Assembly: GCA_002238855.1 (NCBI GenBank)
Contig: MPND01000002.1
Coordinates: 62,001 to 126,000 of the forward strand
DNA: 64,000 bases
From: SAR202 cluster bacterium bin90
Lineage (GTDB): Bacteria; Chloroflexota; Dehalococcoidia; Lucifugimonadales; JADFKI01
Reading direction: 5' to 3'
The position numbers and the translations under genes were made by a program. A model generated the notes under the pieces. It saw only the letters and a list, made by a program, of their open reading frames with translations. It ran no database searches and was not told the origin of the DNA. Position 1 is the stretch's first letter; each line of letters starts with the position of its first letter. Of this stretch, positions 1 through 64,000 are shown piece by piece.

Positions 1-2
1 CA

Positions 3-1661
3 GAGATAGATGGCGGACGATTGTTCGCCAAAGCACTGAAGAGAGAGGGCGTAGAGTATGTCTTCACGCTGAACGGCGGACATATCTATAACCTCTATGA
101 GGGATGCGTTGACGAAGGCATCAAGGTCATAGACTTCCGGCACGAGCAGGTAGCCGCCCATGCCGCCGAAGGCTGGGCAAAGGTCACCGGCAAGCCGGGT
201 GTGGCGATCGTAACGGCAGGTCCCGGCGTCACTGACGCTGTCACGGGCATAGCCAACGCTTTCCAGGCGCCAAGCCCTATGATTCTTATCGGCGGCAATG
301 CTGGAATCACCGATCACCTGCGCGGCGGCCTGCAGGACTTCGATAGCGCGACCTTCTTGAAGCCGGTCACAAAGTTCTCGGAGCAAGTCAAGCGCGTTGA
401 GCGCATACCCGAGTACGTTTCTATTGCATTCCGTCACGCCACTTCCGGAGTTCCCGGTCCGGCGTACCTGGAGATTCCAATCGATGTGGTAGGCGGCGTC
501 GCGGATGAAGACGATGTGAAGTACCCTGGCAGCTACCGCACGGAGTCGAAGGCGTATGGCGACCCTGAGTACATAAAGCAGGTCGTGGACATTCTGCACA
601 ACACCGAGCGCCCAATGATCCTCGCAGGATCTGACGTATGGTGGAATGATGCATCAGAAGAACTGCGCGAGTTCGTCGAAATGATCGACTCGCCCGTGTT
701 TCTCAATGCTATGGGGCGCGGCAGCCTACCCTCGGACCATCCTAACCTTGGCAGCCTAGGCAGGCGCTACGGTCTGGTCAAGTCCGACACGGTCATTCTC
801 CTCGGAACCCCAGTTGACTTCCGGCTCGGCTACGGCGCGGACAGCATGTTCCCACAGAATCCGAGACTTATCGAAATCATGATGGACGGCAGCAAGATTG
901 GACAAAACCGTGACATCGACGTTGGTGTCGCTGGCAACTCCAAGGCAGTCCTCCGGCAAATAATGGACGAACTCCGAGCAACAGGCTACAAGTCGCCCGG
1001 CAAGGCATGGGTCGAAGAGGTCATCACGGAAGACCAGGCGCTGAAGGCAGCCGACGAAGGAATGCTGAACAGCGACCAGTCTCCCATACATCCCATGCGC
1101 CTGATGAAAGAACTGCGCGATGTGCTGGACAGGGATGCCACGGTCATCGGCGACGGCGGCGACATCGTCACCTTCGCGGCGCGTGTGCTGAACATCAACG
1201 AGCCGGGGCACTGGCTGGACCCGGGACAGTTCGGCTGCCTGGGCGCGGGTAGCGGCTTCGCTGCAGCGGCTCAGCTCGCACGACCCGGCAAGCAGGTCTG
1301 CATCGTTTACGGCGACGGCGGATTTGGCCTGACCGGATTCGATGTGGAGAGCTACGTGCGCTTCAATCTGCCCATCGTCTCCATCGTCGGCAACAACGGC
1401 GCGTGGAACCAGACGACCCAAGGCGTCGTGCGGCGCGGCATGCGCGGCATCGGCACATACCTGTCTCAGGAAACCGACTATGCCAAGATCATGGAGGGCA
1501 TGGGCGGCTACGGAGAGCGAGTAACCGATCCGGAGGAGATTCGACCTGCGCTTGAGCGCGCGTTTAACTCCGGCAAGCCGGCACTCCTCGACGTAGTAAC
1601 CGACCCTGATGTTGCCTACGCATCCATGGGCGGGCGCTCGAGGCAGCAGCGCCAGTATTAG
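3..1661 (+). CDS. Thiamine-diphosphate-dependent lyase/decarboxylase (acetolactate synthase-like), 5' truncated
   Basis: The frame is open from the window edge, and the residues before the first possible start (TTG at 21) already look like the family N terminus, so the true start lies upstream. The protein has the three-domain layout of ThDP enzymes. The N-terminal Pyr domain carries the Glu-containing stretch FRHEQVAAHAAEGWA, and the C-terminal PP domain has GDGG about 26 residues before NN, the usual ThDP/Mg-binding spacing. The family includes acetolactate synthase, oxalyl-CoA decarboxylase and 2-hydroxyacyl-CoA lyase. The following CaiB/BaiF CoA-transferase and MaoC protein favour a CoA-thioester substrate over branched-chain amino acid synthesis, and no small regulatory subunit gene follows. 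The exact substrate cannot be read from the sequence. A terminator-like hairpin follows. Confidence 0.85.
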   Translation, partial: EIDGGRLFAKALKREGVEYVFTLNGGHIYNLYEGCVDEGIKVIDFRHEQVAAHAAEGWAKVTGKPGVAIVTAGPGVTDAVTGIANAFQAPSPMILIGGNAGITDHLRGGLQDFDSATFLKPVTKFSEQVKRVERIPEYVSIAFRHATSGVPGPAYLEIPIDVVGGVADEDDVKYPGSYRTESKAYGDPEYIKQVVDILHNTERPMILAGSDVWWNDASEELREFVEMIDSPVFLNAMGRGSLPSDHPNLGSLGRRYGLVKSDTVILLGTPVDFRLGYGADSMFPQNPRLIEIMMDGSKIGQNRDIDVGVAGNSKAVLRQIMDELRATGYKSPGKAWVEEVITEDQALKAADEGMLNSDQSPIHPMRLMKELRDVLDRDATVIGDGGDIVTFAARVLNINEPGHWLDPGQFGCLGAGSGFAAAAQLARPGKQVCIVYGDGGFGLTGFDVESYVRFNLPIVSIVGNNGAWNQTTQGVVRRGMRGIGTYLSQETDYAKIMEGMGGYGERVTDPEEIRPALERAFNSGKPALLDVVTDPDVAYASMGGRSRQQRQY

Positions 1662-1694
1662 TCAATCTGGTATAAGCTAGTAAGTGTGAACGTT

Positions 1695-1724
1695 GGGCGG
1701 TCCGGTTACGGGCCGCCCTTCTCA
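1695..1724 (+). terminator. Hairpin terminator after the ThDP enzyme
   Basis: A 9-bp stem (1695-1703 with 1710-1718, one G-U pair) closes a 6-nt loop and is followed by a short pyrimidine run (TTCTC). It lies 34 nt past the stop codon and separates the ThDP gene from the CoA-transferase gene. The U tract is weak, so termination may be partial. Confidence 0.6.
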
Positions 1725-1759
1725 TACTCCATTCAAGTAAGACCGTATGGGTTTGAAAC

Positions 1760-2992
1760 ATGAACGACCATCAAAATAGTGGTAACGGCCCCCTCTCAGG
1801 CATGCGCGTCATAGACTGGACCATGTGGCAGTTTGGCCCGGTCTCCACGATGATGCTCGCTGACCTCGGGGCGGATGTCATCAAGATCGAATCGCTTGAC
1901 GGAGACCACGGAAGGCAGTTCGCGAGCGTCGCCGGAGTCGCCAACAAACTGGAAGGCACCAGCACATACTTCGAGAGCCTGAACCGCAACAAACGCGGCA
2001 TTGCCCTCGACCTCAAGCATCCGAAAGGCCTTGAGGTCATGCTGAAGCTTGTGGACACGTCAGACATCTTCGTCGAAAACTTTCGGCAAGGAGTGGCTGA
2101 GCGGCTAGGCCTCGGCTACGACGACCTCAAGGCGCGCAAGCCGGATATCATATACGCTTCCGCAACAGGCTACGGCCCAAAGGGCGACGATTCCGGCAAG
2201 CCCGCATTTGCACTAACGGGCGAAGCTCGCGCAGGTTCGCTGTGGTGGGCGGGACCGGGCGATGGCATCCCCTACAACATCAACGGCATGGCAGACCAGA
2301 TTGCTGGGATAATGCTCTCGTATGGCGTCCTCGGCGCCGTAGTCGCGCGGGAACGCTTCGGATTGTCCCAGCGCGTGGACGTGTCGCACCTCGGCAGCCT
2401 CATGTGGCTTGGCGGCATGCGAGACGGCATCGCCCTGCTGTCGGGCAAGGAATTCGAGAGGCAGCCAAGAACTCGCGCAGGCAATATCCTCTGGAACTAC
2501 TACCGCTGCAGCGACGACAAATGGCTCGCCTTCTCTATGAGCCAAGGGGACAGGTACTGGCCAACATTCTGCAAGGCTCTAGGCCGAGACGATCTGGTGA
2601 CGGACGACCGCTACAGCACCATGCCGGCACGGCACGAGAATCGGGAAGCGCTGATTGCAATTCTTGACAGCGAATTCATTAAGAGAAGCCGCGCCGAGTG
2701 GGAGCAACGTCTCGATAACGCAGGCGACCTGATTTGGGAGCGTGTGCAGTCAATCCTCGACCTGCCGGACGACCCGCAGGTTATCAAGAACGACTATCTT
2801 ATTGACTTCGATCATTCCGCTCTCGGCCCAACCAAGTGGCACCAGACGCCGATCGCATACAGCGAAACGCCCGTGTCCACGCAGCGACTCGCGCCCGCAC
2901 ATGGTGAGCATACCGAATCGTTACTCATCGATCTCTTAGACTACAATTGGGACGACATAGAGCAACTCAAGGAACAGGGCGTTATCCTGTAA
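1760..2992 (+). CDS. CaiB/BaiF family (type III) CoA-transferase
   Basis: A 410-residue protein of the family that moves CoA between carboxylic acids through an enzyme-bound aspartyl-CoA. Visible family signatures are the N-terminal LSGMRVIDW, LADLGADVIKIE, NRNKRGIALDLK and VENFRQG stretches. Asp179 in MADQIAG sits where formyl-CoA transferase has its catalytic Asp169. Length is normal for the family. It lies between a ThDP lyase and a MaoC-type protein, which suggests it activates an organic acid for that small acyl-CoA pathway; the acid itself is unknown. A paralogue lies at 61113. Confidence 0.9.
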   Translation: MNDHQNSGNGPLSGMRVIDWTMWQFGPVSTMMLADLGADVIKIESLDGDHGRQFASVAGVANKLEGTSTYFESLNRNKRGIALDLKHPKGLEVMLKLVDTSDIFVENFRQGVAERLGLGYDDLKARKPDIIYASATGYGPKGDDSGKPAFALTGEARAGSLWWAGPGDGIPYNINGMADQIAGIMLSYGVLGAVVARERFGLSQRVDVSHLGSLMWLGGMRDGIALLSGKEFERQPRTRAGNILWNYYRCSDDKWLAFSMSQGDRYWPTFCKALGRDDLVTDDRYSTMPARHENREALIAILDSEFIKRSRAEWEQRLDNAGDLIWERVQSILDLPDDPQVIKNDYLIDFDHSALGPTKWHQTPIAYSETPVSTQRLAPAHGEHTESLLIDLLDYNWDDIEQLKEQGVIL

Positions 2993-3001
2993 AATGGACG
3001 G

Positions 3002-3029
3002 TTGCGAAATGCGGCAGAGAGGGTAAAAT
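3002..3029 (+). promoter_or_regulatory. Putative sigma70-type promoter for the MaoC gene
   Basis: TTGCGA (3002-3007) and TAAAAT (3024-3029) are separated by 16 nt. Transcription should begin near 3036, leaving a leader of about 70 nt before the ATG at 3107. The site starts ten bases after the stop of the CoA-transferase gene. Confidence 0.5.
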
Positions 3030-3106
3030 AGTGCTGAATGGCATTGGGTGTGATTGCCATTGCGCACAACTAGTAATGTATGTATCGGAGCAGCAAGGAG
3101 CGAACT

Positions 3107-3982
3107 ATGACACAGCAGAATACTCGAAGTCCGGAAGAGGCCTATGTGGGCAAGGACTTGGGCAGCAATGAATTCACGGCATCGGATGAGATCCTTCACC
3201 ACTACTACGAAGGGCTTGATGTGGATTCGTCCTTTTACATCGACGGTTCGCCGTATGGAAAGCCGGTCGTTCCTTCGATGATACTGACCAACGTCGATGG
3301 TGGCTTCAGCGGCGCGGGCTTCAATGATAATTTCGGCAACTTGTGGATTCGTCAGGAATGGGAATTGCACAAGCCAATGCATCCCGCGGAGACCTACAAG
3401 CGCACATCAACCGTCGCCGACATATACGATTGGCGAGACCGCACGGTCGTCAAGCAGGTCGTTGACCTGTGGTCCGACGACGGCGAGTTGATGGCACGCG
3501 GCACGCATCACCAGAGCTACCTGCTCGGCAAGAGCCACCTTGGTAGAGTGAAATTGCGCGATCCCAAGAAGAAGGAAGGCATTCGAAAGTTCCAGGTTCC
3601 GGATGGCGAGGTCATCGGCCCTGTGGAAAGCGATATTACGTTGGAAATGTGCGGACTGTTCTTCCACGGCAATAAGAATTACCACACCGACAAGCAGGCA
3701 GCCGAAGAGTTGGGCTTCGAAGAGGTCGTTGTCGGCGGCAGAATGACGATGTCATATCTTGGCGACCTGATGGACAGGCGTTTCGGCAAGGGCTGGTTCG
3801 AAGGCGGCTCTTTGGACATCAAGTTCACGAACATTGTGTGGCCCGACGACCATGTGATTGCGCGCGGCGTAATCACAGACCGAGTCAAGGAAAATGGCGG
3901 CACTCGTGCAAATGTGGCAGTATGGATGGAGAAGCCGGACGGAACCGTCTGCATCGTTGGCACGGCAAGCGCACTGGAATAA
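3107..3982 (+). CDS. MaoC-like hotdog-fold dehydratase/thioesterase family protein
   Basis: A 291-residue protein with two hotdog-type halves. The N-terminal half resembles the FAS1/MaoC N domain (PYGKPVVPSM, then a beta-rich LHKPMHPAETYKRTSTV segment). The C-terminal half has the VVGGRMTMSYLGDLM helix and the FTNIVWPDDHVIARG strand typical of MaoC dehydratases. The start is the ATG at 3107 because AAGGAG lies 6 nt upstream; a longer frame from 3080 lacks such a site. MaoC proteins hydrate enoyl-CoA or dehydrate hydroxyacyl-CoA; here it probably serves the same acyl-CoA pathway as the two upstream genes. The substrate is not known. Confidence 0.8.
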   Translation: MTQQNTRSPEEAYVGKDLGSNEFTASDEILHHYYEGLDVDSSFYIDGSPYGKPVVPSMILTNVDGGFSGAGFNDNFGNLWIRQEWELHKPMHPAETYKRTSTVADIYDWRDRTVVKQVVDLWSDDGELMARGTHHQSYLLGKSHLGRVKLRDPKKKEGIRKFQVPDGEVIGPVESDITLEMCGLFFHGNKNYHTDKQAAEELGFEEVVVGGRMTMSYLGDLMDRRFGKGWFEGGSLDIKFTNIVWPDDHVIARGVITDRVKENGGTRANVAVWMEKPDGTVCIVGTASALE

Positions 3983-4011
3983 GCGCAGCCGTAGCTGAGT
4001 TCGTATCTGTT

Positions 4012-4034
4012 GGGCAGCCTTCGGGCTGCCCTTT
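4012..4034 (+). terminator. Intrinsic terminator with UUCG tetraloop
   Basis: A perfect 8-bp stem (4012-4019 with 4024-4031) is capped by TTCG and followed by TTT. It sits about 30 nt after the MaoC stop codon and ends the acyl-CoA cluster. Confidence 0.8.
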
Positions 4035-4077
4035 CACATTACTGAGTTACCCGGTCAGAGTGGATTGCGGAGATTGA

Positions 4078-4926
4078 ATGCAAACCCTCTACATAGTGTC
4101 AACGCCAATAGGCAACCTCGAAGACATCACGCTCCGGGCATTGCGCGTTCTTCGTGAAGTACGGCTCATAGCCGCTGAAGACACTCGCGTAACGCGCAAA
4201 TTACTGAGTCACTATGACATCCACACCCCGCTGACTAGCTTCAATGAGCATAATCAGGCCTCTCGCATTCCTGAGCTGTTGAATGCCCTGTCCGAAATTG
4301 ATGTCGCGCTCGTTTCCGACGCAGGCACGCCGGGCGTGAACGATCCCGGGCAGTCACTCGTGCAGTCGGCATCCGACGCTGGCATTCAGATAGTTGCAGT
4401 TCCGGGCCCGTCGGCTGTTACATCCGCAGTCGCAGTCTCAGGTCTAGTCGATGAGTCTTTCATCTATCTGGGATTCCTGCCAAGAAAGAGTGGCGAGCGC
4501 AAGGCATTACTTAACTCACTCGTGGCAGAAAGACGACCCATTATAGCCTTCGAGTCGCCGCATCGCCTGCGACGGACGCTGCAAGATATTGCCAGCACCC
4601 TAGGCGACCGACAAATTGCCGCATGCCGCGAAATGACGAAGATGCATGAAGAGGTCTTCCGCGGAACTGCCGCTGATGCACTCGATTATTTCAACCAACC
4701 AAGGGGCGAATTCACTCTGGTGATAGCGGGAGGCTCCGATGTGGCGCCTGACGACGCCAGCGCAACCTCACTCGCGCTGTCCCTGCTCGAACAGCTGAGA
4801 ACCGATGGTGCAGGCGCCAGGCACGCCGTCGAGCACGTTACCGCAGTCACCGGATTATCCAGACGAAAAGTCTATCGAATGTGGCTTGATGCCCAGTCTC
4901 CCCGAAGCCGTCGAACCGCTGAATAA
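4078..4926 (+). CDS. rsmI: 16S rRNA (cytidine1402-2'-O)-methyltransferase
   Basis: A 282-residue SAM-dependent methyltransferase of the tetrapyrrole-methylase fold. Diagnostic stretches are LYIVSTPIGNLEDITLRAL at the N terminus, AAEDTRVTRKLLSHY, SDAGTPGVNDPG and VPGPSAVTSAVAVSG. Together with RsmH (31386) it makes the two methyl marks on C1402 of 16S rRNA in the decoding centre. The C-terminal tail is slightly shortened but contains the RKVYRMWLD segment. It starts the rsmI-metG-polyprenyl synthase run. Confidence 0.95.
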   Translation: MQTLYIVSTPIGNLEDITLRALRVLREVRLIAAEDTRVTRKLLSHYDIHTPLTSFNEHNQASRIPELLNALSEIDVALVSDAGTPGVNDPGQSLVQSASDAGIQIVAVPGPSAVTSAVAVSGLVDESFIYLGFLPRKSGERKALLNSLVAERRPIIAFESPHRLRRTLQDIASTLGDRQIAACREMTKMHEEVFRGTAADALDYFNQPRGEFTLVIAGGSDVAPDDASATSLALSLLEQLRTDGAGARHAVEHVTAVTGLSRRKVYRMWLDAQSPRSRRTAE

Positions 4927-4994
4927 GTACCTTGTCCATTTGCCTTGTGTTATCATGACGGGCGTCACATTGATCATTCAGAGCGTGAAAAACG

Positions 4995-6662
4995 ATGCCT
5001 GAGCGAATACTCGCCGCCGTCGCCTGGCCATACGCCAATGGCTCTATTCACATAGGCCATGTGGCGGGGACTTACTTGCCTGCAGACATTTTTGCCCGCT
5101 ACCATCGGTTGAAGGGCAATGAAGTCCTGATGGTGTCCGGCAGCGACGCGCACGGCACACCCGTTACCCTCACTGCTGAGGAACAAGGCGTCGGCCCCGA
5201 AGATATTTTCAGCAAGTATCAGGCAGAGTTCCTCGATAGTTGGAAGCGGCTCGGCATTAGCTTTGACCTCTTCACCACCACACACACTGACAACCACTTC
5301 CAGGTTTCACAGGACATTTTCAGCAGGCTCTTAGAACAGGGCTACATCTACAACGACACCATGGTGCAGCCCTACTGCGAGAACGAAAGCCGCTTTCTCG
5401 CCGACCGCTATGTGGAAGGCACCTGCCCGCATTGTAACTTTGAAGGTGCGCGAGGCGACCAGTGCGACAACTGCGGGCGCACGCTCGATCCGAAGGACTT
5501 GCTCGGCATGACATGCCGCATATGTAGCAGTGCGCCCGAGTTCAGAGAGACCGAGCACTTCTTCCTCAAACTGAGCGCATTTCAGGATCAGCTCCTTGAG
5601 TGGGTTCGCAAGCAGGAACATTGGCGCCCGAATGTCCGCAACTTCACCATCGGCTTCCTGGAAGGCGGGTTGCATGACCGCGCCATAACGCGCGACATCG
5701 AGTGGGGGATCCCCCTCCCCTTGGACGGCTACCAGGACAAACGGCTCTATGTCTGGTTCGAGGCGGTAATCGGCTATCTGTCCGCATCAATCGAATGGGC
5801 TCAGAATAGAGGCACTCCGGAGGCGTGGAAGCCTTTCTGGGAAGATGGCAGCCGCGCCTACTACTTCATGGGCAAGGACAACATCCCGTTTCACACGGTC
5901 ATCTGGCCTGCAATGCTTCTAGGCTATGGCGGTCTGAATCTACCTTACGATGTGCCCGCCAACGAGTACCTGAATCTCGAGGGGTTCAAGCTATCGACGA
6001 GTCGGAACTGGGCGGTCTGGCTACCTGATTACCTCGACAGCTACGAGCCAGACCCATTGCGCTACGTAATAGCAGCCAACCTGCCGGAGACTTCCGACTC
6101 CGACTTCTCGTGGCGCGAGTATGTTCGGCGCAACAACGATGAACTTGTCGCCACCTATGGCAACCTGGTTCACCGGGTACTTTCAATGCTGAACCGGAAC
6201 TTTGACGGCGTCTTGCCTTCACCCGGAGAGCTGGACGAACTCAGTAGCGGCTTGCTGACTGAAGCGCAAGCGCGCTTCGATGAGGTTGAGGCATATCTCG
6301 AAGCGGTACGCCTCCGGCAGGCATTGCAGTCGTCCATGGCACTCGCACAAGCAGCAAACCGCTACCTGGATCAGAAGGAGCCTTGGCGCGCTGTGCGGCA
6401 GGACAAACAGGACGCGGCCCAGACATTGTGGACAACAATATCGGTCATAAACTGCCTGAAGACTACGCTGTACCCCTTCCTGCCATTCAGCTCGCAGAAA
6501 CTCCACGAAATGCTTGGATTTGACGGAGAGGTCGAAGACAGCGGCTGGAAGTGGGACCCACAAGCTATGGTGCCCGGACAGCAGTTGAAGCGCCCTACCC
6601 CTCTATTTCAGAAATTGGACGCGGAAATCATCGCTGCGGAAGAACAGCGTCTCGCCGAGTAG
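4995..6662 (+). CDS. metG: Methionyl-tRNA synthetase
   Basis: A 555-residue class I synthetase that charges tRNA-Met. HIGH is intact at residues 19-22 (SIHIGHVAG). The second ATP signature is KLSTS at 332-336, a variant of KMSKS. The connective peptide carries zinc-knuckle cysteines (CPHC, CDNC and CRIC). The C-terminal helical anticodon domain follows (NDELVATYGNLVHRVLSML). There is no C-terminal EMAP-like tRNA-binding extension, so this is the short form. It lies 68 bases after rsmI and upstream of a polyprenyl synthase on the same strand. Confidence 0.96.
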   Translation: MPERILAAVAWPYANGSIHIGHVAGTYLPADIFARYHRLKGNEVLMVSGSDAHGTPVTLTAEEQGVGPEDIFSKYQAEFLDSWKRLGISFDLFTTTHTDNHFQVSQDIFSRLLEQGYIYNDTMVQPYCENESRFLADRYVEGTCPHCNFEGARGDQCDNCGRTLDPKDLLGMTCRICSSAPEFRETEHFFLKLSAFQDQLLEWVRKQEHWRPNVRNFTIGFLEGGLHDRAITRDIEWGIPLPLDGYQDKRLYVWFEAVIGYLSASIEWAQNRGTPEAWKPFWEDGSRAYYFMGKDNIPFHTVIWPAMLLGYGGLNLPYDVPANEYLNLEGFKLSTSRNWAVWLPDYLDSYEPDPLRYVIAANLPETSDSDFSWREYVRRNNDELVATYGNLVHRVLSMLNRNFDGVLPSPGELDELSSGLLTEAQARFDEVEAYLEAVRLRQALQSSMALAQAANRYLDQKEPWRAVRQDKQDAAQTLWTTISVINCLKTTLYPFLPFSSQKLHEMLGFDGEVEDSGWKWDPQAMVPGQQLKRPTPLFQKLDAEIIAAEEQRLAE

Positions 6663-6687
6663 AAAATACATCGAAGGAAAGATTCGA

Positions 6688-7653
6688 GTGCAGTCAGTAT
6701 CGTTTTACGAACCCGTCATGGACCGCCTGGTGAATGTGAACTCTTCTCTGACGGAGATGGCAGAAAGAAAGCACCCGTTTCTCGCTCAACTGCTCGATCA
6801 TACATTTTCCACACCCGGCAAGTACATCAGGCCCGCCATAACGCTGCTCGCCTCCAATTTCTACGCACACGACGAGCGCATCACCGAGAAGATGGCGACA
6901 GGCGTCGAACTTCTGCACATCGCATCCCTCATCCACGACGACACTGTGGACGGTGCAGCACTGCGTAGGGGCAAGCTGACCATTAGCAGCCTCTGGGGTC
7001 CCAAAGCGGCGGTTCTGGCGGGCGACTACATCTTCGCCGCTTCCGCGACACTCGTATGCGACACAGGAAATATCCGAGTCATCAGGCGCTTCGCCGAGAC
7101 GATAATGGAGCTTTCCAGCGGCGAGCTGCAGGAAATGGCTGAGACCTACAACCCCGAGCAATCAATGGAAAGCTACCTGGAACGCATCTACAACAAGACC
7201 GCCTCGCTCTTCACCACCGCGGCTGAGTCCGGCGCAATTCTGAGCGGCGCTCCCGACGCCTGCTCTGAAGCCCTTCGCAGCTACGGCCACAATCTGGGCA
7301 TGGCTTTCCAGGTCGTGGACGACATCCTAGATTTCGATGGCACAGAAGAGGAGACCGGCAAGCCAATAGGCAGCGACCTCGCGAACGGCGTCGTCACCCT
7401 GCCCACGCTTATCGCCATGAAACAGAAGAATTGCTGCGATGCGGTGACGCGCGCGCTAAAGCATCCCGAAGACAGCGAACTCATGCAAGAGGCAGTAAGC
7501 ATCATTCAGGACGATACTGTCTTGGAGGAGTCGTATGAGTTCGCAGGACGCTACTGCGTGAAGGCTCTGTCCGACCTCAAGGGTCTGCCTCCAAGCCCAT
7601 CGCGCGACTCCCTGGAAGAGCTTGTCAGCCATGTAAAGGTGCGGCGAAGCTAA
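6688..7653 (+). CDS. Polyprenyl (trans-isoprenyl) diphosphate synthase
   Basis: A 321-residue prenyl chain-elongation enzyme. The first aspartate-rich motif is HDDTVD (83-88), a variant of DDxxD. The second is VVDDILDFDG, near residue 214. The RRGK arginine pair after the first motif and the GKYIRPAI segment are also present. The GTG start at 6688 follows GAAGGAAA by about 8 nt; an ATG at 6718 is a weaker alternative. The enzyme probably makes a long-chain (hepta- to nonaprenyl) diphosphate for quinones. Product length cannot be settled from sequence alone. Confidence 0.9.
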   Translation: MQSVSFYEPVMDRLVNVNSSLTEMAERKHPFLAQLLDHTFSTPGKYIRPAITLLASNFYAHDERITEKMATGVELLHIASLIHDDTVDGAALRRGKLTISSLWGPKAAVLAGDYIFAASATLVCDTGNIRVIRRFAETIMELSSGELQEMAETYNPEQSMESYLERIYNKTASLFTTAAESGAILSGAPDACSEALRSYGHNLGMAFQVVDDILDFDGTEEETGKPIGSDLANGVVTLPTLIAMKQKNCCDAVTRALKHPEDSELMQEAVSIIQDDTVLEESYEFAGRYCVKALSDLKGLPPSPSRDSLEELVSHVKVRRS

Positions 7654-7687
7654 TTGAACCTGCGTCAGCCACCGTCTTCCGCGCCGC

Positions 7688-9229
7688 TCATTCCTGCCAC
7701 ACGACCTCCCCACCCGCGATAGTCATAGTCACCTTGATATCGAGCAGACCTTCAACCTCCGCGGCCGTCGGGTCATCGCTCAGCACAGCAAAGTCCGCCC
7801 GACTGCCTTCGGTAATAGTACCGACCTCATCCTCAAGGTAACTCGCATACGCGGCGTGTACCGTGTGCATCTTGAGGGCACTGTAAAGCGACAGCTTTTC
7901 ATCACCGCCCACGACCTCACCTGATGCTGCACGACGGCTAACTGCGGCATGCATAGCCGTGAGCGGGTTCGGAGAGCTTACAGGGGCGTCCGAGGATGCG
8001 GCTACTACAACACCTGAATCTTCCAATGACTGGAACCGGTACAGCCACTCAGCATCCTCGCCGAATTCGCTGACATACCGTGCCCCACCGTCTCTAATAA
8101 AACTTGGCTGCGAGACCACGACCGGTTTGGCCTTCACCAAGGCATCGAGCGCATTCGGCGGGCACTCCGATGCATGCTCAATCCGATCCCGCATCCCGGA
8201 TACACGATGGGTGGCGAGCGCTTCAGATGCGGCAATCACCGCCTCAGCCTCCACCGCATGAATTGCCACCGGAAATCCGCAATTATGCGCCCGTTCAACC
8301 ATCGCAAGCAAAGCCTCGTATGTAGGGTGAAGCCGACCGCCGGAAACGGTCAGCATTATCTTCACGTGCCCAACGGCAGAAAGACTGTCCGAGTAGCCAT
8401 GAATCAGCCCTGCACCCTGAAAGTCGCCAATATGTCCGGCACCGGGCATTACGGTCAAGGACGGGACCAGCCTTCCGTCAGATCTCAGGCGGCGCAGCAG
8501 ATTCCACCTGTCAAGCGAGTTTGACGCGGTCGCGTCCACCACCGTTGTCACGCCTCGCGACAGGAATTCCTTGCTAGCCTTGGCGACGGCACTGCTCAGG
8601 TCGGATTCGCTTAGCGGCGGAATTCGCCCATCCAGCCACTCATCCATCTCCAGCAGCAAACCGTTCGGGACGCCGCTGCTCAGGTCACGCACTATCGTCC
8701 CGCCAGGCGGTTCCTCGGTATCGGCGAATATGCCCACGCGCTCAAGCGCGATGCTATTCAGGACGCACGCATGCCCGGAGCGGTGATCGAGCCGTACAGG
8801 GTGATGTGGAGCAGCGCGGTCAAGTTCCAAGCAGGTGGGATGGCGCTTCTCGCGCAGGTCGAACTCGCTGTATCCAGAGGCGCGAATCCATTCGCCGCGA
8901 GGCGTTACCTCGGCACGTCTGCTAATCCTGCGAAGTATTTCCTCTATTGAGTACTCCACGCTCGGCGAGCAATCCACCGCTGACAGGCTTGCGGCGTAGG
9001 CGAGTACGTGGCAATGCGCGTCGATGAAGCCCGGAACTACTGTCTGCCCACCGCAGTCGATCACATCCGCCGCCGCGAAGGTCGAGGGTGAAGCCTGACT
9101 CTGTTCCCCGACCCAGGCGATGCGTCCATCTGAGACGACGATCATGTCGCCGCGCGGCAGTGAGGCGTCAACTGTTATGACATTGGCGTTGAGCAGAACT
9201 AGTCGATCGCTTCCACCCTCGGAACCCAT
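7688..9229 (-). CDS. Amidohydrolase family protein (YtcJ-like, amidohydrolase 3)
   Basis: A 513-residue metal-dependent hydrolase. The N-terminal beta domain (LVLLNANVITVD, IVVSDGRIAWVG) leads into VVPGFIDAHCHVLAY, which carries the HxH metal ligands. Further ligands appear in DHRSGHACVLNS, AIHAVEAEAV, IEHASE and ASSSDAPV. The C terminus has the LKMHTVHAAYASYLEDEVGTI pattern common to exoenzyme-like amidohydrolases. The ATG at 9229 is chosen because the reading then starts on the canonical N terminus. A TTG at 9268, just after the stop of the upstream NIPSNAP gene, is an alternative, and neither has a clear ribosome-binding site. The substrate is unknown. Confidence 0.85.
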   Translation of the reverse strand: MGSEGGSDRLVLLNANVITVDASLPRGDMIVVSDGRIAWVGEQSQASPSTFAAADVIDCGGQTVVPGFIDAHCHVLAYAASLSAVDCSPSVEYSIEEILRRISRRAEVTPRGEWIRASGYSEFDLREKRHPTCLELDRAAPHHPVRLDHRSGHACVLNSIALERVGIFADTEEPPGGTIVRDLSSGVPNGLLLEMDEWLDGRIPPLSESDLSSAVAKASKEFLSRGVTTVVDATASNSLDRWNLLRRLRSDGRLVPSLTVMPGAGHIGDFQGAGLIHGYSDSLSAVGHVKIMLTVSGGRLHPTYEALLAMVERAHNCGFPVAIHAVEAEAVIAASEALATHRVSGMRDRIEHASECPPNALDALVKAKPVVVSQPSFIRDGGARYVSEFGEDAEWLYRFQSLEDSGVVVAASSDAPVSSPNPLTAMHAAVSRRAASGEVVGGDEKLSLYSALKMHTVHAAYASYLEDEVGTITEGSRADFAVLSDDPTAAEVEGLLDIKVTMTIAGGEVVWQE

Positions 9230-9271
9230 GTCATTATCGATAAGCCAGTACCAATTTCCGGGCGGCAATCA

Positions 9272-9592
9272 CTACTGGATGACGGAGAGCGGCGTCGCCT
9301 CTATACGCCTGACGACAATCTTGTCGCGCTGCATCATATCCGGTATGGCGGGCGCAATGTCATCCTTCCAGGTGTCGCTGTCATACACGGCTTCGTAGAG
9401 GCGCTCGCGCTCCTCCTCGCTGTTGAATCGGCGCACCCAGATGTACAGATCGTCCTCTTCCTCCCCCACGAAACTGCCCACAATGACCATACCCTTCCCG
9501 GTCTGGAAAGGTATGATGGTCTCTTCCATAAACCTGACCCAGTTCTCACGCTGACCCGGCTTCGTGCGGTACTCCCTCAGTTCAAAGAACAT
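9272..9592 (-). CDS. NIPSNAP family protein
   Basis: A 106-residue single-domain protein of the dimeric alpha/beta-barrel type. NIPSNAP features include the N-terminal FFELREYRTKPGQ, a central VGSFVGEEEDDLYIWVRRF strand, and a helix ending DSDTWKDDIAP. The start has a strong AAGGAG 7 nt upstream. Its biochemical role is not established. In bacteria of this type such genes usually neighbour catabolic enzymes, as here with the amidohydrolase. A second NIPSNAP gene lies at 41874. Confidence 0.8.
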   Translation of the reverse strand: MFFELREYRTKPGQRENWVRFMEETIIPFQTGKGMVIVGSFVGEEEDDLYIWVRRFNSEEERERLYEAVYDSDTWKDDIAPAIPDMMQRDKIVVRRIEATPLSVIQ

Positions 9593-9648
9593 CGCAATCT
9601 CCTTTAGTCATTAATATTTGCGTAATGTATTCGCGCGTCAGGTATGTG

Positions 9649-10689
9649 TCAAGTCGCAAACTTGAAGACATACACGCTCGCAATAATATAAAGCGAAATC
9701 AACGCCGCTGACTCATAAGTTACGAACCCGCCGAATGGTCGTCTTCTATTCCGCACCATGAGGCCAATCAGTATAACGCAGGTCATAATGATGGCGAATA
9801 CGGCGGTCGCCTCGTGAATGGATGATATTGACGACCACAGCGGACTCCCCACCAGCGCCAGGTCGTCGATCGTCAGTATGAATCCCATGTTGAACAGGTT
9901 GCTGCCGAGGACATTCGAAATTGCCAGTTCGGGCGCGTTAATGCGCAGTGCAGCTATGGATGCCGACAGTTCTGGAAGAGATGTGCTGAATGCCAGGAAC
10001 TGTGTGCCAACAAAGCTCGCCTCCCAGTGCATTGCATGCGCGATTCCCTCGCCGGTTTTGGCCAGCCAGATTGCTGAACCGATGATGACCACCGCCGCCC
10101 CGAGATAAACGAAGCTCGCTCGAGCTAGACTTTCCGACTCATAGTCTTGTTCATTCGTCTCGCTGTGCTCGGCGGTCCGTGTCACCCTAAATATCAGGTA
10201 CATCGAAAATAGGAAGACAATCACAAGCACTATTGTAAATGGGCTGATGTACCAATTGGCCAGCGCGTCCGCAGAAATATGCTCATGAGAATAGACGGCA
10301 ATTACCGTAATAATGATTACGAGAATTCCCAGGATGCCAATAAAAACCGAAGTTGTGCTGACACTGTTCAGTATGGGAGTGCCCGAATTTCTCCAGAACA
10401 GGTCCAGCAAGCCGATGATGAACAGGTTAAACAGATTGCTTCCGAATGCATCTCCCACAGCCAGGTCCGGGGCGTCAAAAAGGGTGATCGCGCTGACTCC
10501 TGTGCCCAACTCAGGAAGTGATGTCGCGGTGGCTAATAGCACCACTCCGATGAACGAGCGCCCGAGGCCCGTTCGCAAAGCGATAATATCTGCGGACTTG
10601 GCAAGAAAATTGGAGGCAATGAGAATTAGAGCGGCGGTGGCTAGTAATTGTATCCAAAGACCCGGAATGGACTGGGCAAGTGCTATCAA
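9649..10689 (-). CDS. Sodium/calcium exchanger family membrane protein
   Basis: A 346-residue integral membrane protein of the CaCA cation-antiporter family, with about ten hydrophobic helices in two inverted halves. Both alpha-repeats are visible: ATATSLPELGTGV...GDAFGSNLFN in the first half and AFSTSLPELSASI...NVLGSNLFN in the second. The glutamates in SLPEL are the cation-binding residues of the family. The start is TTG at 10689, preceded by a weak AGAGA element. A terminator at 10729-10757 separates it from the upstream cysS. Confidence 0.88.
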   Translation of the reverse strand: MIALAQSIPGLWIQLLATAALILIASNFLAKSADIIALRTGLGRSFIGVVLLATATSLPELGTGVSAITLFDAPDLAVGDAFGSNLFNLFIIGLLDLFWRNSGTPILNSVSTTSVFIGILGILVIIITVIAVYSHEHISADALANWYISPFTIVLVIVFLFSMYLIFRVTRTAEHSETNEQDYESESLARASFVYLGAAVVIIGSAIWLAKTGEGIAHAMHWEASFVGTQFLAFSTSLPELSASIAALRINAPELAISNVLGSNLFNMGFILTIDDLALVGSPLWSSISSIHEATAVFAIIMTCVILIGLMVRNRRRPFGGFVTYESAALISLYIIASVYVFKFAT

Positions 10690-10728
10690 TTGATCTCTAC
10701 TTTCAGGCTATTTTTCAGATTCGCTCGC

Positions 10729-10757
10729 AAAAAGCGACCCCGATTCAACGGGGCCGC
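10729..10757 (-). terminator. Intrinsic terminator after cysS
   Basis: On the minus strand a 9-bp stem (10749-10757 with 10734-10742, one G-U pair) with a 6-nt loop is followed directly by five T residues. It lies about 30 nt past the stop codon of the cysS fusion gene. Confidence 0.85.
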
Positions 10758-10786
10758 TGACTGTTCGTTATTCATCGCCAGAGAGA

Positions 10787-12973
10787 TCAGTTCTGTTCAC
10801 GGTTGCAAGTAAGGAGATCTGCTCGATCACCCCATCTTTCCAGGAAGCGACCATAATTCTTACGGCTCAACTCGTCTCGTTCCGCCTCTCCCAATTCTGA
10901 CCAGACACGGTGCTCATGCTGTCCAACAGGAAGGTTGTGATCTGCAACTATTCTATACCCCTGAGCCTTGAATTGGAAACTGAAATCGAGATCCAGGTTG
11001 CGGTAGAAGCGGAAGGTCTGGCGTGGCAGCCCCACATCGCTCAGTCTTGCTCGTCTGAACGCGAAGCAGTACGCCTGCATTGCATCCATGTCGCCGCTCT
11101 CACCTTCACCGTCATGGAAGTGATGGAGGTCCGTCGTTCGTAGTCCGAACGGCCCCATCACACCAATGGTGTCGTCTTCCAACGCCTGCTCAATTGGCCC
11201 AAAAATATCGCCTGTTACCTCAACGCTCGTGTCCAGCATGACAACCGTTCTGCCCAGGCACTGCTTGAGTAGAATTCTCTTCGCAGAACCCTCTCCCAGG
11301 GGGTGGTCAACATGGACTACCCGCAGACGGTCATTATCCTCTGACGCCTGTTCCAGCCACTCGTCGGTGCCGTCGTTTGAGCCGTTGTCAACCACAACGA
11401 CTTCCGCATCGCGGTCGCCGAGCCAATTCAGCGCGCTGAGGACGCAGCGCTGCACATCACCAAGATAGTTGCAGGCGACGATTCCGACAGTTAGATCAAC
11501 ACTGTCGCTCTCCTCCAAAAGTGAAGGAACCTCCACCTCTGACGAATAAGTATGCCAGCGCTCCTGCCGCATCTCCCACTCTGTCTTGGGTCGCACAAAG
11601 GTTGCAACACCGCCATCCTGCACGACGAATCCCGAGTCGGAAAGGCTCTCGCGTATGGAATCGGCGCGGGCATAGTCCTTGCGGCCCCGATGCTTGGAGC
11701 GGTGTGATATATCATCTGCAACATTGCTGGGCACCGTGTAGTCCTCAACAACACTGTCGAGGTCCAGCCCAAGCACCTTGTCAAAGTAAGCGAGAATTTC
11801 CAGCTTGTCTGCCGGATTCACATCAGAATGCGCCAACTCCCAGGTGAGCGCAAGCGCGCCCGGCAAGTCGAGGTTGTCCTCGATCAGCGACACGAATCGG
11901 CCCTGCCATCCTGCGACGACTTCGGCATCAGACGTGCTGCCGTGGGCAAGAATGCCCCACTGCCAGACCATATTGCGCAGCCTGAGCAACGCCCGCTGCG
12001 CGGCCTTCAGCGAAGTGAATGTGAAGTTCAGCCGCCTGTCGTACTGCGCCGTAAGGCACAAGTATCGAAATGCCAGCGGGTGGATGCCTTGCGCCTCGAT
12101 ATCCGACAGGATAAACGAGTTGCCCATCGATTTCGCCATCTTCACACCGTCGGCTAGCAGGTGCTGCCCGTGAGTCCAGATGTTGACCACTGACTCACCG
12201 GTGTAACCCTCGCTCTGTGCGATTTCGCCTTCGTGATGTGGGAAGATGTTATCCACGCCGCCAGTATGGATGTCGAATCGTGTTCCGAGGTACTTTATCG
12301 ACATGGCTGAGCACTCGATGTGCCATCCCGGAAACCCTTCACCCCAGACACTGGGCCACTTCAGTTCCCTACCCGCTTCGGCAGCCTTCCACAGCGTAAA
12401 GTCCCGCGGATCTCGCTTCAGTGGGTCGGCTTCCACGCGAACCGCCTCAAGAAGGTCTCCTTCTGCGATGTTTCCTGAGAGCTTGCCATAGTCGCTGAAC
12501 TTGCCTACCTCGAAATAGACGTTTCCGCCGACTTCGTAGGCTAGGCCACGCTGAACAAGTCGCTCCGTGATCTCCAGCATTTCAGGCACATGGTCAGTCG
12601 CCTTAGGAAATTCCTGCGCCGCTGTGATGTTCAGCTTCTGCTCGTCCGTGAGAAACCTGTCGGTGTAGAACTGGGCAATCTGCGCGGGTGTTTTACCCTC
12701 TGCTATTGCGGCAGCGATTACCTTGTCTCCGCCCTGCTCAAGCACCTCCTGCCGCATATGCCCAACATCCGTGATGTTCTTGATGTGGACGACATTCAGG
12801 CCGCTCAACTCCAGGGTTCTGCGGATCCAGTCGGCCATCAGGTACGATCTGAGATTGCCGATATGCGCGTCCCGGTAAACTGTCGGACCGCAGGTGTACA
12901 TCTTGACCACGCCAGGCTCAATCGGGCGAACCAGGTCGATTTTCTTGGACAGCGTATTGTATAACCTGAGCAC
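10787..12973 (-). CDS. cysS: Cysteinyl-tRNA synthetase fused to a C-terminal family 2 glycosyltransferase-like domain
   Basis: A 728-residue protein; ordinary CysRS is about 460-480 residues. Residues 1 to about 465 are a complete CysRS. The zinc ligands are Cys28, Cys221, His246 and Glu250, HIGH is HIGN (37-40), KMSKS is KMAKS (278-282), and the helical domain ends at GGVATFVRPKTEWE. Residues from about 494 to the end read as a GT-A glycosyltransferase: VGIVACNYLGDVQRCVLSAL, the nucleotide-sugar motif VVDNGSNDGT (527-536) and VVMLDTSVEV in the DxD region. The GTG at 12973 is chosen because GGGGAG precedes it and it restores the usual MLRLYNT start; an ATG at 12991 is an alternative. There is no stop or ribosome-binding site between the two parts. 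A terminator follows. Confidence 0.9.
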   Translation of the reverse strand: MLRLYNTLSKKIDLVRPIEPGVVKMYTCGPTVYRDAHIGNLRSYLMADWIRRTLELSGLNVVHIKNITDVGHMRQEVLEQGGDKVIAAAIAEGKTPAQIAQFYTDRFLTDEQKLNITAAQEFPKATDHVPEMLEITERLVQRGLAYEVGGNVYFEVGKFSDYGKLSGNIAEGDLLEAVRVEADPLKRDPRDFTLWKAAEAGRELKWPSVWGEGFPGWHIECSAMSIKYLGTRFDIHTGGVDNIFPHHEGEIAQSEGYTGESVVNIWTHGQHLLADGVKMAKSMGNSFILSDIEAQGIHPLAFRYLCLTAQYDRRLNFTFTSLKAAQRALLRLRNMVWQWGILAHGSTSDAEVVAGWQGRFVSLIEDNLDLPGALALTWELAHSDVNPADKLEILAYFDKVLGLDLDSVVEDYTVPSNVADDISHRSKHRGRKDYARADSIRESLSDSGFVVQDGGVATFVRPKTEWEMRQERWHTYSSEVEVPSLLEESDSVDLTVGIVACNYLGDVQRCVLSALNWLGDRDAEVVVVDNGSNDGTDEWLEQASEDNDRLRVVHVDHPLGEGSAKRILLKQCLGRTVVMLDTSVEVTGDIFGPIEQALEDDTIGVMGPFGLRTTDLHHFHDGEGESGDMDAMQAYCFAFRRARLSDVGLPRQTFRFYRNLDLDFSFQFKAQGYRIVADHNLPVGQHEHRVWSELGEAERDELSRKNYGRFLERWGDRADLLTCNREQN

Positions 12974-13071
12974 TTGCCTACTCCCCACCATTTTGCAATC
13001 TGCTGTGCAGAAGATTGTACATCGGGTAATTGCGATTGTCTAACACGGCTTCGCGAGCCAACACCTCATTC

Positions 13072-14520
13072 TCAGTCTACCTCCATGATGTGCAACAGGT
13101 TTGTGCTGCCCTGCGTACCCATCGGCAGGCCGGCCACCAGGACTATCGTGCCTCCGGGTTCGACCCCTGGAGTCTTCCGCGCCTGCTCCAACCCTGCACC
13201 GAATATATCGTCGCCCGTTTCCAGCTTCTTCACGACTGCCGGCATGACTCCCCATCGCAATGTAAGGAGTCGTGAGACATGCTCATAGGGCGTGAGCGCA
13301 AGTATGGGCGAATTCGGACGATACCTCGATACACGGCTCGCCGTGCTTCCGCTCTCCGTAAACGCAACTATGAGAGATGCGTCCAACTGATCGGCCATTC
13401 GCACGGCGCCAAAACTGACCACTTCGTCAGTGGGGCTCTCATCAGACGGATCATGCCTCGCGCGCAGGCTCTCAAGGTTGGGATCGCTCTCTGCTTCCAG
13501 TGCAAGTCGCGCCATTACCCTCACGACATGCGCGGGATACTTGCCCGCAGCGGTCTCCTCCGAGAGCATTACGGCATCCGACCCGTCTAACACAGCGTTG
13601 AACACATCGGAAGACTCAGCTCTCGTTGCCCTGGTGCTATTCACCATGGACAGGAGCATCTGAGTCGCGGTTATGACCGGCTTGCCGACGGCGTTGGCTT
13701 TGGCAATGAGCTTCTTCTGAATGCCCGGCACAAGCCAGGGGTCGATCTCGACGCCCATATCTCCGCGAGCCACCATAACACCGTCGCTGGCCTCAAGGAT
13801 GCTGTCGAATTTCTCAATCGCTTCCGGACGTTCTATCTTTGCGATTATGAAGCATTCGGATGCACCGTGTTCCTCAAGTTTCTTCCGTGTGCTATCAATA
13901 TCATCAACAGTGGTTACATTGGAAATAGCGACGAATTCCGCGCCCTTCTCCGCTGCGAATGCGAGCGCTTCCTCGGCGCGATCATCGAAAAATGGCAGCG
14001 ACGGCACGACATCAGGAATGACCACGCCCCGTCCGGTAGCCTCGACTTCCCCGCCCTCCATTACCCTGCAGTGCACATCTTCGCCACTGATGCTGTCAAC
14101 CCGCAGTTCTATCAGACCGTCGTTGATAAGCACACGCCGGTTTATCTGGGCATCACGATGAATACCTGCAGGTGCGACTGGGATGATTGACCTGTCCCCT
14201 ATGATGTCACGGCTGGTAAGCGTAACGGTGGACCCGGAAACAATGTCAAGCTCAACAGGGTAAGTCCTTCCGGTGCGATATTTCGGCCCGGGAACATCCA
14301 CCATTACTCCCACTGGCTGGGAGACACGCTTGGACATCGCCCTGACCTGCTCAAGGACAGCTGTGTGGCTGTCGTAGTCTCCGTGGGAGAAATTGAGGCG
14401 AGCCACACTCATGCCGTTCTGTATCATCCTCCTGATGACCGCTTCACTTTCACTGGAGGGTCCCAGCGTGCATACGATTTTGGTCTTTCTCAATTTCCTG
14501 CCAGTATCCGATGAGAGCAT
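13072..14520 (-). CDS. pyk: Pyruvate kinase
   Basis: A 482-residue glycolytic enzyme converting phosphoenolpyruvate and ADP to pyruvate and ATP. The N terminus reads RKTKIVCTLGPSSES and MSVARLNFSHGDYDSH. The PROSITE-type active-site segment IIAKIERPEAIEKFD contains the catalytic Lys. VARGDMGVEI and the VITATQMLLSM stretch bind Mg and K. The B-domain and the C-terminal alpha/beta domain are both present. It is upstream of and co-oriented with cysS, with 98 bases between them. Confidence 0.96.
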   Translation of the reverse strand: MLSSDTGRKLRKTKIVCTLGPSSESEAVIRRMIQNGMSVARLNFSHGDYDSHTAVLEQVRAMSKRVSQPVGVMVDVPGPKYRTGRTYPVELDIVSGSTVTLTSRDIIGDRSIIPVAPAGIHRDAQINRRVLINDGLIELRVDSISGEDVHCRVMEGGEVEATGRGVVIPDVVPSLPFFDDRAEEALAFAAEKGAEFVAISNVTTVDDIDSTRKKLEEHGASECFIIAKIERPEAIEKFDSILEASDGVMVARGDMGVEIDPWLVPGIQKKLIAKANAVGKPVITATQMLLSMVNSTRATRAESSDVFNAVLDGSDAVMLSEETAAGKYPAHVVRVMARLALEAESDPNLESLRARHDPSDESPTDEVVSFGAVRMADQLDASLIVAFTESGSTASRVSRYRPNSPILALTPYEHVSRLLTLRWGVMPAVVKKLETGDDIFGAGLEQARKTPGVEPGGTIVLVAGLPMGTQGSTNLLHIMEVD

Positions 14521-14810
14521 ACTCTAATACCTCGTTAGCAGATGGCTGCTTACAACAACAGTTTTCGGAGCAAATCGCGCAATCTGTTCGATAGTGCCGA
14601 GGTCAGGGACATGGCCTCTTCTGAGACCCACTAGATGAGACACGCTAGACATGAAAGCACATTTTCGACTCCTGAACAGAATGTTAAACACGATTCCGAA
14701 TTTTCACAAGTTATCGGAAGAAAACATTAAATCTGCACCGCACTTACCTATACGCAAAGGCGGACTCCACATTATGTTAGTAGCAGATTCACAATAATTC
14801 GATATGGCGG
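14521..14810. other. Divergent intergenic region, pyk / zinc-ribbon gene
   Basis: This 290-base AT-richer stretch separates two divergent genes and must hold both promoters. I find no convincing -35/-10 pair, RNA gene or repeat in it. TATGTT near 14773 is a weak -10 candidate for the rightward gene. Confidence 0.4.
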
Positions 14811-15527
14811 GTGAAATTGTCGCTGTCTGACCTTTACAGTCTTCAGGAACTTGACCTAGTCAGGGCCGAAAAGCAGCAGGCCCTCGACGAAGTTCGCGCA
14901 GAAATTGGCGACGAGTCAGACCTACAAAGGGCACGCCAGCGCTTGGCACAACTTGATGCTCGCCACTCCAGGCAAGAAGCTCTAAGACGTGAAGCTCAAC
15001 GCCTTACAGATGATATCGAAACACGAGAAGGGGCTGTGCAGAATCGCCTGTACAGTGGTGCAGTGACAAATCCCCGGGAATTGGAAGCGATCCAGGAAGA
15101 GCAGGCGCTGTTGAGCCGGCAGAAGGCAGAGGCCGAAGACACCCTGCTGGAGCACATGGTCGCGGCTGAAGAGCTTCAGGATGCGCTCACCAGGACGCAG
15201 GAAGCCGTCACCGTGCTTGACGAGCGGAGGATACAGCGGCTACCTCATCTCAGGCAACAGGAACAGGCATTAAGCGCGGAAGTCGATGCCCTGGATCAAA
15301 GGCGGGCCGGAATGCTGCCTCAGATCCCGCCACAGATGCTGTCCACATACGAGACTCTGCGAGTTAGCCGTGGTGGGCAATCCGTAAGTAAGATCGAACA
15401 GTCCAGGGGGATGGACATCTGCGGAGTGTGTAGAGTAGCGCTGCCCCGTTCAGACACTGAAAAACTAAGAAGCGGCGATAGTTTGGTCCTGTGCAACAAC
15501 TGCCGCCGCATATTGTACATGGAATGA
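14811..15527 (+). CDS. Coiled-coil protein with C-terminal C4 zinc ribbon
   Basis: A 238-residue protein. Residues about 10-175 are charged, heptad-like helix (AEKQQALDEVRAEIGDESDLQRARQ and similar), predicting a long antiparallel coiled coil. The C terminus has CxxC pairs at Cys204/Cys207 and Cys228/Cys231, the zf-RING_7/C4 zinc-ribbon arrangement of the CT398/HP0958-like family. Members are implicated in nucleic-acid or protein-assembly roles, but the function here is unassigned. The GTG start at 14811 is tentative. The stop is 8 bases before the recombinase-like gene, suggesting one operon. Confidence 0.8.
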   Translation: MKLSLSDLYSLQELDLVRAEKQQALDEVRAEIGDESDLQRARQRLAQLDARHSRQEALRREAQRLTDDIETREGAVQNRLYSGAVTNPRELEAIQEEQALLSRQKAEAEDTLLEHMVAAEELQDALTRTQEAVTVLDERRIQRLPHLRQQEQALSAEVDALDQRRAGMLPQIPPQMLSTYETLRVSRGGQSVSKIEQSRGMDICGVCRVALPRSDTEKLRSGDSLVLCNNCRRILYME

Positions 15528-15534
15528 GATCACC

Positions 15535-16935
15535 ATGCGCGCCATAGGATACTTCAGAACAACTTATGGGGAGGACGACGACCTCCCCGATCATCTTCAA
15601 GAGCGGTTCAAGGAATATTGCGAACGATACCTGCACCAGCCGGTTGCGGTCTTCAGAGACACACCGGATGCCCACAGCGACTTTTCAATATTTGGAAGTG
15701 GAAATGGCAATGGCCACGGGAACGGCGCTCACGGTCGCAGGTTCCCGGAATATGGGCGTATGCTGGAGCATATCGTATCTTCCAGAAGCAACTACCTTGT
15801 CGTAGTGCCCGACTCGACTCATCTTGGCAAAGACCTCGAAGAGGTCGTCCGGAAAATCATCGAGATTGAATCTACGGGCTGCAAGGTCATCTGCGAAGAC
15901 GACGATCTCCCCGACCCTCTTCAGAACGCGCTTGACGCCCTGGGACCCGCCGGAGTTTCCAAAGAGCGCAGCGAGCGCATCAAGGATTCCATGCGCCGTC
16001 GCGCCATGCTTGGCAAAGGACTGGGCAAACCGCCTTACGGTTATCGCAACAGCAAGGACGGCACACTGGAGATCGTAGAGGACGAGGCAATAATCGTCCG
16101 GCTGATTTACGAAAAGTACGTGGAAGAAGGCCTGGGCCTAAGGCTGATCGCGCAACACTTGAATGAGAGAGACATCAAGACGAGGCGCGGCGGCCACTGG
16201 AACATGGTAACCATCCGCGACATTCTCAGGAACCCCACATACACCGGCACGTATTACAGGTTCGGCCTCCGACTTCCGAAGGCGCACGAGGCAATAATCT
16301 CGCCCAAGGAATACAGAATGGCGCAAGACCAGACAAAGTCTAGGCGTCCATCTTCACGATCCGTAAACACAGAACCGTTCCTCCTGTCCGGGCTCGCAGA
16401 GTGCGGTTACTGCGGCAACAAGATGATGGGCGTCACTCGACGGCAGTCCTGGAAGCGCAAAGACGGCAATAGCGCGAGGGGCATATATCGCTATTATCAG
16501 TGCCAGAGCCGCAATAATCAGAGTCTCTGTGGCTATCACACATGGCGCGCCGGCGTGCTTGAATCAGACGTGCTCTCGCAGATACAGAGCCTTCTTGATG
16601 CGGACGATTCGTCGGCTTCAGGCCCGGTTACTGCGGTTCGGAGTCGAGATAGGGTCCAGACAATATGGGACAAGCGCGTGAAGAACGCCGAGCGCAGGTT
16701 CCTATTGAGCCTGAAGCGTGCGGCGCGCGGCGAATTTGGCCTCGGCGCGGTACAGAACAACCTCAGGCAGTTGGATAGCGCCCGAACCGGCGCTGCATCG
16801 TGGGACCGCGAGTGGGACGCCGGTAACACCATCGCCAACTGGGACACGCTCGATTTCGACGATCGGCAGGCATTCTTGCAGTTGCACGTATCTCGAATAG
16901 TTGTCCACGACGATTCGGTCGAAGTGTTTGCATAA
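15535..16935 (+). CDS. Large serine recombinase-like protein with degenerate catalytic domain
   Basis: A 466-residue protein with resolvase-type N-terminal domain, recombinase domain and zinc beta-ribbon. The N terminus MRAIGYFRTT aligns residue for residue with gamma-delta resolvase, keeping Arg8 but replacing nucleophile Ser10 by Thr. The DRxxR motif becomes D93-S94-T-H-L97, so both catalytic Args are gone. A Gly/Asn/His-rich insert lies at 54-67. The recombinase domain is well preserved (GKGLGKPPYGYR, LIAQHLNERDIKTRRGGHW, ILRNPTYTGTYY), as is the zinc ribbon (Cys290, Cys293, Cys323, Cys332). It probably binds DNA without recombining it. No att site or mobile genes surround it; it sits between a housekeeping-like gene and rnpB. 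Confidence 0.85.
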   Translation: MRAIGYFRTTYGEDDDLPDHLQERFKEYCERYLHQPVAVFRDTPDAHSDFSIFGSGNGNGHGNGAHGRRFPEYGRMLEHIVSSRSNYLVVVPDSTHLGKDLEEVVRKIIEIESTGCKVICEDDDLPDPLQNALDALGPAGVSKERSERIKDSMRRRAMLGKGLGKPPYGYRNSKDGTLEIVEDEAIIVRLIYEKYVEEGLGLRLIAQHLNERDIKTRRGGHWNMVTIRDILRNPTYTGTYYRFGLRLPKAHEAIISPKEYRMAQDQTKSRRPSSRSVNTEPFLLSGLAECGYCGNKMMGVTRRQSWKRKDGNSARGIYRYYQCQSRNNQSLCGYHTWRAGVLESDVLSQIQSLLDADDSSASGPVTAVRSRDRVQTIWDKRVKNAERRFLLSLKRAARGEFGLGAVQNNLRQLDSARTGAASWDREWDAGNTIANWDTLDFDDRQAFLQLHVSRIVVHDDSVEVFA

Positions 16936-17090
16936 TCTGAGAGCAGCAGTTCCGCGGCCCTTGTCGAACCTACCGCGGCTGTCGGGTCCGCCCTGCGGCG
17001 CTGCCAGCAATGCCGTCTCCGTGCAATGCCCATATTCCTTATGCCATCCGTCGTGTGGACTCCGCCCTACCAATGCGGATGCGTTGCCAG

Positions 17091-17099
17091 TGATACAAT
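17091..17099 (+). promoter_or_regulatory. Extended -10 promoter of rnpB
   Basis: TGA followed by TACAAT forms an extended -10 element (17091-17099). The first base of the RNase P RNA at 17108 lies at the expected transcription start distance. The -35 region is weak, as is usual with an extended -10. Confidence 0.55.
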
Positions 17100-17107
17100 A
17101 GGAATCA

Positions 17108-17471
17108 CCAAGGAGGCTGGGCGACCGCTGTTCCTTCGCAAGATGGAAGAGAGGAAAGTCCGAGCTCCTCAGGGCTGGATGCCCGCTAACGGCGGGGCGA
17201 GGCAACTCGACGGACAGTGCCACAGAAACATACCGCCCGGACTACGGTCTGGGTAAGGGTGAAAAGGTGCGGTAAGAGCGCACCGCTCCGGTGGCAACAG
17301 CGGAGGACAAGGCAAACCCCATCCGGAGCAAGGCCTAATAGGGGGATCACGGGTGCCCGTCCCTTCCCCGGGTTGGCCGCAAGACCCCGGTGGCAACATC
17401 GGGGCTAGATAGATGGTCGCCGCCCGGCGCTAAAGCGTCGGGTACAGAACTCGGCTTATAGGCCTCCTTGG
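17108..17471 (+). ncRNA. rnpB: RNase P RNA, bacterial type A
   Basis: All universal blocks of the ribozyme are readable in order: GAGGAAAGTCCGAGCTC near the 5' end, ACAGAAACATACCGCC, GGGTGAAAAGGTGCGGTAAGAGCGCACCGC (in pieces), ACAAGGCAAACCCC, AGATAGATGGTCGCC and GTACAGAACTCGGCTTATAGGCC. The termini pair: CCAAGGAGGC at 17108-17117 with GCCTCCTTGG at 17462-17471 (helix P1). The RNA cleaves 5' leaders from pre-tRNAs, and two tRNA genes follow. Ends are set by the P1 pairing. Confidence 0.96.
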
Positions 17472-17543
17472 TTCCGGCCTCACTGTTTCCAAGTCGCTGC
17501 GACGCCCGATAACATCCAGGGCAGAAATTTCGCCCTTCATTGT

Positions 17544-17572
17544 TTGACCGTCAGACACCAAGCCGCTAGAAT
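17544..17572 (+). promoter_or_regulatory. Promoter of tRNA-Trp
   Basis: TTGACC (17544-17549) and TAGAAT (17567-17572) with a 17-nt spacer, near-consensus sigma70. Transcription should begin around 17579, ten bases before the mature tRNA 5' end. Confidence 0.7.
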
Positions 17573-17588
17573 TATATCTGTTCGGCGC

Positions 17589-17665
17589 AGGAGCGTAGCT
17601 CAGCTTGGTAGAGCATCGGTCTCCAAAACCGAGTGTCGCGGGTTCGAGTCCTGCCGCTCCTGCCA
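17589..17665 (+). tRNA. tRNA-Trp (CCA anticodon)
   Basis: The cloverleaf folds cleanly. The acceptor stem AGGAGCG pairs with CGCTCCT, the D arm is GTAGCTCAGCTTGGTAGAGC-like, the anticodon loop CTCCAAA gives anticodon CCA, and the T loop is GGTTCGAGTCC. The discriminator is G and the 3' CCA is encoded in the DNA. Confidence 0.95.
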
Positions 17666-17824
17666 CCTCCGCCGCCTCGACCCATCCATCCACGGGATAC
17701 CCGCTTTCAAAATATCGGAGCTCGCCTGCGTTTGCCCCTATACAGATGTGCAACCGCACGTACGGATATCAGGTGACGTGGAACGGTCGAGGGCACGCAT
17801 CTAGTTAGACATGAGTGTGGAAAG

Positions 17825-17895
17825 CTGCCCGGCGAGGATTCGAACCTCGGTCAAAGGATCCAAAGTCCTTTGTGCTACCACTACACCACCGGGCA
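17825..17895 (-). tRNA. tRNA-Gln (TTG anticodon)
   Basis: On the minus strand the acceptor stem TGCCCGG pairs with CCGGGCA, the D arm contains GTGTAGTGGTAGCAC, the anticodon loop CTTTGGA gives TTG, and the T arm is CGAGGTTCGAATCCTCG. The CCA end is not encoded, unlike the neighbouring tRNA-Trp. It is convergent with the rnpB/tRNA-Trp transcripts. Confidence 0.94.
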
Positions 17896-18147
17896 TCGAA
17901 GGAAAGAAGCGAGGGCCAAATGGGCCGCGCCTGTTTGCATGGCATCATCCCCCCAACGGCCTCCATGACGAAGGCGACCACACATAAATATAGCGCATCA
18001 GAATTGCTTAAACCAGTAATTCTCCCGCTCTGCTAGTGGATTGCCGTTGCGTGCATTATACTTAGCGCACTCTGTCGTTACCGACCAATGAGCCTTTGGG
18101 CGAATGCTTGCCCATCCGAGGGCAGCAGAATACATGCGAGGCAACAG

Positions 18148-19107
18148 TTGACCAATACAATCGCCGTTGAAAGCGTCCAACAGATGGCAGCGCGGATTCG
18201 TGAGAACGTGCAGAAGGTCATCGTAGGCAAGGACGAGGCGATCAACCTCGCCATTATCGCCATGCTCTGCCGCGGACACATTCTTGTCGAGGATGCTCCG
18301 GGCATCGGCAAGACCACCCTCGCCAAGGCTCTCGCGCAGTCCCTGAAATGCACATTCAAGCGCATCCAGTTCACGCCCGACCTGATGCCGACCGACGTGC
18401 TCGGCGTCAACTTTTACAACCAGCGCACAGGTGACTTTCAATTTCGTGACGGTCCCATTTTCAGCCAGATGCTTCTCGCGGACGAGATAAACCGCGCCAC
18501 GCCCCGCACACAGTCCTCATTGCTGGAAGCGATGCAGGAGCGACAGGCCACGGTTGACGGAGAAACACGCCCGCTGCCGGAACCTTTCCTTGTCATGGCA
18601 ACGCAGAATCCCGTCGAGATGGAGGGCACATTCCCCCTCCCTGAAGCCCAGCTCGACAGGTTCCTCTTGCGAATCAGGCTGGGCTACCCAACGCCCGAGG
18701 AAGAGTCGGACATTCTCCTGCGATTCGACCGTGTCTCGGAGCCTCCGGAGATCGACGCGGTAGCCGACGCCGCTGAGCTTGGCGAAATGCAGTCGCTGGT
18801 AAGCAGCGTCCTTGTGGATGACTCGATTCGGCTGTACATCGTGGACATCCTGCAGGCGTCACGCGGCAATCAGGCTCTGACACTTGGTGCGAGCCCGCGC
18901 GCAGGCTTAGCACTGTACAAGGCATCGCAGGCGCGCGCCGCCATTGACGGACGCGACTTCGTAACGCCGGACGACGTAAAGGCGCTGGCTCAGTCCGTAC
19001 TCGCGCACAGGCTAATTGTCTCCTCAAATGCCCGCCTCCGTGGACGCACGGCTGCACAGATCGTGCGCGAACTCATTGCAGGCATTCCAGTTCCAATCGA
19101 AAGGTAG
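18148..19107 (+). CDS. MoxR family AAA+ ATPase
   Basis: A 319-residue AAA+ ATPase. Walker A is EDAPGIGKTTLAKAL, Walker B is LLADEINRATPRTQSSLLEAM, sensor and arginine-finger segments follow (VMATQNPVEMEGTFPLPEAQLDRF), and the lid domain contains GASPRAGLALYKASQA. The TTG at 18148 is chosen because GAGG lies 6 nt upstream; an upstream frame to 18088 adds residues not typical of the family. With the next two genes it makes the common MoxR-DUF58-DUF4129 set, in which the ATPase is thought to act as a chaperone for metal insertion or complex assembly at the membrane. Confidence 0.92.
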   Translation: MTNTIAVESVQQMAARIRENVQKVIVGKDEAINLAIIAMLCRGHILVEDAPGIGKTTLAKALAQSLKCTFKRIQFTPDLMPTDVLGVNFYNQRTGDFQFRDGPIFSQMLLADEINRATPRTQSSLLEAMQERQATVDGETRPLPEPFLVMATQNPVEMEGTFPLPEAQLDRFLLRIRLGYPTPEEESDILLRFDRVSEPPEIDAVADAAELGEMQSLVSSVLVDDSIRLYIVDILQASRGNQALTLGASPRAGLALYKASQARAAIDGRDFVTPDDVKALAQSVLAHRLIVSSNARLRGRTAAQIVRELIAGIPVPIER

Positions 19108-19113
19108 CGCCCG

Positions 19114-20385
19114 ATGCTGAGCCAGATGTGGCACGAGCTGTGGTTGCTCATATTCGTTGTGCTGACTCTCATCGGTATCTTCACGGGTGAGGGGCTGCTG
19201 ATTGGCTTCTCGGTAATGGGACTTCTCGTTGTCGGCACCGCGAGGCTCTGGAACAAAGTATCACTCGAAGATGTCACCTACCAGCGGGAATTCTCCCAGC
19301 GGCGCGTCTTTATCGGCGAGACGGCTACTCTGTCCATTACGCTGACAAATCGAAAGCCGCTGCCGCTCGGCCGTGTGCGCATCGAAGACGAACTGCCGGC
19401 CTGCATGTCGCTCGACGGCGGGGATGTCGTCGGGAGTCCCAATCCTGAAGGTCAAACCCTGCGACATTCCACATCGATGTCCTGGTATGAGCGCGTGCGC
19501 TGGACATATCAGTTCCAGTGCAACAGGCGTGGCTTCTTTCGCGTCGGTCCCTCCAACCTTCGCAGCGGCGATCTCCTAGGCTTCTTCAGCAGCGAGAGTG
19601 AGCAACTAGACCGCGACTACGTGCTGGTGTACCCGCGAATCGTTTCGCTCCCGGAAATTGGAATGCCCGCTGCCCGTCCGCTGGGCGAGACGAGGGGTGG
19701 CATTCGCATTTACGAGGATATGTCCAGACCGATGGGTCTTCGAGATTACCAGGTCGGCGACCCACTCAAGACCGTGGACTGGAAGAACACCGCAAGAATG
19801 CAGGAACTCCAGGTCCGCACCTATGAGCCAAGCTCGTCGATGACGGTCGTTCTCGCCGTGGCAGTCGACACAATGGCACACACTTGGGAGGGCTACTCGG
19901 CAATCCACCTAGAGCGCATAATAACCGCAGCAGCCTCCCTCGCCGTGTACGCTTCCGAAAGGCAGTACAATCTGGGCCTTTTCTCGAATGGCACTCCGGT
20001 TCTGGCTGACAGACCGATGAAAATCGCACCGAGCCAGTCCCCCGAACAGCTCACGATAATCCTGGAGGCTCTAGCCTCGATTCGCCCCCTCCCGATGGGC
20101 TCGATTTCGGGACAACTGGCGCAGCAATGGCGCAGATTTCCCCTCGGCGCCACGGTCGTAGTAATCTTGTCCCTCCTGACCGATGACCTGCCACAGATTA
20201 TTGAAGACATGCGAACACACGGCTACAAGCTGGTAGTCGTTTATGTGGGCGACGACGACTGCCCGCCGATGCCTGAGGGCATTATCCTCCACGAGATCGG
20301 CAACTCGTTTGAGGGCATGGAGTTTGCCGAGCAGAGACATTCACGGCGCTTCGCCGCGATGACCACGGACGGTGATGTCCCGTGA
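19114..20385 (+). CDS. DUF58 domain-containing membrane protein
   Basis: A 423-residue protein. Two hydrophobic helices near residues 8-45 anchor it. A beta-rich region follows (GETATLSITLTNRKPLPLGRVRIEDELP), then the DUF58 core (MGLRDYQVGDPLKTVDWKNTARMQELQVRTYEP), followed by a vWA-like domain (SMTVVLAVAVDTM; the DxSxS metal site is not clear). It starts 6 bases after moxR and overlaps the next gene by 4 bases, so the three are co-translated. Its precise partner is unknown. Confidence 0.9.
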   Translation: MLSQMWHELWLLIFVVLTLIGIFTGEGLLIGFSVMGLLVVGTARLWNKVSLEDVTYQREFSQRRVFIGETATLSITLTNRKPLPLGRVRIEDELPACMSLDGGDVVGSPNPEGQTLRHSTSMSWYERVRWTYQFQCNRRGFFRVGPSNLRSGDLLGFFSSESEQLDRDYVLVYPRIVSLPEIGMPAARPLGETRGGIRIYEDMSRPMGLRDYQVGDPLKTVDWKNTARMQELQVRTYEPSSSMTVVLAVAVDTMAHTWEGYSAIHLERIITAAASLAVYASERQYNLGLFSNGTPVLADRPMKIAPSQSPEQLTIILEALASIRPLPMGSISGQLAQQWRRFPLGATVVVILSLLTDDLPQIIEDMRTHGYKLVVVYVGDDDCPPMPEGIILHEIGNSFEGMEFAEQRHSRRFAAMTTDGDVP

Positions 20386-21791
20386 CTGAATTGCGAGAGA
20401 GAGTCGTAACCGGCGGGCTTCTTCTATCTGAAAGCGCGTGGCTCGTCGCCCTGCTGGGAATCCTCAGCTTCCCCTTTGGCGCGACCAGCAGCCCTATCTC
20501 GTGGATTGCGGTGTTGGCGGTAATGTCGATTTCTCTCGTATGGGTCCGCACCCTCTCAATGGTGATCATGCCCTCCCTCATGGCATACGGACTGCAGATG
20601 CTGGCGGGCGTGATCGTCGTTTACCTGATGGTAGCGTCGCAGGTCTCGCCTGAGACGGGTGTCCTGAATCTCGGCTGGCTTGGAACGCTGACTTCAGGGG
20701 AGGCTTCTGACAGATATATCCTCAGGGCAATATACGGCAGTTTGGGCGGCGCGGGCCTTTGGTGGCGTGGTGGACACATCGGCGCAGCCGACATCCCCGC
20801 CGAAAGCCTCAGCTCCAGCTTCAAAATCGGCGTCCTGGTGCTTGCGATTGCCTCTGTCATCGACATCGCGCACCCTGCCAACCTCAATGTATTCCCGATG
20901 ATGTTCATTTTCTTTGGCACGGGCGTCGCAGGGCTGATTGTCGCGCACATGGCGCCCTCTTCCGAGTCGTCGGTAGGCGCGCGCACCTGGACACGCATCA
21001 TCGGCGGACTGGTGGGCGGGCTGGTGGTGCTAGGTATGATATTCAGCTTGCTCCAGGACAACGTCCTTGCGATAATCGCCGCCCCCATCAAGTGGGTCCT
21101 GGAGATCCTCGCCACGATCGTCTTTTATCTGGTCATCTTTCCACTGGCGTACATCATTGACTACATTACGCGGGGAATTTTCGCCATCCTTCTTTGGTTG
21201 GGTGGTGAACCCGAGCAGCAAAGAGAATTCGCTTTGGCTCCGGCCGCCGGCGCATTCGAAGGCTTCACAAGAGAGGGAGAAGCGGAACCGGCAGCGCTGC
21301 TGCTCCTCCAGATTCTCCAATGGTCTATCGTAGCTGCGATCATTATCGCCGTTCTGGTGGTCATGGCTTTGGCGTACAAGCGCCGTGCAAGGCAGAGAAG
21401 GGAAGAGAATGACGGGCAGCGGGAATCTCTAGTCGAAGGTGCAGATGTACCCTATGACTTTGCCAACCTGCTATTCGGAATGCTGCCGTCAAGGTTCCGC
21501 AGGCGCACCCCGGATCGCGCCCTTCGCGTGCCTCCGGACGACCCCGGCATAACTGATGTCTTCCGCATATACTTCGGCATGCTGACACTCGCAGAACGGC
21601 GCGGGCATCCACGGCACTACAGCGAAACGCCATCAGAGTATCAGACCAAGCTGGAAAGCCTGTTCCCGCAGTCCCTCGTCAGGACAGCGACAACCGCATT
21701 CATGCGCGCCTGCTATGGACATCATCCTGCGCCTCGCGAGCAGATAGACGAAATGCGGGAGGAACTTGAGCGAGTCGCCGAGACGAAATAG
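20382..21791 (+). CDS. DUF4129 domain-containing multi-spanning membrane protein
   Basis: A 469-residue protein starting at a GTG that overlaps the DUF58 stop (GTGA). Five to seven hydrophobic segments cover residues about 10-270, including SWIAVLAVMSISLVWV and IIGGLVGGLVVLGMIFSLL. A further helix lies near 305-330. The cytoplasmic C terminus has the DUF4129 signature (DVFRIYFGMLTLAERRGHPR, ETPSEYQTKLESLFP, AFMRACYGHHP). In some bacteria the analogous region is part of a transglutaminase-like protein; here no transglutaminase core is visible. It is the third member of the MoxR operon. Confidence 0.85.
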   Translation: MTELRERVVTGGLLLSESAWLVALLGILSFPFGATSSPISWIAVLAVMSISLVWVRTLSMVIMPSLMAYGLQMLAGVIVVYLMVASQVSPETGVLNLGWLGTLTSGEASDRYILRAIYGSLGGAGLWWRGGHIGAADIPAESLSSSFKIGVLVLAIASVIDIAHPANLNVFPMMFIFFGTGVAGLIVAHMAPSSESSVGARTWTRIIGGLVGGLVVLGMIFSLLQDNVLAIIAAPIKWVLEILATIVFYLVIFPLAYIIDYITRGIFAILLWLGGEPEQQREFALAPAAGAFEGFTREGEAEPAALLLLQILQWSIVAAIIIAVLVVMALAYKRRARQRREENDGQRESLVEGADVPYDFANLLFGMLPSRFRRRTPDRALRVPPDDPGITDVFRIYFGMLTLAERRGHPRHYSETPSEYQTKLESLFPQSLVRTATTAFMRACYGHHPAPREQIDEMREELERVAETK

Positions 21792-21853
21792 CGCAGTCAA
21801 GCTAAGCCCCGGTCGGAATAGATCAGCAAGCAGGATAAGAGGAGTGAGAGAGA

Positions 21854-22696
21854 TTGTCCGAGTTTGAATTTGCCTCCGGGATTGAAATCTGGCAAGCGGC
21901 ATTGCTAACCGTAATCTCGTTTGCTGTGGGTATTCTTGGCGGCTTCGTAGGCCTCGCGCTCGGAACTATTCGCCTTCCCGCGATGCTGCTGCTTGGCATG
22001 GCTGCCCCGATAGCTGGCGGCACAAATATTCTCGTCAGCGGCCTTGCGTCTCTCACAGGAGCGATACGCCACCTGCGTGAAGGTCGCGTCAATATGCGAA
22101 TCGTATTGGTAATGGGCGTGCCGGCTTTCATAGGCGCCTTCCTGGGCGGCTTCCTCAGCGACGACGCTCCCACCGGCGTATTGATGCTGTTCGCTGGGTT
22201 GCTCGTCTTCTGGCAGGGCGTTGAATTTCTGATAATGGCACGTGAGCGAAGCAGCGAGGATGCGACGGACACAAATCTGTTCGGCGGTGAGTTGTCAGGT
22301 TCGGCGGGCATGTTCACTCCCGGTCGCATGTCGGCAGAAGCGGGCATCGGCTTTGGAGTGGGACTTCTGGGAGGCGCGGTCGGTCTGATTCTGGGCAGCA
22401 TCCGCCTACCCGCTCTGATTCGCATCCTGCGCGTGGATCCCCGTATTGCCGCCGGAACAAACCTCTTTATCGGCGTACTGATTGGGGCATCTGGCTGGGT
22501 TGGACACGTCGTGGAAGGGAAAGTTGACTATGCCCTGCTGGTGCCGATGGGCGCCGCAGCCATGATAGGCAGCTACTACGGCGCGAAGCTCACCGGAAAA
22601 GTGCGTCTCGTCAACCTCATACTGGCAATGGGACTTGTACTACTGGTAGTGGGCATATTCCTTGCGGTACGCGGGGCAAGGGACATGTTCATGTAA
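21854..22696 (+). CDS. Sulfite exporter TauE/SafE family permease
   Basis: A 280-residue membrane protein with two repeated halves, each with the family hallmark: FAVGILGGFVGLALGTIRLPAMLLLG...AGGTNILVS in the first and GFGVGLLGGAVGLILGSIRLPALIRIL...AAGTNLFIG in the second. About eight helices are predicted. Family members export small organosulfur or sulfite anions, but the substrate cannot be inferred here. The TTG start follows AGGAG by about 10 nt. It is convergent with crcB. Confidence 0.88.
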   Translation: MSEFEFASGIEIWQAALLTVISFAVGILGGFVGLALGTIRLPAMLLLGMAAPIAGGTNILVSGLASLTGAIRHLREGRVNMRIVLVMGVPAFIGAFLGGFLSDDAPTGVLMLFAGLLVFWQGVEFLIMARERSSEDATDTNLFGGELSGSAGMFTPGRMSAEAGIGFGVGLLGGAVGLILGSIRLPALIRILRVDPRIAAGTNLFIGVLIGASGWVGHVVEGKVDYALLVPMGAAAMIGSYYGAKLTGKVRLVNLILAMGLVLLVVGIFLAVRGARDMFM

Positions 22697-22723
22697 TGAC
22701 GCCGCGAGCCATTGTCGGCCCGT

Positions 22724-23098
22724 TCAGAAAATGAACCTGCCCAGCAGGATGCCCGCAAGCGCAGCAGCCACACCAACCACAACGCTTCCAACAATGTTGG
22801 CCATGGCCCGCATCCAGTCCCCTTCGCCCACAAGCAGTACGCTCGCCACGGTTAGTGTCGAGAAAGTCGTGTACGAGCCAAGGAAGCCCACTGCCGCGAA
22901 TATCCTAGCCTCCTCGGATAGCCCGGTCCGCTCGGACGCCGCAGCCAAGACGAGACCCAGCAAAAAGGAGCCGCTGACATTTGCGGCAAATGTCCCTAGC
23001 ACCGTAGGACCAAGCATCCCGCTGACTGCACGGTCAACGGCATAGCGCGACATCGCGCCAAGCGCCCCACCCGCTGCCACCAGCGCCCATACGAGCAA
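22724..23098 (-). CDS. crcB: Fluoride ion channel CrcB/Fluc
   Basis: A 124-residue four-helix protein. It carries the Fluc signatures GGALGAMSRYAVDR at the N terminus, TFAANVSGSFLLGL (with the pore Asn) and GFLGSYTTFSTLTVAS (the Phe-box and central Na site). It forms dual-topology dimers that release toxic fluoride. Only one crcB copy is visible, and no fluoride-riboswitch-like leader is apparent. It follows the acyl-CoA dehydrogenase stop-to-start by four bases. Confidence 0.93.
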   Translation of the reverse strand: MLVWALVAAGGALGAMSRYAVDRAVSGMLGPTVLGTFAANVSGSFLLGLVLAAASERTGLSEEARIFAAVGFLGSYTTFSTLTVASVLLVGEGDWMRAMANIVGSVVVGVAAALAGILLGRFIF

Positions 23099-23102
23099 CA
23101 GC

Positions 23103-24287
23103 CTAGCCCCTGGGCAGACCGAGCCCGCGGCTGGCGATTATGTTGCGCTGAATCTCAGATGTGCCCGCGCGTATCGTCAGAGACACCGCGTCCATCCATT
23201 GCTGCGCAATCCTGCCATTGATGTACGCCCACTTGGATCCCTCGTCCAGCAGTCCGTACATGCCCAGCATTTGCATTCCAAGCCGGCTGATCTTCTGGCT
23301 GATCTCGCTGCCGACAAGCTTGGCCGCCGAAGCCTCCTTGTTCGGCACAAGTCCCTCGCTCTGCATCCACGCGACATTGTAAGCGACCATTCTGCCAGCC
23401 TCGTTCGCCGTCCAGAGTTCCGCAAGCCTTCTCCTGAACTTCGGGTCTTTGCTCAGTGAACCGTCGTTCAGCCTTATCTGCTTCGACAGGTCGGCAAGCT
23501 CTTCCAGGTCACGTCGGTTCGAGCCGTAACGCCCCACTCCTGACCTCTCGAAGTCGAGTGTCGTAGCGGCAACATACCAGCCCCTATTCTTCTCCCCGAT
23601 CATATTCCGCTTCGGCACGCGCACATTCTCGAAGAAGACCTGGTTGAAGTAATGAACGCCGAACATGTTGATTATGGGCGCGACCTCGATTCCCGGAGTG
23701 TCCATATCTACGATCAGCACACTGATGCCCCGATGCTTCGGCGCGTCGGGGTCAGTTCTAACCATGATGTAGCAGCGATTGGCGCGCTGGGCGCCGCTCG
23801 TCCATATCTTGGAGCCGTTCAGCACGAAATCATCGCCGTCCTCAACAGCCCTGAGTTGCAGCGACGCCAGGTCCGAACCAGACTCCGGCTCGCTGAACCC
23901 CTGGCAATAGACGGCATCACCGCTGGCGATCTCAGGCAAATATTGCGCCTTCTGCTCGTCCGTGCCATAAAGCATGATTGACGGCCCCACCATGTGCGTC
24001 CCCATGCTCGTATCCCGCGTGGGCGCCCGGAAATACGCCGTCTCCTCGTTGTAAATCATCTGCTCGATATGCGGTCTTCCCTGCCCGCCGTACTCCTCCG
24101 GCCAGGCAAGCGTAAGCCAGCCCCGATCAACCAGCTTGCCCGTCAGACCGCGTATCGTCCGCCAGTTTTCATCCGTGAAATAGTCATCCGGAACAATGCC
24201 GTTCCAGTCCTCGCCGAGGTTCTCAGCAAGAAAATCACGCACTTCCCGCCGAAAGCCCTCTTGCTCCTGAGTAAATTGAAAATCCAT
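23103..24287 (-). CDS. Acyl-CoA dehydrogenase family protein
   Basis: A 394-residue flavoprotein with the usual all-alpha N domain (DFQFTQEQEGFRREVRDFLAENL), beta domain (YCQGFSEPESGSDLASLQ, IWTSGAQRANRCYIMVRT) and C domain (AGTSEIQRNIIASRGLGLPRG). Where medium-chain dehydrogenases have catalytic Glu in YEGTSEIQR, this protein has Ala (IRAGTSEIQR). It may therefore use a Glu elsewhere, as isovaleryl-CoA dehydrogenase does, or act on unusual substrates. Electron acceptor and substrate are unknown. Confidence 0.92.
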   Translation of the reverse strand: MDFQFTQEQEGFRREVRDFLAENLGEDWNGIVPDDYFTDENWRTIRGLTGKLVDRGWLTLAWPEEYGGQGRPHIEQMIYNEETAYFRAPTRDTSMGTHMVGPSIMLYGTDEQKAQYLPEIASGDAVYCQGFSEPESGSDLASLQLRAVEDGDDFVLNGSKIWTSGAQRANRCYIMVRTDPDAPKHRGISVLIVDMDTPGIEVAPIINMFGVHYFNQVFFENVRVPKRNMIGEKNRGWYVAATTLDFERSGVGRYGSNRRDLEELADLSKQIRLNDGSLSKDPKFRRRLAELWTANEAGRMVAYNVAWMQSEGLVPNKEASAAKLVGSEISQKISRLGMQMLGMYGLLDEGSKWAYINGRIAQQWMDAVSLTIRAGTSEIQRNIIASRGLGLPRG

Positions 24288-24333
24288 TTCTACGTCCTGT
24301 TTTTTTGCGATGCTTTGTTATTGAAAAACTAGG

Positions 24334-24672
24334 TTATTCTGTTATCAGTTCGTTTAGCCCTGCGACTAACATATCCAACTCACTCTCCGTTACGAAGCCT
24401 ATCGTTCCTCTAAGACGTTCAACAGAGAGTGTGTGGACCTGACTAATCTTTACCCAGGAACGCCTGGGCAGTCCTGCGTCTCTCAGCTCAAGTGTGAGAG
24501 GATAATTCTGCCTCTGTGGTTGGCTTGTCACTGACATTGCTATTACAGTTCCTGAGCGAACATTAAAACTGCCATAACTGATAACAACCACCGGCCGTCG
24601 ACCCGCTTGTTCGTGCCCACGTGCCGGATACAGATCAGCCCAGATGACTTCACCTCTTAGTATTCCGGCCAT
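24334..24672 (-). CDS. MazF/PemK-type toxin (mRNA interferase)
   Basis: A 112-residue protein with the PemK-like fold markers GEVIWADLYPARGHEQAGRRPVVVIS, VIAMSVTSQ and the SWVKISQVHTLSVERLRG strand-helix that carries the catalytic region. MazF toxins cleave mRNA at short sequence motifs. Its start overlaps the end of the antitoxin gene by 16 bases, the usual antitoxin-first order. It is on the same strand as trxB upstream. Confidence 0.9.
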   Translation of the reverse strand: MAGILRGEVIWADLYPARGHEQAGRRPVVVISYGSFNVRSGTVIAMSVTSQPQRQNYPLTLELRDAGLPRRSWVKISQVHTLSVERLRGTIGFVTESELDMLVAGLNELITE

Positions 24673-24899
24673 TCTGACAAGTCTCTTGGAAGGAATTCAT
24701 TTGCCATCCGTTGTTCATATTCTGGGTCCATCTTAGCGAGTTCTCGCTCAAGAAGATCCTTGTCGGCCCTTCTGAACTTTTCCCTTACCGCTTGCTGTAT
24801 AGCCAGACTACGATCCGGATACACGGATTTTTCCACGAGTCTGTCGACGGTCTTCAGCAGTGCGTCATCCATCGTTATCGTTATCGTGGACTTGCCCAT
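24657..24899 (-). CDS. Ribbon-helix-helix antitoxin (MazE/CopG-like)
   Basis: An 80-residue protein whose N terminus STITITMDDALLKTVDRLVEK is a ribbon-helix-helix DNA-binding strand and helix. The acidic C-terminal tail (FLPRDLSEWPEY) is the likely toxin-neutralising segment. It presumably represses its own promoter together with the toxin. It directly precedes and overlaps the MazF-type gene. Confidence 0.85.
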   Translation of the reverse strand: MGKSTITITMDDALLKTVDRLVEKSVYPDRSLAIQQAVREKFRRADKDLLERELAKMDPEYEQRMANEFLPRDLSEWPEY

Positions 24900-24928
24900 G
24901 ACGATTTCCTTTCGCGATTATTCGCTAC

Positions 24929-25855
24929 CTATCCCAGTCCCTCAACATACCGCCGCGCCGCAACCGCTGCCGTCGCCCCGTCTCCCGCTGCGCTCACCAG
25001 TTGCGCCGCCGAGTTCTGCCGGATGTCGCCCGCCGCGAATACGCCCCGCGCAGGTGTGCTCATCCAAATGTCTGTCGGAATGTGTCCCGCGTTGTCCAGT
25101 GGCAAGACATCCTGTAGATAATCGGTATTCGGATCGAGTCCGATATAGATGAAGACGCCGGACAGGTCAATGCGCGAAGTCTCCCCAACAGTCTCGTCCA
25201 GGATTGCAACTCCCTCGACCTGTCCATCTCCCAAAATCTCGCTGACAGTCGTGTTCCAGCGCACTTCGATCTTGGGATTGGACAGCACACGGTCCTGCAG
25301 TACACGCTCTCCGGTGAATGCATCGCCCCTGTGGAACAGTATGACCTTGCTCGCGTACTCCGTAAGAACCAGCGCCTCATCAAGTGCTGAGTCCCCGCCG
25401 CCCACGACGCCAACCGTCTGGTTCATGAAGAATCCGCCATCGCAGGTGGCGCAGTACGAGACACCCGCTCCATACAGTTCTTCTTCCCCGGCAACCCCTA
25501 GCTTTCGCAGAGTCGAGCCGCCCGCAATTATGACTGCTTTAGCAGCATACTCGGTTCCCCATGCCGAGATGTGCCAGATTTCGCCTTCCTGCGTAAGTTC
25601 GTCGACCTCCCCAAGCTGTATTTCCAGGCCGTACTTCATCGCCTGCTGCTGCATGAGAGGCCCGATTTCCGCGCCGGAGATGCCATCAGGAAAGCCAGGA
25701 AAGTTCTCGATGCTTTCTGCGTTGATGACCTGCCCGCCCGGCATCAGCCGCTCCAGCATCAGCGTTCTTAGCCCGGCGCGGCAAGTGTAGATGCCCGCGG
25801 TCAGGCCCGCCGCGCCGCCGCCAATTATGATTACATCGTAGATGTCTTCCTGCAT
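24929..25855 (-). CDS. trxB: Thioredoxin-disulfide reductase
   Basis: A 308-residue FAD/NADPH enzyme that reduces thioredoxin. FAD-binding GGGAAGLTAGIYTCRAG lies at the N terminus, the redox-active CATC is at Cys135/Cys138, the NADPH-binding GGGDSALDEALVL follows, and the C terminus has the AAGDIRQNSAAQLVSAAGDGA stretch. The ATG at 25855 is chosen because AGAGGA lies 6 nt upstream; a longer frame to 25924 would run into the end of the upstream aminotransferase gene. It is downstream of that gene, 19 bases away. Confidence 0.95.
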   Translation of the reverse strand: MQEDIYDVIIIGGGAAGLTAGIYTCRAGLRTLMLERLMPGGQVINAESIENFPGFPDGISGAEIGPLMQQQAMKYGLEIQLGEVDELTQEGEIWHISAWGTEYAAKAVIIAGGSTLRKLGVAGEEELYGAGVSYCATCDGGFFMNQTVGVVGGGDSALDEALVLTEYASKVILFHRGDAFTGERVLQDRVLSNPKIEVRWNTTVSEILGDGQVEGVAILDETVGETSRIDLSGVFIYIGLDPNTDYLQDVLPLDNAGHIPTDIWMSTPARGVFAAGDIRQNSAAQLVSAAGDGATAAVAARRYVEGLG

Positions 25856-25874
25856 CAGCATTCCTCTGCCGAGC

Positions 25875-27209
25875 CTAGACCAGCCCTTGGTCCCGCAGAT
25901 CCGCAAGTGCGCTACCGATTCCATCCACCGAATCGTCGATGTCCTGCTCGGTGTGCGCGGCGCTCATTATGAAGCGCGCTCCGCCGTGCGCGTTGCCCGC
26001 ATGCACGCCATGATTGAGCATCGCCAGGTTGAGCTGAGTCTGCATCTCCGCGTCATCCGAATTTCTCATATCACGCGCCGCGTTGAGGTTCTTTTCAGGG
26101 TCCGCCTGATCTGCATCAACATTGAGCCGCAGGAATATCAGCGAGTTGATTCCCGTCGCGCATCCCGGAATCTCAAGCTTAGTCAGCGATTCGTTTAGGC
26201 CCGCCTTTAGACGCTCACCCATCGCCGCAGCCCTCTCATTGACATCCGTATTCGCAACCAGTTCAAGCGCCTTGATGCCCGCCACAGCCGAAAGGGGATT
26301 CGCGTTGAATGTGCCGTTATGGGCTATGCGACTCTCAGGATCGTTGCCGCCCTCTATCATATTGATGACATCCGCCTTGCCCGCAACTGCACCGCCGGGC
26401 AGCCCACCGCCCAAAATCTTCGCCATGGTCGTCACATCAGGCGTCACACCATACAGAGATTGCGCCCCTCCCTTTGCCACGCGGAAGCCCGTCACAACCT
26501 CGTCAAATATGAGCACGAGGCCGTTCTTCTCCGTGATGTCCCGCAACTCATGCAGGAATCCTGGACGAATAGGCTCCAGCCCCATGTGCGCGCCCGTCGG
26601 CTCCAGTATGATTCCGGCGATGTCATCGCTCTGCTGAATCGCCTGCTCCACCGCGCCGATGTCATTCGGCGGCAGCACAATCATCGTGCTCAGCGTCTCT
26701 TGCGGAATCCCGCCAAGCCCTGCGCCGCCTGCCGCAAGATAGTCGCTCCATCCGTGGAAGTGCTCCTCGAACTTGATGATCTTCGTCTTGCCCGTGTACG
26801 CCCGCGCCATTCGAATCGCCATCATCGTCGCTTCAGTGCCGGAGCTGTGGAAGCGCACCTTCTCCGCACTGGGTATGAGCTGTTGTACGAGCCGCGCCCA
26901 GCGTATCTCCAAGTCTGATGACATGCTGAGGTGTGTGCCGATAGCGACCTGCTCCTGCACCACTCTGATTATTTCGGGATGCGCATGCCCCAGCAGCATC
27001 GAGCCGTGTCCAGTCCAGAAATCAACGATACGGTTGCCATCCACATCCCACTTGACGCCACCCTCACCGTGCGTGCCATAAAGCGGAAACGGCGACATAC
27101 GGCGACCGTCGTGCGTCACGCCGTCAGGAAATATCTCCCGTGCCGTAGCCCAGCGATCAGCCGAGCCTGTATGCAGATCAAAATACCGTTGCTCAATGCT
27201 GGATACCAT
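25875..27209 (-). CDS. Class III aminotransferase, glutamate-1-semialdehyde aminomutase-like
   Basis: A 444-residue PLP enzyme. Asp236 (IFDEV) and Lys264 (TMAKILGGG) are the PLP-binding Asp and Schiff-base Lys. FHSSGTEATMMAIRMARAYTGKTKIIKFEEHFHGW is the conserved HemL-like stretch. It resembles HemL throughout but carries differences in the substrate loop and has no haem genes nearby, so it may be a catabolic aminotransferase instead. A homologous gene with the same residue numbering for Asp and Lys lies at 46414. Transcription probably starts from the minus-strand promoter at 27262-27289. Confidence 0.85.
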   Translation of the reverse strand: MVSSIEQRYFDLHTGSADRWATAREIFPDGVTHDGRRMSPFPLYGTHGEGGVKWDVDGNRIVDFWTGHGSMLLGHAHPEIIRVVQEQVAIGTHLSMSSDLEIRWARLVQQLIPSAEKVRFHSSGTEATMMAIRMARAYTGKTKIIKFEEHFHGWSDYLAAGGAGLGGIPQETLSTMIVLPPNDIGAVEQAIQQSDDIAGIILEPTGAHMGLEPIRPGFLHELRDITEKNGLVLIFDEVVTGFRVAKGGAQSLYGVTPDVTTMAKILGGGLPGGAVAGKADVINMIEGGNDPESRIAHNGTFNANPLSAVAGIKALELVANTDVNERAAAMGERLKAGLNESLTKLEIPGCATGINSLIFLRLNVDADQADPEKNLNAARDMRNSDDAEMQTQLNLAMLNHGVHAGNAHGGARFIMSAAHTEQDIDDSVDGIGSALADLRDQGLV

Positions 27210-27261
27210 GTCAGTTGTCCTTCCAATTGTGCTAGAGTCCCGCCGGTCGGGGGCTGTCTGT

Positions 27262-27289
27262 ATTATATCCCCGCGCGTATAATATGCAA
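27262..27289 (-). promoter_or_regulatory. Divergent promoter region between aminotransferase and threonine synthase genes
   Basis: On the minus strand TTGCAT (27289-27284) and TATAAT (27267-27262) are spaced by 16 nt, a strong sigma70-type promoter for the aminotransferase gene. A plus-strand TATAAT at 27278-27283, with a poor -35, lies inside the same spacer and could serve threonine synthase. The two face-to-face promoters overlap. Confidence 0.6.
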
Positions 27290-27318
27290 CGAACTAGCAA
27301 CCCACGCCAATCGGCAGA

Positions 27319-28500
27319 ATGGATGTCACAATGAAGAGTTTCCTCACAAATCTTGAATGCACTTACTGCGGCGTTGAACTCTCGGCGGATGAGCCGCACC
27401 GCACCTGCCCGGACTGCGGCAAGGTGCTCTACCCCCGCTATGACCTCCAAGCCGCGGGCAAAGCGCTTGACCGCGAAGACCTCAAGAACCGCCCCGCTAA
27501 CATGTGGCGCTACTTTGAGCTTATGCCCGTCCGCGACGAGGCAAATGTGGTAACGCTTGGTGAAGGCTTCACACCGATTTTCAAGGCTGAACGGTTGGGC
27601 GCGGACATCGGCTGCCCTACCCTGTACATCAAGGACGAGGGAATCAACCCTACCGGCTCGTTCAAGGCGCGCGGACTGGGGGCAGCAGTCTCCAAGGCGC
27701 TGGAACTCGGCATTACTCGTCTCACCATGCCTTCAGCCGGGAACGCCGCGGGCGCAATGACCGCGTATGCGGCTAAGGCGGGTATGGAAGCCTACGTCTT
27801 CATGCCAAAGGACGCACCCGAGGCAAACCGCGTGGAGGTCGAAATCACCGGGGCGAATCTGGAACTGGTTGACGGCTTCATCACTGACGCCGGGCGCATC
27901 TCCGGCGAACGGGCTGCAGAACTGGGCCTGTTCGACGTATCTACGCTGCGCGAACCATACCGTGTCGAGGGCAAGAAGACGATGGGCTACGAGATTGCCG
28001 AGCAGATGGACTGGACGCTGCCCGACGTAATCCTGTACCCAACCGGCGGAGGCACCGGAATCGTTGGCATGTGGAAGGCGTTCGACGAGATGGAAGCGAT
28101 GGGATGGATTGACGGCAAGCGCCCTAGGATGTTCGCGATCCAGTCTGAGGGCTGTGCGCCAATCGTGCGGGCATTCAACGAAGGCACCGAATTCGCTGAG
28201 CCTTGGGAAAACCCTGACACGCTCGCCGCGGGCATCCGAGTGCCGGCAGCCATTGGCGATTACCTGATATTACAGTCCCTAAGACAGAGTAACGGTGGCG
28301 CGATAACGGTCAGCGAGCAAGAAATATTGTCCGACATGCGTGCCGTCGCATCCCTGGAAGGCATGTTCGTCTGCCCCGAAGGAGCGGCCCTCTCGGCAGC
28401 GCTCCGCAAGCTGCTTGCGGAAGGCACGCTCTCACCCGACGAATCCATTCTGCTGCTCAACACGGGCTCGGGCTTGAAGTACCTCGATATGATTCGCTAG
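27319..28500 (+). CDS. thrC: Threonine synthase
   Basis: A 393-residue PLP enzyme converting O-phosphohomoserine to threonine. The N terminus carries a small zinc-ribbon with CxxC pairs (Cys14/Cys17 and Cys30/Cys33), found in the archaeal-type class. TLGEGFTPIFKAERLG and KDEGINPTGSFKARGLG follow, with the PLP Lys at 116. The glycine loop PTGGGTGIVGMWKAF binds the phosphate. Start choice between 27319 and 27331 is open. A homologous family (cysteate synthase or threonine deaminase-like) is less likely. Confidence 0.88.
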   Translation: MDVTMKSFLTNLECTYCGVELSADEPHRTCPDCGKVLYPRYDLQAAGKALDREDLKNRPANMWRYFELMPVRDEANVVTLGEGFTPIFKAERLGADIGCPTLYIKDEGINPTGSFKARGLGAAVSKALELGITRLTMPSAGNAAGAMTAYAAKAGMEAYVFMPKDAPEANRVEVEITGANLELVDGFITDAGRISGERAAELGLFDVSTLREPYRVEGKKTMGYEIAEQMDWTLPDVILYPTGGGTGIVGMWKAFDEMEAMGWIDGKRPRMFAIQSEGCAPIVRAFNEGTEFAEPWENPDTLAAGIRVPAAIGDYLILQSLRQSNGGAITVSEQEILSDMRAVASLEGMFVCPEGAALSAALRKLLAEGTLSPDESILLLNTGSGLKYLDMIR

Positions 28501-28541
28501 CGGCTGCGTCCGATTGCCGCGACCTAAAGAAGATAGGCGAC

Positions 28542-28784
28542 CTAAAGGAGATTTACGTCCCGTACATAGGGCGCGAAAGTCCCCATGGACGCGCGGAACA
28601 TCTGCTCAACGAGCGCGTGATCCGGCACGCACTCCGGGCACTCTTCGTTAACGCCCTTGTGATACTTGACCGTAAGGGTTCCGCCCTTCATATCAATATA
28701 TTCGAGCGAGCCGCCCTCTGAAGCGACTATAACCTCCATGTTGTCAAGTATCGCCTGCACGCCGGGATCGGTGTTAACTGCCAC
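28542..28784 (-). CDS. NifU-like C-terminal domain protein (Fe-S scaffold)
   Basis: An 80-residue protein resembling the NifU/Nfu C-terminal domain. A short helix (VQAILDNMEVIVASEGG) is followed by beta strands (LEYIDMKGGTLTVKYHKG) and ECPECVPDHALVEQMF, in which the CxxC would hold a transient Fe-S cluster. The GTG at 28784 is chosen because GAGGAGG lies about 7 nt upstream; a TTG at 28805 is unsupported. It may deliver clusters to Fe-S enzymes such as the ferredoxin or aconitase further along. Confidence 0.7.
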   Translation of the reverse strand: MAVNTDPGVQAILDNMEVIVASEGGSLEYIDMKGGTLTVKYHKGVNEECPECVPDHALVEQMFRASMGTFAPYVRDVNLL

Positions 28785-28924
28785 TGAGGTCCTCCTCTGT
28801 TCCAATCATTCATGCCTGTTTTCTGAGCCTATTATCTGCAACGAGCCATGTCAAGAATTTGACCGTTCACCCGGCATTTACTCGGATCAGATGCCGGTCT
28901 GGTCTATCGGTCTAGTCCAGACAA

Positions 28925-29797
28925 TTATATTCCGTAAAGGGCTTCGGTATTCCGCGCGAACAGGTCGCGCTTTTCGTCGTCCGAAAAGTCCGCAACGATC
29001 TCTGTGTATGCGTCAATGAGAACGTCATAACTGCTGAAAAGGCTATCAACCGGCCAGTTCGTCGCGAATATGCAGCGTTCCACCCCGAAAGCCTCGATGC
29101 AGCCCAGCACATAGGGGCGGATGCTGTCCACCTTCCAGTTGTGGTCGCCCATGCCCAGACCCGAAATCTTGCAAATGATGTTCTCTTCGGTTGCAGCCGT
29201 CTCCATCCCCCGTTTCCACAGTTCGAAGTATTCAGGGGTGCGCTCCGCCGGATTGCCCGCGTGGTCTATAACGATCACTGTGTTTGGGAACTTGTTCGCA
29301 AGCGCCGCCAGCTTATCCATGTCCTGGCATTGCGCCGCTATGCTCGCATGCAGATTATATTTTTCCAGTAGCGCGTACCCTCTGTGAAAGTCGTCCGCCA
29401 CCAGAAAGTCACCATACGAGAAATCTCGTATCCCTTTCATCTTGGAATACTCGCAGTGCCGCTCCAGCACGGACTCTACACCGGGATCGCGCAGGTCTGC
29501 ATACGCCACGATCGCGTGGGGAAAGCCCGTGCGCTCCGCGGCGTCCATCAGCCACTCCGTTTCCTTCACAGGATCCTTGGAGCCGATTGCGGCCTGCACA
29601 TGTACGGCCTTCGTTACATTTGACGCCCGGGTTACCTCGATAAAGTCCTCTGCGAGAAAGTTGCGCTCACCCAGTTTCCGCATCTGCTTGCCAATGAGCG
29701 GAGGATCGACATCCGGCTGCCAGTGACCGTAAAACAGCTCAGGATGCTGCATGTCATAGAAGTGTACATGCGCGTCAACAAACTCAAGCCTGTCCAT
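28925..29797 (-). CDS. Amidohydrolase family protein (2-pyrone-4,6-dicarboxylate lactonase-like)
   Basis: A 290-residue TIM-barrel metal hydrolase of the amidohydrolase 2 group. FVDAHVHFYDM carries the HxH ligands, VIDHAGNPAERTPEYF provides the DHxG motif typical of the lactonase-like group, and the FATNWPVDSLFSSYD segment near the C terminus closes the barrel. The ATG at 29797 is chosen because AAGGAG lies 8 nt upstream; a TTG six codons earlier falls inside the SD. The substrate is unknown but is likely a small lactone or carboxylated ring. Confidence 0.85.
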   Translation of the reverse strand: MDRLEFVDAHVHFYDMQHPELFYGHWQPDVDPPLIGKQMRKLGERNFLAEDFIEVTRASNVTKAVHVQAAIGSKDPVKETEWLMDAAERTGFPHAIVAYADLRDPGVESVLERHCEYSKMKGIRDFSYGDFLVADDFHRGYALLEKYNLHASIAAQCQDMDKLAALANKFPNTVIVIDHAGNPAERTPEYFELWKRGMETAATEENIICKISGLGMGDHNWKVDSIRPYVLGCIEAFGVERCIFATNWPVDSLFSSYDVLIDAYTEIVADFSDDEKRDLFARNTEALYGI

Positions 29798-29842
29798 GAT
29801 GCGCTCTCCTTGCAAACTAAACCTAAACGCAAAACCAAGACG

Positions 29843-30613
29843 TCAATTCGTCGAATCCCGCTCTTCTCGCAGCGCTTCGACGAATTCTCGCTCTTCTTCC
29901 GTCAGATCGGCGTGTCCCAGAAGTTCTGGCCGTCTCTCCAGCGTGCGGCGCAGCGATTCACGCCTGCGCCACCTCTCGATCTCGGCGTGATTCCCAGACA
30001 GCAGAACCTCCGGCACCTCGCAATCCTCATACACATGAGGCCGCGTATATTGCGGAAACTGCAGAAGTCCAGTTGAGAAGGAATCGTCCTCTGTTGACTC
30101 GATTGAGCCGACCGCACCTGGGATCAGGCGCGTCACAGCGTCAATGACTATCATAGCCGCCAGTTCCCCGCCACTAAGCACATAGTCTCCGATGCTCAAT
30201 TCGCAGGTTGCCACCCGCTCACGAACACGCTCGTCCACCCCCTCGTAGCGCCCACAAATCATCACCAGGTCCTCATAAGTTGCCAGATGCTCTGCGATTG
30301 GCTGCGTCAGCGGCGTACCCTGAGGTGTAAGCAGGATGACAGGCACGGAGTCCCCAAGACTAGCTTCTGTGCTGACGCTCCTGACGGCATCGAATATTGG
30401 CTCCGGCTTCATCACCATCCCGTAGCCGCCGCCGTATGGATAGTCGTCAACACTTCTATGCCTGTCTTTGGCAAAGTCCCGAATATCGTGCAGGTTGACT
30501 TCCACGAGTCCTCGCTCAATGGCGCGTGCAATGATGCTCTCCGACAAGGGACCGTCGAACATTCCAGGGAAAATCGTCAGCACATGGAAGCGCATCGCAA
30601 CAGCCCACGCCAT
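29843..30613 (-). CDS. trmD: tRNA (guanine37-N1)-methyltransferase
   Basis: A 256-residue SPOUT methyltransferase that makes m1G37 next to the anticodon. [33 protein letters not shown] is the signature N terminus. The trefoil-knot SAM site contains [13 protein letters not shown] and [23 protein letters not shown]. The start at 30613 overlaps the mogA stop as TAATG and suggests translational coupling. An ATG at 30595 begins exactly at MRFHV and is equally possible. The usual rpsP-rimM-rplS neighbours are absent here. Confidence 0.93.
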
Positions 30614-31125
30614 TAGGGAATGGCGTGAGTGCGCCATCCTTTGACCATCTCAAGCCCATGTGACAGCGCGGGCATCGCAACGGCAAGGGTCTCGCGCACA
30701 GCCTTCTCGCTACCCGGCAGATTAACAATCAGGCATCCTGACCTTACGCCCGCAGTAGCCCGGCTCAGCATCGCAAACGGGGTGAACTGAAGGGTCTGCA
30801 TCCGCATGGCCTCGCCGACGCCCGGCGCCTCGATGTCAAGCACGGCGCGCGTCGCTTCAGGAGTGACATCGCGTGGCCCCAGCCCGGTTCCTCCGGTCGT
30901 GAGGATCAGATCGACATTGCCGCCATCGCACCACTCACTCAGCTTTGCCGAAATCAGGGATACTTCGTCAGCGACCACATCCCGCTCCACGAGCGCGTAT
31001 CCATCTTGAGCCATTATCTGGCAGATGGCGTCGCCGCTCCCGTCCACTGCGCGCTCGCCGCTCGCTCCAGTGTCGCTGATTGTGAGAACTCCCAGATTGA
31101 ATTTCCCGTCAGACGTGTTTGACAT
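30613..31125 (-). CDS. Molybdopterin adenylyltransferase (MogA/MoaB family)
   Basis: A 170-residue protein of molybdenum-cofactor biosynthesis. [15 protein letters not shown] at the N terminus, [24 protein letters not shown] and [14 protein letters not shown] are the MPT-binding motifs. Members adenylate molybdopterin before metal insertion. The ORF ends in a one-base overlap with trmD, so the two are co-transcribed; a link between tRNA modification and Moco is not otherwise evident. Whether it should be named mogA or moaB cannot be decided. Confidence 0.9.
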
Positions 31126-31385
31126 TATTGAACTTCACCTGAAATAAGTCTCAGAACTGTTTTGGAAATGTTGCAAACATATACACAAAAAGTCCTTGCG
31201 TAATCGGAGACCTCTTTGCGAAACTCGTTGCACGGTTAGAGAAGACGCAGTAACAAGGAATTGACTCATTCTAACATGTTGGCTTGGCTTCACACCACAG
31301 ACCGTACAGAAGGGGCTGATTCCATGGGACTGAATCCCATGACTCGGCAGTCGGCTAATTCTGAGCGAGCCGTTCACCGCGGCCC
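31126..31385 (+). other. Intergenic region upstream of rsmH with possible structured leader
   Basis: This 260-base divergent region between mogA and rsmH has no convincing ORF. Near its right end a perfect 7-bp hairpin (31323-31329 with 31335-31341, loop CTGAA) is followed by a CGGCT/AGCCG pairing about 10 nt further on. No T-run follows, so they do not look like a terminator. I see no clear promoter. Confidence 0.4.
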
Positions 31386-32321
31386 GTGCCATTGTGGGAA
31401 GTGACTATATATCACACGCCGGTGATGGTGGACGAAGTGATCACCGCGCTGCAGGTGAAGCCTGGAGGGAAGTACATAGACGGGACCGCAGGAGAAGGAG
31501 GGCACTCTCTGGCAGTTCTAGACGCTGCAACACCGGCTCCGAGAATTCTCTGCATTGATATGGACGGTGATGCGCTTGGGACGGCGGAGGAGCGAATGCG
31601 AGGTTACAGCAGCAATGCCCAGACCAGGCGCGGGAGCTACGCGGAGGTAGTGAGGATTGCGGAAGAAACCGGCTATATGGGCGCCGACGGTATGCTCCTC
31701 GACTTAGGGCTATCGTCCTTGCAATTGGACAGGGGTGAAAGAGGATTCAGTTTCAGGCAGGAAGCCGATCTCGATATGAGGTTCGACACGACGCAGTCTT
31801 TGACCGCCGACACGATTGTCAATCAGTACTCGGAAGAAGAACTGGCCAACATAATCTATCAATACGGAGAAGAGAGACGGTCGAGGCGAATTGCAAGAGC
31901 AATAGTCGGCAGCCGTCCGGTAAGAACAACGGCGCAATTGGCAGAGATAGTTACAAATTCGATCGGAAGGCAGAGGGGCAGAATTCATCCTGCCACAAGA
32001 ACATTTCAGGCGGTGCGCATTGCAGTTAACGATGAATTGGGCAACATACACCGGGGACTTGAAGGAGCGATTGACACGCTTGGCGCAGATGGGCGGCTCG
32101 CTGTCATCGCCTATCACTCGCTCGAAGACCGAATCGTCAAGAACACGCTGCGAAGGATGGCATCAGAGTGTATATGTCCACCGTCGCTACCATATTGCCA
32201 ATGCGAACACGTGCCGACCGTCAGAATTATCAACCGGCGTGTTATCAGGCCATCCCGCGAAGAACAGCAGGCTAACCCAAGAAGCCGCAGCGCTCGCCTC
32301 AGGATAGCCGAACGACTATAA
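31386..32321 (+). CDS. rsmH: 16S rRNA (cytosine1402-N4)-methyltransferase
   Basis: A 311-residue methyltransferase (MraW). Signatures are YHTPVMVDEVI, YIDGTAGEGGHS (SAM motif), LLDLGLSSLQLDRGERGFSF and the C-terminal AYHSLEDRIVKN. It makes the N4-methyl of m4Cm1402 and is the partner of RsmI. The start is uncertain: GTG at 31386 gives the reported length, and GTG at 31401 gives MTIYHTPV, also plausible; neither has a clear ribosome-binding site. It precedes ftsA by 61 bases, the cell-division cluster position typical for mraW. Confidence 0.94.
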   Translation: MPLWEVTIYHTPVMVDEVITALQVKPGGKYIDGTAGEGGHSLAVLDAATPAPRILCIDMDGDALGTAEERMRGYSSNAQTRRGSYAEVVRIAEETGYMGADGMLLDLGLSSLQLDRGERGFSFRQEADLDMRFDTTQSLTADTIVNQYSEEELANIIYQYGEERRSRRIARAIVGSRPVRTTAQLAEIVTNSIGRQRGRIHPATRTFQAVRIAVNDELGNIHRGLEGAIDTLGADGRLAVIAYHSLEDRIVKNTLRRMASECICPPSLPYCQCEHVPTVRIINRRVIRPSREEQQANPRSRSARLRIAERL

Positions 32322-32382
32322 CCGGCAAGCTCAATCTCGTCCCTGTCAGAATGACCAATTGGGGCACAGGAAGGAATGGAAG

Positions 32383-33720
32383 ATGAGTGGAGTAGGAACA
32401 GACAGCTCCAGGATTATCGCGGCGATCGACATTGGCACAACTAAAGTGCTGACCGTTATCGGTAGGAGAGCCGGCGATGGCTGTGTTGAAGTGCTTGGGC
32501 ACGGAGTCGCTCCGTGTGCAGGTGTTCGCAAGGGCGTAGTTGAGGATGTGCATGCGACGCAGACTGCTGTGCGGAGTTCCGTCAGCAAGGCCGAGAGCGA
32601 AAGCGGAGCGCACGTTGACACCGCCTTCGTGGGCATTACGGGCATGGGAATATCCTACGAGCGTCGCCTAGACTCGATCGACTGGGTCGGTGAGCACGGC
32701 GTGATCACATACAACGAAGTGGAGAAGGTGCCGGATTCCGTAACCGGCAACGGCTCGAACGGCAATCACTTCGGACGCAAGGTGATCCACGCCATTCCCC
32801 GCACCTACTCCATCGACGGCAAGATGGGCGTGTCAGACCCCATGGGAATGCACACCTCGAAGGTCGATGTAGAGATGCACCTTGTTCAGGCTTCGGATCT
32901 GGAAGTTTCCAGGCTGTCCCAGGCTGTCGAAGGAGCGGGCATCCGAATCGAAGCGCTCGTGCTAGAAGCGCTGGCAAGCTGCGAGTCGGTCCTGACCCAG
33001 GAGGAGAAGGTTCGAGGGTCAGCGTTGATAGACATGGGTGGCGGCACTACCGACGTCATGGTCTTCAAGGACGGCACCATGCAGTACTCCTCTGTCATTC
33101 CGGTGGGCGGCTACCAGTTCACCAATGACATCTGCGTCGTGTACAACACCTCTTACGAGGCAGCAGAAGAGGTCAAGCTCACAAGGGCGAGCGTCCTGCC
33201 CAACTCTGCGAAGATACACGAAGAAGTATCCCTCCCCATCTCTGGCGGGCACACTTCCCTGAAGGTATCGCTTCATGACATCTGCCAGCTGACACGCGAG
33301 CGCGCCCAGGAACTGATGCGGCTCATCATCCTGAAGCTTCGCGAAGGTGGACTGCACGACCTCACTGACTACCGCATCATCCTTTCAGGTGGCGCTTCCA
33401 GGCTCAACGGCTTCCACGAACTCTTCAGTGTTGGAACTTCCGCGAATGTCAGGATTGGCGCGCCACTCGGGTATCTCGGCGTGCCGCGCCAACTCCAGAC
33501 GCCAATGAGCAGTACAGGCGCCGGAATCCTGCTTTGGGCGGCACAACAGCAAGACGACGACCCCAAGCCTCACGCCATTGGACAGCACAAGCGCCGCCGC
33601 AAGCAGGGCAGCCAAGAGGTTGCGGTCACAAATGGACACGGCAGCAGCAACGGACACAACGGCGCCAACGGTAATGGCAGCCATAAGAGGGGCGGCATTC
33701 TCAGCCTTTTCAGCAGATAG
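32383..33720 (+). CDS. ftsA: Cell division protein FtsA
   Basis: A 445-residue actin-fold ATPase that tethers FtsZ to the membrane. Phosphate-1 motif IAAIDIGTTKVLTVIGRR and phosphate-2 ALIDMGGGTTDVMVF are present. The 1C-subdomain is recognisable from VFVGITGMGISYERRLD-like sequence. The C terminus ends KRGGILSLFSR, an amphipathic membrane-targeting helix, after an Asn/Gly/Ser-rich linker. The ATG at 32383 follows GGAAGGAATGGAAG. It lies directly upstream of ftsZ. Confidence 0.9.
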   Translation: MSGVGTDSSRIIAAIDIGTTKVLTVIGRRAGDGCVEVLGHGVAPCAGVRKGVVEDVHATQTAVRSSVSKAESESGAHVDTAFVGITGMGISYERRLDSIDWVGEHGVITYNEVEKVPDSVTGNGSNGNHFGRKVIHAIPRTYSIDGKMGVSDPMGMHTSKVDVEMHLVQASDLEVSRLSQAVEGAGIRIEALVLEALASCESVLTQEEKVRGSALIDMGGGTTDVMVFKDGTMQYSSVIPVGGYQFTNDICVVYNTSYEAAEEVKLTRASVLPNSAKIHEEVSLPISGGHTSLKVSLHDICQLTRERAQELMRLIILKLREGGLHDLTDYRIILSGGASRLNGFHELFSVGTSANVRIGAPLGYLGVPRQLQTPMSSTGAGILLWAAQQQDDDPKPHAIGQHKRRRKQGSQEVAVTNGHGSSNGHNGANGNGSHKRGGILSLFSR

Positions 33721-33794
33721 CATTTCACAACTAGTCAATACACAGGATTCGACCGAGACACTTCAATCGCGAAGGAATTACAGGGGAGGAAAGA

Positions 33795-34913
33795 ATGGCT
33801 ACAGCGACCAGAGAGCTTGAATACGTAAGAGAAATGGACGGTATGGCGCGCATCAAAGTCATTGGCGTCGGCGGCGGCGGCTCCAACGCCGTGTCGCGGA
33901 TGTTCCGGGAGCGCGTTCCCTCCGTCGAGTACATGATTGTGAATACGGACGCTCAGGCTCTCGTCACCTGCGACGTCCCCTTGAAGATGCGCATCGGCGA
34001 CGGACTGACGATGGGCAAGGGCGTGGGCGGCAATTCAGAGCTCGGCATGAAGTCGGCAGAGGAGAGCCGCGAAGAGCTGTACGACGTAATACGAGACGCC
34101 GACATGGTCTTCGTCGCAGCCGGCATGGGTGGCGGAACAGGCACCGGCGCAGCTCCCGTCATCGCGGAAATCGCCCGCGAAACCGGCGCGCTCACAGTCG
34201 GCGTCGTCACCAGGCCCTTCGCATTTGAGGGCAAGCGGCGAGCAGACTCCGCCGAAAACGGCATAACGCGACTCAAGGAGCATGTTGACACTCTGCTCGT
34301 AATTCCCAACGAGCGCCTTCACGTCATCTGCGAGGAGGAGATTACCGCGCAGAACGCCTTCCTTATGGCAGACGATGTGCTTCGAATGGGCGTGCAGTCC
34401 ATCGCAGAGCTGATCACCGTTCCCGGCGAGATCAATCTCGACTTCGCCGACGTGCAGTCCATCATGCAGAACTCCGGCCCCGCCTGGATGTCCATCGGCT
34501 GGGGTGTGGGCGAGCACCGCGCCAGGAGCGCCGCGCAGACCGCAATTACAAATCCGCTCCTCGACGTTTCCATTGAGGGCGCGCGCGGAGTCCTGTTCAA
34601 CATCACGGGCGGCAGCGACCTGAAGCTTTCCGAGCTGCACGAAGCGGCAGAGGTCATTCAGCGCGTCGTAGACCCCGAGTGCAACATCATATTCGGCATG
34701 GCAACCGACCTGAAGATGGAGAACGAGATCAAGCTCACCATCATCGCAACCGGATTCGAGCAGCCCGGTGACATCAAGGATACCGACGAGGGCTATGCCA
34801 ACATGCTTCTCGATGCGATGGCGAGCGACACAGGCAAGCTCGACCTGCCGCCGTTCCTGCGCCGCTATTCCAAGCCGCAGAAGGCTCAGGCAAGCAAGAA
34901 CGGCGCACACTAA
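33795..34913 (+). CDS. ftsZ: Cell division protein FtsZ
   Basis: A 372-residue tubulin homologue that polymerises at the division site. The GTP-binding G-box [16 protein letters not shown], the N-terminal [15 protein letters not shown] and [10 protein letters not shown] are conserved. The C-terminal tail LDLPPFLRR is the conserved FtsA-binding peptide. ATG at 33795 follows GGGGAGGAAAGA. The short linker before the CTP and the absence of mur/mra genes between rsmH and ftsZ are consistent with a cell lacking peptidoglycan. Confidence 0.97.
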
Positions 34914-34956
34914 CCACAGATCGCGCGCTATTAGCAGTGAAACCTAGCCTCCCCGA

Positions 34957-34992
34957 AATGAGAGGGCTGCCGAATTCGGCAGCCCTCTCATT
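34957..34992. terminator. Perfect 36-nt palindromic bidirectional terminator
   Basis: Bases 34957-34992 form a perfect inverted repeat centred on GAATTC, giving an 18-bp stem (with minimal loop) flanked by ATT/AAT at both ends. It lies between ftsZ and the convergent rpiB, so it can terminate both transcripts. Confidence 0.8.
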
Positions 34993-35093
34993 CGCGTAAG
35001 CGATAAATTCACTCTCCGGCAGAAAGCATTGCTAGACACTTGTCCCTCTGTCCTCCGCCAGCCCGCAGCCCAGAAACACTATCTACCATCTAC

Positions 35094-35543
35094 TCAAAAG
35101 TTCTTCTCCATATCGAAAACCTTCTGCATCCGCCGAACGTGCCGCTCTTCTCCTGAGAACTCCGCCGAGGCGAAAGCGCTCACAATCTCCTTCACTAGCT
35201 CCTCGCCAATTATCCGCACTCCCATGCACAGCACATTCATGTCGTCGTGCTCCACACCCTGATGTGCCGAGTAAGTGTCGTGGCACACGCTCGCCCGGAC
35301 ACCCCTGACCTTGTTGGACGCAACCGAAGCGCCAACGCCGCTCCCGCACAGCACCACTCCCCTGTTCGCGTTCTCGGCAGCGACATACTCTGCAACCGCT
35401 CTGGCAAAATCCGGATAGTCGTCGAGTGCGTCATAAGTGTGCGCCCCAAGGTCAACTACCTCATGTCCCTCCGATTCAAGCACTTCCTTCACGGTCGCCT
35501 TCGCCGGGTAGCCCGCGTGGTCCGCGCCTATAGCAATTCGCAT
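35094..35543 (-). CDS. rpiB: Ribose 5-phosphate isomerase B
   Basis: A 149-residue LacAB/RpiB-family sugar isomerase. The N terminus MRIAIGADHAGYPAKATVKEVL and the SVCHDTYSAHQGVEHDDMNVLCMGVRIIGEE segment are the family signatures, with the Cys/His active-site pair of RpiB. It interconverts ribose 5-phosphate and ribulose 5-phosphate. The ATG at 35543 has GGGAG 6-7 nt upstream; a longer frame to 35627 is not supported. It is convergent with ftsZ. Confidence 0.92.
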   Translation of the reverse strand: MRIAIGADHAGYPAKATVKEVLESEGHEVVDLGAHTYDALDDYPDFARAVAEYVAAENANRGVVLCGSGVGASVASNKVRGVRASVCHDTYSAHQGVEHDDMNVLCMGVRIIGEELVKEIVSAFASAEFSGEERHVRRMQKVFDMEKNF

Positions 35544-35814
35544 AATTCTCCCTCTCGCTCTTTCAGCCTCTCGCTCTCCCAGAAAATAGTCTGTCAAGAG
35601 TGTAATTTCGCCGCCTGCCCTCGTCAATCTTGTCTGACCTCATTTCGCTCCCGCCCCTGCCCTGGCAACAATGTCGGGATGCGCCAGGAACTCCCACCGA
35701 GAAACTCCATTCAGCCTATCCGACTCGGTAGCGCGCCATTTGAGATGCGGCCGCCCCGGTGCTAAACTTCACGCGATTCCCGCACACCCAAACCCTGCAA
35801 ATTGAGGTGACGCA
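35544..35814. other. Divergent intergenic region, rpiB / enolase-superfamily gene
   Basis: This 271-base segment holds no convincing ORF or RNA gene. A GAGGTGA ribosome-binding site lies 6 nt before the ATG at 35815. No clear promoter or operator was found. Confidence 0.4.
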
Positions 35815-36966
35815 ATGAAGATTACTGAGGTCAAGGCATTCGCGACCAGACCACCCGAAGCGACCCGCAACTACGTCTTCGTCAAAGTCTCGACTGATGA
35901 AGGCATCGTGGGATGGGGCGAGGCGACCGTAGGCGCGGTCTCCGTCGGTGCCGTCGTCGAAGAACTGGGTGCCACTCTCGTCGGCAAGAATCCCTTCCGC
36001 ATCGAGGAGCACTGGCAGAGTCTCTACAACTTCGGGCACAACGTGCGCGGCGGCGTGCTACACATGGCCGCGATTAGCGGCATCGACATCGCCCTCTGGG
36101 ACATCAAGGGCAAAGCGCTCAATGTGCCGGTGTATGAGCTTCTCGGCGGTGCAATGCGCGACTCCTTCTGGGCATACGGCCGCTTCGACGGACGCACGCC
36201 CGATGACGCCGTGAAGAACGCTCTCTCCTGGGTCGAGCAAGGCATGACCGCCCTTAAGGGCGACCCATTCGCGCACCAGGGCCTGTTCACGACTGTCGAG
36301 TCAGAGAGAGACGCGCTGGCAAAGGTCAAGGCGGTGCGAGAAGCCGTCGGCGACGATGTTGAGCTGCTCATCGAAGTCCATGGCAGGCTTGCCCCTCACG
36401 AGGCAATCCGCATGGGCAATGCCCTCGAAGAATACCGCCCTTTCTGGTATGAGGAGCCTGTCCCGCCCGAGAACATCGACGCCATGGCAAAAGTTACCGC
36501 AGGCGTTAACATCCCCATCGCCACCGGCGAGCGCATCTACACGAAGTGGGGCTTCCGTGAGCTCTTCGAAAAACAGGTCATCGACATGGCGCAGCCCGAC
36601 ATCTGCCACGCTGGAGGCATCTTGGAGCTCAAGAAGATTGCGGCGATGGCGGAGACCTACTATGTCGGCTTCTGCCCCCACAACCCATACGGCCCCATCA
36701 ACACGATGGCAGCGCTCCATGTTGACGCCACCTGCCCCAACTTCCTCATCCAGGAAGGCGGACACGGCAGTTGGTATCAGCATGTCGTAAAGGGCGAATT
36801 TCCATTCCAGAAAGACGGCTACTTCAGCCTCCCTGAAGGCGTGGGACTCGGCATAGAGCTTGACGAAGCGGCGATGCTGCAACATCCGCCCGGAGAAGAC
36901 AGCCACCCCGAAGGCTATCTGCAGGCGGCGCACTTCCCCTCCCGCCAGCAAAACACCTGGATTTGA
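35815..36966 (+). CDS. Mandelate racemase/muconate lactonizing (enolase superfamily) enzyme
   Basis: A 383-residue barrel enzyme resembling galactonate dehydratase (DgoD). The N-terminal capping domain is TEVKAFATRPP...VGWGEATVG. Metal ligands are expected at LLIEVHG (Glu here; DgoD has Asp), EEPV and ATGER, and the general-base His is in FCPHNPYGPI. The AWGYGRFDG-like substrate loop is also recognisable. It probably dehydrates a sugar acid. The substrate is not identifiable. It stands alone, divergent from rpiB. Confidence 0.88.
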   Translation: MKITEVKAFATRPPEATRNYVFVKVSTDEGIVGWGEATVGAVSVGAVVEELGATLVGKNPFRIEEHWQSLYNFGHNVRGGVLHMAAISGIDIALWDIKGKALNVPVYELLGGAMRDSFWAYGRFDGRTPDDAVKNALSWVEQGMTALKGDPFAHQGLFTTVESERDALAKVKAVREAVGDDVELLIEVHGRLAPHEAIRMGNALEEYRPFWYEEPVPPENIDAMAKVTAGVNIPIATGERIYTKWGFRELFEKQVIDMAQPDICHAGGILELKKIAAMAETYYVGFCPHNPYGPINTMAALHVDATCPNFLIQEGGHGSWYQHVVKGEFPFQKDGYFSLPEGVGLGIELDEAAMLQHPPGEDSHPEGYLQAAHFPSRQQNTWI

Positions 36967-37037
36967 TTATCCCCACAAGCCGCATGTAGGCAGGGACTCT
37001 GAGAAATCTATTCCCCGGAAATGACTGCAACTCCATA

Positions 37038-37066
37038 TTGAGGATGGAGAAATTTCCTGCTAATAT
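37038..37066 (+). promoter_or_regulatory. Sigma70-type promoter upstream of the P1 peptidase leader
   Basis: TTGAGG (37038-37043) and TAATAT (37061-37066) are separated by exactly 17 nt. Transcription should start near 37073, about 180 nt before the likely P1 peptidase start codon. Confidence 0.65.
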
Positions 37067-37072
37067 ACTCGC

Positions 37073-37200
37073 GCAGCCAATCCTGACAGGAACGGTGAGC
37101 GCTAACAATGAAATCACTAAGTAATTTAGCTGTCCGAATGGACAGTAATGGCAGAGCTTGTATCGAAAGGCCTCCCTGCGCCTTTGCGGGAAGGCCTTTT
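37073..37200 (+). ncRNA. Putative small RNA or attenuated leader
   Basis: From the predicted start near 37073 to the terminator end the transcript would be about 128 nt. It contains a 6-bp hairpin CTGTCC/GGACAG (37130-37145) and ends in a strong intrinsic terminator (37166-37200). No known riboswitch core is recognised, and no convincing ORF lies within. Either a free small RNA or a regulated leader of the downstream peptidase gene would explain it. Confidence 0.45.
37166..37200 (+). terminator. Intrinsic terminator in the P1 peptidase leader
   Basis: AAAGGCCT pairs with AGGCCTTT and the stem extends inward through CCCTGC/GCGGGA with two mismatches; TTTT follows. It lies upstream of the gene, so it would either end a small RNA or attenuate peptidase expression. 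Confidence 0.75.
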
Positions 37201-37252
37201 GTCATCTATGGCTATGGAAATGGCTTTGCCACTCATGGCGGTGCTGTCTGAA

Positions 37253-38269
37253 ATGGACACAATGCGCACCGCCATAACCGATGTTCCCGGAATCCGTGTC
37301 GGCCACCACACCGATACCGATGCGGCAACGGGCTGCACCGTAGTCCTGTGCGAAGACGGCGCAGTCGGCGGTGTTGACGTGCGCGGCTCAGCACCCGGCA
37401 CCCGCGAGACCGACCTCCTTCGCCCCACGGCGCTCGTCAATGAAGTCCACGCGGTGCTGCTGAGTGGCGGCAGCACGTTCGGCTTGGCCGCAGCGACAGG
37501 CGTCGTTCGCCATCTCGAATCAAAAGGCGTCGGCATTCAATTCGGCGGCGCGGTAATACCCATTGTTCCTGCTGCAATCCTCTTCGACTTGGGACTCATT
37601 CAGGGCGATATTCGTCCCACCGACGCGGACGGCGAAGCAGCCTGTCTGAACTCATCCGAAGATGCTCCCGCCCAAGGGAGTGTCGGCGCAGGCACCGGTG
37701 CAACCGTTAGCAAAATGCTCGGCATGGACCGCGCCATTAAGGGCGGCATCGGTTCGTCAAGCGTAACGCTCAGCGACGGTCTGATAGTTGGCGCAATAGT
37801 CGCCGTCAACGCAATCGGCGGCGTGTACGAGGCAACAACCGGAAGCATAATCGCCGGCCCCCGCAGCGAAGACGGCAAGTCCATTCAGGACGCAATGGAA
37901 GTTGCAATCTCGCCTCAGGTCGGCGCGCCTCAACCCGCAACCGCATCAAACACAACCATCGGCGTAGTCGCCACGAATGCCTTGCTGAACAAGGCACAGG
38001 CGAACAAGCTCGCATCAGCGGCGCAGGACGGCATCGCGCTCGCCGTGCGTCCCGCTCACCTGATGGGCGACGGCGACACGATGTTCGCGCTCGCTACCGG
38101 CAAATGCGAATCCGCTTTCAACATGAACCAGCTCCTCGCCGCAGCCCTGGTCTGCGTGAGCAATGCTATCGTGAAGGCCATTACCGAAGCTGACTCTCTT
38201 GGCGGCATCCCTTCGATCAAGGACTTGAAGGAACAAATCGTCCCGTCCCCCTCGATGGGGGAAGGTTAG
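37253..38269 (+). CDS. P1 family (DmpA/L-aminopeptidase-like) peptidase
   Basis: A 338-residue N-terminal-nucleophile-like hydrolase. Its N terminus MDTMRTAITDVPGIRVGHHTD, the VNEVHAVLLSGGSTFGLAAA segment and the SNTTIGVVATNALLNKAQANKLA segment, where autoproteolysis would expose the nucleophile, are hallmarks of the family. The ATG at 37253 or 37262 is preferred; the frame could extend to 37148 but that would translate through a terminator hairpin. The last residues (SPSMGEG) and the stop codon come from a repeat element at 38247. Substrates are beta-aminopeptides or D-/L-amino acid amides in characterised members. Confidence 0.85.
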   Translation: MDTMRTAITDVPGIRVGHHTDTDAATGCTVVLCEDGAVGGVDVRGSAPGTRETDLLRPTALVNEVHAVLLSGGSTFGLAAATGVVRHLESKGVGIQFGGAVIPIVPAAILFDLGLIQGDIRPTDADGEAACLNSSEDAPAQGSVGAGTGATVSKMLGMDRAIKGGIGSSSVTLSDGLIVGAIVAVNAIGGVYEATTGSIIAGPRSEDGKSIQDAMEVAISPQVGAPQPATASNTTIGVVATNALLNKAQANKLASAAQDGIALAVRPAHLMGDGDTMFALATGKCESAFNMNQLLAAALVCVSNAIVKAITEADSLGGIPSIKDLKEQIVPSPSMGEG

Positions 38270-38280
38270 GATGGGGGTGA
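38247..38280. repeat. GC-rich palindromic repeat, copy 1
   Basis: A CCCCCTCGATGGGGG hairpin is followed by AAGGTTAGGATGGGGGTGA. It spans the last codons and the TAG of the P1 peptidase gene and runs a few bases past it. Copies at 44239 and 48542 share the same tail. Confidence 0.8.
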
Positions 38281-38339
38281 AAACCCTTATCAACAGCAAT
38301 ATACAACCCAACGCCAATACCGAATAAGATCACATCGAC

Positions 38340-39236
38340 ATGGTAAATCTCGACAAGTCATCCAAAATAGGTTTCATCGGCGCAGGTAAGGTCGGCGGTT
38401 CGCTCGCGGTCGCCATGTCCAACGCCGGTTTCCCGGTCGTCGCAGTCGCTAGCAGGACGCCCGCATCGGCCGAGGCGTTTGCCGCCCGCATCGAAGGCTG
38501 CGCCGCACACGCGGATATTCAGGATACTGTTGATTCCAGCGATATGCTGTTCGTATCAACTTCGGACGACGCTATATCCCAGGTAGCCGCGTCCGTCCGG
38601 TGGCAAAATGGCAAGGGTGTGGCGCACTGCTCAGGCGCGGCGTCGCTGGATGTCTTGCAGACTGCCGCGCAGCAGGGAGCCTCACCCGGCGCGTTCCATC
38701 CACTTCAGGCATTTTCCTCTGTGGAAAACGGAGTCCGCAGCATACCCGGCATCACATTCGGTATTGAGGGCGACGATGACATGCGCGGCTACCTCGGCAA
38801 TCTCGCGCGCGCCATCGGCGGAAATCCCGTATTCCTCAACAGCGAGGACAAGCCGCTCTACCACCTGAGTGGCGTCATGATGGGCAACCTGTTAACCTGC
38901 CTCGTCGGAATATCTGCGGAGATATGGGAGCACATCGGCTACACTCGTGACGACGGTGTAAAGGCTCTAATACCGATGATGCACGCAGTCGCCTACAACG
39001 TAGAGACTTCTGGCATTCCTGCAGCAGTAGCAGGTCCCTACCCTCGCGGCGACATGGGAACCGCGCGCAAGCACATGGATGCCCTGGCGTCACAGCACCC
39101 CGATCTGCTGCCTCTATACCGTGAACTGGCGCTGGCAGGCTTGCATCTCGCCGTGGAACAGGGCTTATCTGCGGACGGAGAGCAAGAGTTTCGACAGATC
39201 CTGAACGATGTCCGCCAGTATAATGACCGCCAGTAA
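38340..39236 (+). CDS. Rossmann-like and DUF2520 domain oxidoreductase, candidate ketopantoate reductase
   Basis: A 298-residue protein. Residues 1-130 are an NAD(P)-binding Rossmann domain (KIGFIGAGKVGGSLAVAM). The C-terminal half (residues about 150-290) matches DUF2520 in spirit: SEDKPLYHLSGVMMGNLLTCLVG, AAVAGPYPRGDMGTARKHM, YRELALAGLHLA. It lies immediately upstream of panB and panC in one strand with 30 bases to panB, and no separate panE is visible. Genes of this type commonly sit beside panC, and I infer it may supply the ketopantoate reductase step. The alternative is another hydroxyacid dehydrogenase. Confidence 0.8.
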   Translation: MVNLDKSSKIGFIGAGKVGGSLAVAMSNAGFPVVAVASRTPASAEAFAARIEGCAAHADIQDTVDSSDMLFVSTSDDAISQVAASVRWQNGKGVAHCSGAASLDVLQTAAQQGASPGAFHPLQAFSSVENGVRSIPGITFGIEGDDDMRGYLGNLARAIGGNPVFLNSEDKPLYHLSGVMMGNLLTCLVGISAEIWEHIGYTRDDGVKALIPMMHAVAYNVETSGIPAAVAGPYPRGDMGTARKHMDALASQHPDLLPLYRELALAGLHLAVEQGLSADGEQEFRQILNDVRQYNDRQ

Positions 39237-39266
39237 GACGACCGACTGATCGAATGAGGGGAGACC

Positions 39267-40127
39267 ATGAGAACCACAATTCGTGACATAGCGGCAATGA
39301 AGCGGCGCGGCAAGCGCATTTCGATGATTACGGCATACGACTACACCTCTGCGCGCATCGTGGAGGCGGCTGGCGTTGACATAATCCTTGTAGGTGACAG
39401 TCTCGGTCAGGTCGTGCTCGGCTACGACTCAACCGTGCCCGTCACTATGGACGACATGATCCATCACATCAGTGCGGTCGTTCGCGGCACCGAGAAAGTT
39501 CACATCGTCGGCGACCTGCCGTTCATGAGTTATCAGGCAAGCAGGTCCGACGCCATTCGCAACGCCGGTCGGCTGCTCAAGGAAGCAGGCGCGCAGTCTG
39601 TCAAGCTCGAGGGTGGCAGGCATGTCGCCAAGACTATGCGGCGCATCGTGCAGTCCGGCATACCCGTTATGGCGCACATAGGACTCACACCGCAGGCAGT
39701 GCACCAGATGGGTGGCTACCGCATACAGGGCAGGACCACAAAGGCGGCGATAGACCTGATCGAAGACGCCAAGGCTGTCGAGGATGCAGGTGCATACGCC
39801 CTTGTCCTCGAAGGCGTGCCGTCGCAGTTGGCAGCGATTGTAACGGAGCGCCTGACGATTCCGACTATTGGCATCGGCGCCGGCGTCCACTGCGATGGGC
39901 AGGTGCAGGTGTTCCACGACATGATGGGCCTGTACACCGACTTCACCCCCAAGCACGCCCGCAAGTACGCGCATCTCGCCGAAGTTATGGGCACAGCCGT
40001 TGCCGAATACATAGAGGATGTTCGCGCACAGACATTCCCATCCGAAGACGAGAGCTTCACTCTGTCGCCCGAAGTCCTCGCAGAATTGACTGGTAACACC
40101 GGCATAGTCTCGCAGAGCGAACGCTGA
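39267..40127 (+). CDS. panB: 3-methyl-2-oxobutanoate hydroxymethyltransferase
   Basis: A 286-residue enzyme making ketopantoate from 2-ketoisovalerate and methylene-tetrahydrofolate. DYTSARIVEAAGVDIILVGDSLGQVVLGYDST carries the Mg-binding Asp and DS motif. VHIVGDLPFMSY, SVKLEGGRHV and GIGAGVHCDGQVQVFHDMMG follow as in characterised PanB. ATG at 39267 follows GAGGGGAGACC. Its TGA overlaps the ATG of panC. Confidence 0.96.
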   Translation: MRTTIRDIAAMKRRGKRISMITAYDYTSARIVEAAGVDIILVGDSLGQVVLGYDSTVPVTMDDMIHHISAVVRGTEKVHIVGDLPFMSYQASRSDAIRNAGRLLKEAGAQSVKLEGGRHVAKTMRRIVQSGIPVMAHIGLTPQAVHQMGGYRIQGRTTKAAIDLIEDAKAVEDAGAYALVLEGVPSQLAAIVTERLTIPTIGIGAGVHCDGQVQVFHDMMGLYTDFTPKHARKYAHLAEVMGTAVAEYIEDVRAQTFPSEDESFTLSPEVLAELTGNTGIVSQSER

Positions 40128-40957
40128 TGCAGGTCATCGAATCGGTCGCCGCATTCAGGCAGGCATACGACGCGGCTGCAAAACCGCTTGGGCTAGTGCC
40201 GACAATGGGCTTCCTGCACGAGGGACACATGGCGCTCGTCCACCGCGCCCGCGAGGAGAATGCCACAGCCGCAGTCAGCATCTTCGTCAACCCCACTCAA
40301 TTCGGGCCCAGCGAGGACTTCGCCACCTACCCGCGCGACATGGACTCCGATCTCGCCAAGCTTGAAGAGGCAGGCGTTGACCTCGTGCTCGCCCCGACGG
40401 TGGATGAAGTCTATCCCGCCGGATTCGACACACATGTAGATGTCGGACGCATCGGCGAGCGGCTTGAAGGCGAGCACCGCGCAGGCCATTTCCATGGAGT
40501 GGCAACCGTGGTATGCAAGCTGCTGACAATCGTCCGCCCCAACCGTGCGTACTTCGGCCAGAAGGATGCACAGCAGTGCCTCGTGGTCCAACGCCTGAAC
40601 GAAGACCTGAATCTCGGCGCAGAAATAGTAGTCTGTCCCACCGTCCGCGACTCCGACGGCCTGGCCCTCAGCAGCCGCAACGTCTATCTCAGCGCAGACG
40701 AACGAGTCGCCGCACTGTCGCTGAATCGCTCCCTCCGTCTCGCACAGGAACTGCATAGTCAAGGCGAATCTGACGCACCACACATCCGGCAGCGCATGCA
40801 TGAACTCATAACCACATCCCCTCTAGCAGACATCGACTACATCAGCATCGCCGACGCCAACAACCTCAACGAACTCGACACTATCGACCGCCCTGCCCTC
40901 GTTTCCCTGGCAGTCCGGATCGGCAAGACTCGCCTGATTGACAATGTGATAATATGA
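40127..40957 (+). CDS. panC: Pantothenate synthetase
   Basis: A 276-residue ATP-dependent ligase joining pantoate and beta-alanine. The ATP-binding GLVPTMGFLHEGHMALV, SIFVNPTQFGPSEDF, RAGHFHGVATVVCKLL, YFGQKDAQQ and DGLALSSRNVYLS motifs are intact. It is translationally coupled to panB (TGATG). The set gives pantothenate, which feeds coaE (57255) far downstream. Confidence 0.97.
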   Translation: MQVIESVAAFRQAYDAAAKPLGLVPTMGFLHEGHMALVHRAREENATAAVSIFVNPTQFGPSEDFATYPRDMDSDLAKLEEAGVDLVLAPTVDEVYPAGFDTHVDVGRIGERLEGEHRAGHFHGVATVVCKLLTIVRPNRAYFGQKDAQQCLVVQRLNEDLNLGAEIVVCPTVRDSDGLALSSRNVYLSADERVAALSLNRSLRLAQELHSQGESDAPHIRQRMHELITTSPLADIDYISIADANNLNELDTIDRPALVSLAVRIGKTRLIDNVII

Positions 40958-41021
40958 CAGGCGGCGCAAGCCTATTCGCGCTGAAACAACCCAAAAGCAA
41001 GTTGCAAGGGAGTGGCAGAAT

Positions 41022-41825
41022 TTGAAAATCCTGGTTACAAACGACGACGGCGTTGAGGCTCCGGGGCTTTGGAAGATGGCGGGCGCGCTCAAAAGCCTCG
41101 GTGAAGTTGTAGTAGCAGCGCCCGACCGCGACCAGAGCGGCATAGGCAGCGCAAGAACGCTCCTCGATGTCGTAAAAGTCCGCGAGGTGACGAACCCGCC
41201 CATTGAAGGCATCAAGACATTCGCGATAGAAGGCACACCTGCGGACAGCGCAATTCTCGGACTTGAAATGCTCTCGCCCGGCAAGTTCGACTTCATGCTC
41301 TCCGGCATTAACGACGGCTCCAATCTCGGAATGGACATCCTCGTATCTGGCACGGTCGGAGCAGCGATACAGGGTTACTACCGCCAGATGCACTCAATCG
41401 CAATGTCGGTCGCATCCATCACCAATCTACAGTACGACGCCGCTGCAACCACCGCAGCATCGCTCGTCAAGACCATCGCAGCCGACCCTAGCCTTCCGCC
41501 GCTCTTCCTCAACGTCAACGTGCCCAACGCGACCACCGAAGCTATCAAGGGCGCCGAAGTAACCACGCTGGGACCACGCCTATATCTGGAGAACGTCGAA
41601 CGTGGCAACAACGGCCGCAGGACCTATTACTGGATCAAGCACAACAAAATGACCAATCGTCCCGTAACAGAGGACACCGACATCTTCGCCGTGCGCAACA
41701 ACCGAATAGCTATCTCCGCGGTCAACGCAGTACTGGAGCCCGACTTCAAGTGCCCAGACCTGCAGCCACTCGCACACGGCGTTATGGCAGCCCTCGGACT
41801 CACCAACGGCGTCGGCGCAATTTAA
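41022..41825 (+). CDS. surE: 5'/3'-nucleotidase SurE
   Basis: A 267-residue metal-dependent phosphatase. The N terminus KILVTNDDGVEAPGL has the metal-binding DD, followed by VAAPDRDQSGIGSARTL, EGTPADSAILGLE and SGINDGSNLGMDILVSGTVGAA. Its start is a TTG with GGGAG about 9 nt upstream. SurE removes phosphate from nucleoside monophosphates and polyphosphate; it stands after panC, possibly in the same transcript. Confidence 0.94.
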   Translation: MKILVTNDDGVEAPGLWKMAGALKSLGEVVVAAPDRDQSGIGSARTLLDVVKVREVTNPPIEGIKTFAIEGTPADSAILGLEMLSPGKFDFMLSGINDGSNLGMDILVSGTVGAAIQGYYRQMHSIAMSVASITNLQYDAAATTAASLVKTIAADPSLPPLFLNVNVPNATTEAIKGAEVTTLGPRLYLENVERGNNGRRTYYWIKHNKMTNRPVTEDTDIFAVRNNRIAISAVNAVLEPDFKCPDLQPLAHGVMAALGLTNGVGAI

Positions 41826-41873
41826 GCGTCGCAGCGAAACTGAAGTCCAATATACATTCACAAGGAGGAAACC

Positions 41874-42200
41874 ATGATCTACGAATACCGAGTATATGAA
41901 ACGCTCCCCGGCAGACTCCCAAACATCAACGCTCGCTTCCGTGACCACACGATGAAGATCTTCGAGAAGCACGGCATCACCAACGTCGGCTACTTCACCG
42001 CAGACGTCGGCGACTACAGCGACCGCCTGATTTACATCATCGGCTTTGAAGACGCCGCACACCGCGAGCGCGCCTGGGAAGCCTTCCGCAACGACCCCGA
42101 ATGGCAGAAAGTCCGCGCCGAGTCAGAAGCCGACGGCCTCATCGTAAGTCGGGTCTTCAACACCACGCTCACTCCCACGGACTACTCCCCGCTCCAGTAG
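41874..42200 (+). CDS. NIPSNAP family protein
   Basis: A 108-residue NIPSNAP domain (YEYRVYETLPGRLPNINARFRDHTMKIFEKHGITNVGYF) with AAGGAGGAAACC before its ATG. It resembles the protein at 9272 in fold but is divergent in sequence. The function is unknown. It may be co-transcribed with surE. Confidence 0.82.
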   Translation: MIYEYRVYETLPGRLPNINARFRDHTMKIFEKHGITNVGYFTADVGDYSDRLIYIIGFEDAAHRERAWEAFRNDPEWQKVRAESEADGLIVSRVFNTTLTPTDYSPLQ

Positions 42201-42268
42201 CCCGGTCCGCGAACTGGCCTGTGAACTAAGGACGGACGGGGGATGACATTGCTAGACGGTGGACAACC

Positions 42269-42892
42269 ATGAATCCTGTCTCAGAATCCCCCGACCGTCT
42301 CCAAAACATCGAACGCCGCACCGAACTGCCCCTTATGCTGGCATCCTTCGCCCTGATGCCCATCATCACTGGCCTCTATTTCTGGGACCTCAGCGCCGTT
42401 GAAACGCGCATCTACACGGTCTTGGAAATCGCAATCTGGGCGCTCTTCGCCATCATCTTCATCATTAAGCTCGCAATAGCTCCAAGCAAACTTAGCTATC
42501 TGCGCCGCAACTGGCCCGAAGCCCTGCTGGTACTAATTCCAGTCCTCCGACCGCTCAGAATCATTGCCGCGATTATGTTCGTCGTCCGCGACGCCTCCCG
42601 TTGGAGGCATCTCGTAACATTTGAAACCCTCATCGCATACGGCATCGGAATCGTCCTCCTCGCCGCAACCATCGTAACGACCGCCGAGCAGAACGCGGTC
42701 GGCGCAAATATCCAGTCCTTCCCAGACGCCCTCTACTGGTCTCTCGTTACCGTCTCCACCGTCGGCTACGGCGATCATTATCCCGTTACTGTGGTCGGCA
42801 AGTTCACCGCGGTAGCCCTCATGTTTTTCGGCATCGGCATCTTCGCCGGCATTGTTGCTGCGATTGTCTCCGCTTTCAGCGATTCCAGGTGA
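42269..42892 (+). CDS. Voltage-gated-like potassium channel subunit
   Basis: A 207-residue membrane protein. A helical N domain with about four segments (PLMLASFALMPIITGLYF, YTVLEIAIWALFAIIFII and others) contains an Arg-containing LRPLRIIAAIMFVV helix reminiscent of a reduced voltage sensor. The pore helix and filter SLVTVSTVGYGDHYP (filter 164-169) and the final GKFTAVALMFFGIGIFAGIVAAI inner helix follow. No cytosolic RCK domain is present. It would form K+-selective tetramers. Confidence 0.9.
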   Translation: MNPVSESPDRLQNIERRTELPLMLASFALMPIITGLYFWDLSAVETRIYTVLEIAIWALFAIIFIIKLAIAPSKLSYLRRNWPEALLVLIPVLRPLRIIAAIMFVVRDASRWRHLVTFETLIAYGIGIVLLAATIVTTAEQNAVGANIQSFPDALYWSLVTVSTVGYGDHYPVTVVGKFTAVALMFFGIGIFAGIVAAIVSAFSDSR

Positions 42893-42964
42893 CCGCCCTA
42901 CATCCCTATTGCCCACAAGCTCCTCGACTTCCATCGCCCACACAACACATTATCCCTACATTAA

Positions 42965-42995
42965 CTTGCCTTAAATCACGGCAAGGGTGTATCCT
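42965..42995 (+). promoter_or_regulatory. Possible promoter with dyad upstream of thiolase gene
   Basis: TTGCCT (42966-42971) and TATCCT (42990-42995) are separated by 18 nt. A hairpin-type dyad CTTGCC/GGCAAG (42965-42970 with 42980-42985) spans the -35 and spacer and could be an operator. Confidence 0.35.
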
Positions 42996-43079
42996 GTTTG
43001 GCGGCGTTTGGCGCATAGCGCCCGCCTCAATACTAAGGACTGCAACACCGCAGAAACCACACGGGAGGTGCCATATAAG

Positions 43080-44222
43080 ATGGCCGATTTGAGCAAGTCG
43101 GTTGCCATTGTTGGAGTGGCAGAATCCGACGAAATTGGAAGAGTTGAAAAGTCCAACCTTCAGCTTCACGCTGAGGCCGCGTACAATGCCCTAGAAGATG
43201 CCGGGCTGTCAATGAGCGATGTGAACGGTCTTATGACCGCCGGCACCTCAACGATAAACCTCGGCGAGTACTTGGGCATAAACCCGACATATACCGACAC
43301 GACAGCCGTTGGCGGCTCGTCATTCATCATACACATCGCGCACGCCGTAGCCGCAATCAACGCTGGCTATTGCGACACGGTGCTAGTGACCCACGGCGAG
43401 GCAGGACGCAGCGCCCGTTCTCGCGCAGGCGGCAACGCCTCCGACGCCGGCCCGCAGTACGAGACCCCTTACGGTTTCATCGGCGCCCCCATCAACTACG
43501 CGATGGCTGCACGCCGCTACATGCACATGTACGGCGAGCGCAGGGTGCGTCAGGGCATGGCTGAGGTTGCGGTCGCAACACGCAAGTGGGCGAACCTCAA
43601 TCCAAAGGCGTATTTCCAGGACACTCCGATGTCCTTCGACGACTACCATAACTCGCGCTGGATTGCCTGGCCGTTCCACCTGCCCGATTGCTGCTTGGTG
43701 ACGGACGCAGGCGGCGCCTATGTCGTGACCACGCCCGAAAGAGCGCGCGACCTGCCCAAAGCGCCGGTTTACGTTCTCGGAGCGGCAGAAGGCCACGACC
43801 ACGGCATATTGAGCCAGATGAAGAACCTGACACGCACCTGGGCGCGCTACTCCGGCCCGGCAGCGCTGCAGATGGCTGGCGTAACCCATGACGACATAGA
43901 CCTCGCCATGATTTACGACTCCTTCACCTACACCGTGCTGGCGACGCTTGAGAGCCTTGGATACTGCGAACCCGGCGAGGGGCCCGATTTCGTGGCGAAC
44001 CAGCGCACTGCTCCCGGCGGTGACTTCGCTATGAACACCAGCGGCGGCGGCCTGTCCTACACCCACTCCGGCATGTACGGCATGTTCCTAGTGCTGGAGG
44101 CAGTGCGGCAGCTCCGCGGCGAGACCGGCGAGCGACAACTCGACGATCCCAAGCTCTGCCTCATCAACGGCACCGGCGGCTCCCTGTCATCCACAGGCAC
44201 CGTCGTCTTGGGCGTTGACTAA
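43080..44222 (+). CDS. Thiolase-fold acyltransferase/aldolase (lipid-transfer-protein-like)
   Basis: A 380-residue thiolase-superfamily protein. The ATG at 43080 is chosen because GGGAGGTG lies upstream and the sequence then starts like the family (SVAIVGVAESDEIGR). Where true thiolases have the nucleophilic Cys the protein has Ser (VGGSSFIIHIA), and the second Cys region reads IYDSFTY. The His of GLSYTHSGMYGM is kept. This pattern matches non-thiolytic members such as the Ltp2 retro-aldolases, which work with a DUF35 partner; the next gene is such a protein. Chemistry and substrate remain inferred. Confidence 0.85.
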   Translation: MADLSKSVAIVGVAESDEIGRVEKSNLQLHAEAAYNALEDAGLSMSDVNGLMTAGTSTINLGEYLGINPTYTDTTAVGGSSFIIHIAHAVAAINAGYCDTVLVTHGEAGRSARSRAGGNASDAGPQYETPYGFIGAPINYAMAARRYMHMYGERRVRQGMAEVAVATRKWANLNPKAYFQDTPMSFDDYHNSRWIAWPFHLPDCCLVTDAGGAYVVTTPERARDLPKAPVYVLGAAEGHDHGILSQMKNLTRTWARYSGPAALQMAGVTHDDIDLAMIYDSFTYTVLATLESLGYCEPGEGPDFVANQRTAPGGDFAMNTSGGGLSYTHSGMYGMFLVLEAVRQLRGETGERQLDDPKLCLINGTGGSLSSTGTVVLGVD

Positions 44223-44238
44223 TATATGTTTCAAAGTT

Positions 44239-44276
44239 CCTTCCCCCTTGACGGGGGAAGGTTAGGATGGGGGTGA
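44239..44276. repeat. GC-rich palindromic repeat, copy 2
   Basis: A 9-bp stem CCTTCCCCC/GGGGGAAGG with loop TTGAC is followed by TTAGGATGGGGGTGA. It is wholly intergenic, just after the thiolase-fold gene. The 3' tail is shared with copies 1 and 3. Confidence 0.85.
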
Positions 44277-44318
44277 GTTATTTGCCCGCCCCTATGCAGA
44301 AAACTCAGGAGAATATGA

Positions 44319-44735
44319 ATGACGCAAGCATACATTAAGCCGCTGCCTACACCGCAGGTCGAGTCCGACGTGTACTGGCAGAAGGCAAAGGAACACGAGC
44401 TCTGGCTGCGCTACGACAACGACGCCCAGCAGTATTACTTCTATCCGCGTGATATCTCCCCAATCACATTCTCGCGCAACACCGAATGGCGACAGGTAAG
44501 CGGGCGGGCGACCCTCTACACCTACGCCATCGTCCATCGCGCGCCGCACCCTGGATTTGTAGGCGATGTCCCCTTCGTAACGGCTATGGTGGAACTCGAA
44601 GAGGGCCCCATAATGCCCACCAACATCGTCATGGACGACCCCACACCGGAGAAGTTGGTCATCGGCATGCCTCTGGAGGTAGTGTTCGAGGACGTCACTG
44701 ACGAAATCAGCCTCCCCAAATTCAAGCCCGCCTAA
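44319..44735 (+). CDS. DUF35 OB-fold acyl-CoA-associated protein, zinc site lost
   Basis: A 138-residue protein with an N-terminal helix (DVYWQKAKEHELWLRYD) and an OB-fold (GRATLYTYAIVHRAPHPGF...VTAMVELEEGP). DUF35 proteins usually have four zinc-ribbon cysteines between these parts; here no cysteines remain, only the YPRD loop. The order thiolase-fold gene then DUF35 repeats the Ltp2/ChsH2-type arrangement, so the two proteins are likely subunits of one enzyme. Confidence 0.85.
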   Translation: MTQAYIKPLPTPQVESDVYWQKAKEHELWLRYDNDAQQYYFYPRDISPITFSRNTEWRQVSGRATLYTYAIVHRAPHPGFVGDVPFVTAMVELEEGPIMPTNIVMDDPTPEKLVIGMPLEVVFEDVTDEISLPKFKPA

Positions 44736-44759
44736 CCCCACGCGAGGTAGATAAGAACA

Positions 44760-44800
44760 AAGAAGAGGGCTGGCAGTCGTTGACTACCAGCCCTCTTCTT
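44760..44800. terminator. Strong bidirectional terminator after the DUF35 gene
   Basis: A stem of about 18 bp (14 continuous pairs, one mismatch, then 4 pairs) encloses a 3-nt loop, with A-rich 5' and T-rich 3' flanks. It serves the thiolase-fold/DUF35 transcript and the convergent DUF971 gene. Confidence 0.88.
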
Positions 44801-44831
44801 GCGTTACTTTCTATGCGTACAGTTAGTGCTG

Positions 44832-45146
44832 TTAGTCCCCACACTCACCGCAGTCGCACATTTTCCGCAATATCTCGAACGGATATATCCCAGTGTAATG
44901 TGTGTCGCTCCATAGGAATTGCAACGCGTACCGACCGATTGGCAGATAGTCCTCCGCTTTGATGTTGGCGTCCACAGTCGCCGGGTCCAGAATTTGTCGC
45001 TGCGTCCACTCCTCCACGCACTCCGCGCACGCGCAGTTCACGCGAAGGTACTTGCCCGTGTAAAAGCTCTCATGGCCGTCTTTCCATACGATTCTGACGC
45101 CCTCATCCGAAAGCTCCACTCTATCTACGCCCAATTCCGTAACCAT
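44832..45146 (-). CDS. DUF971 domain protein
   Basis: A 104-residue protein matching the gamma-butyrobetaine-hydroxylase N-terminal-like domain: VELSDEGVRIVWKDGHESFYTGKYLRVNCACAECVEEWTQRQIL, then YALQFLWSDTHYTGIYPFEILRKMC. The Cys residues in CACAEC and the C-terminal CDCGEC could bind metal. In bacteria such proteins often accompany Fe-S or ApbC-type genes. Its function is unknown. Confidence 0.8.
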   Translation of the reverse strand: MVTELGVDRVELSDEGVRIVWKDGHESFYTGKYLRVNCACAECVEEWTQRQILDPATVDANIKAEDYLPIGRYALQFLWSDTHYTGIYPFEILRKMCDCGECGD

Positions 45147-45228
45147 GCCACAAGCCTCTAACTATTGTCTCCGATATTCATCAGCAACGATCCCATCTAA
45201 CCGCATGCTTTCCACTTAACGCTGACAG

Positions 45229-46185
45229 CTAACTCTGCTTTATCAGCTTCTGCATGGAGCGCAGCTCCTGCGGCGGGTCCATCCTGCTTCCATAGTCCGC
45301 GTATGACACTTCAGCAACATAGATGTCGCCCTTGGAGTCAACTGCAATGCCGTGCGGCGAGTAGAACCTTCCCGGCTCGTCCCCATAAGTCTGCGTACCG
45401 AGCCTCGCAAGCCGGTTGCCCTGCGTGTCGAATATGCTCACTCGCGGCCCAAGCTGCGTGCCCATCCTGTTCGGATTGATGCCGGAGAAGTACTCCCCAA
45501 CATAGATCAGTTCCCGGTCGCCCTTCGTATCGAGGTAAAGGCAAGCCGCCCGCGACAAGTTAATCCACTGCGCCTCGAACTTCCCTTCCGGGCTGAAGAT
45601 CTGTATGCGGTGGTTCTCCCGGTCTGCCACATACACCCAGCCGTCCTTGTCCACTCCCACGTAGTGGACGATGTTGAACTGTCCCGGGTCATTCCCCGAC
45701 TCGCCCCAGGAGAACAGGTGCTTGCCATCAGGCGAATACTTATGCACCGCTGCGTTGGTGTATCCATCTCCCACATAGAAATCGCCATTTCGCGGGTCGA
45801 ACGCCACATGCGACGGCGCGTTGAACGGCTTGCCGCTCATAGGCGGTGACGGCTGACCCGGCGTGCCTATCGTCATCAGGACTTCGCCATGTGGCGACAT
45901 CTTCCGCACCGTGTGGTCACCATTGTCCACGCACCACAGGTTGTCATCAGGACCCACAGTCACACCGTGCGGGTTCGTGAATATGCCGTGCCCCCAAGTG
46001 TGCTGCACATTGCCCTCTGTGTCGAAGACGATCATAGGGTGCGTGCCGCGATTGAACACATAAACATTGTCGTACGCATCCACATCCACAGCAGTGGCTT
46101 CCTTATAGGTCGCGCCCTCCGGCAAATTGCCCCAGTCCTCGCCTGAGACTTCGTAAACCCAGTCGCCAGATCCCAGCAGTACCAT
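45229..46185 (-). CDS. NHL-repeat beta-propeller protein
   Basis: A 318-residue protein of six-bladed propeller type. Repeats of the form AVDVDAYDNVYVFNRGTHPMIVFDTEGN, GVTVGPDDNLWCVDNGDHTVRKMSPHGE and YVGVDKDGWVYVADRENHRIQIFSPEGK appear in order, about 45 residues apart. The family includes peptidyl-alpha-hydroxyglycine lyase-like and ligand-binding proteins, but no enzyme signature is secure. GGAGG lies upstream of the ATG. No export signal is visible. Confidence 0.8.
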   Translation of the reverse strand: MVLLGSGDWVYEVSGEDWGNLPEGATYKEATAVDVDAYDNVYVFNRGTHPMIVFDTEGNVQHTWGHGIFTNPHGVTVGPDDNLWCVDNGDHTVRKMSPHGEVLMTIGTPGQPSPPMSGKPFNAPSHVAFDPRNGDFYVGDGYTNAAVHKYSPDGKHLFSWGESGNDPGQFNIVHYVGVDKDGWVYVADRENHRIQIFSPEGKFEAQWINLSRAACLYLDTKGDRELIYVGEYFSGINPNRMGTQLGPRVSIFDTQGNRLARLGTQTYGDEPGRFYSPHGIAVDSKGDIYVAEVSYADYGSRMDPPQELRSMQKLIKQS

Positions 46186-46316
46186 CGTCGTTTCCTCCGT
46201 CTGTTAGGTGTTGCCTCTGTAAGGTGTTAATCGAACAATTCAGCGCCGACTCGAATCGGCTCACCAGATGGTAACAGCCACCTGCCCCATGCACAAGAAC
46301 TGCTCACCTCTGCATC

Positions 46317-46344
46317 TTGACCCCTCTCGCATTGAGCATATAAT
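46317..46344 (+). promoter_or_regulatory. Near-consensus promoter upstream of class III aminotransferase
   Basis: TTGACC (46317-46322) and TATAAT (46339-46344) are spaced by 16 nt. Transcription should start near 46351, about 63 nt before the ATG at 46414. Confidence 0.7.
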
Positions 46345-46413
46345 ACTGGCAATCGCATCAAGTCTCACCGACCTGATACCCACCCGCAGGCATTTGCGAA
46401 AGGGAGTGTAGCT

Positions 46414-47748
46414 ATGGCAACCATCGAAGAACGCTATAACGAGATGTTTGGCAAGTCGATTGAATGGTACGAAAGAGGCAAGTCCCTGTTTGCAGGCGGC
46501 ATTACTCACCAGACGCGTTTCACCTCTCCCTTCCCCGCATACATCGACCACGCTGAGGGCCCATACAAGTACGATGTTGACGAGAACCAGATTATTGACT
46601 ATGTGATGGGCAACGGCAGCCTCCTGATGGGTCACAGCAAGCCCGAGATTATCGAGGCCGTCAGGGAACAGGCCGGCAGAGGAACCCATGTGGGCGGCGC
46701 ATCCACCCACGAAGTGCGCTACGCCGAGGCTGTCAAGCGCCTTGTGCCTTCGCTTGAGCGCGTCCGCTTCACCGCATCCGGCACCGAGTCAACCTATCTC
46801 GCTCTCAGGCTGGCACGCGCCTTCACCGGAAAGACCAAGATAATCAAGTTCCACGAGCACTTCCACGGCTGGCACGACTATGTCACGCCCGAATCCGGCC
46901 AGGCTCTCGGCGGCGTTCCCAAGGAAGTCCTCGACACCGTAATAGTCGCCCCGGTGGACATCGCCGCAGTCGATGCCATCCTTACGAACGACAACGACGT
47001 CGCAGCCGTGATCGTCGAGTGCAACGGCGCTCACTATGGCACATTCCCATTGCAGAACCCGCAGTTCCTTCACGACCTGCAGGACCTCGCAAGGCGGCAT
47101 GGCGTCCTGTTCATTATGGACGAGGTGATAACGGGATTCCGCCTCTCACCCGGCGGCGCGCAGGTCCGCTGGGGACTCGAACCCGACCTTACGACAATGG
47201 CAAAGATTATCGCGGGCGGTCAGCCCGGCGCCGCTGTCGGCGGCAGGGCAGACATTATGGAGCTTATGGCGTTCCAAAACGACCCCGAATGGGACAACCA
47301 TCTCAGAGTAGCCCAGGGCGGAACTTACAACGCCCAGCCCGTCACGGCAGCGGCAGGCATCGCCGCCCTCGAAGCAATCGCCAACGAGGGCATCAACGCC
47401 AGGGCGGACGCAATGTCGGAACGCCTCAAGGAAGGCCTGAACGCGGCATTCATTCAGAACGAAGTCACAGGCCACGCGCACGGCATCTCTTCGATCATTC
47501 ACGTCAACTTCGGTGCCGACTGCAACTGCGACCGCGACATCTGCAACATGCCATACCAGCAGATCTACGACACCATGCCGGCGGAAATGACACGCTCCCT
47601 GCGCCGCGCGATGCTCGTCAACGGCGTGGACATGATGGGCGGCAGAGCCTTCATAGTCTCGTCATCCCACGACGAAGATGTCATAGACCGCACGACCGCT
47701 GCCTTCTCGCAGTCCCTCAAAGACCTGCGCGCCGAAGGCGAGCTGTAA
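46414..47748 (+). CDS. Class III aminotransferase, glutamate-1-semialdehyde aminomutase-like
   Basis: A 444-residue PLP enzyme with Asp236 (IMDEV) and Lys264 (TMAKIIAGG). The residues RFTASGTESTYLALRLARAFTGKTKIIKFHEHFHGWHDY parallel the homologue at 25875. It differs in the loop CNCDRDICNMPYQQIY, where several Cys residues cluster near the C terminus, a feature absent from the other copy. It starts an apparent operon with an SDR and an AhpD-like protein, so a catabolic role is likelier than haem synthesis. Confidence 0.85.
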   Translation: MATIEERYNEMFGKSIEWYERGKSLFAGGITHQTRFTSPFPAYIDHAEGPYKYDVDENQIIDYVMGNGSLLMGHSKPEIIEAVREQAGRGTHVGGASTHEVRYAEAVKRLVPSLERVRFTASGTESTYLALRLARAFTGKTKIIKFHEHFHGWHDYVTPESGQALGGVPKEVLDTVIVAPVDIAAVDAILTNDNDVAAVIVECNGAHYGTFPLQNPQFLHDLQDLARRHGVLFIMDEVITGFRLSPGGAQVRWGLEPDLTTMAKIIAGGQPGAAVGGRADIMELMAFQNDPEWDNHLRVAQGGTYNAQPVTAAAGIAALEAIANEGINARADAMSERLKEGLNAAFIQNEVTGHAHGISSIIHVNFGADCNCDRDICNMPYQQIYDTMPAEMTRSLRRAMLVNGVDMMGGRAFIVSSSHDEDVIDRTTAAFSQSLKDLRAEGEL

Positions 47749-47777
47749 TTGTTGATAGAATAGATTCAGGAGTATAC

Positions 47778-48527
47778 ATGACGCGCTTTGAACAACAGGT
47801 CGCAATAGTAACAGGAGCCGCAACCGGCATAGGCTACGGCATCGCCCGCCGTCTCGCTTCCGAAGGCGCGCGCCTCGTCATGGTTGACATCGACGGCGAC
47901 CTCGGCGAACAATCAGCCAGCGAAATGTCGGCCCGCGGCAGCGACACCCGCCTCGTGGTCGGCGACGTCTCCGAGCAGTCCACCGCCGAAGCCGCCGTCC
48001 AATCCGCTCTAGACACATGGGGACGCATCGACATCCTCGTGAACAACGCCGGCATCACTGGCATCGACGGCGGCATCTGGGAACTCCCCCTAGAAGAGAT
48101 GGACCGCGTCTATCGCATCAACCTGCGTGGCGTATTCGCGTTCTGCCATTCGGTCATTCCGCACATGATCGACCGCGACTACGGCCGCATCGTCAACATC
48201 GCCTCCATCGCCGGCAAGGAGGGCAATCCCCGCATGGTGCCCTACTCCGCCACCAAAGCCGCCGTAATCGGCCTCACCAAGTCCGTCGGCAAGGAACTCG
48301 CCAAGACCGGCGTCCGCGTCAACTGCGTAACGCCCGCCGTCGTCCACACCCGCATCCTCGACGAGCTCACGCCCGAGCAGGTCAGCTACATGGTCGAGCG
48401 CATCCCAATCGGACGCACCGGCGAAATCAACGAGATAGCCGCCCTTGTCGCCTGGCTCGCCTCTGAAGAATGCTCATTCAGCACAGGCGGTGTCTTCGAC
48501 ATCAGCGGCGGCAGAGCCACTTACTAA
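47778..48527 (+). CDS. Short-chain dehydrogenase/reductase (FabG-like)
   Basis: A 249-residue classical SDR. The cofactor motif TGAATGIG, the NNAG motif, the catalytic Tyr-Lys in YSATK (with Ser in NIASIAG) and the C-terminal GRTGEINEIAALVAWLASEECSF are conserved. ATG at 47778 has CAGGAG a few bases upstream. An apparent extension of this frame back to 47019 lies within the aminotransferase gene and is not translated. Its substrate, perhaps a hydroxy or keto acid, is unknown. Confidence 0.92.
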   Translation: MTRFEQQVAIVTGAATGIGYGIARRLASEGARLVMVDIDGDLGEQSASEMSARGSDTRLVVGDVSEQSTAEAAVQSALDTWGRIDILVNNAGITGIDGGIWELPLEEMDRVYRINLRGVFAFCHSVIPHMIDRDYGRIVNIASIAGKEGNPRMVPYSATKAAVIGLTKSVGKELAKTGVRVNCVTPAVVHTRILDELTPEQVSYMVERIPIGRTGEINEIAALVAWLASEECSFSTGGVFDISGGRATY

Positions 48528-48541
48528 CCGCCTTAAGTCCC

Positions 48542-48577
48542 CTCCCCCTTGACGGGGGAAGGCTAGGATGGGGGTGA
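48542..48577. repeat. GC-rich palindromic repeat, copy 3
   Basis: CCCCCTTGACGGGGG with the AAGGCTAGGATGGGGGTGA tail; the tail differs from copy 2 by one base. It is intergenic, between the SDR and AhpD-like genes. Confidence 0.85.
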
Positions 48578-48628
48578 AATTCCCTATCTATCCTGTCCAT
48601 CGATGTGAATTACCGAAAGGAACAAAAG

Positions 48629-49183
48629 ATGCCATGGATTCGTGAGGCCGAAGAACGCCTGCACTGGGCGAATGTCATAAACATTATGTCCATCAACCCG
48701 AAGGCAATGCAGGCCGTCAGTGACCTGAACAACGCCATTACATTCGGCTCGTCCGCGCTCACCCGCACTCAGGAGGAGGCAATAGCCACCGCCGTCTCCG
48801 TTCAGAACGAATGCCGCTTCTGAACGATGGCACACGGGGAGTTTCTCCGTCACGCCTCCGACGATCCCGAGCTGGCAAGCCACGTCATGCACGACTACCG
48901 CAAGGCCGACCTTGACCCGCAGACACGCGCTATGCTCGACTACGCCACCAAACTCACCCGCGAGCCGACCAGCATGCAAGAGTCCGATGTCATAAAGCTG
49001 CGAGAGCACGGACTCTCCGACGAGCAGATTCTCTCGGTCTGCCTGATTGCCTGCACCTTCAATTTCATGACCCGGCTGGCAGACGGCTTGGGCGTCGAAG
49101 TGCCCGAAGAGCGCCAGAAGTATGTGGAAACATGGCTGGACAGCCCCGCCCGCAACCAGCAATGGCTCATGAAACAGAAATGA
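48629..49183 (+). CDS. AhpD/carboxymuconolactone decarboxylase-like peroxidase-related protein with in-frame UGA (candidate selenoprotein)
   Basis: Reading through a single UGA (48821-48823) gives 184 residues of the peroxidase-related AhpD-like family. The ATG at 48629 follows AAAGGAACAAAAG. The frame carries Glu50, Cys62, UGA at 65, and His69, that is E-x11-C-x2-U-x3-H, matching the Glu, CxxC and His of AhpD with UGA at the second Cys. After the UGA, 119 family-like residues follow in the same frame (AHGEFLRHASDD, LDYATKLTREP, CTFNFMTRLADGLGV). A hairpin fitting the bacterial SECIS follows. A nonsense mutation or sequencing error is the alternative, since TGA is one base from TGC or TGT. 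Confidence 0.7.
48829..48856 (+). promoter_or_regulatory. Putative bacterial SECIS hairpin
   Basis: A 3-bp lower stem (GGC 48829-48831 with GCC 48854-48856), a small internal loop, then a 6-bp upper stem (ACGGGG 48834-48839 with CTCCGT 48845-48850, one G-U) closes loop AGTTT. Sixteen bases lie between the UGA and the loop, and the loop has G in its second position, as in the bSECIS model I recall. Not folded by computer. Confidence 0.5.
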
Positions 49184-49198
49184 CGAACAGCTCACGCT

Positions 49199-49231
49199 CT
49201 GTTGGGGAAAGTTCAAATGGGGGCAAAATCC
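49199..49231. repeat. Degenerate relative of the palindromic repeat family
   Basis: TTGGGGAAAGTTCAAATGGGGGCAAAATCC resembles the 3' tail of copies 1-3 (GGGGAAGGTTAGGATGGGGGTGA, in parts), but has lost its hairpin. It lies between the convergent AhpD-like and MFS genes. Confidence 0.4.
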
Positions 49232-49255
49232 CAATCTGAATACGACGCCTGCCGC

Positions 49256-50587
49256 TCAGTCTCCCGCTGCGGGACTCTGGGCGGCTTCGTCAGCCTCCCA
49301 GTCCGGAATCAGCAGCTTGTCCGTTGGCTCCAGCACCAGTATGTTCAGCGCACCGGCAAGACTGGTCGCTATCGAAATCCACAGCGCCACATTGTAGTTG
49401 CCGAATATGTCGAATATCGGCCCGCCAATCCAGCCGCCCAGCGCCATCCCAAGACCTGCGCCCAACATCTGCACGCCATACGGCGCCCCCGTCGGCGCAT
49501 GCCCATAGTACCGCCTGTTCAGTATCGGGACCCCGCCCGTCTCGCCGCCGTATCCGATGCCGAATATCACCGCGAACAGGTAGAACATCCAAAGATCGTG
49601 CGTCCAGAACAGCATCAGCACAAGAATGCCCTGCGCCGCAAAGAAGATGAACATCACCGTCCTCGTGCCTATGGTGTCGCACATAATCGGCACGAATACC
49701 CGTGAAATCACGCTGACCGCGGACAGAACCGTGAGCACGCCCGCCGCCTGCACCAGCGTCAGCCCCTCCTTGACAGCCAGCGGCACGATGTACACGAGAA
49801 TGATCGCGTGCCCCACGCATCCCAGGAAGTGAATGGAGCTCATATTCCAGAATGCGGCGGTCTTCCGCATATAGCCGTTGAAGAGCTTAGTTCGCGTCGG
49901 ATCGCTCTCACGCTTCCGTACTTCCCTATCCCCAGGTCTGTACCCATACGGCTGAATGCCCTTGTCCGCCGGGGTGTCTCGGAACAACCCGATCAGCAAG
50001 AACATGATCGCCGCCGACCCAACTCCTAGGGCAATGAAGCCGTTCTGCCAGCCCATCCCTTCGAGCAGCAGGCTCACGACCACGGCGGCAAGTGCCGGTC
50101 CAAGCCCCCACGACGCCATTATCAGGCCCATGCCTATACCCAGGTGCCGCCGGAACCAGTACATCGCCGCGGGTATCAGCGGAACGAGAAATATCGCCTG
50201 CGCGGTGCCAAGCAGCACACCGAAATACAGGTACAACTCCCAGATTGTGCTTATGAATCCGGTAAGCAGCATCCCCGCAAGGAACATCGCCGTACCGACG
50301 ACCATCGCCTTGCGCGCGCCAAATCGGTCGCCGAACCACCCCGCAAACGGCGAAGCCAAGGCCGTCACCACGCTCGAAATCGCGTATGCGAGCGTAATAC
50401 TGCCCTGGCTCCATTGGAATGTCTGCTCTAGCGGCTCGATGAACACGCCAAAAGCCATGCGGATGGACGTGCCGACCATCTGCATTACGGCGATGACGGT
50501 TACAATGACCCAGACATAGTGAGGGTAAATGACGCGCCCGTAATTCAATTGCGGGCCCGTCGTGGACGGCTCGGTTTGTCTTGCCAT
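49256..50587 (-). CDS. MFS transporter (monocarboxylate/oxalate-formate antiporter-like)
   Basis: A 443-residue protein with 12 predicted helices. MQMVGTSIRMAFGVFIEPLEQTFQWSQGSITLAYAISS and the loop motif GWFGDRFGARKAMVVG in the first half are characteristic of MFS. The central loop (RPGDREVRKRESDPTRTKLF) separates the two halves. Similarity to the OFA/MCT group is inferred from the opening FGVFIEPL. It probably moves organic anions. It is convergent with the AhpD-like gene. Confidence 0.85.
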   Translation of the reverse strand: MARQTEPSTTGPQLNYGRVIYPHYVWVIVTVIAVMQMVGTSIRMAFGVFIEPLEQTFQWSQGSITLAYAISSVVTALASPFAGWFGDRFGARKAMVVGTAMFLAGMLLTGFISTIWELYLYFGVLLGTAQAIFLVPLIPAAMYWFRRHLGIGMGLIMASWGLGPALAAVVVSLLLEGMGWQNGFIALGVGSAAIMFLLIGLFRDTPADKGIQPYGYRPGDREVRKRESDPTRTKLFNGYMRKTAAFWNMSSIHFLGCVGHAIILVYIVPLAVKEGLTLVQAAGVLTVLSAVSVISRVFVPIMCDTIGTRTVMFIFFAAQGILVLMLFWTHDLWMFYLFAVIFGIGYGGETGGVPILNRRYYGHAPTGAPYGVQMLGAGLGMALGGWIGGPIFDIFGNYNVALWISIATSLAGALNILVLEPTDKLLIPDWEADEAAQSPAAGD

Positions 50588-50605
50588 ATGGCTAAATCTG
50601 GGTCC

Positions 50606-50920
50606 TTAATGTAACGGACATGCTACGAGGAAAAATCTCTCCCACGCCTGCCCTTCGACTGCATTGCCGTTCTGTAGTGCGCCGCCCGCAGCGCCCTGAC
50701 CAATCGCGCCCGACAGCCCTGTGCCTACGGACGAGCCTGTATTAGTTCGGAAATCAAACTGCTGGACGTTCTGTGCTGTCGCCGGATTTCCCCTTGCGTC
50801 TATCCGCGCGTCGGCAGCCCACGCACCAAAGTATATGGTCAGCGCGAGGCTGATTGCGACGACCGCGACAAATTGCACGGGCATCCCAAACAAGCGCATA
50901 TCATTCAAGCGCGATTCCAC
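50606..50920 (-). CDS. Small predicted membrane-anchored or secreted protein
   Basis: A 104-residue reading frame with a GTG start, GGAAGG 7 nt upstream, and an N-terminal hydrophobic segment (PVQFVAVVAISLALTIYFGAWA) that could be a signal peptide or anchor. The rest is Gly/Asn/Ala-rich low complexity. I do not recognise it. It could be spurious, but the ribosome-binding site and hydrophobic helix make it worth listing. Confidence 0.4.
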   Translation of the reverse strand: MESRLNDMRLFGMPVQFVAVVAISLALTIYFGAWAADARIDARGNPATAQNVQQFDFRTNTGSSVGTGLSGAIGQGAAGGALQNGNAVEGQAWERFFLVACPLH

Positions 50921-50980
50921 TGCACTGCCTTCCAGGCGATCAGTCAGGAATTCCTGTCATTCCTGATTACTATCGTTGGC

Positions 50981-51454
50981 TTAGTTCGGCACCGCTGCTT
51001 CAGCGATCGACATCAGCTCCTCATCCGTCATATCCAGCTCGATGTGGTCACCATGCGGCTGCGGCACTTCCAGACCCGTCTTGTAATAGACCTCAAGTGT
51101 ATTGCCCTCAGGGTCGTCAGCATACATCCCGAAAGCATTTCCGTGGCTCACGATGCGCTGGATATTGACACCTTCGGCATTGAACGTGCGATAGAAGTCC
51201 TTCAATTCACCGATCGTTTCCACAGTAAAGGAAATCTGCTGCACCAGTTTCGCGTCTGATGGCACATCGCGTCCCTCCATCAGCACGAACTCATGATGCT
51301 CGACATCAGGATTCGCGCTCAGGAACACCATCCCGCGCTGTTCCAGGTCCTCGTCTGTAATCTCCAGTCCCATCACCCGCGAATAAAAGTCCCGCTGACC
51401 CATCAGGTCATTAACATAGATTCCCACATGTCCAAGTCCGCTTACCTTAGCCAT
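50981..51454 (-). CDS. VOC family protein (glyoxalase/extradiol dioxygenase-like)
   Basis: A 157-residue protein with two beta-alpha-beta-beta-beta modules. GLGHVGIYVNDLMGQRDFYSRVMGLEI opens the first, with His as likely metal ligand. HHEFVLMEG ends the first module. DPEGNTLEVYYKTG ends the second and supplies Glu. The pattern fits a small extradiol-type dioxygenase or glyoxalase. GGGGAGG lies upstream of the ATG. The substrate is unknown. Confidence 0.85.
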   Translation of the reverse strand: MAKVSGLGHVGIYVNDLMGQRDFYSRVMGLEITDEDLEQRGMVFLSANPDVEHHEFVLMEGRDVPSDAKLVQQISFTVETIGELKDFYRTFNAEGVNIQRIVSHGNAFGMYADDPEGNTLEVYYKTGLEVPQPHGDHIELDMTDEELMSIAEAAVPN

Positions 51455-51585
51455 ATTAACCTCCCCGTTCGAGTCTATTGCCCTGTCTTGCCTTCATTCA
51501 TCAATCGACGCTCAATACTCATCAAGCCGATTGTAACATCATTGTAAAGTGGTATAACAGTTCAAACTCTGCTTTCCGACAATCC

Positions 51586-52263
51586 CTAAGCTGTCGGTAC
51601 CGCCTCGCACTCCAGCCGTTGCAGCAACTCTCCGAGCGGCACATCGAGGAGAGAGTTAAGCCTTATGTCCGCAGCGCCAAAGTCCATACCCTTCGTCATC
51701 GGGTTCGGAACGACTACGCAGTGGAGGCCCGCAGCCTTCGCGGCAGTGAGGCCATTCGCAGAATCCTCAATCGCCAGGGCTTTCCTCGGCTGCACACCAA
51801 GTCTGCCCACAGCCATCGTGTAAAGCTCCGGGTCCGGCTTGGCATTCTTCACATCCCCGGCGTCCAGCACGAATTCGAAGAATCTCAACAAGCCGCGTCC
51901 CTTGAGATGTCCCGCAGCCCATCCGGGAGACGAACTTGATGCTACCGCCAACTTCATCCCCATATCCTTCGCGGAATGAAGATAGTCCTCCACACCGGGA
52001 AGAACGGGATTGCTCTCGATGCGCTCCAGGTAACGTCGGCGCATCAGCGGCCTGACTACTTCACGATCGATTGCCTGCCCAGATAGCTCAGCGAGGTGAC
52101 CATAAATGTCAAAGTCCCGGCTGTAGCGCCCAATGGAATACTCCCACGTACGCCGCTCCAGCTTCACGCCGTGCGATTCGAAAATCTCCTTCCATGAATC
52201 GAACTCCGGCGTTTCCGTGTCAATTATCAGTCCGTCAAAATCAAAGACGATAGCCTCTATCAA
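51586..52263 (-). CDS. HAD-superfamily hydrolase (beta-phosphoglucomutase/phosphatase-like)
   Basis: A 225-residue HAD protein of subfamily I. Motif I is FDFDGLIIDTE (nucleophile Asp and acid Asp), motif II SSS in AVASSSSPGW, motif III Lys in GDVKNAKPDPELY, and motif IV EDSANGLTAAKAAGL. The cap is a helical C1 type. TTG at 52263 is the start. Members are phosphatases or phosphomutases of sugars; no specific substrate is evident. Confidence 0.88.
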   Translation of the reverse strand: MIEAIVFDFDGLIIDTETPEFDSWKEIFESHGVKLERRTWEYSIGRYSRDFDIYGHLAELSGQAIDREVVRPLMRRRYLERIESNPVLPGVEDYLHSAKDMGMKLAVASSSSPGWAAGHLKGRGLLRFFEFVLDAGDVKNAKPDPELYTMAVGRLGVQPRKALAIEDSANGLTAAKAAGLHCVVVPNPMTKGMDFGAADIRLNSLLDVPLGELLQRLECEAVPTA

Positions 52264-52362
52264 GTCACATGCCTCTCGGAAAAAGTCCGCAACCAGTATA
52301 TCACCAGGCGTCCCGCCCCATTGAAGGCGCGACCTAACATGTCTGCTTGCTCAAAAGACATC

Positions 52363-52391
52363 TTGACAGCATGAACATCCGTGCTTATAAT
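52363..52391 (+). promoter_or_regulatory. Perfect sigma70 consensus promoter
   Basis: TTGACA (52363-52368) and TATAAT (52386-52391) are both perfect consensus and separated by 17 nt. Transcription would start at about 52398-52400, at or next to the ATG of the downstream gene. Confidence 0.85.
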
Positions 52392-52399
52392 GCGAACAT

Positions 52400-53386
52400 A
52401 TGGTCACACAACTGGAACACCCTACAGAAGAGCAGACAGCCCACATCAGCTTCGCGGAGTCGCTGAAAAGACACGTCATCGAGCAAACCGACAACGGCAG
52501 GCGCATCATCGAAAGCGTAGTCTCCATCATGGAAGGCAATGCACCCAAATGCACCCCTTGGCACCAGCTCGAAGCAGCCAGACTCCTGGACAAGCTCGGC
52601 TCTGGAGAACCCCCGGCAAAGAAGTCCCATCCCCGCACGGCAGAGGCAACAATCACCCAGTCACTCTCGACAGCCGACCATAAGCCCCCTCTCCCCGCGG
52701 GAGAGGGTTGGGGTGAGGGGGAAGACTCCTCCCACCTTGCTTGCCCATCCTGTTCATCTATGTCCGATGAACTCATCAAGCTCAACAAGAGACTCGTCAG
52801 CCAGATCAGAATTGCAACCCACGACGGCGCATCTATGATCAGGAACCTTGTGGACATCATGGAGGGCGACGAGCCACACACAAGGGGCAAAGACAGGATA
52901 GACGCAATACAGATACTCCTGCGCCTCTGCTACGACAACCCGGCACAGCCCGACCCTGAATTCATGATGTTTTACGCACCCTGCCACCCCGACTGCCTCT
53001 GCGCCTGCAAAGACCTCCCGGAAGATCACCCGGAAGTCGTCAAAGCGCACACCCCTCCGACTGCAGAGCAGCGCGAGCAGTGGGCAAAGGAGCAGGCACA
53101 GCAGGAGATCTGGGACAAGCGCACTGACGAATTGATCGAGCGCAAGATGCGGGCGAAAAAGCAGAAGCAGTTAGAGCATTTCTACTCCCCCGATGCAATG
53201 GACGACCGACGCATCGAGCGCGAAGAACTCCGCAAGAACCGCCAGCTAAAGCGAGAACAGGAAAAGGAGAGCCGCCGAGAACTCAGGGAGCGGATATCCC
53301 GCGAATCCCGCTTCGACACCTGGCAATACGACCAGCAACAGCAAGAAAAACAACAACAGGACCGCGAGCGCGCCCGCAGTCCATAA
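52400..53386 (+). CDS. Hypothetical protein with duplicated module and repeat-derived insert
   Basis: A 328-residue protein I do not recognise. Two copies of an approximately 40-residue helical module are visible: NGRRIIESVVSIMEGNAPK...AARLLDKLG in the first 80 residues, and DGASMIRNLVDIMEGDEPH...DAIQILLRLC at about 141-180. Between them lies KPPLPAGEGWGEGED, encoded by a palindromic repeat element (52685-52722). The C-terminal 110 residues are Arg/Glu/Gln-rich and probably coiled coil. The modules may bind DNA or protein; no family assignment is made. Confidence 0.65.
   Translation: MVTQLEHPTEEQTAHISFAESLKRHVIEQTDNGRRIIESVVSIMEGNAPKCTPWHQLEAARLLDKLGSGEPPAKKSHPRTAEATITQSLSTADHKPPLPAGEGWGEGEDSSHLACPSCSSMSDELIKLNKRLVSQIRIATHDGASMIRNLVDIMEGDEPHTRGKDRIDAIQILLRLCYDNPAQPDPEFMMFYAPCHPDCLCACKDLPEDHPEVVKAHTPPTAEQREQWAKEQAQQEIWDKRTDELIERKMRAKKQKQLEHFYSPDAMDDRRIEREELRKNRQLKREQEKESRRELRERISRESRFDTWQYDQQQQEKQQQDRERARSP
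52685..52722. repeat. Palindromic repeat of the second subfamily, inside a gene
   Basis: CCCCCTCTCCC with GGGAGAGGG across CGC, followed by TTGGGGTGAGGGGGA. It keeps the reading frame of the surrounding gene. The same type at 53418 is intergenic. Confidence 0.85.
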
Positions 53387-53417
53387 CCCAATGAAGTCCG
53401 TTCCCCATTGAAAAAGT

Positions 53418-53452
53418 CCCCTCTCCCCAGGGGAGAGGGTTAGGGTGAGGGG
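53418..53452. repeat. Palindromic repeat of the second subfamily
   Basis: CCCCTCTCCCC/GGGGAGAGGG around AGG, with TTAGGGTGAGGGG tail. It lies between the hypothetical gene at 52400 and the membrane protein at 53558. Confidence 0.85.
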
Positions 53453-53515
53453 AAAATCCCCAACACAATGCATAACAGAATTTCCCACAATCCTGCGCCC
53501 CGTTGACACCTTGGT

Positions 53516-53521
53516 TATAAT
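53516..53521 (+). promoter_or_regulatory. -10 box for the membrane protein gene
   Basis: TATAAT (53516-53521) with a poor -35 (CTGCGC at 53493-53498). A nearby TTGACA at 53503 is only 7 nt away and cannot be the partner. Start would be near 53528, 30 nt before the ATG. Confidence 0.4.
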
Positions 53522-53557
53522 GACACGAGCAAATCCAAGGTTTGATGGTGAGAAGCA

Positions 53558-54043
53558 ATGCCCTCCATTCAGCTCAACCTTCGCAGCGACGAAGAGATAA
53601 TCGGCGAGGCCGACTGGGCCGTACTGACCAACCAGCGCCTCGTCGCGGGACTCAACAGGAAAGATCGTACCGAGATTACCGACGAGGCAGAACTCTCCGA
53701 CATAGTCAGCTTCAAGATGTCCAACGGCGGGCAGGAGAGCCGAATGCAAACCGGCCTGAAGTTCCTCGCCGCCGGTGCCGCCATCACAGTACTCCAGATA
53801 ATCTTCGCCGACCTGTTGCCCTCACGGCAGATCGTTGAGACGGTCCTGTTCCTGCTCGGCGCCGCGGGCGTGCTACTGGGCTTCTACCTGGTCATCGGCA
53901 GCGTCATGCGTATCAAACCCTTCACGGTTGTCGTGTTCACCGTTGTCGGCGCCCGCGACATACCCGTCCACTTCCCCGGTCAGAATAACCCTGATGCCGA
54001 CCGCATGGCGAACTCGTTCACAAGAGCAAAGCGCGGTCTCTGA
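53558..54043 (+). CDS. Hypothetical membrane protein with PH-like N-terminal region
   Basis: A 161-residue protein. The N terminus (SDEEIIGEADWAVLTNQRLVA) looks like the first strands of a bacterial PH-type domain, with the conserved LTNQRL stretch. Two hydrophobic helices lie at about 68-85 and 93-115 (FLAAGAAITVLQIIFADLL and VLFLLGAAGVLLGFYLVIG). The C-terminal part returns to the cytosol. No function is assigned. Confidence 0.6.
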   Translation: MPSIQLNLRSDEEIIGEADWAVLTNQRLVAGLNRKDRTEITDEAELSDIVSFKMSNGGQESRMQTGLKFLAAGAAITVLQIIFADLLPSRQIVETVLFLLGAAGVLLGFYLVIGSVMRIKPFTVVVFTVVGARDIPVHFPGQNNPDADRMANSFTRAKRGL

Positions 54044-54060
54044 CCGCCCCCATCCGAACC

Positions 54061-55542
54061 CTACTGTGCGTCGATGTCAGTTACGGGATTCTCCGGCCGC
54101 AGTGCCGATATTACCAGGGCAGCGAACATCACCACCGCCGCCGCAGTGAATGCCCGGCTCATCCCCTCGATGAACACCAGCCGCACCGCGTGTCCACCCG
54201 CCTCAGTCACAGCCGACAGGTCCGGCGCGAATCCCTGGGACGACATCGTGAATACTACAATCGCGGTGAAAATCGCTATCCCGCTCAGCCCGGCCGATGT
54301 CCGCACGAGATTCAGGAACGCCGACGCAACGCTGAATTTTCGGCTGTCTATCGATGTCATGATCGCGCTAGTATTCGGAGAGGAAAACAGCCCAATCCCC
54401 GTCCCTTCGATCACGATACTGATCATGACCCTAAGCTGCGAGGAGTCTTCATTTAGCGCCGCGAACATCAGCATTCCCACGGTCGTCAGCACCATCCCGG
54501 CAACTGTCAGCCAGCGCGTGCCGATCCTGTCGGACAGCCTACCACTGAGAGGTCCCCACACGGCAATCGCTATGGAACCCGGCACCATCAGCAACCCCGC
54601 CCTGCTAGGTTCCATTCCCAGACCCTGCACAAGGTAGAATGGCATAATGAAGTACACCGCAGACCCGGCGAGGAACGACAGAAAGCGCGCCGACACGCCC
54701 AGCGTGAACACCTTGCTATTGAAGAAGCTCAGGTCCAGCATCGGCGCCTCCGCCCTGCCCTCCCACCAGATGAATGCTATGAGCGCAATCACGGCAACCC
54801 CAAGCCCCGCAAGAATCGCAGGCGAGTCCCAGCCAAGCTTGTGTCCATTCGTGATTGAAAGCAGGAAACTGACCAGCACAACCGCCGAAAGTGCCGCGCC
54901 CGTCCAGTCAAAGCTGGTCCTGTTAGTATCTCCGGCCTGCTCGCCGATGCCTCTCCGCAAGACCAGCGAAGCAAGCACCAAAGCGACAATACCTACGCAC
55001 AAGCTCGACGCGAATATAGACCGCCATCCAAGCAGACTCACCAGAGTCCCGCCGATGACAGGCCCGCCAACCGCCCCCGCCCCTATGATTGACATATATA
55101 GCCCAATGGCTTTGCCGCGCTCCTTCTCCGGGAAGATGTCCGCAACCATCGCCATCCCGTTGGCTTCGATTCCGGCTACGCCGATCCCCTGGATTATCTT
55201 CGCCGCAATCAGCACAGGGAACGCAATCGCAGTCCCTCCGATAGCAGCCGCCACCACGAAGACGCCGAACCCAAGCATGAACACATGGGTCCGCCCAAAG
55301 ATGTCCGACAGCCTGCCCACGGGCATGAACATCACGCTGGTGCTAAGCGTGAATCCAAGAGCGATCCACTGCGCCGATGGCAAGTCCGCGCCAAAATGCT
55401 CGGCGATGCGCGGCAGCGCGATGTTGACGCCCGACTGGTCCGTAACCGTGAGGAACAGCCCGAGCGCAACGGACGCAAACACCCACCACTTGTAGTTAGC
55501 GCTGCGAGTTATGCTCGAAACCGGACCGAGGGCTAGGTTCAT
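54061..55542 (-). CDS. MFS transporter, DHA2 (EmrB/QacA) type, 14-helix
   Basis: A 493-residue drug:proton antiporter-like protein with about 14 hydrophobic segments. Motif A is VGRLSDIFGRTHVFMLG, motif C is SIIGAGAVGGPVIGGTLVSLLGWRSIF, and motif D1 near the N terminus is FLTVTDQSGVNIALP. Substrate unknown. It is convergent with the membrane protein gene to its left and follows the DUF4286-like gene on its right. Confidence 0.88.
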   Translation of the reverse strand: MNLALGPVSSITRSANYKWWVFASVALGLFLTVTDQSGVNIALPRIAEHFGADLPSAQWIALGFTLSTSVMFMPVGRLSDIFGRTHVFMLGFGVFVVAAAIGGTAIAFPVLIAAKIIQGIGVAGIEANGMAMVADIFPEKERGKAIGLYMSIIGAGAVGGPVIGGTLVSLLGWRSIFASSLCVGIVALVLASLVLRRGIGEQAGDTNRTSFDWTGAALSAVVLVSFLLSITNGHKLGWDSPAILAGLGVAVIALIAFIWWEGRAEAPMLDLSFFNSKVFTLGVSARFLSFLAGSAVYFIMPFYLVQGLGMEPSRAGLLMVPGSIAIAVWGPLSGRLSDRIGTRWLTVAGMVLTTVGMLMFAALNEDSSQLRVMISIVIEGTGIGLFSSPNTSAIMTSIDSRKFSVASAFLNLVRTSAGLSGIAIFTAIVVFTMSSQGFAPDLSAVTEAGGHAVRLVFIEGMSRAFTAAAVVMFAALVISALRPENPVTDIDAQ

Positions 55543-55554
55543 TCAGGTAATGTA

Positions 55555-55923
55555 CTAATCAGACTCACCGGGAAGGAGGATCTTCCTCAGCGTATGCCTG
55601 CGATTGTGCGTATAGGGCCGAATTTCCTCAGGCCAGCGCCCTGACTCCGACGCCTCCATCCAGGCGTCGCTCGTGATGACATCCGCGCTCTCCACCTCGT
55701 AAATCGCGCTGTATGTTGGCTCGTCCTCGACCACAATTGTCCGAAGCTCACCGCCAATTGCAAGCGTCAACTCCTGCCTCTTGAAGCGCGCAACCGACAC
55801 AACTCCTGGAACCTTATTCAGCAAAGGCACATGCTCCTCGTCATAGACCTCGTTGAACAACGCCTCCTGCTCCTTCGGAATATCCATGCTCGCTGTGAAA
55901 AGATACCGTCCAGTTACTGGCAT
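55555..55923 (-). CDS. EthD/DUF4286-like small alpha/beta-barrel protein
   Basis: A 122-residue protein whose first half (YLFTASMDIPKEQEALFNEVYDEEHVPLLNKVPGVVSVARF) has the dimeric alpha/beta barrel pattern of DUF4286/EthD. The second half (PTYSAIYEVESADVITSDAWMEASESGRWP) completes it. The ATG at 55923 is used because AAGGAG lies upstream. A longer frame from 55983 includes the promoter -10 box. The function is unknown. Confidence 0.7.
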   Translation of the reverse strand: MPVTGRYLFTASMDIPKEQEALFNEVYDEEHVPLLNKVPGVVSVARFKRQELTLAIGGELRTIVVEDEPTYSAIYEVESADVITSDAWMEASESGRWPEEIRPYTHNRRHTLRKILLPGESD

Positions 55924-55957
55924 AACTTTCTCCTTCCCAGTGTTCGTATAGTGCGCG

Positions 55958-55966
55958 ATTATAGCA
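55958..55966 (-). promoter_or_regulatory. Extended -10 promoter
   Basis: On the minus strand TGC followed by TATAAT is an extended -10 element, with start expected near 55951, 28 nt before the ATG of the DUF4286-like gene. Confidence 0.5.
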
Positions 55967-56104
55967 GACTCGCCCTGCTCCAAATTGCCAGAGCCCGTCT
56001 ATGGACATCTCTCCTGCCACTGGCAGCGCCTCGCACTTGACACTCCGCACCACTTCTCTACAATAAGCGGAAATCACGCCATTGACGCTTTTGGAGGCGC
56101 ATTT

Positions 56105-57265
56105 ATGATTAATAGGTTCGGAAGCCTGTTCGCAGGCCACATCGACTTGGACGACATGGGCTTCGACGCCACACCGGCGAACGACCGCTTCTATTCCAAC
56201 GAACGCCTTGCCTCTGTTTTCGACAAGACGGACGCAATCGCAACCACGATGGATAAGAAGGGCTACGACACTTTCTGGATGGCAGAGCACCACTTCCAGC
56301 GTGAGGGGTACGAGTGCATCGGCAATTTGTTGATGGAATCCGTCCATCTCTGCCACATCACCGACAACATCAAGATTGGCTGCGGCTTCAATATTGCTCC
56401 AATGTGGCACCCTTTGCGCCTCGCTGAGGACTTCGCCACAGCTGACATTCTCACCAAGGGACGCACAATATTCGGTGTCGGCAGAGGCTACCACACCAGA
56501 GAAGTCGAAGTATTTGGAGCCCCGATGTTGGACGCGGATGCCAATAGGGACCTGTTCGAGGAGCAGGTTGACATCATGATGAAGGCGTTCAATAGCGAAT
56601 CCTTCTCACACCAGGGCAAGAATTACACCATACCACCGCGTGTTCCATACCGGGGCTACGAATTGGAAGAGATTACGCTCGTGCCGCGCCCGGTGAACTA
56701 TCCTGTCGAATGCTGGCAGCCGGTGGTGAGCGCGAGCGATCGCGGCCTGCGCTTCATGGCAAAGCACGGCATCAAGGGCATAATCGGAGGCGGCGCAGCA
56801 CCAGGTGGCGCACAGCAAAGCGTCGTCGAAGCATGGCAGAAGATTGAAGCCGAACACGGCAGGGAGACGGAGCTGGGTGGCAACCTCATCATCAGCTTCT
56901 CCGTGTATCTCGCCGAATCCACAGATCAGGGCATTCGCGAGGCTCGCTCGTTCTTCGAGGAAAACATGAAGATGTTCGCGCCGCTTGGCTTCGTGCGCGG
57001 ACTGACGGACGACCAGATAGAAGCGCTTGGCGACCCCGACCGCGCTTATACGGCAAACCTGCCCACGCTTGAGCAGGGAGTCGAAGGCGGCTCGTGGCTG
57101 ATAGGAACTCCCGAGCAGGTAACCGAGCAACTCATGAGCATTCAGAAACAGTACCCGGGCCTAGAGGAAATCAATGTCGGAATGCCGGTCGGCACGCCGC
57201 AGTCAGTGATAATTGAGCAACTCGAACAGTTCGCGGAAGATGTCATGCCCGCCTTCAAGAATTAG
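56105..57265 (+). CDS. LLM-class (luciferase-like) flavin-dependent oxidoreductase
   Basis: A 386-residue barrel protein of the bacterial luciferase-like family. KKGYDTFWMAEHHFQREGY, GCGFNIAPMWHPLRLAEDFATADILTKGR and VGRGYHTREVEVFG are typical FMN/F420-site elements. ATG at 56105 has GGAGG 8 nt upstream; a frame to 55985 lacks support. Such enzymes oxidise sulphonates, alkanes or esters. The substrate is unknown, and its end overlaps convergent coaE by 11 bases. Confidence 0.9.
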   Translation: MINRFGSLFAGHIDLDDMGFDATPANDRFYSNERLASVFDKTDAIATTMDKKGYDTFWMAEHHFQREGYECIGNLLMESVHLCHITDNIKIGCGFNIAPMWHPLRLAEDFATADILTKGRTIFGVGRGYHTREVEVFGAPMLDADANRDLFEEQVDIMMKAFNSESFSHQGKNYTIPPRVPYRGYELEEITLVPRPVNYPVECWQPVVSASDRGLRFMAKHGIKGIIGGGAAPGGAQQSVVEAWQKIEAEHGRETELGGNLIISFSVYLAESTDQGIREARSFFEENMKMFAPLGFVRGLTDDQIEALGDPDRAYTANLPTLEQGVEGGSWLIGTPEQVTEQLMSIQKQYPGLEEINVGMPVGTPQSVIIEQLEQFAEDVMPAFKN

Positions 57266-57929
57266 ACTGGGCAGCCCGCTGCTCCCACCAATCGTAGTAT
57301 CCGGACACAGGAAGCCGTCCGTCCCTCGCTAGGCGGACGGTTTCCGCGTATGCGGCAGCCACTTGGTCGGTAAACTCGTCGAGGTCTCCATCGTTATGAA
57401 ACACCCTGTCAGAAGCGGGTTCGCGGTCCTGCCACGCACGCTGGCTCGCAAGACGCTGGTCAGCTTCTTCCATCGTGAACCCGTTCCGCTGCATCAATCG
57501 CCTGCGCGCCGTGTCTTCGTCACAGGCAAACAACCATACCGACTGGCACCACTGCCCGTAACCCGCCTCTATTAGGTTCACAGCCTCCAGCACCGCGACG
57601 TCGTTCTCGCCGAGTGTCATGTTCCATTCATCCACAACGCCTTTCACGGCTTCCGCAATGTTGCCGATTGCTGTCGTCAACCTGTTCATCTCTTCAGGCT
57701 TCCCGAAGACCTTGGACCCCAGGATCTTTCGATCGATATAGCCGTCCGCTCCCACGATCTCCTCGCCGAATATCCCTACAATTCGGTCGAATGCCGGCTT
57801 CCCCGGGTCATACAGCCGGTGGACCAGTCGATCTGCGTCCAGATGTTTTGCGCCTTGTGCCGCCATCAGAGCGCAGGCGCTGCTCTTACCCGTCGCTATG
57901 GATCCTGTGACTCCTATGATTAAGGGCAT
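57255..57929 (-). CDS. coaE: Dephospho-CoA kinase-like protein
   Basis: A 224-residue P-loop kinase. The N terminus IIGVTGSIATGKSSACALMAAQGAKHLDADRLVHRLYDPGKPAF carries the P-loop (GSIATGKS) and the CoaE-type DAD region. The WLFACDEDTARRRLMQRNGFTMEEADQRLASQ lid segment is family-typical. It would phosphorylate dephospho-CoA, the last step of CoA synthesis; panB and panC are encoded elsewhere in the window. The P-loop (SIATGKS versus usual GIGSGKS) is a mild variant. Confidence 0.88.
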   Translation of the reverse strand: MPLIIGVTGSIATGKSSACALMAAQGAKHLDADRLVHRLYDPGKPAFDRIVGIFGEEIVGADGYIDRKILGSKVFGKPEEMNRLTTAIGNIAEAVKGVVDEWNMTLGENDVAVLEAVNLIEAGYGQWCQSVWLFACDEDTARRRLMQRNGFTMEEADQRLASQRAWQDREPASDRVFHNDGDLDEFTDQVAAAYAETVRLARDGRLPVSGYYDWWEQRAAQSNS

Positions 57930-58035
57930 CTCGTCATTCCTTTGGGTCCATAATTCTCCAAGTGTTATTATACGCAGGCAACAAATTATCCTATCTTATT
58001 GAGTCTGTCCATCTCACACTAAGGGGCATTCCTAA

Positions 58036-59061
58036 ATGCAGATGGCACATACCGACCTGCAGCGCTTTCAACTACAAGGGAAACTCGGCGAAGGCGCGGA
58101 CTCCGAAGCATTCGCAGCCATTGACACGGTGAACGGCCTGCCGGTAGTCGTCAAGCGACCACACCCGACACTGATTGTTCGTGGCCAGCACAACACCGTC
58201 GAGCGCCGCATCGCTAGCGCGGTCGCCCTGCGCGAACGGCTTGGCGAAGCACTCCCGCACGTCGCCAGGTTAATTGCCTACACACAAACATCTGAATCTG
58301 AGGACTACTTCTGCGATGCCATCGGAGAAAAATATAGCGTGGTTGTCGAAGAGCGCGCGTTGGGCGTCCCGCTGGTAGGGAGCGCCACGGATGGCATTAA
58401 GCGCCATCCCATCGGCGCACCGCAAAACCTGTTCGCCATACATCCCGTAATCCCGCACCAGAAGCGCGGCAGATTCAGCGTTGTCCGCGATCTGCTCGAC
58501 GTAGCTGAGATTTGCGACAGAGACGGCATGCTCTTGCTCGATATGCGCCCGCAGAACATCTACTTTGACCCGTTAAATGCTCGAATTACAGTCATTGACA
58601 TTTGTGGTGTCACCAAGGCACGGCCCGCAGTCGGACGAAAGCCTCCCCTTGATCTGCATGACTTCTACCTCGAACTCTTCAAGTGGTACATGCCTCACGC
58701 TGACCCACCGTCTGAGCCAGAAGGATACCGCCAGCCGGTCGGTATGGAGACGATTCCCCTGTTCACTCAAAATCTTGACGGCATGATTCGGAGGCACACA
58801 GAGCGGTCGGACGAAGACTGCGGAGCAGTTGAGCTTGACATTCTGCGCAAGATAAGGGCACGCGATTATCCTAGCATCCGCGCATTCAGGAGCGATTTCG
58901 AAGCGTACCTTAGTCTACTGGAAAGACGCTACGAGGAACTGTCTGATTCCAGAGCAATCAGGCAGGCATGGCAGGCTGCCCTTGAGGAACTCAAAGATGA
59001 TTACTGGCGCAAGTTTCTCTTCAACTTTGGATGTTTGTCCGCCTACACTCAGCCTGCTTAA
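58036..59061 (+). CDS. Protein-kinase-like protein
   Basis: A 341-residue protein with an eukaryotic-type kinase fold pattern. Glycine loop LGEGADSE (17-24), Lys40 in VVVKRP, catalytic loop LLLDMRPQNIYFD with Asp169 and Asn174 (the HRD His is replaced), and metal-binding Asp188 in VIDICG. All key catalytic residues are therefore present, so activity is plausible. The remainder (Arg/Glu helices) does not match a known regulatory domain. Substrate and pathway are unknown. Confidence 0.65.
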   Translation: MQMAHTDLQRFQLQGKLGEGADSEAFAAIDTVNGLPVVVKRPHPTLIVRGQHNTVERRIASAVALRERLGEALPHVARLIAYTQTSESEDYFCDAIGEKYSVVVEERALGVPLVGSATDGIKRHPIGAPQNLFAIHPVIPHQKRGRFSVVRDLLDVAEICDRDGMLLLDMRPQNIYFDPLNARITVIDICGVTKARPAVGRKPPLDLHDFYLELFKWYMPHADPPSEPEGYRQPVGMETIPLFTQNLDGMIRRHTERSDEDCGAVELDILRKIRARDYPSIRAFRSDFEAYLSLLERRYEELSDSRAIRQAWQAALEELKDDYWRKFLFNFGCLSAYTQPA

Positions 59062-59080
59062 CCATCCGAACAGAGATCGC

Positions 59081-60097
59081 CTAGCGTATTCCGGCATTCA
59101 CGCCATATTCGTTCGTCGGATCACGGTAAATCGTATGATAGTGCCCTGTGTCTGCCCCAACACCTCCTTGTGTTGAGTACTCGATCAGGAGCCTGGGTCC
59201 CTGTATGCGATAGTAGATCGGACCACTATCATCAAATGGCCCATGCCATGCAAAATATATTTCATCCAGGTCGGCCTCTATTTCTGACAGCTTCTCCGTC
59301 CCGCTTGCTTCGTCCACAAGGCTGGTCCACATTGCGATGATATTAAGCAGAATGTCCTTCTGCTCACCACTCCAGTCAACGACTCTGGAGCCTTCAAGTT
59401 CAGGCAAGAATCCATCCTGTTGCGCCCCTGCCCAGACCTCGACCGGACGGTCTGTGACCAGCGCCCGGGAGCGCTGATCCTCACTGAGCGAATTCACAAG
59501 AGTTATGCCAGCATCCAATTCTGCGGCCAGTGGCGCGATGGTACGATCAGCTGCAAGGTATGACGCCGGCTCGACACCAATGAAAGTTGGGGAAAAGTAG
59601 TGCTTGCCGTCTGCCAGAGTCACATTTACGCCGAGGTGATGCCCTCCAAACTGCCAGCCCCACTTCTCCGTTATTGACGGCTCTCCGAAGAATGCAAGCC
59701 AGTAGTTTTCATCCGTCCAGGCGAAATGTCCTGCTCGCTCGGAATGAGACAGCACCTCGTCAGCGCCCACAACATCAACGACTTTCCTGTATCCCTCTTT
59801 GCTGAGCGCCACCGACAGAAAGTCAAACGCAGAGCCCACCTGCTCGTCATTCAACTCTCCCAGACGAATACCGTTACGCTCAAAATCTAAGATGCCCGCC
59901 GGCAGATTTGACCAGTTCGGGCGCAGCGGATCATCCAAGGCATACATCGCCTGTGCTCGCTGCTCAGTGGTAAGCGTTCCCAGGAATGCGCTTGCGGCCG
60001 CATCAGTCGAATACGAGCTAACTTCGCCTCGCTCCGCTCGTCTGGCGTCCAGCGCAATCCCTGTCACTCTTGATGGGGTCAACTTGAACATATCCAC
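59081..60097 (-). CDS. DUF3500 domain-containing protein
   Basis: A 338-residue protein matching DUF3500: AASAFLGTLTTEQRAQAMYALDDPLRPNWSNLPAG, WLAFFGEPSITEKWGWQFGGHHLGVNVT and EIYFAWHGPFDDSGPIYYRIQGPRLLIEYSTQGG. The GTG at 60097 (or ATG at 60091) follows GAGGAGG. A longer frame from TTG 60178 would add a signal-like segment with a lipobox-like IVAC, but has no ribosome-binding site, so export is possible yet less favoured. The function is unknown. Confidence 0.8.
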   Translation of the reverse strand: MDMFKLTPSRVTGIALDARRAERGEVSSYSTDAAASAFLGTLTTEQRAQAMYALDDPLRPNWSNLPAGILDFERNGIRLGELNDEQVGSAFDFLSVALSKEGYRKVVDVVGADEVLSHSERAGHFAWTDENYWLAFFGEPSITEKWGWQFGGHHLGVNVTLADGKHYFSPTFIGVEPASYLAADRTIAPLAAELDAGITLVNSLSEDQRSRALVTDRPVEVWAGAQQDGFLPELEGSRVVDWSGEQKDILLNIIAMWTSLVDEASGTEKLSEIEADLDEIYFAWHGPFDDSGPIYYRIQGPRLLIEYSTQGGVGADTGHYHTIYRDPTNEYGVNAGIR

Positions 60098-60239
60098 TGA
60101 ATCCTCCTCGGAAGCGCAGGCTACTATTGTCGTTGAATCCAATAATGCTACCACCAGAGCTCTACTAAGAAATGCCAACGTCCCCTTGTCAGACAGCTAG
60201 CCTGTCTTGGCATATGCGGCAGTCCAGTGTGTGACACCG

Positions 60240-60998
60240 TCATCCAAGCGGCAGATCATCTGCAGAGTCCTTGGGCACATATCCCAGCACCTCTCGGGGA
60301 TGTGCCAGATCACGATACGTCCACTTGTTGTTGGAAGTCGCCAGAAATACATCGTACTTGAGTGCTTCCGGCGCATCCACGCACAGATGCAATATCTGTG
60401 CCACATCGTCGTGGCTCAGGTAAATGGAGCGATCGCGCACCGCACCAAGACCATTGTCTCTCGTTACTCGGCCGATTCGCACACAGAGCACTGAAAGATC
60501 GTAATAGTCAGAGTAATAGCGTCCCAGTGCCTCACCAAACACCTTCGCCGCGCCATAGATGCCTTCCGGTCGGATCATTTCATGGGTAATCATTGGAATG
60601 TCATCGGGCACGCTGTCGTATTCACCGGCTGCAATCGATCTGTACGGCTCAACCAGCTCATAACCCCGTATGGTATTGCCGCTGCTTGCAAACACCACTC
60701 GCTCTACACCTGCAAGCCGCGCCGCTTCAAAGACATTGTAAGTGCCCACAATGTTTCCCCGAAGTTGCCCCTCGAAGTCATCGCTGCCCAGGTACGCCGC
60801 CAGATGCACTACCACATCCTTGCCCTCGCACGCCTCCTTCACCGCCTCAAAGTCGGCAATATCCGCACGGTAACACTCAACACCTTCGACTTCACTCCTG
60901 TTGAGCGCACTGAGTTCGTATCCTCCCGTCGCCTCCAGTCGATCTCTCAAAAGCCCGCCTATAAGCCCGCTCATTCCTGTAATCAAAACCTTCGTCAT
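60240..60998 (-). CDS. NAD-dependent epimerase/dehydratase family protein
   Basis: A 252-residue extended SDR. The cofactor loop is ITGMSGLIGGLLRDRL, the middle has VVHLAAYLGSDDFEGQLRGNIVGTYNVFEAAR, Ser appears in VVFASSGNT, and YGAAK supplies Tyr and Lys. The C-terminal substrate domain is short. It may act on a nucleotide sugar or uronate. AAGGA lies before the ATG. It is divergent from the CoA-transferase at 61113. Confidence 0.88.
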   Translation of the reverse strand: MTKVLITGMSGLIGGLLRDRLEATGGYELSALNRSEVEGVECYRADIADFEAVKEACEGKDVVVHLAAYLGSDDFEGQLRGNIVGTYNVFEAARLAGVERVVFASSGNTIRGYELVEPYRSIAAGEYDSVPDDIPMITHEMIRPEGIYGAAKVFGEALGRYYSDYYDLSVLCVRIGRVTRDNGLGAVRDRSIYLSHDDVAQILHLCVDAPEALKYDVFLATSNNKWTYRDLAHPREVLGYVPKDSADDLPLG

Positions 60999-61112
60999 TT
61001 AGTCGATTTCCTTTCTCCGTTCAACTTAATCCACGTTTCGGCTACTTGCCAGATCGATTATAGGGTAACATTAAGAAAAGTCCGCTGGACAAATCTCCGG
61101 AAGGGAAGAAAA

Positions 61113-62390
61113 ATGCCTGGTGCGTTGGACGGGATCAAGGTTCTCGAGTTCACCGAGATAATCGCAGGACCTTTTGGTGGCATGCTGCTTGCCGATATGG
61201 GTGCGGATGTGATCAAGATCGAACCCCCTTGGGGCGACCCTTGGCGGCATCCCTTCCCCATAGAACCGGGTGAGAGCAAGACTTTCATGAGTCTCAATCG
61301 CGGCAAGCGCAGCCTTCCGCTCGATCTTACGAAGCAAGAGGCACGCGATGTCGTCTATCGGCTGATTACTGACATCGACGTAGTCATCGTCAACTACCGT
61401 CCGGACGTGCCCTACAACCTAGGCATCGACTATGAGACCTTATCCGCTATCAATCCACGCATCGTCTATTGCGAAAACACGGCATACGGACGCGAAGGCC
61501 CTCATAGCCAGCGGCCAGGTTACGACATCATAGCGCAGGCAATGACGGGACTGATGGCTTCCGAAGACAAGATAAACGAGGGAGTGCCGCAGCAGGTATC
61601 GTCCACTCCCGTCGCCGATGTATCCACAGGAATCGCAACCGCGTGGTCAGTCTGTGCCGCCCTATACCGGAGGGAACGCAGCGGCAAAGGCCAGAAGATC
61701 GAGACCAATTTGATGGCGTCGGCCCTTGCCGCGCAATCAACCCGTTTTATGGAAGTCGAATCGGTCGATACCGCACCCCGCGCCGAGTTCTACGAGAGCA
61801 TGCAACTCATGAAGGACGCAGGAGTATTCTACGAGGACATTCACGCCTACTACCGGCAGCATTTCGATTCAAGACGAGGGCGTGGTTTCAGCATCTACTA
61901 CAGAACATATCAGGCTGCGGACGGAGCCCTGGCAGTTGGCTGCCTGAGTAACCCGCTCCGAAAGAGACTCATAGACCTTGTCGGTCTCCGTGATATCCGC
62001 TTCGAGCCGGATTTTGATCAGTACAGCGAGGAAACTATTGCCTTCTATGAAGAACTCAACGCGCAGATGGAGGATATTTTCAAGCAGAAGAGCGTATCCG
62101 AATGGCTGCGGCTCCTCGACCAAGCCGGAGTGCCGGCAGGCCCGGTGCGATTCGTAGAGGAACTCGTGGACGATGAACAGGTTATTTCCAATGGACTTGT
62201 ACTGGAGCTTGATCATTCGGTCGTCGGCAAGGTAAAGATGGTCGGCCCAATGGTAAAGATGAGCGAAACTCCTCTCGAGCCCACAATTGCGTCACCTGCA
62301 CTTGGCGAGCACACGGATGAAGTGCTTATGTCCCACGGTTACACTCCAGAACAGATTCAACGCATGCGTGAGCTCGGCATAACCGTGTGA
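61113..62390 (+). CDS. CaiB/BaiF family (type III) CoA-transferase
   Basis: A 425-residue protein. GIKVLEFTEIIAGPFGGMLLADMGADVIKIEPP opens it and NRGKRSLPLDLTKQEARDVVYRLI follows. Asp169 in VADVSTG coincides in number with the catalytic Asp of formyl-CoA transferase. The ATG at 61113 is chosen because GGAAGGGAAG lies upstream; an overlong frame from 60582 crosses the divergent epimerase gene and is rejected. Substrate is unknown. Confidence 0.9.
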   Translation: MPGALDGIKVLEFTEIIAGPFGGMLLADMGADVIKIEPPWGDPWRHPFPIEPGESKTFMSLNRGKRSLPLDLTKQEARDVVYRLITDIDVVIVNYRPDVPYNLGIDYETLSAINPRIVYCENTAYGREGPHSQRPGYDIIAQAMTGLMASEDKINEGVPQQVSSTPVADVSTGIATAWSVCAALYRRERSGKGQKIETNLMASALAAQSTRFMEVESVDTAPRAEFYESMQLMKDAGVFYEDIHAYYRQHFDSRRGRGFSIYYRTYQAADGALAVGCLSNPLRKRLIDLVGLRDIRFEPDFDQYSEETIAFYEELNAQMEDIFKQKSVSEWLRLLDQAGVPAGPVRFVEELVDDEQVISNGLVLELDHSVVGKVKMVGPMVKMSETPLEPTIASPALGEHTDEVLMSHGYTPEQIQRMRELGITV

Positions 62391-62438
62391 TGTACTGAAA
62401 CACCGCGCAACTGACCAGCCGACTAGCCCCCATATTAG

Positions 62439-62468
62439 TTGAAAGCCAAGCCACAAGCGATTTATAAT
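62439..62468 (+). promoter_or_regulatory. Promoter of the ferredoxin gene
   Basis: TTGAAA (62439-62444) and TATAAT (62463-62468) with an 18-nt spacer. Start near 62475 leaves a 66-nt leader to the ATG at 62541. Confidence 0.6.
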
Positions 62469-62540
62469 TCAGGAATAATCGCAGCCAACGGGGTGCCCGC
62501 TGGCAAATTAACAGCGATAGAGCAGGAGGATGTAGTAGAA

Positions 62541-62789
62541 ATGACCTATATCATAGCCGAGCCTTGTATTGACCTTAAGGACAGCGCCTGCGTGGATGTC
62601 TGTCCGGTGGACTGCATCTACACTGAAGATGAGGACAACCAGTACTTCATTCATCCCGATGAGTGCATCGACTGCGCCGCCTGCGAGCCTGTGTGCCCCG
62701 TAGTCGCGATCTTCGCCGAGGATGACGTACCTGAAGAATGGCGCAGCTTCATCGACCTGAATTACGAATACTTCGGATTGACGCGGTAG
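62541..62789 (+). CDS. 7Fe-type ferredoxin
   Basis: An 82-residue ferredoxin. CIDLKDSACVDVCPVDC carries one cluster site (C-x7-C-x3-CP), and CIDCAACEPVCP is a classical CxxCxxCxxxCP site. The C-terminal DDVPEEWRSFIDLNYEYF helix is common in the mycobacterial/thermus-type 7Fe ferredoxins. An ATG at 62541 with AGGAGG 11 nt upstream is used; a frame to 62439 overlaps the promoter. It may donate electrons to oxidoreductases. Confidence 0.93.
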   Translation: MTYIIAEPCIDLKDSACVDVCPVDCIYTEDEDNQYFIHPDECIDCAACEPVCPVVAIFAEDDVPEEWRSFIDLNYEYFGLTR

Positions 62790-62863
62790 ATAGCACACGG
62801 CCATTCTGGCGCTGACATACGCTTGGCGGACTACGAGTACCGGGCATAACACCGGACCATCTT

Positions 62864-62898
62864 CAATGGCATTGTCACATAAACAGGCAATGCCATTG
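62864..62898. other. 11-bp inverted repeat between ferredoxin and aconitase genes
   Basis: CAATGGCATTG (62864-62874) and CAATGCCATTG (62888-62898) are perfect reverse complements with a 13-nt spacer. No T-run follows. It could be a weak terminator, an operator or an RNA structural element. Confidence 0.5.
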
Positions 62899-62967
62899 CA
62901 TTGTTCGCATTAGCGCACGAAGACACTGAATTCGCCTATTTCTTCACACTGGGAGGGCAGCATCAAT

Positions 62968-64000
62968 ATGGTAACCATCGAATCTACGCCCGAAATGGCG
63001 GCGGAGGTATATGGGACTATCGAGCGGAATCTCGAAGTCGTACGACGGCGGCTGAACAAGCCACTCACGCTCGCCGACAAGGTGCTGCTCGGTCACCTGG
63101 ACGACCCTGAGAATCAGGAAATGATACCCGGCGAGAGCTACTTGAACGTACGCCCCGACCGCGTGATACTGCAAGATGTGCTCGGGCAGACCGGCATGCT
63201 TCAGTTCATGCAGACACGGCGGGAATCTGTGGCTGTGCCCACAACAATCCACTGCGACCATCTCATACAGGCGCGTGTCGAAGGCGCGGCAGACCTGCGC
63301 GAGTCCCTTGATGAGAACAGCGAAGTGTATAACTTCCTGCGCTCCGCGGCCGCAAAATACGGCGCAGGATTCTGGGGGCCAGGCGGAGGAATCATCCATC
63401 AGGTAGCATTGGAGAACTATGCATTCCCCGGCTCCCTGATGATCGGAACCGACTCGCACACACCAATGGGCGGCGGACTAGGTTCCTGCTCAGTCGGCGT
63501 CGGCGGCGCGGACGCTGTAGAGGTCATGGCGGGCCTGCCCTGGGAGGTTTTGTATCCCCGCCACATAGCCGTATATCTTACGGGCGAGATGAGCGGTTGG
63601 ACAGCAGCCAAGGACATAATCCTGTATGTCGCGGGTGAGCTTACTGTCTCGGGAGGCACAAACGCTATTGTCGAATATATCGGGCCTGGTGCACGTACTA
63701 TCAGCGCCACCGGCAAGGCGACCATCACCAACATGGGCGCCGAAATTGGCGCCACCACCTCAATGTTCCCATACGATGACCATATGGCGGCATATCTCAG
63801 AGCAACCGACCGAGGCGGGATTGTGCCGCACGCGGAGGCAAATAAGCACTTGCTCGAGCCGGACACCGAAGTTGAGGCGGATCCGGAATCCTATTACGAC
63901 CGGGTTGTGCGTCTCGACTTGTCAGCCTTGGAGCCACACATAGTTGGGCCACATTCTCCCGACCGCGCCCGTCCCATTTCAGACCTAGCCGCAGAGGTTG
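62968..64000 (+). CDS. Aconitate hydratase, 3' truncated by window end
   Basis: The open frame starts with ATG at 62968, with GGGAGG about 11 nt upstream, and runs off the window. Visible aconitase motifs are [13 protein letters not shown], the swivel-preceding [22 protein letters not shown], and [43 protein letters not shown], which has the order of a mitochondrial-type aconitase. The three Fe-S cysteines cannot all be placed, as the rest lies outside the window. It interconverts citrate and isocitrate. Confidence 0.93.

Follow-up and report, generated by a model that had tools for sequence, protein, structure and literature searches.

A conserved AhpD-like gene with a predicted selenocysteine codon in an uncultured Dehalococcoidia lineage

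Results

The reading frame and its surroundings

The window analysed here is a stretch of 64,000 nucleotides, and at 48629-49183 it carries a reading frame in which 64 codons are followed by a single TGA (codon 65), a further 119 codons and a terminal TGA, as the preliminary description had claimed. Ordinary ORF calling splits this gene into ORFs of 72 and 118 amino acids. The features of the locus are as follows.

46414..47748, + strand: PLP aminotransferase (glutamate-1-semialdehyde aminomutase-like) preceding the SDR gene; kept in the genus
47754..48527, + strand: SDR-family dehydrogenase, immediately upstream of the predicted selenocysteine (Sec) gene; start codon provisional
48616..48621, + strand: Shine-Dalgarno-like AAAGGA, read from the sequence, 7 nt upstream of the ATG
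48629..49183, + strand: predicted AhpD-like selenoprotein gene, 184 amino acids with Sec65, TIGR01926 family (from read-through translation, profile matches and homologue alignment)
48776..48778, + strand: Glu50, equivalent of the AhpD proton-relay Glu; invariant in 25 homologues, with spacing as in M. tuberculosis AhpD
48812..48814, + strand: Cys62 of the CxxU motif, putative resolving partner of Sec65; invariant in 25 homologues
48821..48823, + strand: in-frame TGA, predicted selenocysteine codon 65; of 46 motif-bearing homologues aligned, 30 have TGA here
48833..48835, + strand: His69, equivalent of the AhpD proton-relay His; nearly invariant
48834..48850, + strand: SECIS-like hairpin with a 7-bp stem (48834-48840 / 48844-48850) and the loop GTT (GNN in homologues)

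We scanned the window for TGA codons preceded by 30 or more open codons and followed by 40 or more, which yielded 199, and 39 of these have coding-like composition on both sides. The TGA at codon 65 is the only one of the 39 that lies in a CxxU motif, no comparable motif being present at the window's other read-through candidates, and the hairpin on its 3' side has the lowest free energy of the 39 (-14.6 kcal/mol). The context of this codon is more than chance.

At every same-genus locus examined, the SDR gene adjoins the Sec gene, and the two are also neighbours in two other genera of the family. On the other side, ARAGORN calls a tRNA-Cys at 49710-49782 on the minus strand, within an MFS transporter gene (49256-50587); the call is without Rfam support and is probably a false hit.

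Protein family and predicted fold

Translated through the TGA, the protein contains the set E50-x11-C62-x2-U65-x3-H69 exactly as first described. It matches TIGR01926, "peroxidase-related enzyme", at 131 bits (cutoff 81.8) over residues 7-158, with the TGA inside the match. The Pfam CMD domain (PF02627, carboxymuconolactone decarboxylase superfamily) also spans the TGA, at 41.7 bits against a gathering cutoff of 23 over residues 24-88, a match that denotes the fold family and not decarboxylase activity. The description of the product as AhpD-like therefore holds in the sense of TIGR01926 but not in that of classical AhpD, as TIGR00777 scored 13 bits against a cutoff of 191.95. A further candidate, the AhpD-related CxxU selenoprotein model NF041238 (AhpD_rel_CFYUT, "hypothetical protein 1"), gave a local match with an E value of 1.3e-17; however, that model is about twice as long (some 357 positions) and the score of 64.1 bits lies below its cutoff of 175, so the protein is not a member.

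An AlphaFold2 model, in which Cys was written for Sec, is all-helical (pLDDT 87.6) and places codon 65 inside the catalytic helix, predicted as residues 63-77. Its best PDB matches are the AhpD-like peroxidase-related proteins 3C1L, 2PFX, 2PRR, 6K40 and 2OYO, at about 1.3-1.7 Å. M. loti Mlr4105 (3C1L) and the Silicibacter protein 2PFX share about 35% identity with the predicted protein by structural alignment, its fold (1.4 Å over 148 columns) and the E-C-C-H set, but have CxxC rather than CxxU. The spacing Glu-x11-Cys-x2-Cys-x3-His is also that of M. tuberculosis AhpD (1KNC; E118, C130, C133 and H137), for which a proton relay through these residues has been proposed and is supported by mutagenesis (PMC3141380). 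That enzyme nevertheless differs in its low overall similarity, in the chain topology around the motif, in having CxxC and in its partner, AhpC.

Codon 65 among homologues

A search of the class found a homologue in 64 of 393 genomes, and the eleven best places besides the gene itself have one TGA each. Within the family, the best match in all eight genomes contains exactly one in-frame TGA; these include the four other species of the genus, whose orthologues are 84-91% identical and keep the TGA at codon 65. When homologues were aligned on the motif, codon 65 was TGA in 30 and TGC or TGT in 16, and every homologue with the C-x2-[U/C]-x3-H motif had one or the other. The Cys codons belong to the more distant homologues, and close ones have TGA with the sole exception of L032 (G394:C38:35308-35862, minus strand). 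This gene, 45% identical and in a genome with selA, keeps E50 and C62 but carries Glu at the position of Sec65 and Arg at that of His69. It has possibly lost its redox function, and the replacement of both residues indicates that not every lineage requires this active site. In a tree, Sec and Cys sequences fall on opposite sides of one branch with weak support (76/63). Several genomes hold more than one Sec copy: L027 (G034:C124:3120-4237) is an AhpD-like gene in two tandem Sec copies, and G007, G013, G366 and G381 have several Sec paralogues each.

The alignment bears on the idea that the TGA ends translation, which then restarts at codon 67 to give two polypeptides and a split protein. Codon 67 is indeed ATG in the host genome (48827) and opens the 118-amino-acid ORF. 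However, it is ATG in only 12 of the 30 Sec homologues, the others having GTC, GAG, ACG, GTA and so on, and the break would fall in the predicted catalytic helix, at a catalytic residue. Because the ATG is not conserved, and with a full Sec machinery present (see below), we reject re-initiation as having next to no chance of being correct.

Selection on either side of the TGA

In the genus clade, dN/dS over six orthologues averaged 0.047 before the TGA and 0.051 after it; as many synonymous sites are close to saturation, these ratios are informative only as to their approximate magnitude. Equal purifying selection on both sides argues that translation continues past the TGA. If the TGA were instead a true stop, whether in a pseudogene, through a sequencing error or in a decayed AhpD gene ending after 64 residues, the two ORFs returned by a naive ORF caller would be accounted for. 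Against this, the TGA is conserved over independent assemblies and genera, purifying selection persists for the 119 codons beyond it, and conservation extends to the CxxU motif, to His69 and to the hairpin. A sequencing error for TGC or TGT is rejected because TGA recurs in independent assemblies, those of all four other same-genus genomes and of further Dehalococcoidia MAGs, and a pseudogene is rejected on the dN/dS values, which likewise speak against frame decay in related genomes. A true stop is accordingly very improbable.

A SECIS-like hairpin follows the TGA

The hairpin stem begins 13 nt past the U of the UGA. In the 30 Sec homologues, 196 of 210 possible stem pairs are formed, whereas 2000 shuffles of synonymous codons within each gene give 131.9 on average and 149 at most. 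At the same positions the 16 Cys homologues form 62 of 112 pairs against 57.9 expected, which is no excess. The stem was initially recognised in the very sequences analysed here, so the weight of the comparison falls on two controls, the Cys homologues and the codon shuffles. When 21 Sec sequences were aligned, 98.6% of the cells were paired, and sliding the partner by 1-3 columns lowers pairing to 37-57%. In 18 cells both sides of a pair have changed, against an average of 4.4 in shuffles, and compensatory substitutions, G-C to C-G among them, occur in three of the seven pairs. The exact stem is not formed in three Sec homologues (L038, L042 and L056), which may have a different form of SECIS.

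Described bacterial SECIS elements lie 3' of the TGA and have a small apical loop with a guanosine (PMC1088965). The hairpin fits this description in lying directly 3' of the UGA and in its small G-containing loop; it also shows covariation, and it adds a line of evidence for Sec that the preliminary description did not have.

The host has the machinery for selenocysteine

The host genome (G000) comprises 4.6 Mb in 213 contigs and is 95% complete, with 6.3% estimated contamination. All four components proposed earlier for a search were found in it, so the reading does not fail for want of machinery: selA (547 bits, contig C136), selB (310.7 bits, or 342.3 with a C-terminal piece; C10), selD (393 bits, C49) and a tRNA-Sec (63.8 bits, C44) with anticodon TCA (UCA in RNA). 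C49 is the window's own 149-kb contig, which lowers the risk that the machinery is that of a contaminant. This SelD (L014, G000:C49:4997-5920) appears to be a selenoprotein itself: its gene has an in-frame TGA within LASCAG-U-ASKFSP, and a hairpin predicted to be stable comes after it.

By hand count, selA is present in 28 of the 33 genomes of the class that have a TGA homologue, compared to 257 of 393 overall, and all genomes holding the closest homologues have it. It was not found in G185, G223, G239, G252 and G353, drafts that are 73-90% complete and contain distant paralogues only.

The UGA might also be read by another tRNA, through near-cognate suppression or a tRNA inserting Cys or Trp, and the Cys found at codon 65 in homologues would fit Cys insertion equally. 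However, a canonical tRNA-Sec with a UCA anticodon is present together with SelA, SelB and SelD, and the hairpin is limited to homologues with the Sec codon; we therefore consider decoding by another tRNA highly unlikely.

Discussion

Sec insertion at codon 65 is strongly supported on comparative evidence. The machinery, the conservation of the TGA, a dN/dS of about 0.05 on both sides of it, the hairpin, and the TIGR01926 match together with the fold all agree with the original proposal that the UGA is read as selenocysteine. The locus is thus almost certainly a genuine selenoprotein gene, in which UGA65 would be decoded as Sec by way of the hairpin, SelB and Sec-tRNA(Sec) to give a 184-residue AhpD-like protein. 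We envisage that the hairpin just 3' of UGA65 recruits SelB with Sec-tRNA(Sec), and that the ribosome would then insert selenocysteine rather than terminate, completing an all-helical protein.

From family, motif and fold we infer redox chemistry, including peroxidase activity, with Sec65 as the attacking and Cys62 as the resolving residue. By analogy with AhpD, Glu50 and His69 may activate Sec65 as a selenolate, which would reduce a hydroperoxide or the disulfide of a partner before being resolved by Cys62 through a selenenylsulfide. The closest structures and the family model are indeed those of peroxidase-related AhpD-like proteins, though none tells the substrate. However, the AhpD fold is common to enzymes of differing activity and the debrominase Bmp8 (6OHI/6OHJ) is among the structural matches, so activity cannot be assumed, and the Glu-Cys-X2-Cys-X3-His set is that of a general redox relay. 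It is quite conceivable, if somewhat less than probable, that the protein contains Sec as proposed but is no hydroperoxidase, serving instead as a thiol/disulfide adaptor or as another CMD-fold enzyme such as a Bmp8-like dehalogenase. Such an alternative bears only on what the protein does and is compatible with Sec insertion.

The conserved SDR neighbour suggests a link of the Sec gene to a catabolic pathway. The SDR/aminotransferase arrangement is absent at the Dehalococcoidia locus L053, so the link to the SDR is not general. A more specific idea is that the Sec form, which in this Chloroflexota family is stably linked to the SDR, is dedicated to redox chemistry in a catabolic pathway and acts on something other than generic peroxides; we regard this as rather unlikely.

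Selenoproteins of this kind have been known since 2005. As the preliminary description stated, AhpD-like CxxU selenoproteins have already been reported from marine metagenomes: a 2005 study of the Sargasso Sea described 27 sequences (PMC1088965), and AhpD-like 1 / COG2128 was among the commonest marine selenoprotein families in GOS in 2008, with 299 sequences (PMC2398784). A 2026 review lists TIGR01926 with CxxU as a selenoprotein family (PMC13188914). The protein predicted here shares with these the family model, a CxxU motif with Sec where the second Cys would be, a SECIS on the 3' side and widespread Cys homologues, and differs only in lineage (Dehalococcoidia) and neighbourhood (SDR and aminotransferase). 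In the parts of the literature that our search covered, we found no specific report of Sec in the SAR202/Chloroflexi lineage. What is new is a well-supported member in a Dehalococcoidia lineage of the Chloroflexota.

The finding leaves knowledge of selenoproteins as such unchanged. It adds to an uncultured Dehalococcoidia lineage a conserved AhpD-like selenoprotein backed by a SECIS, and shows that standard ORF calling would break the gene in two; the clean set of Sec and Cys homologues offers material for studying when Sec replaces Cys.
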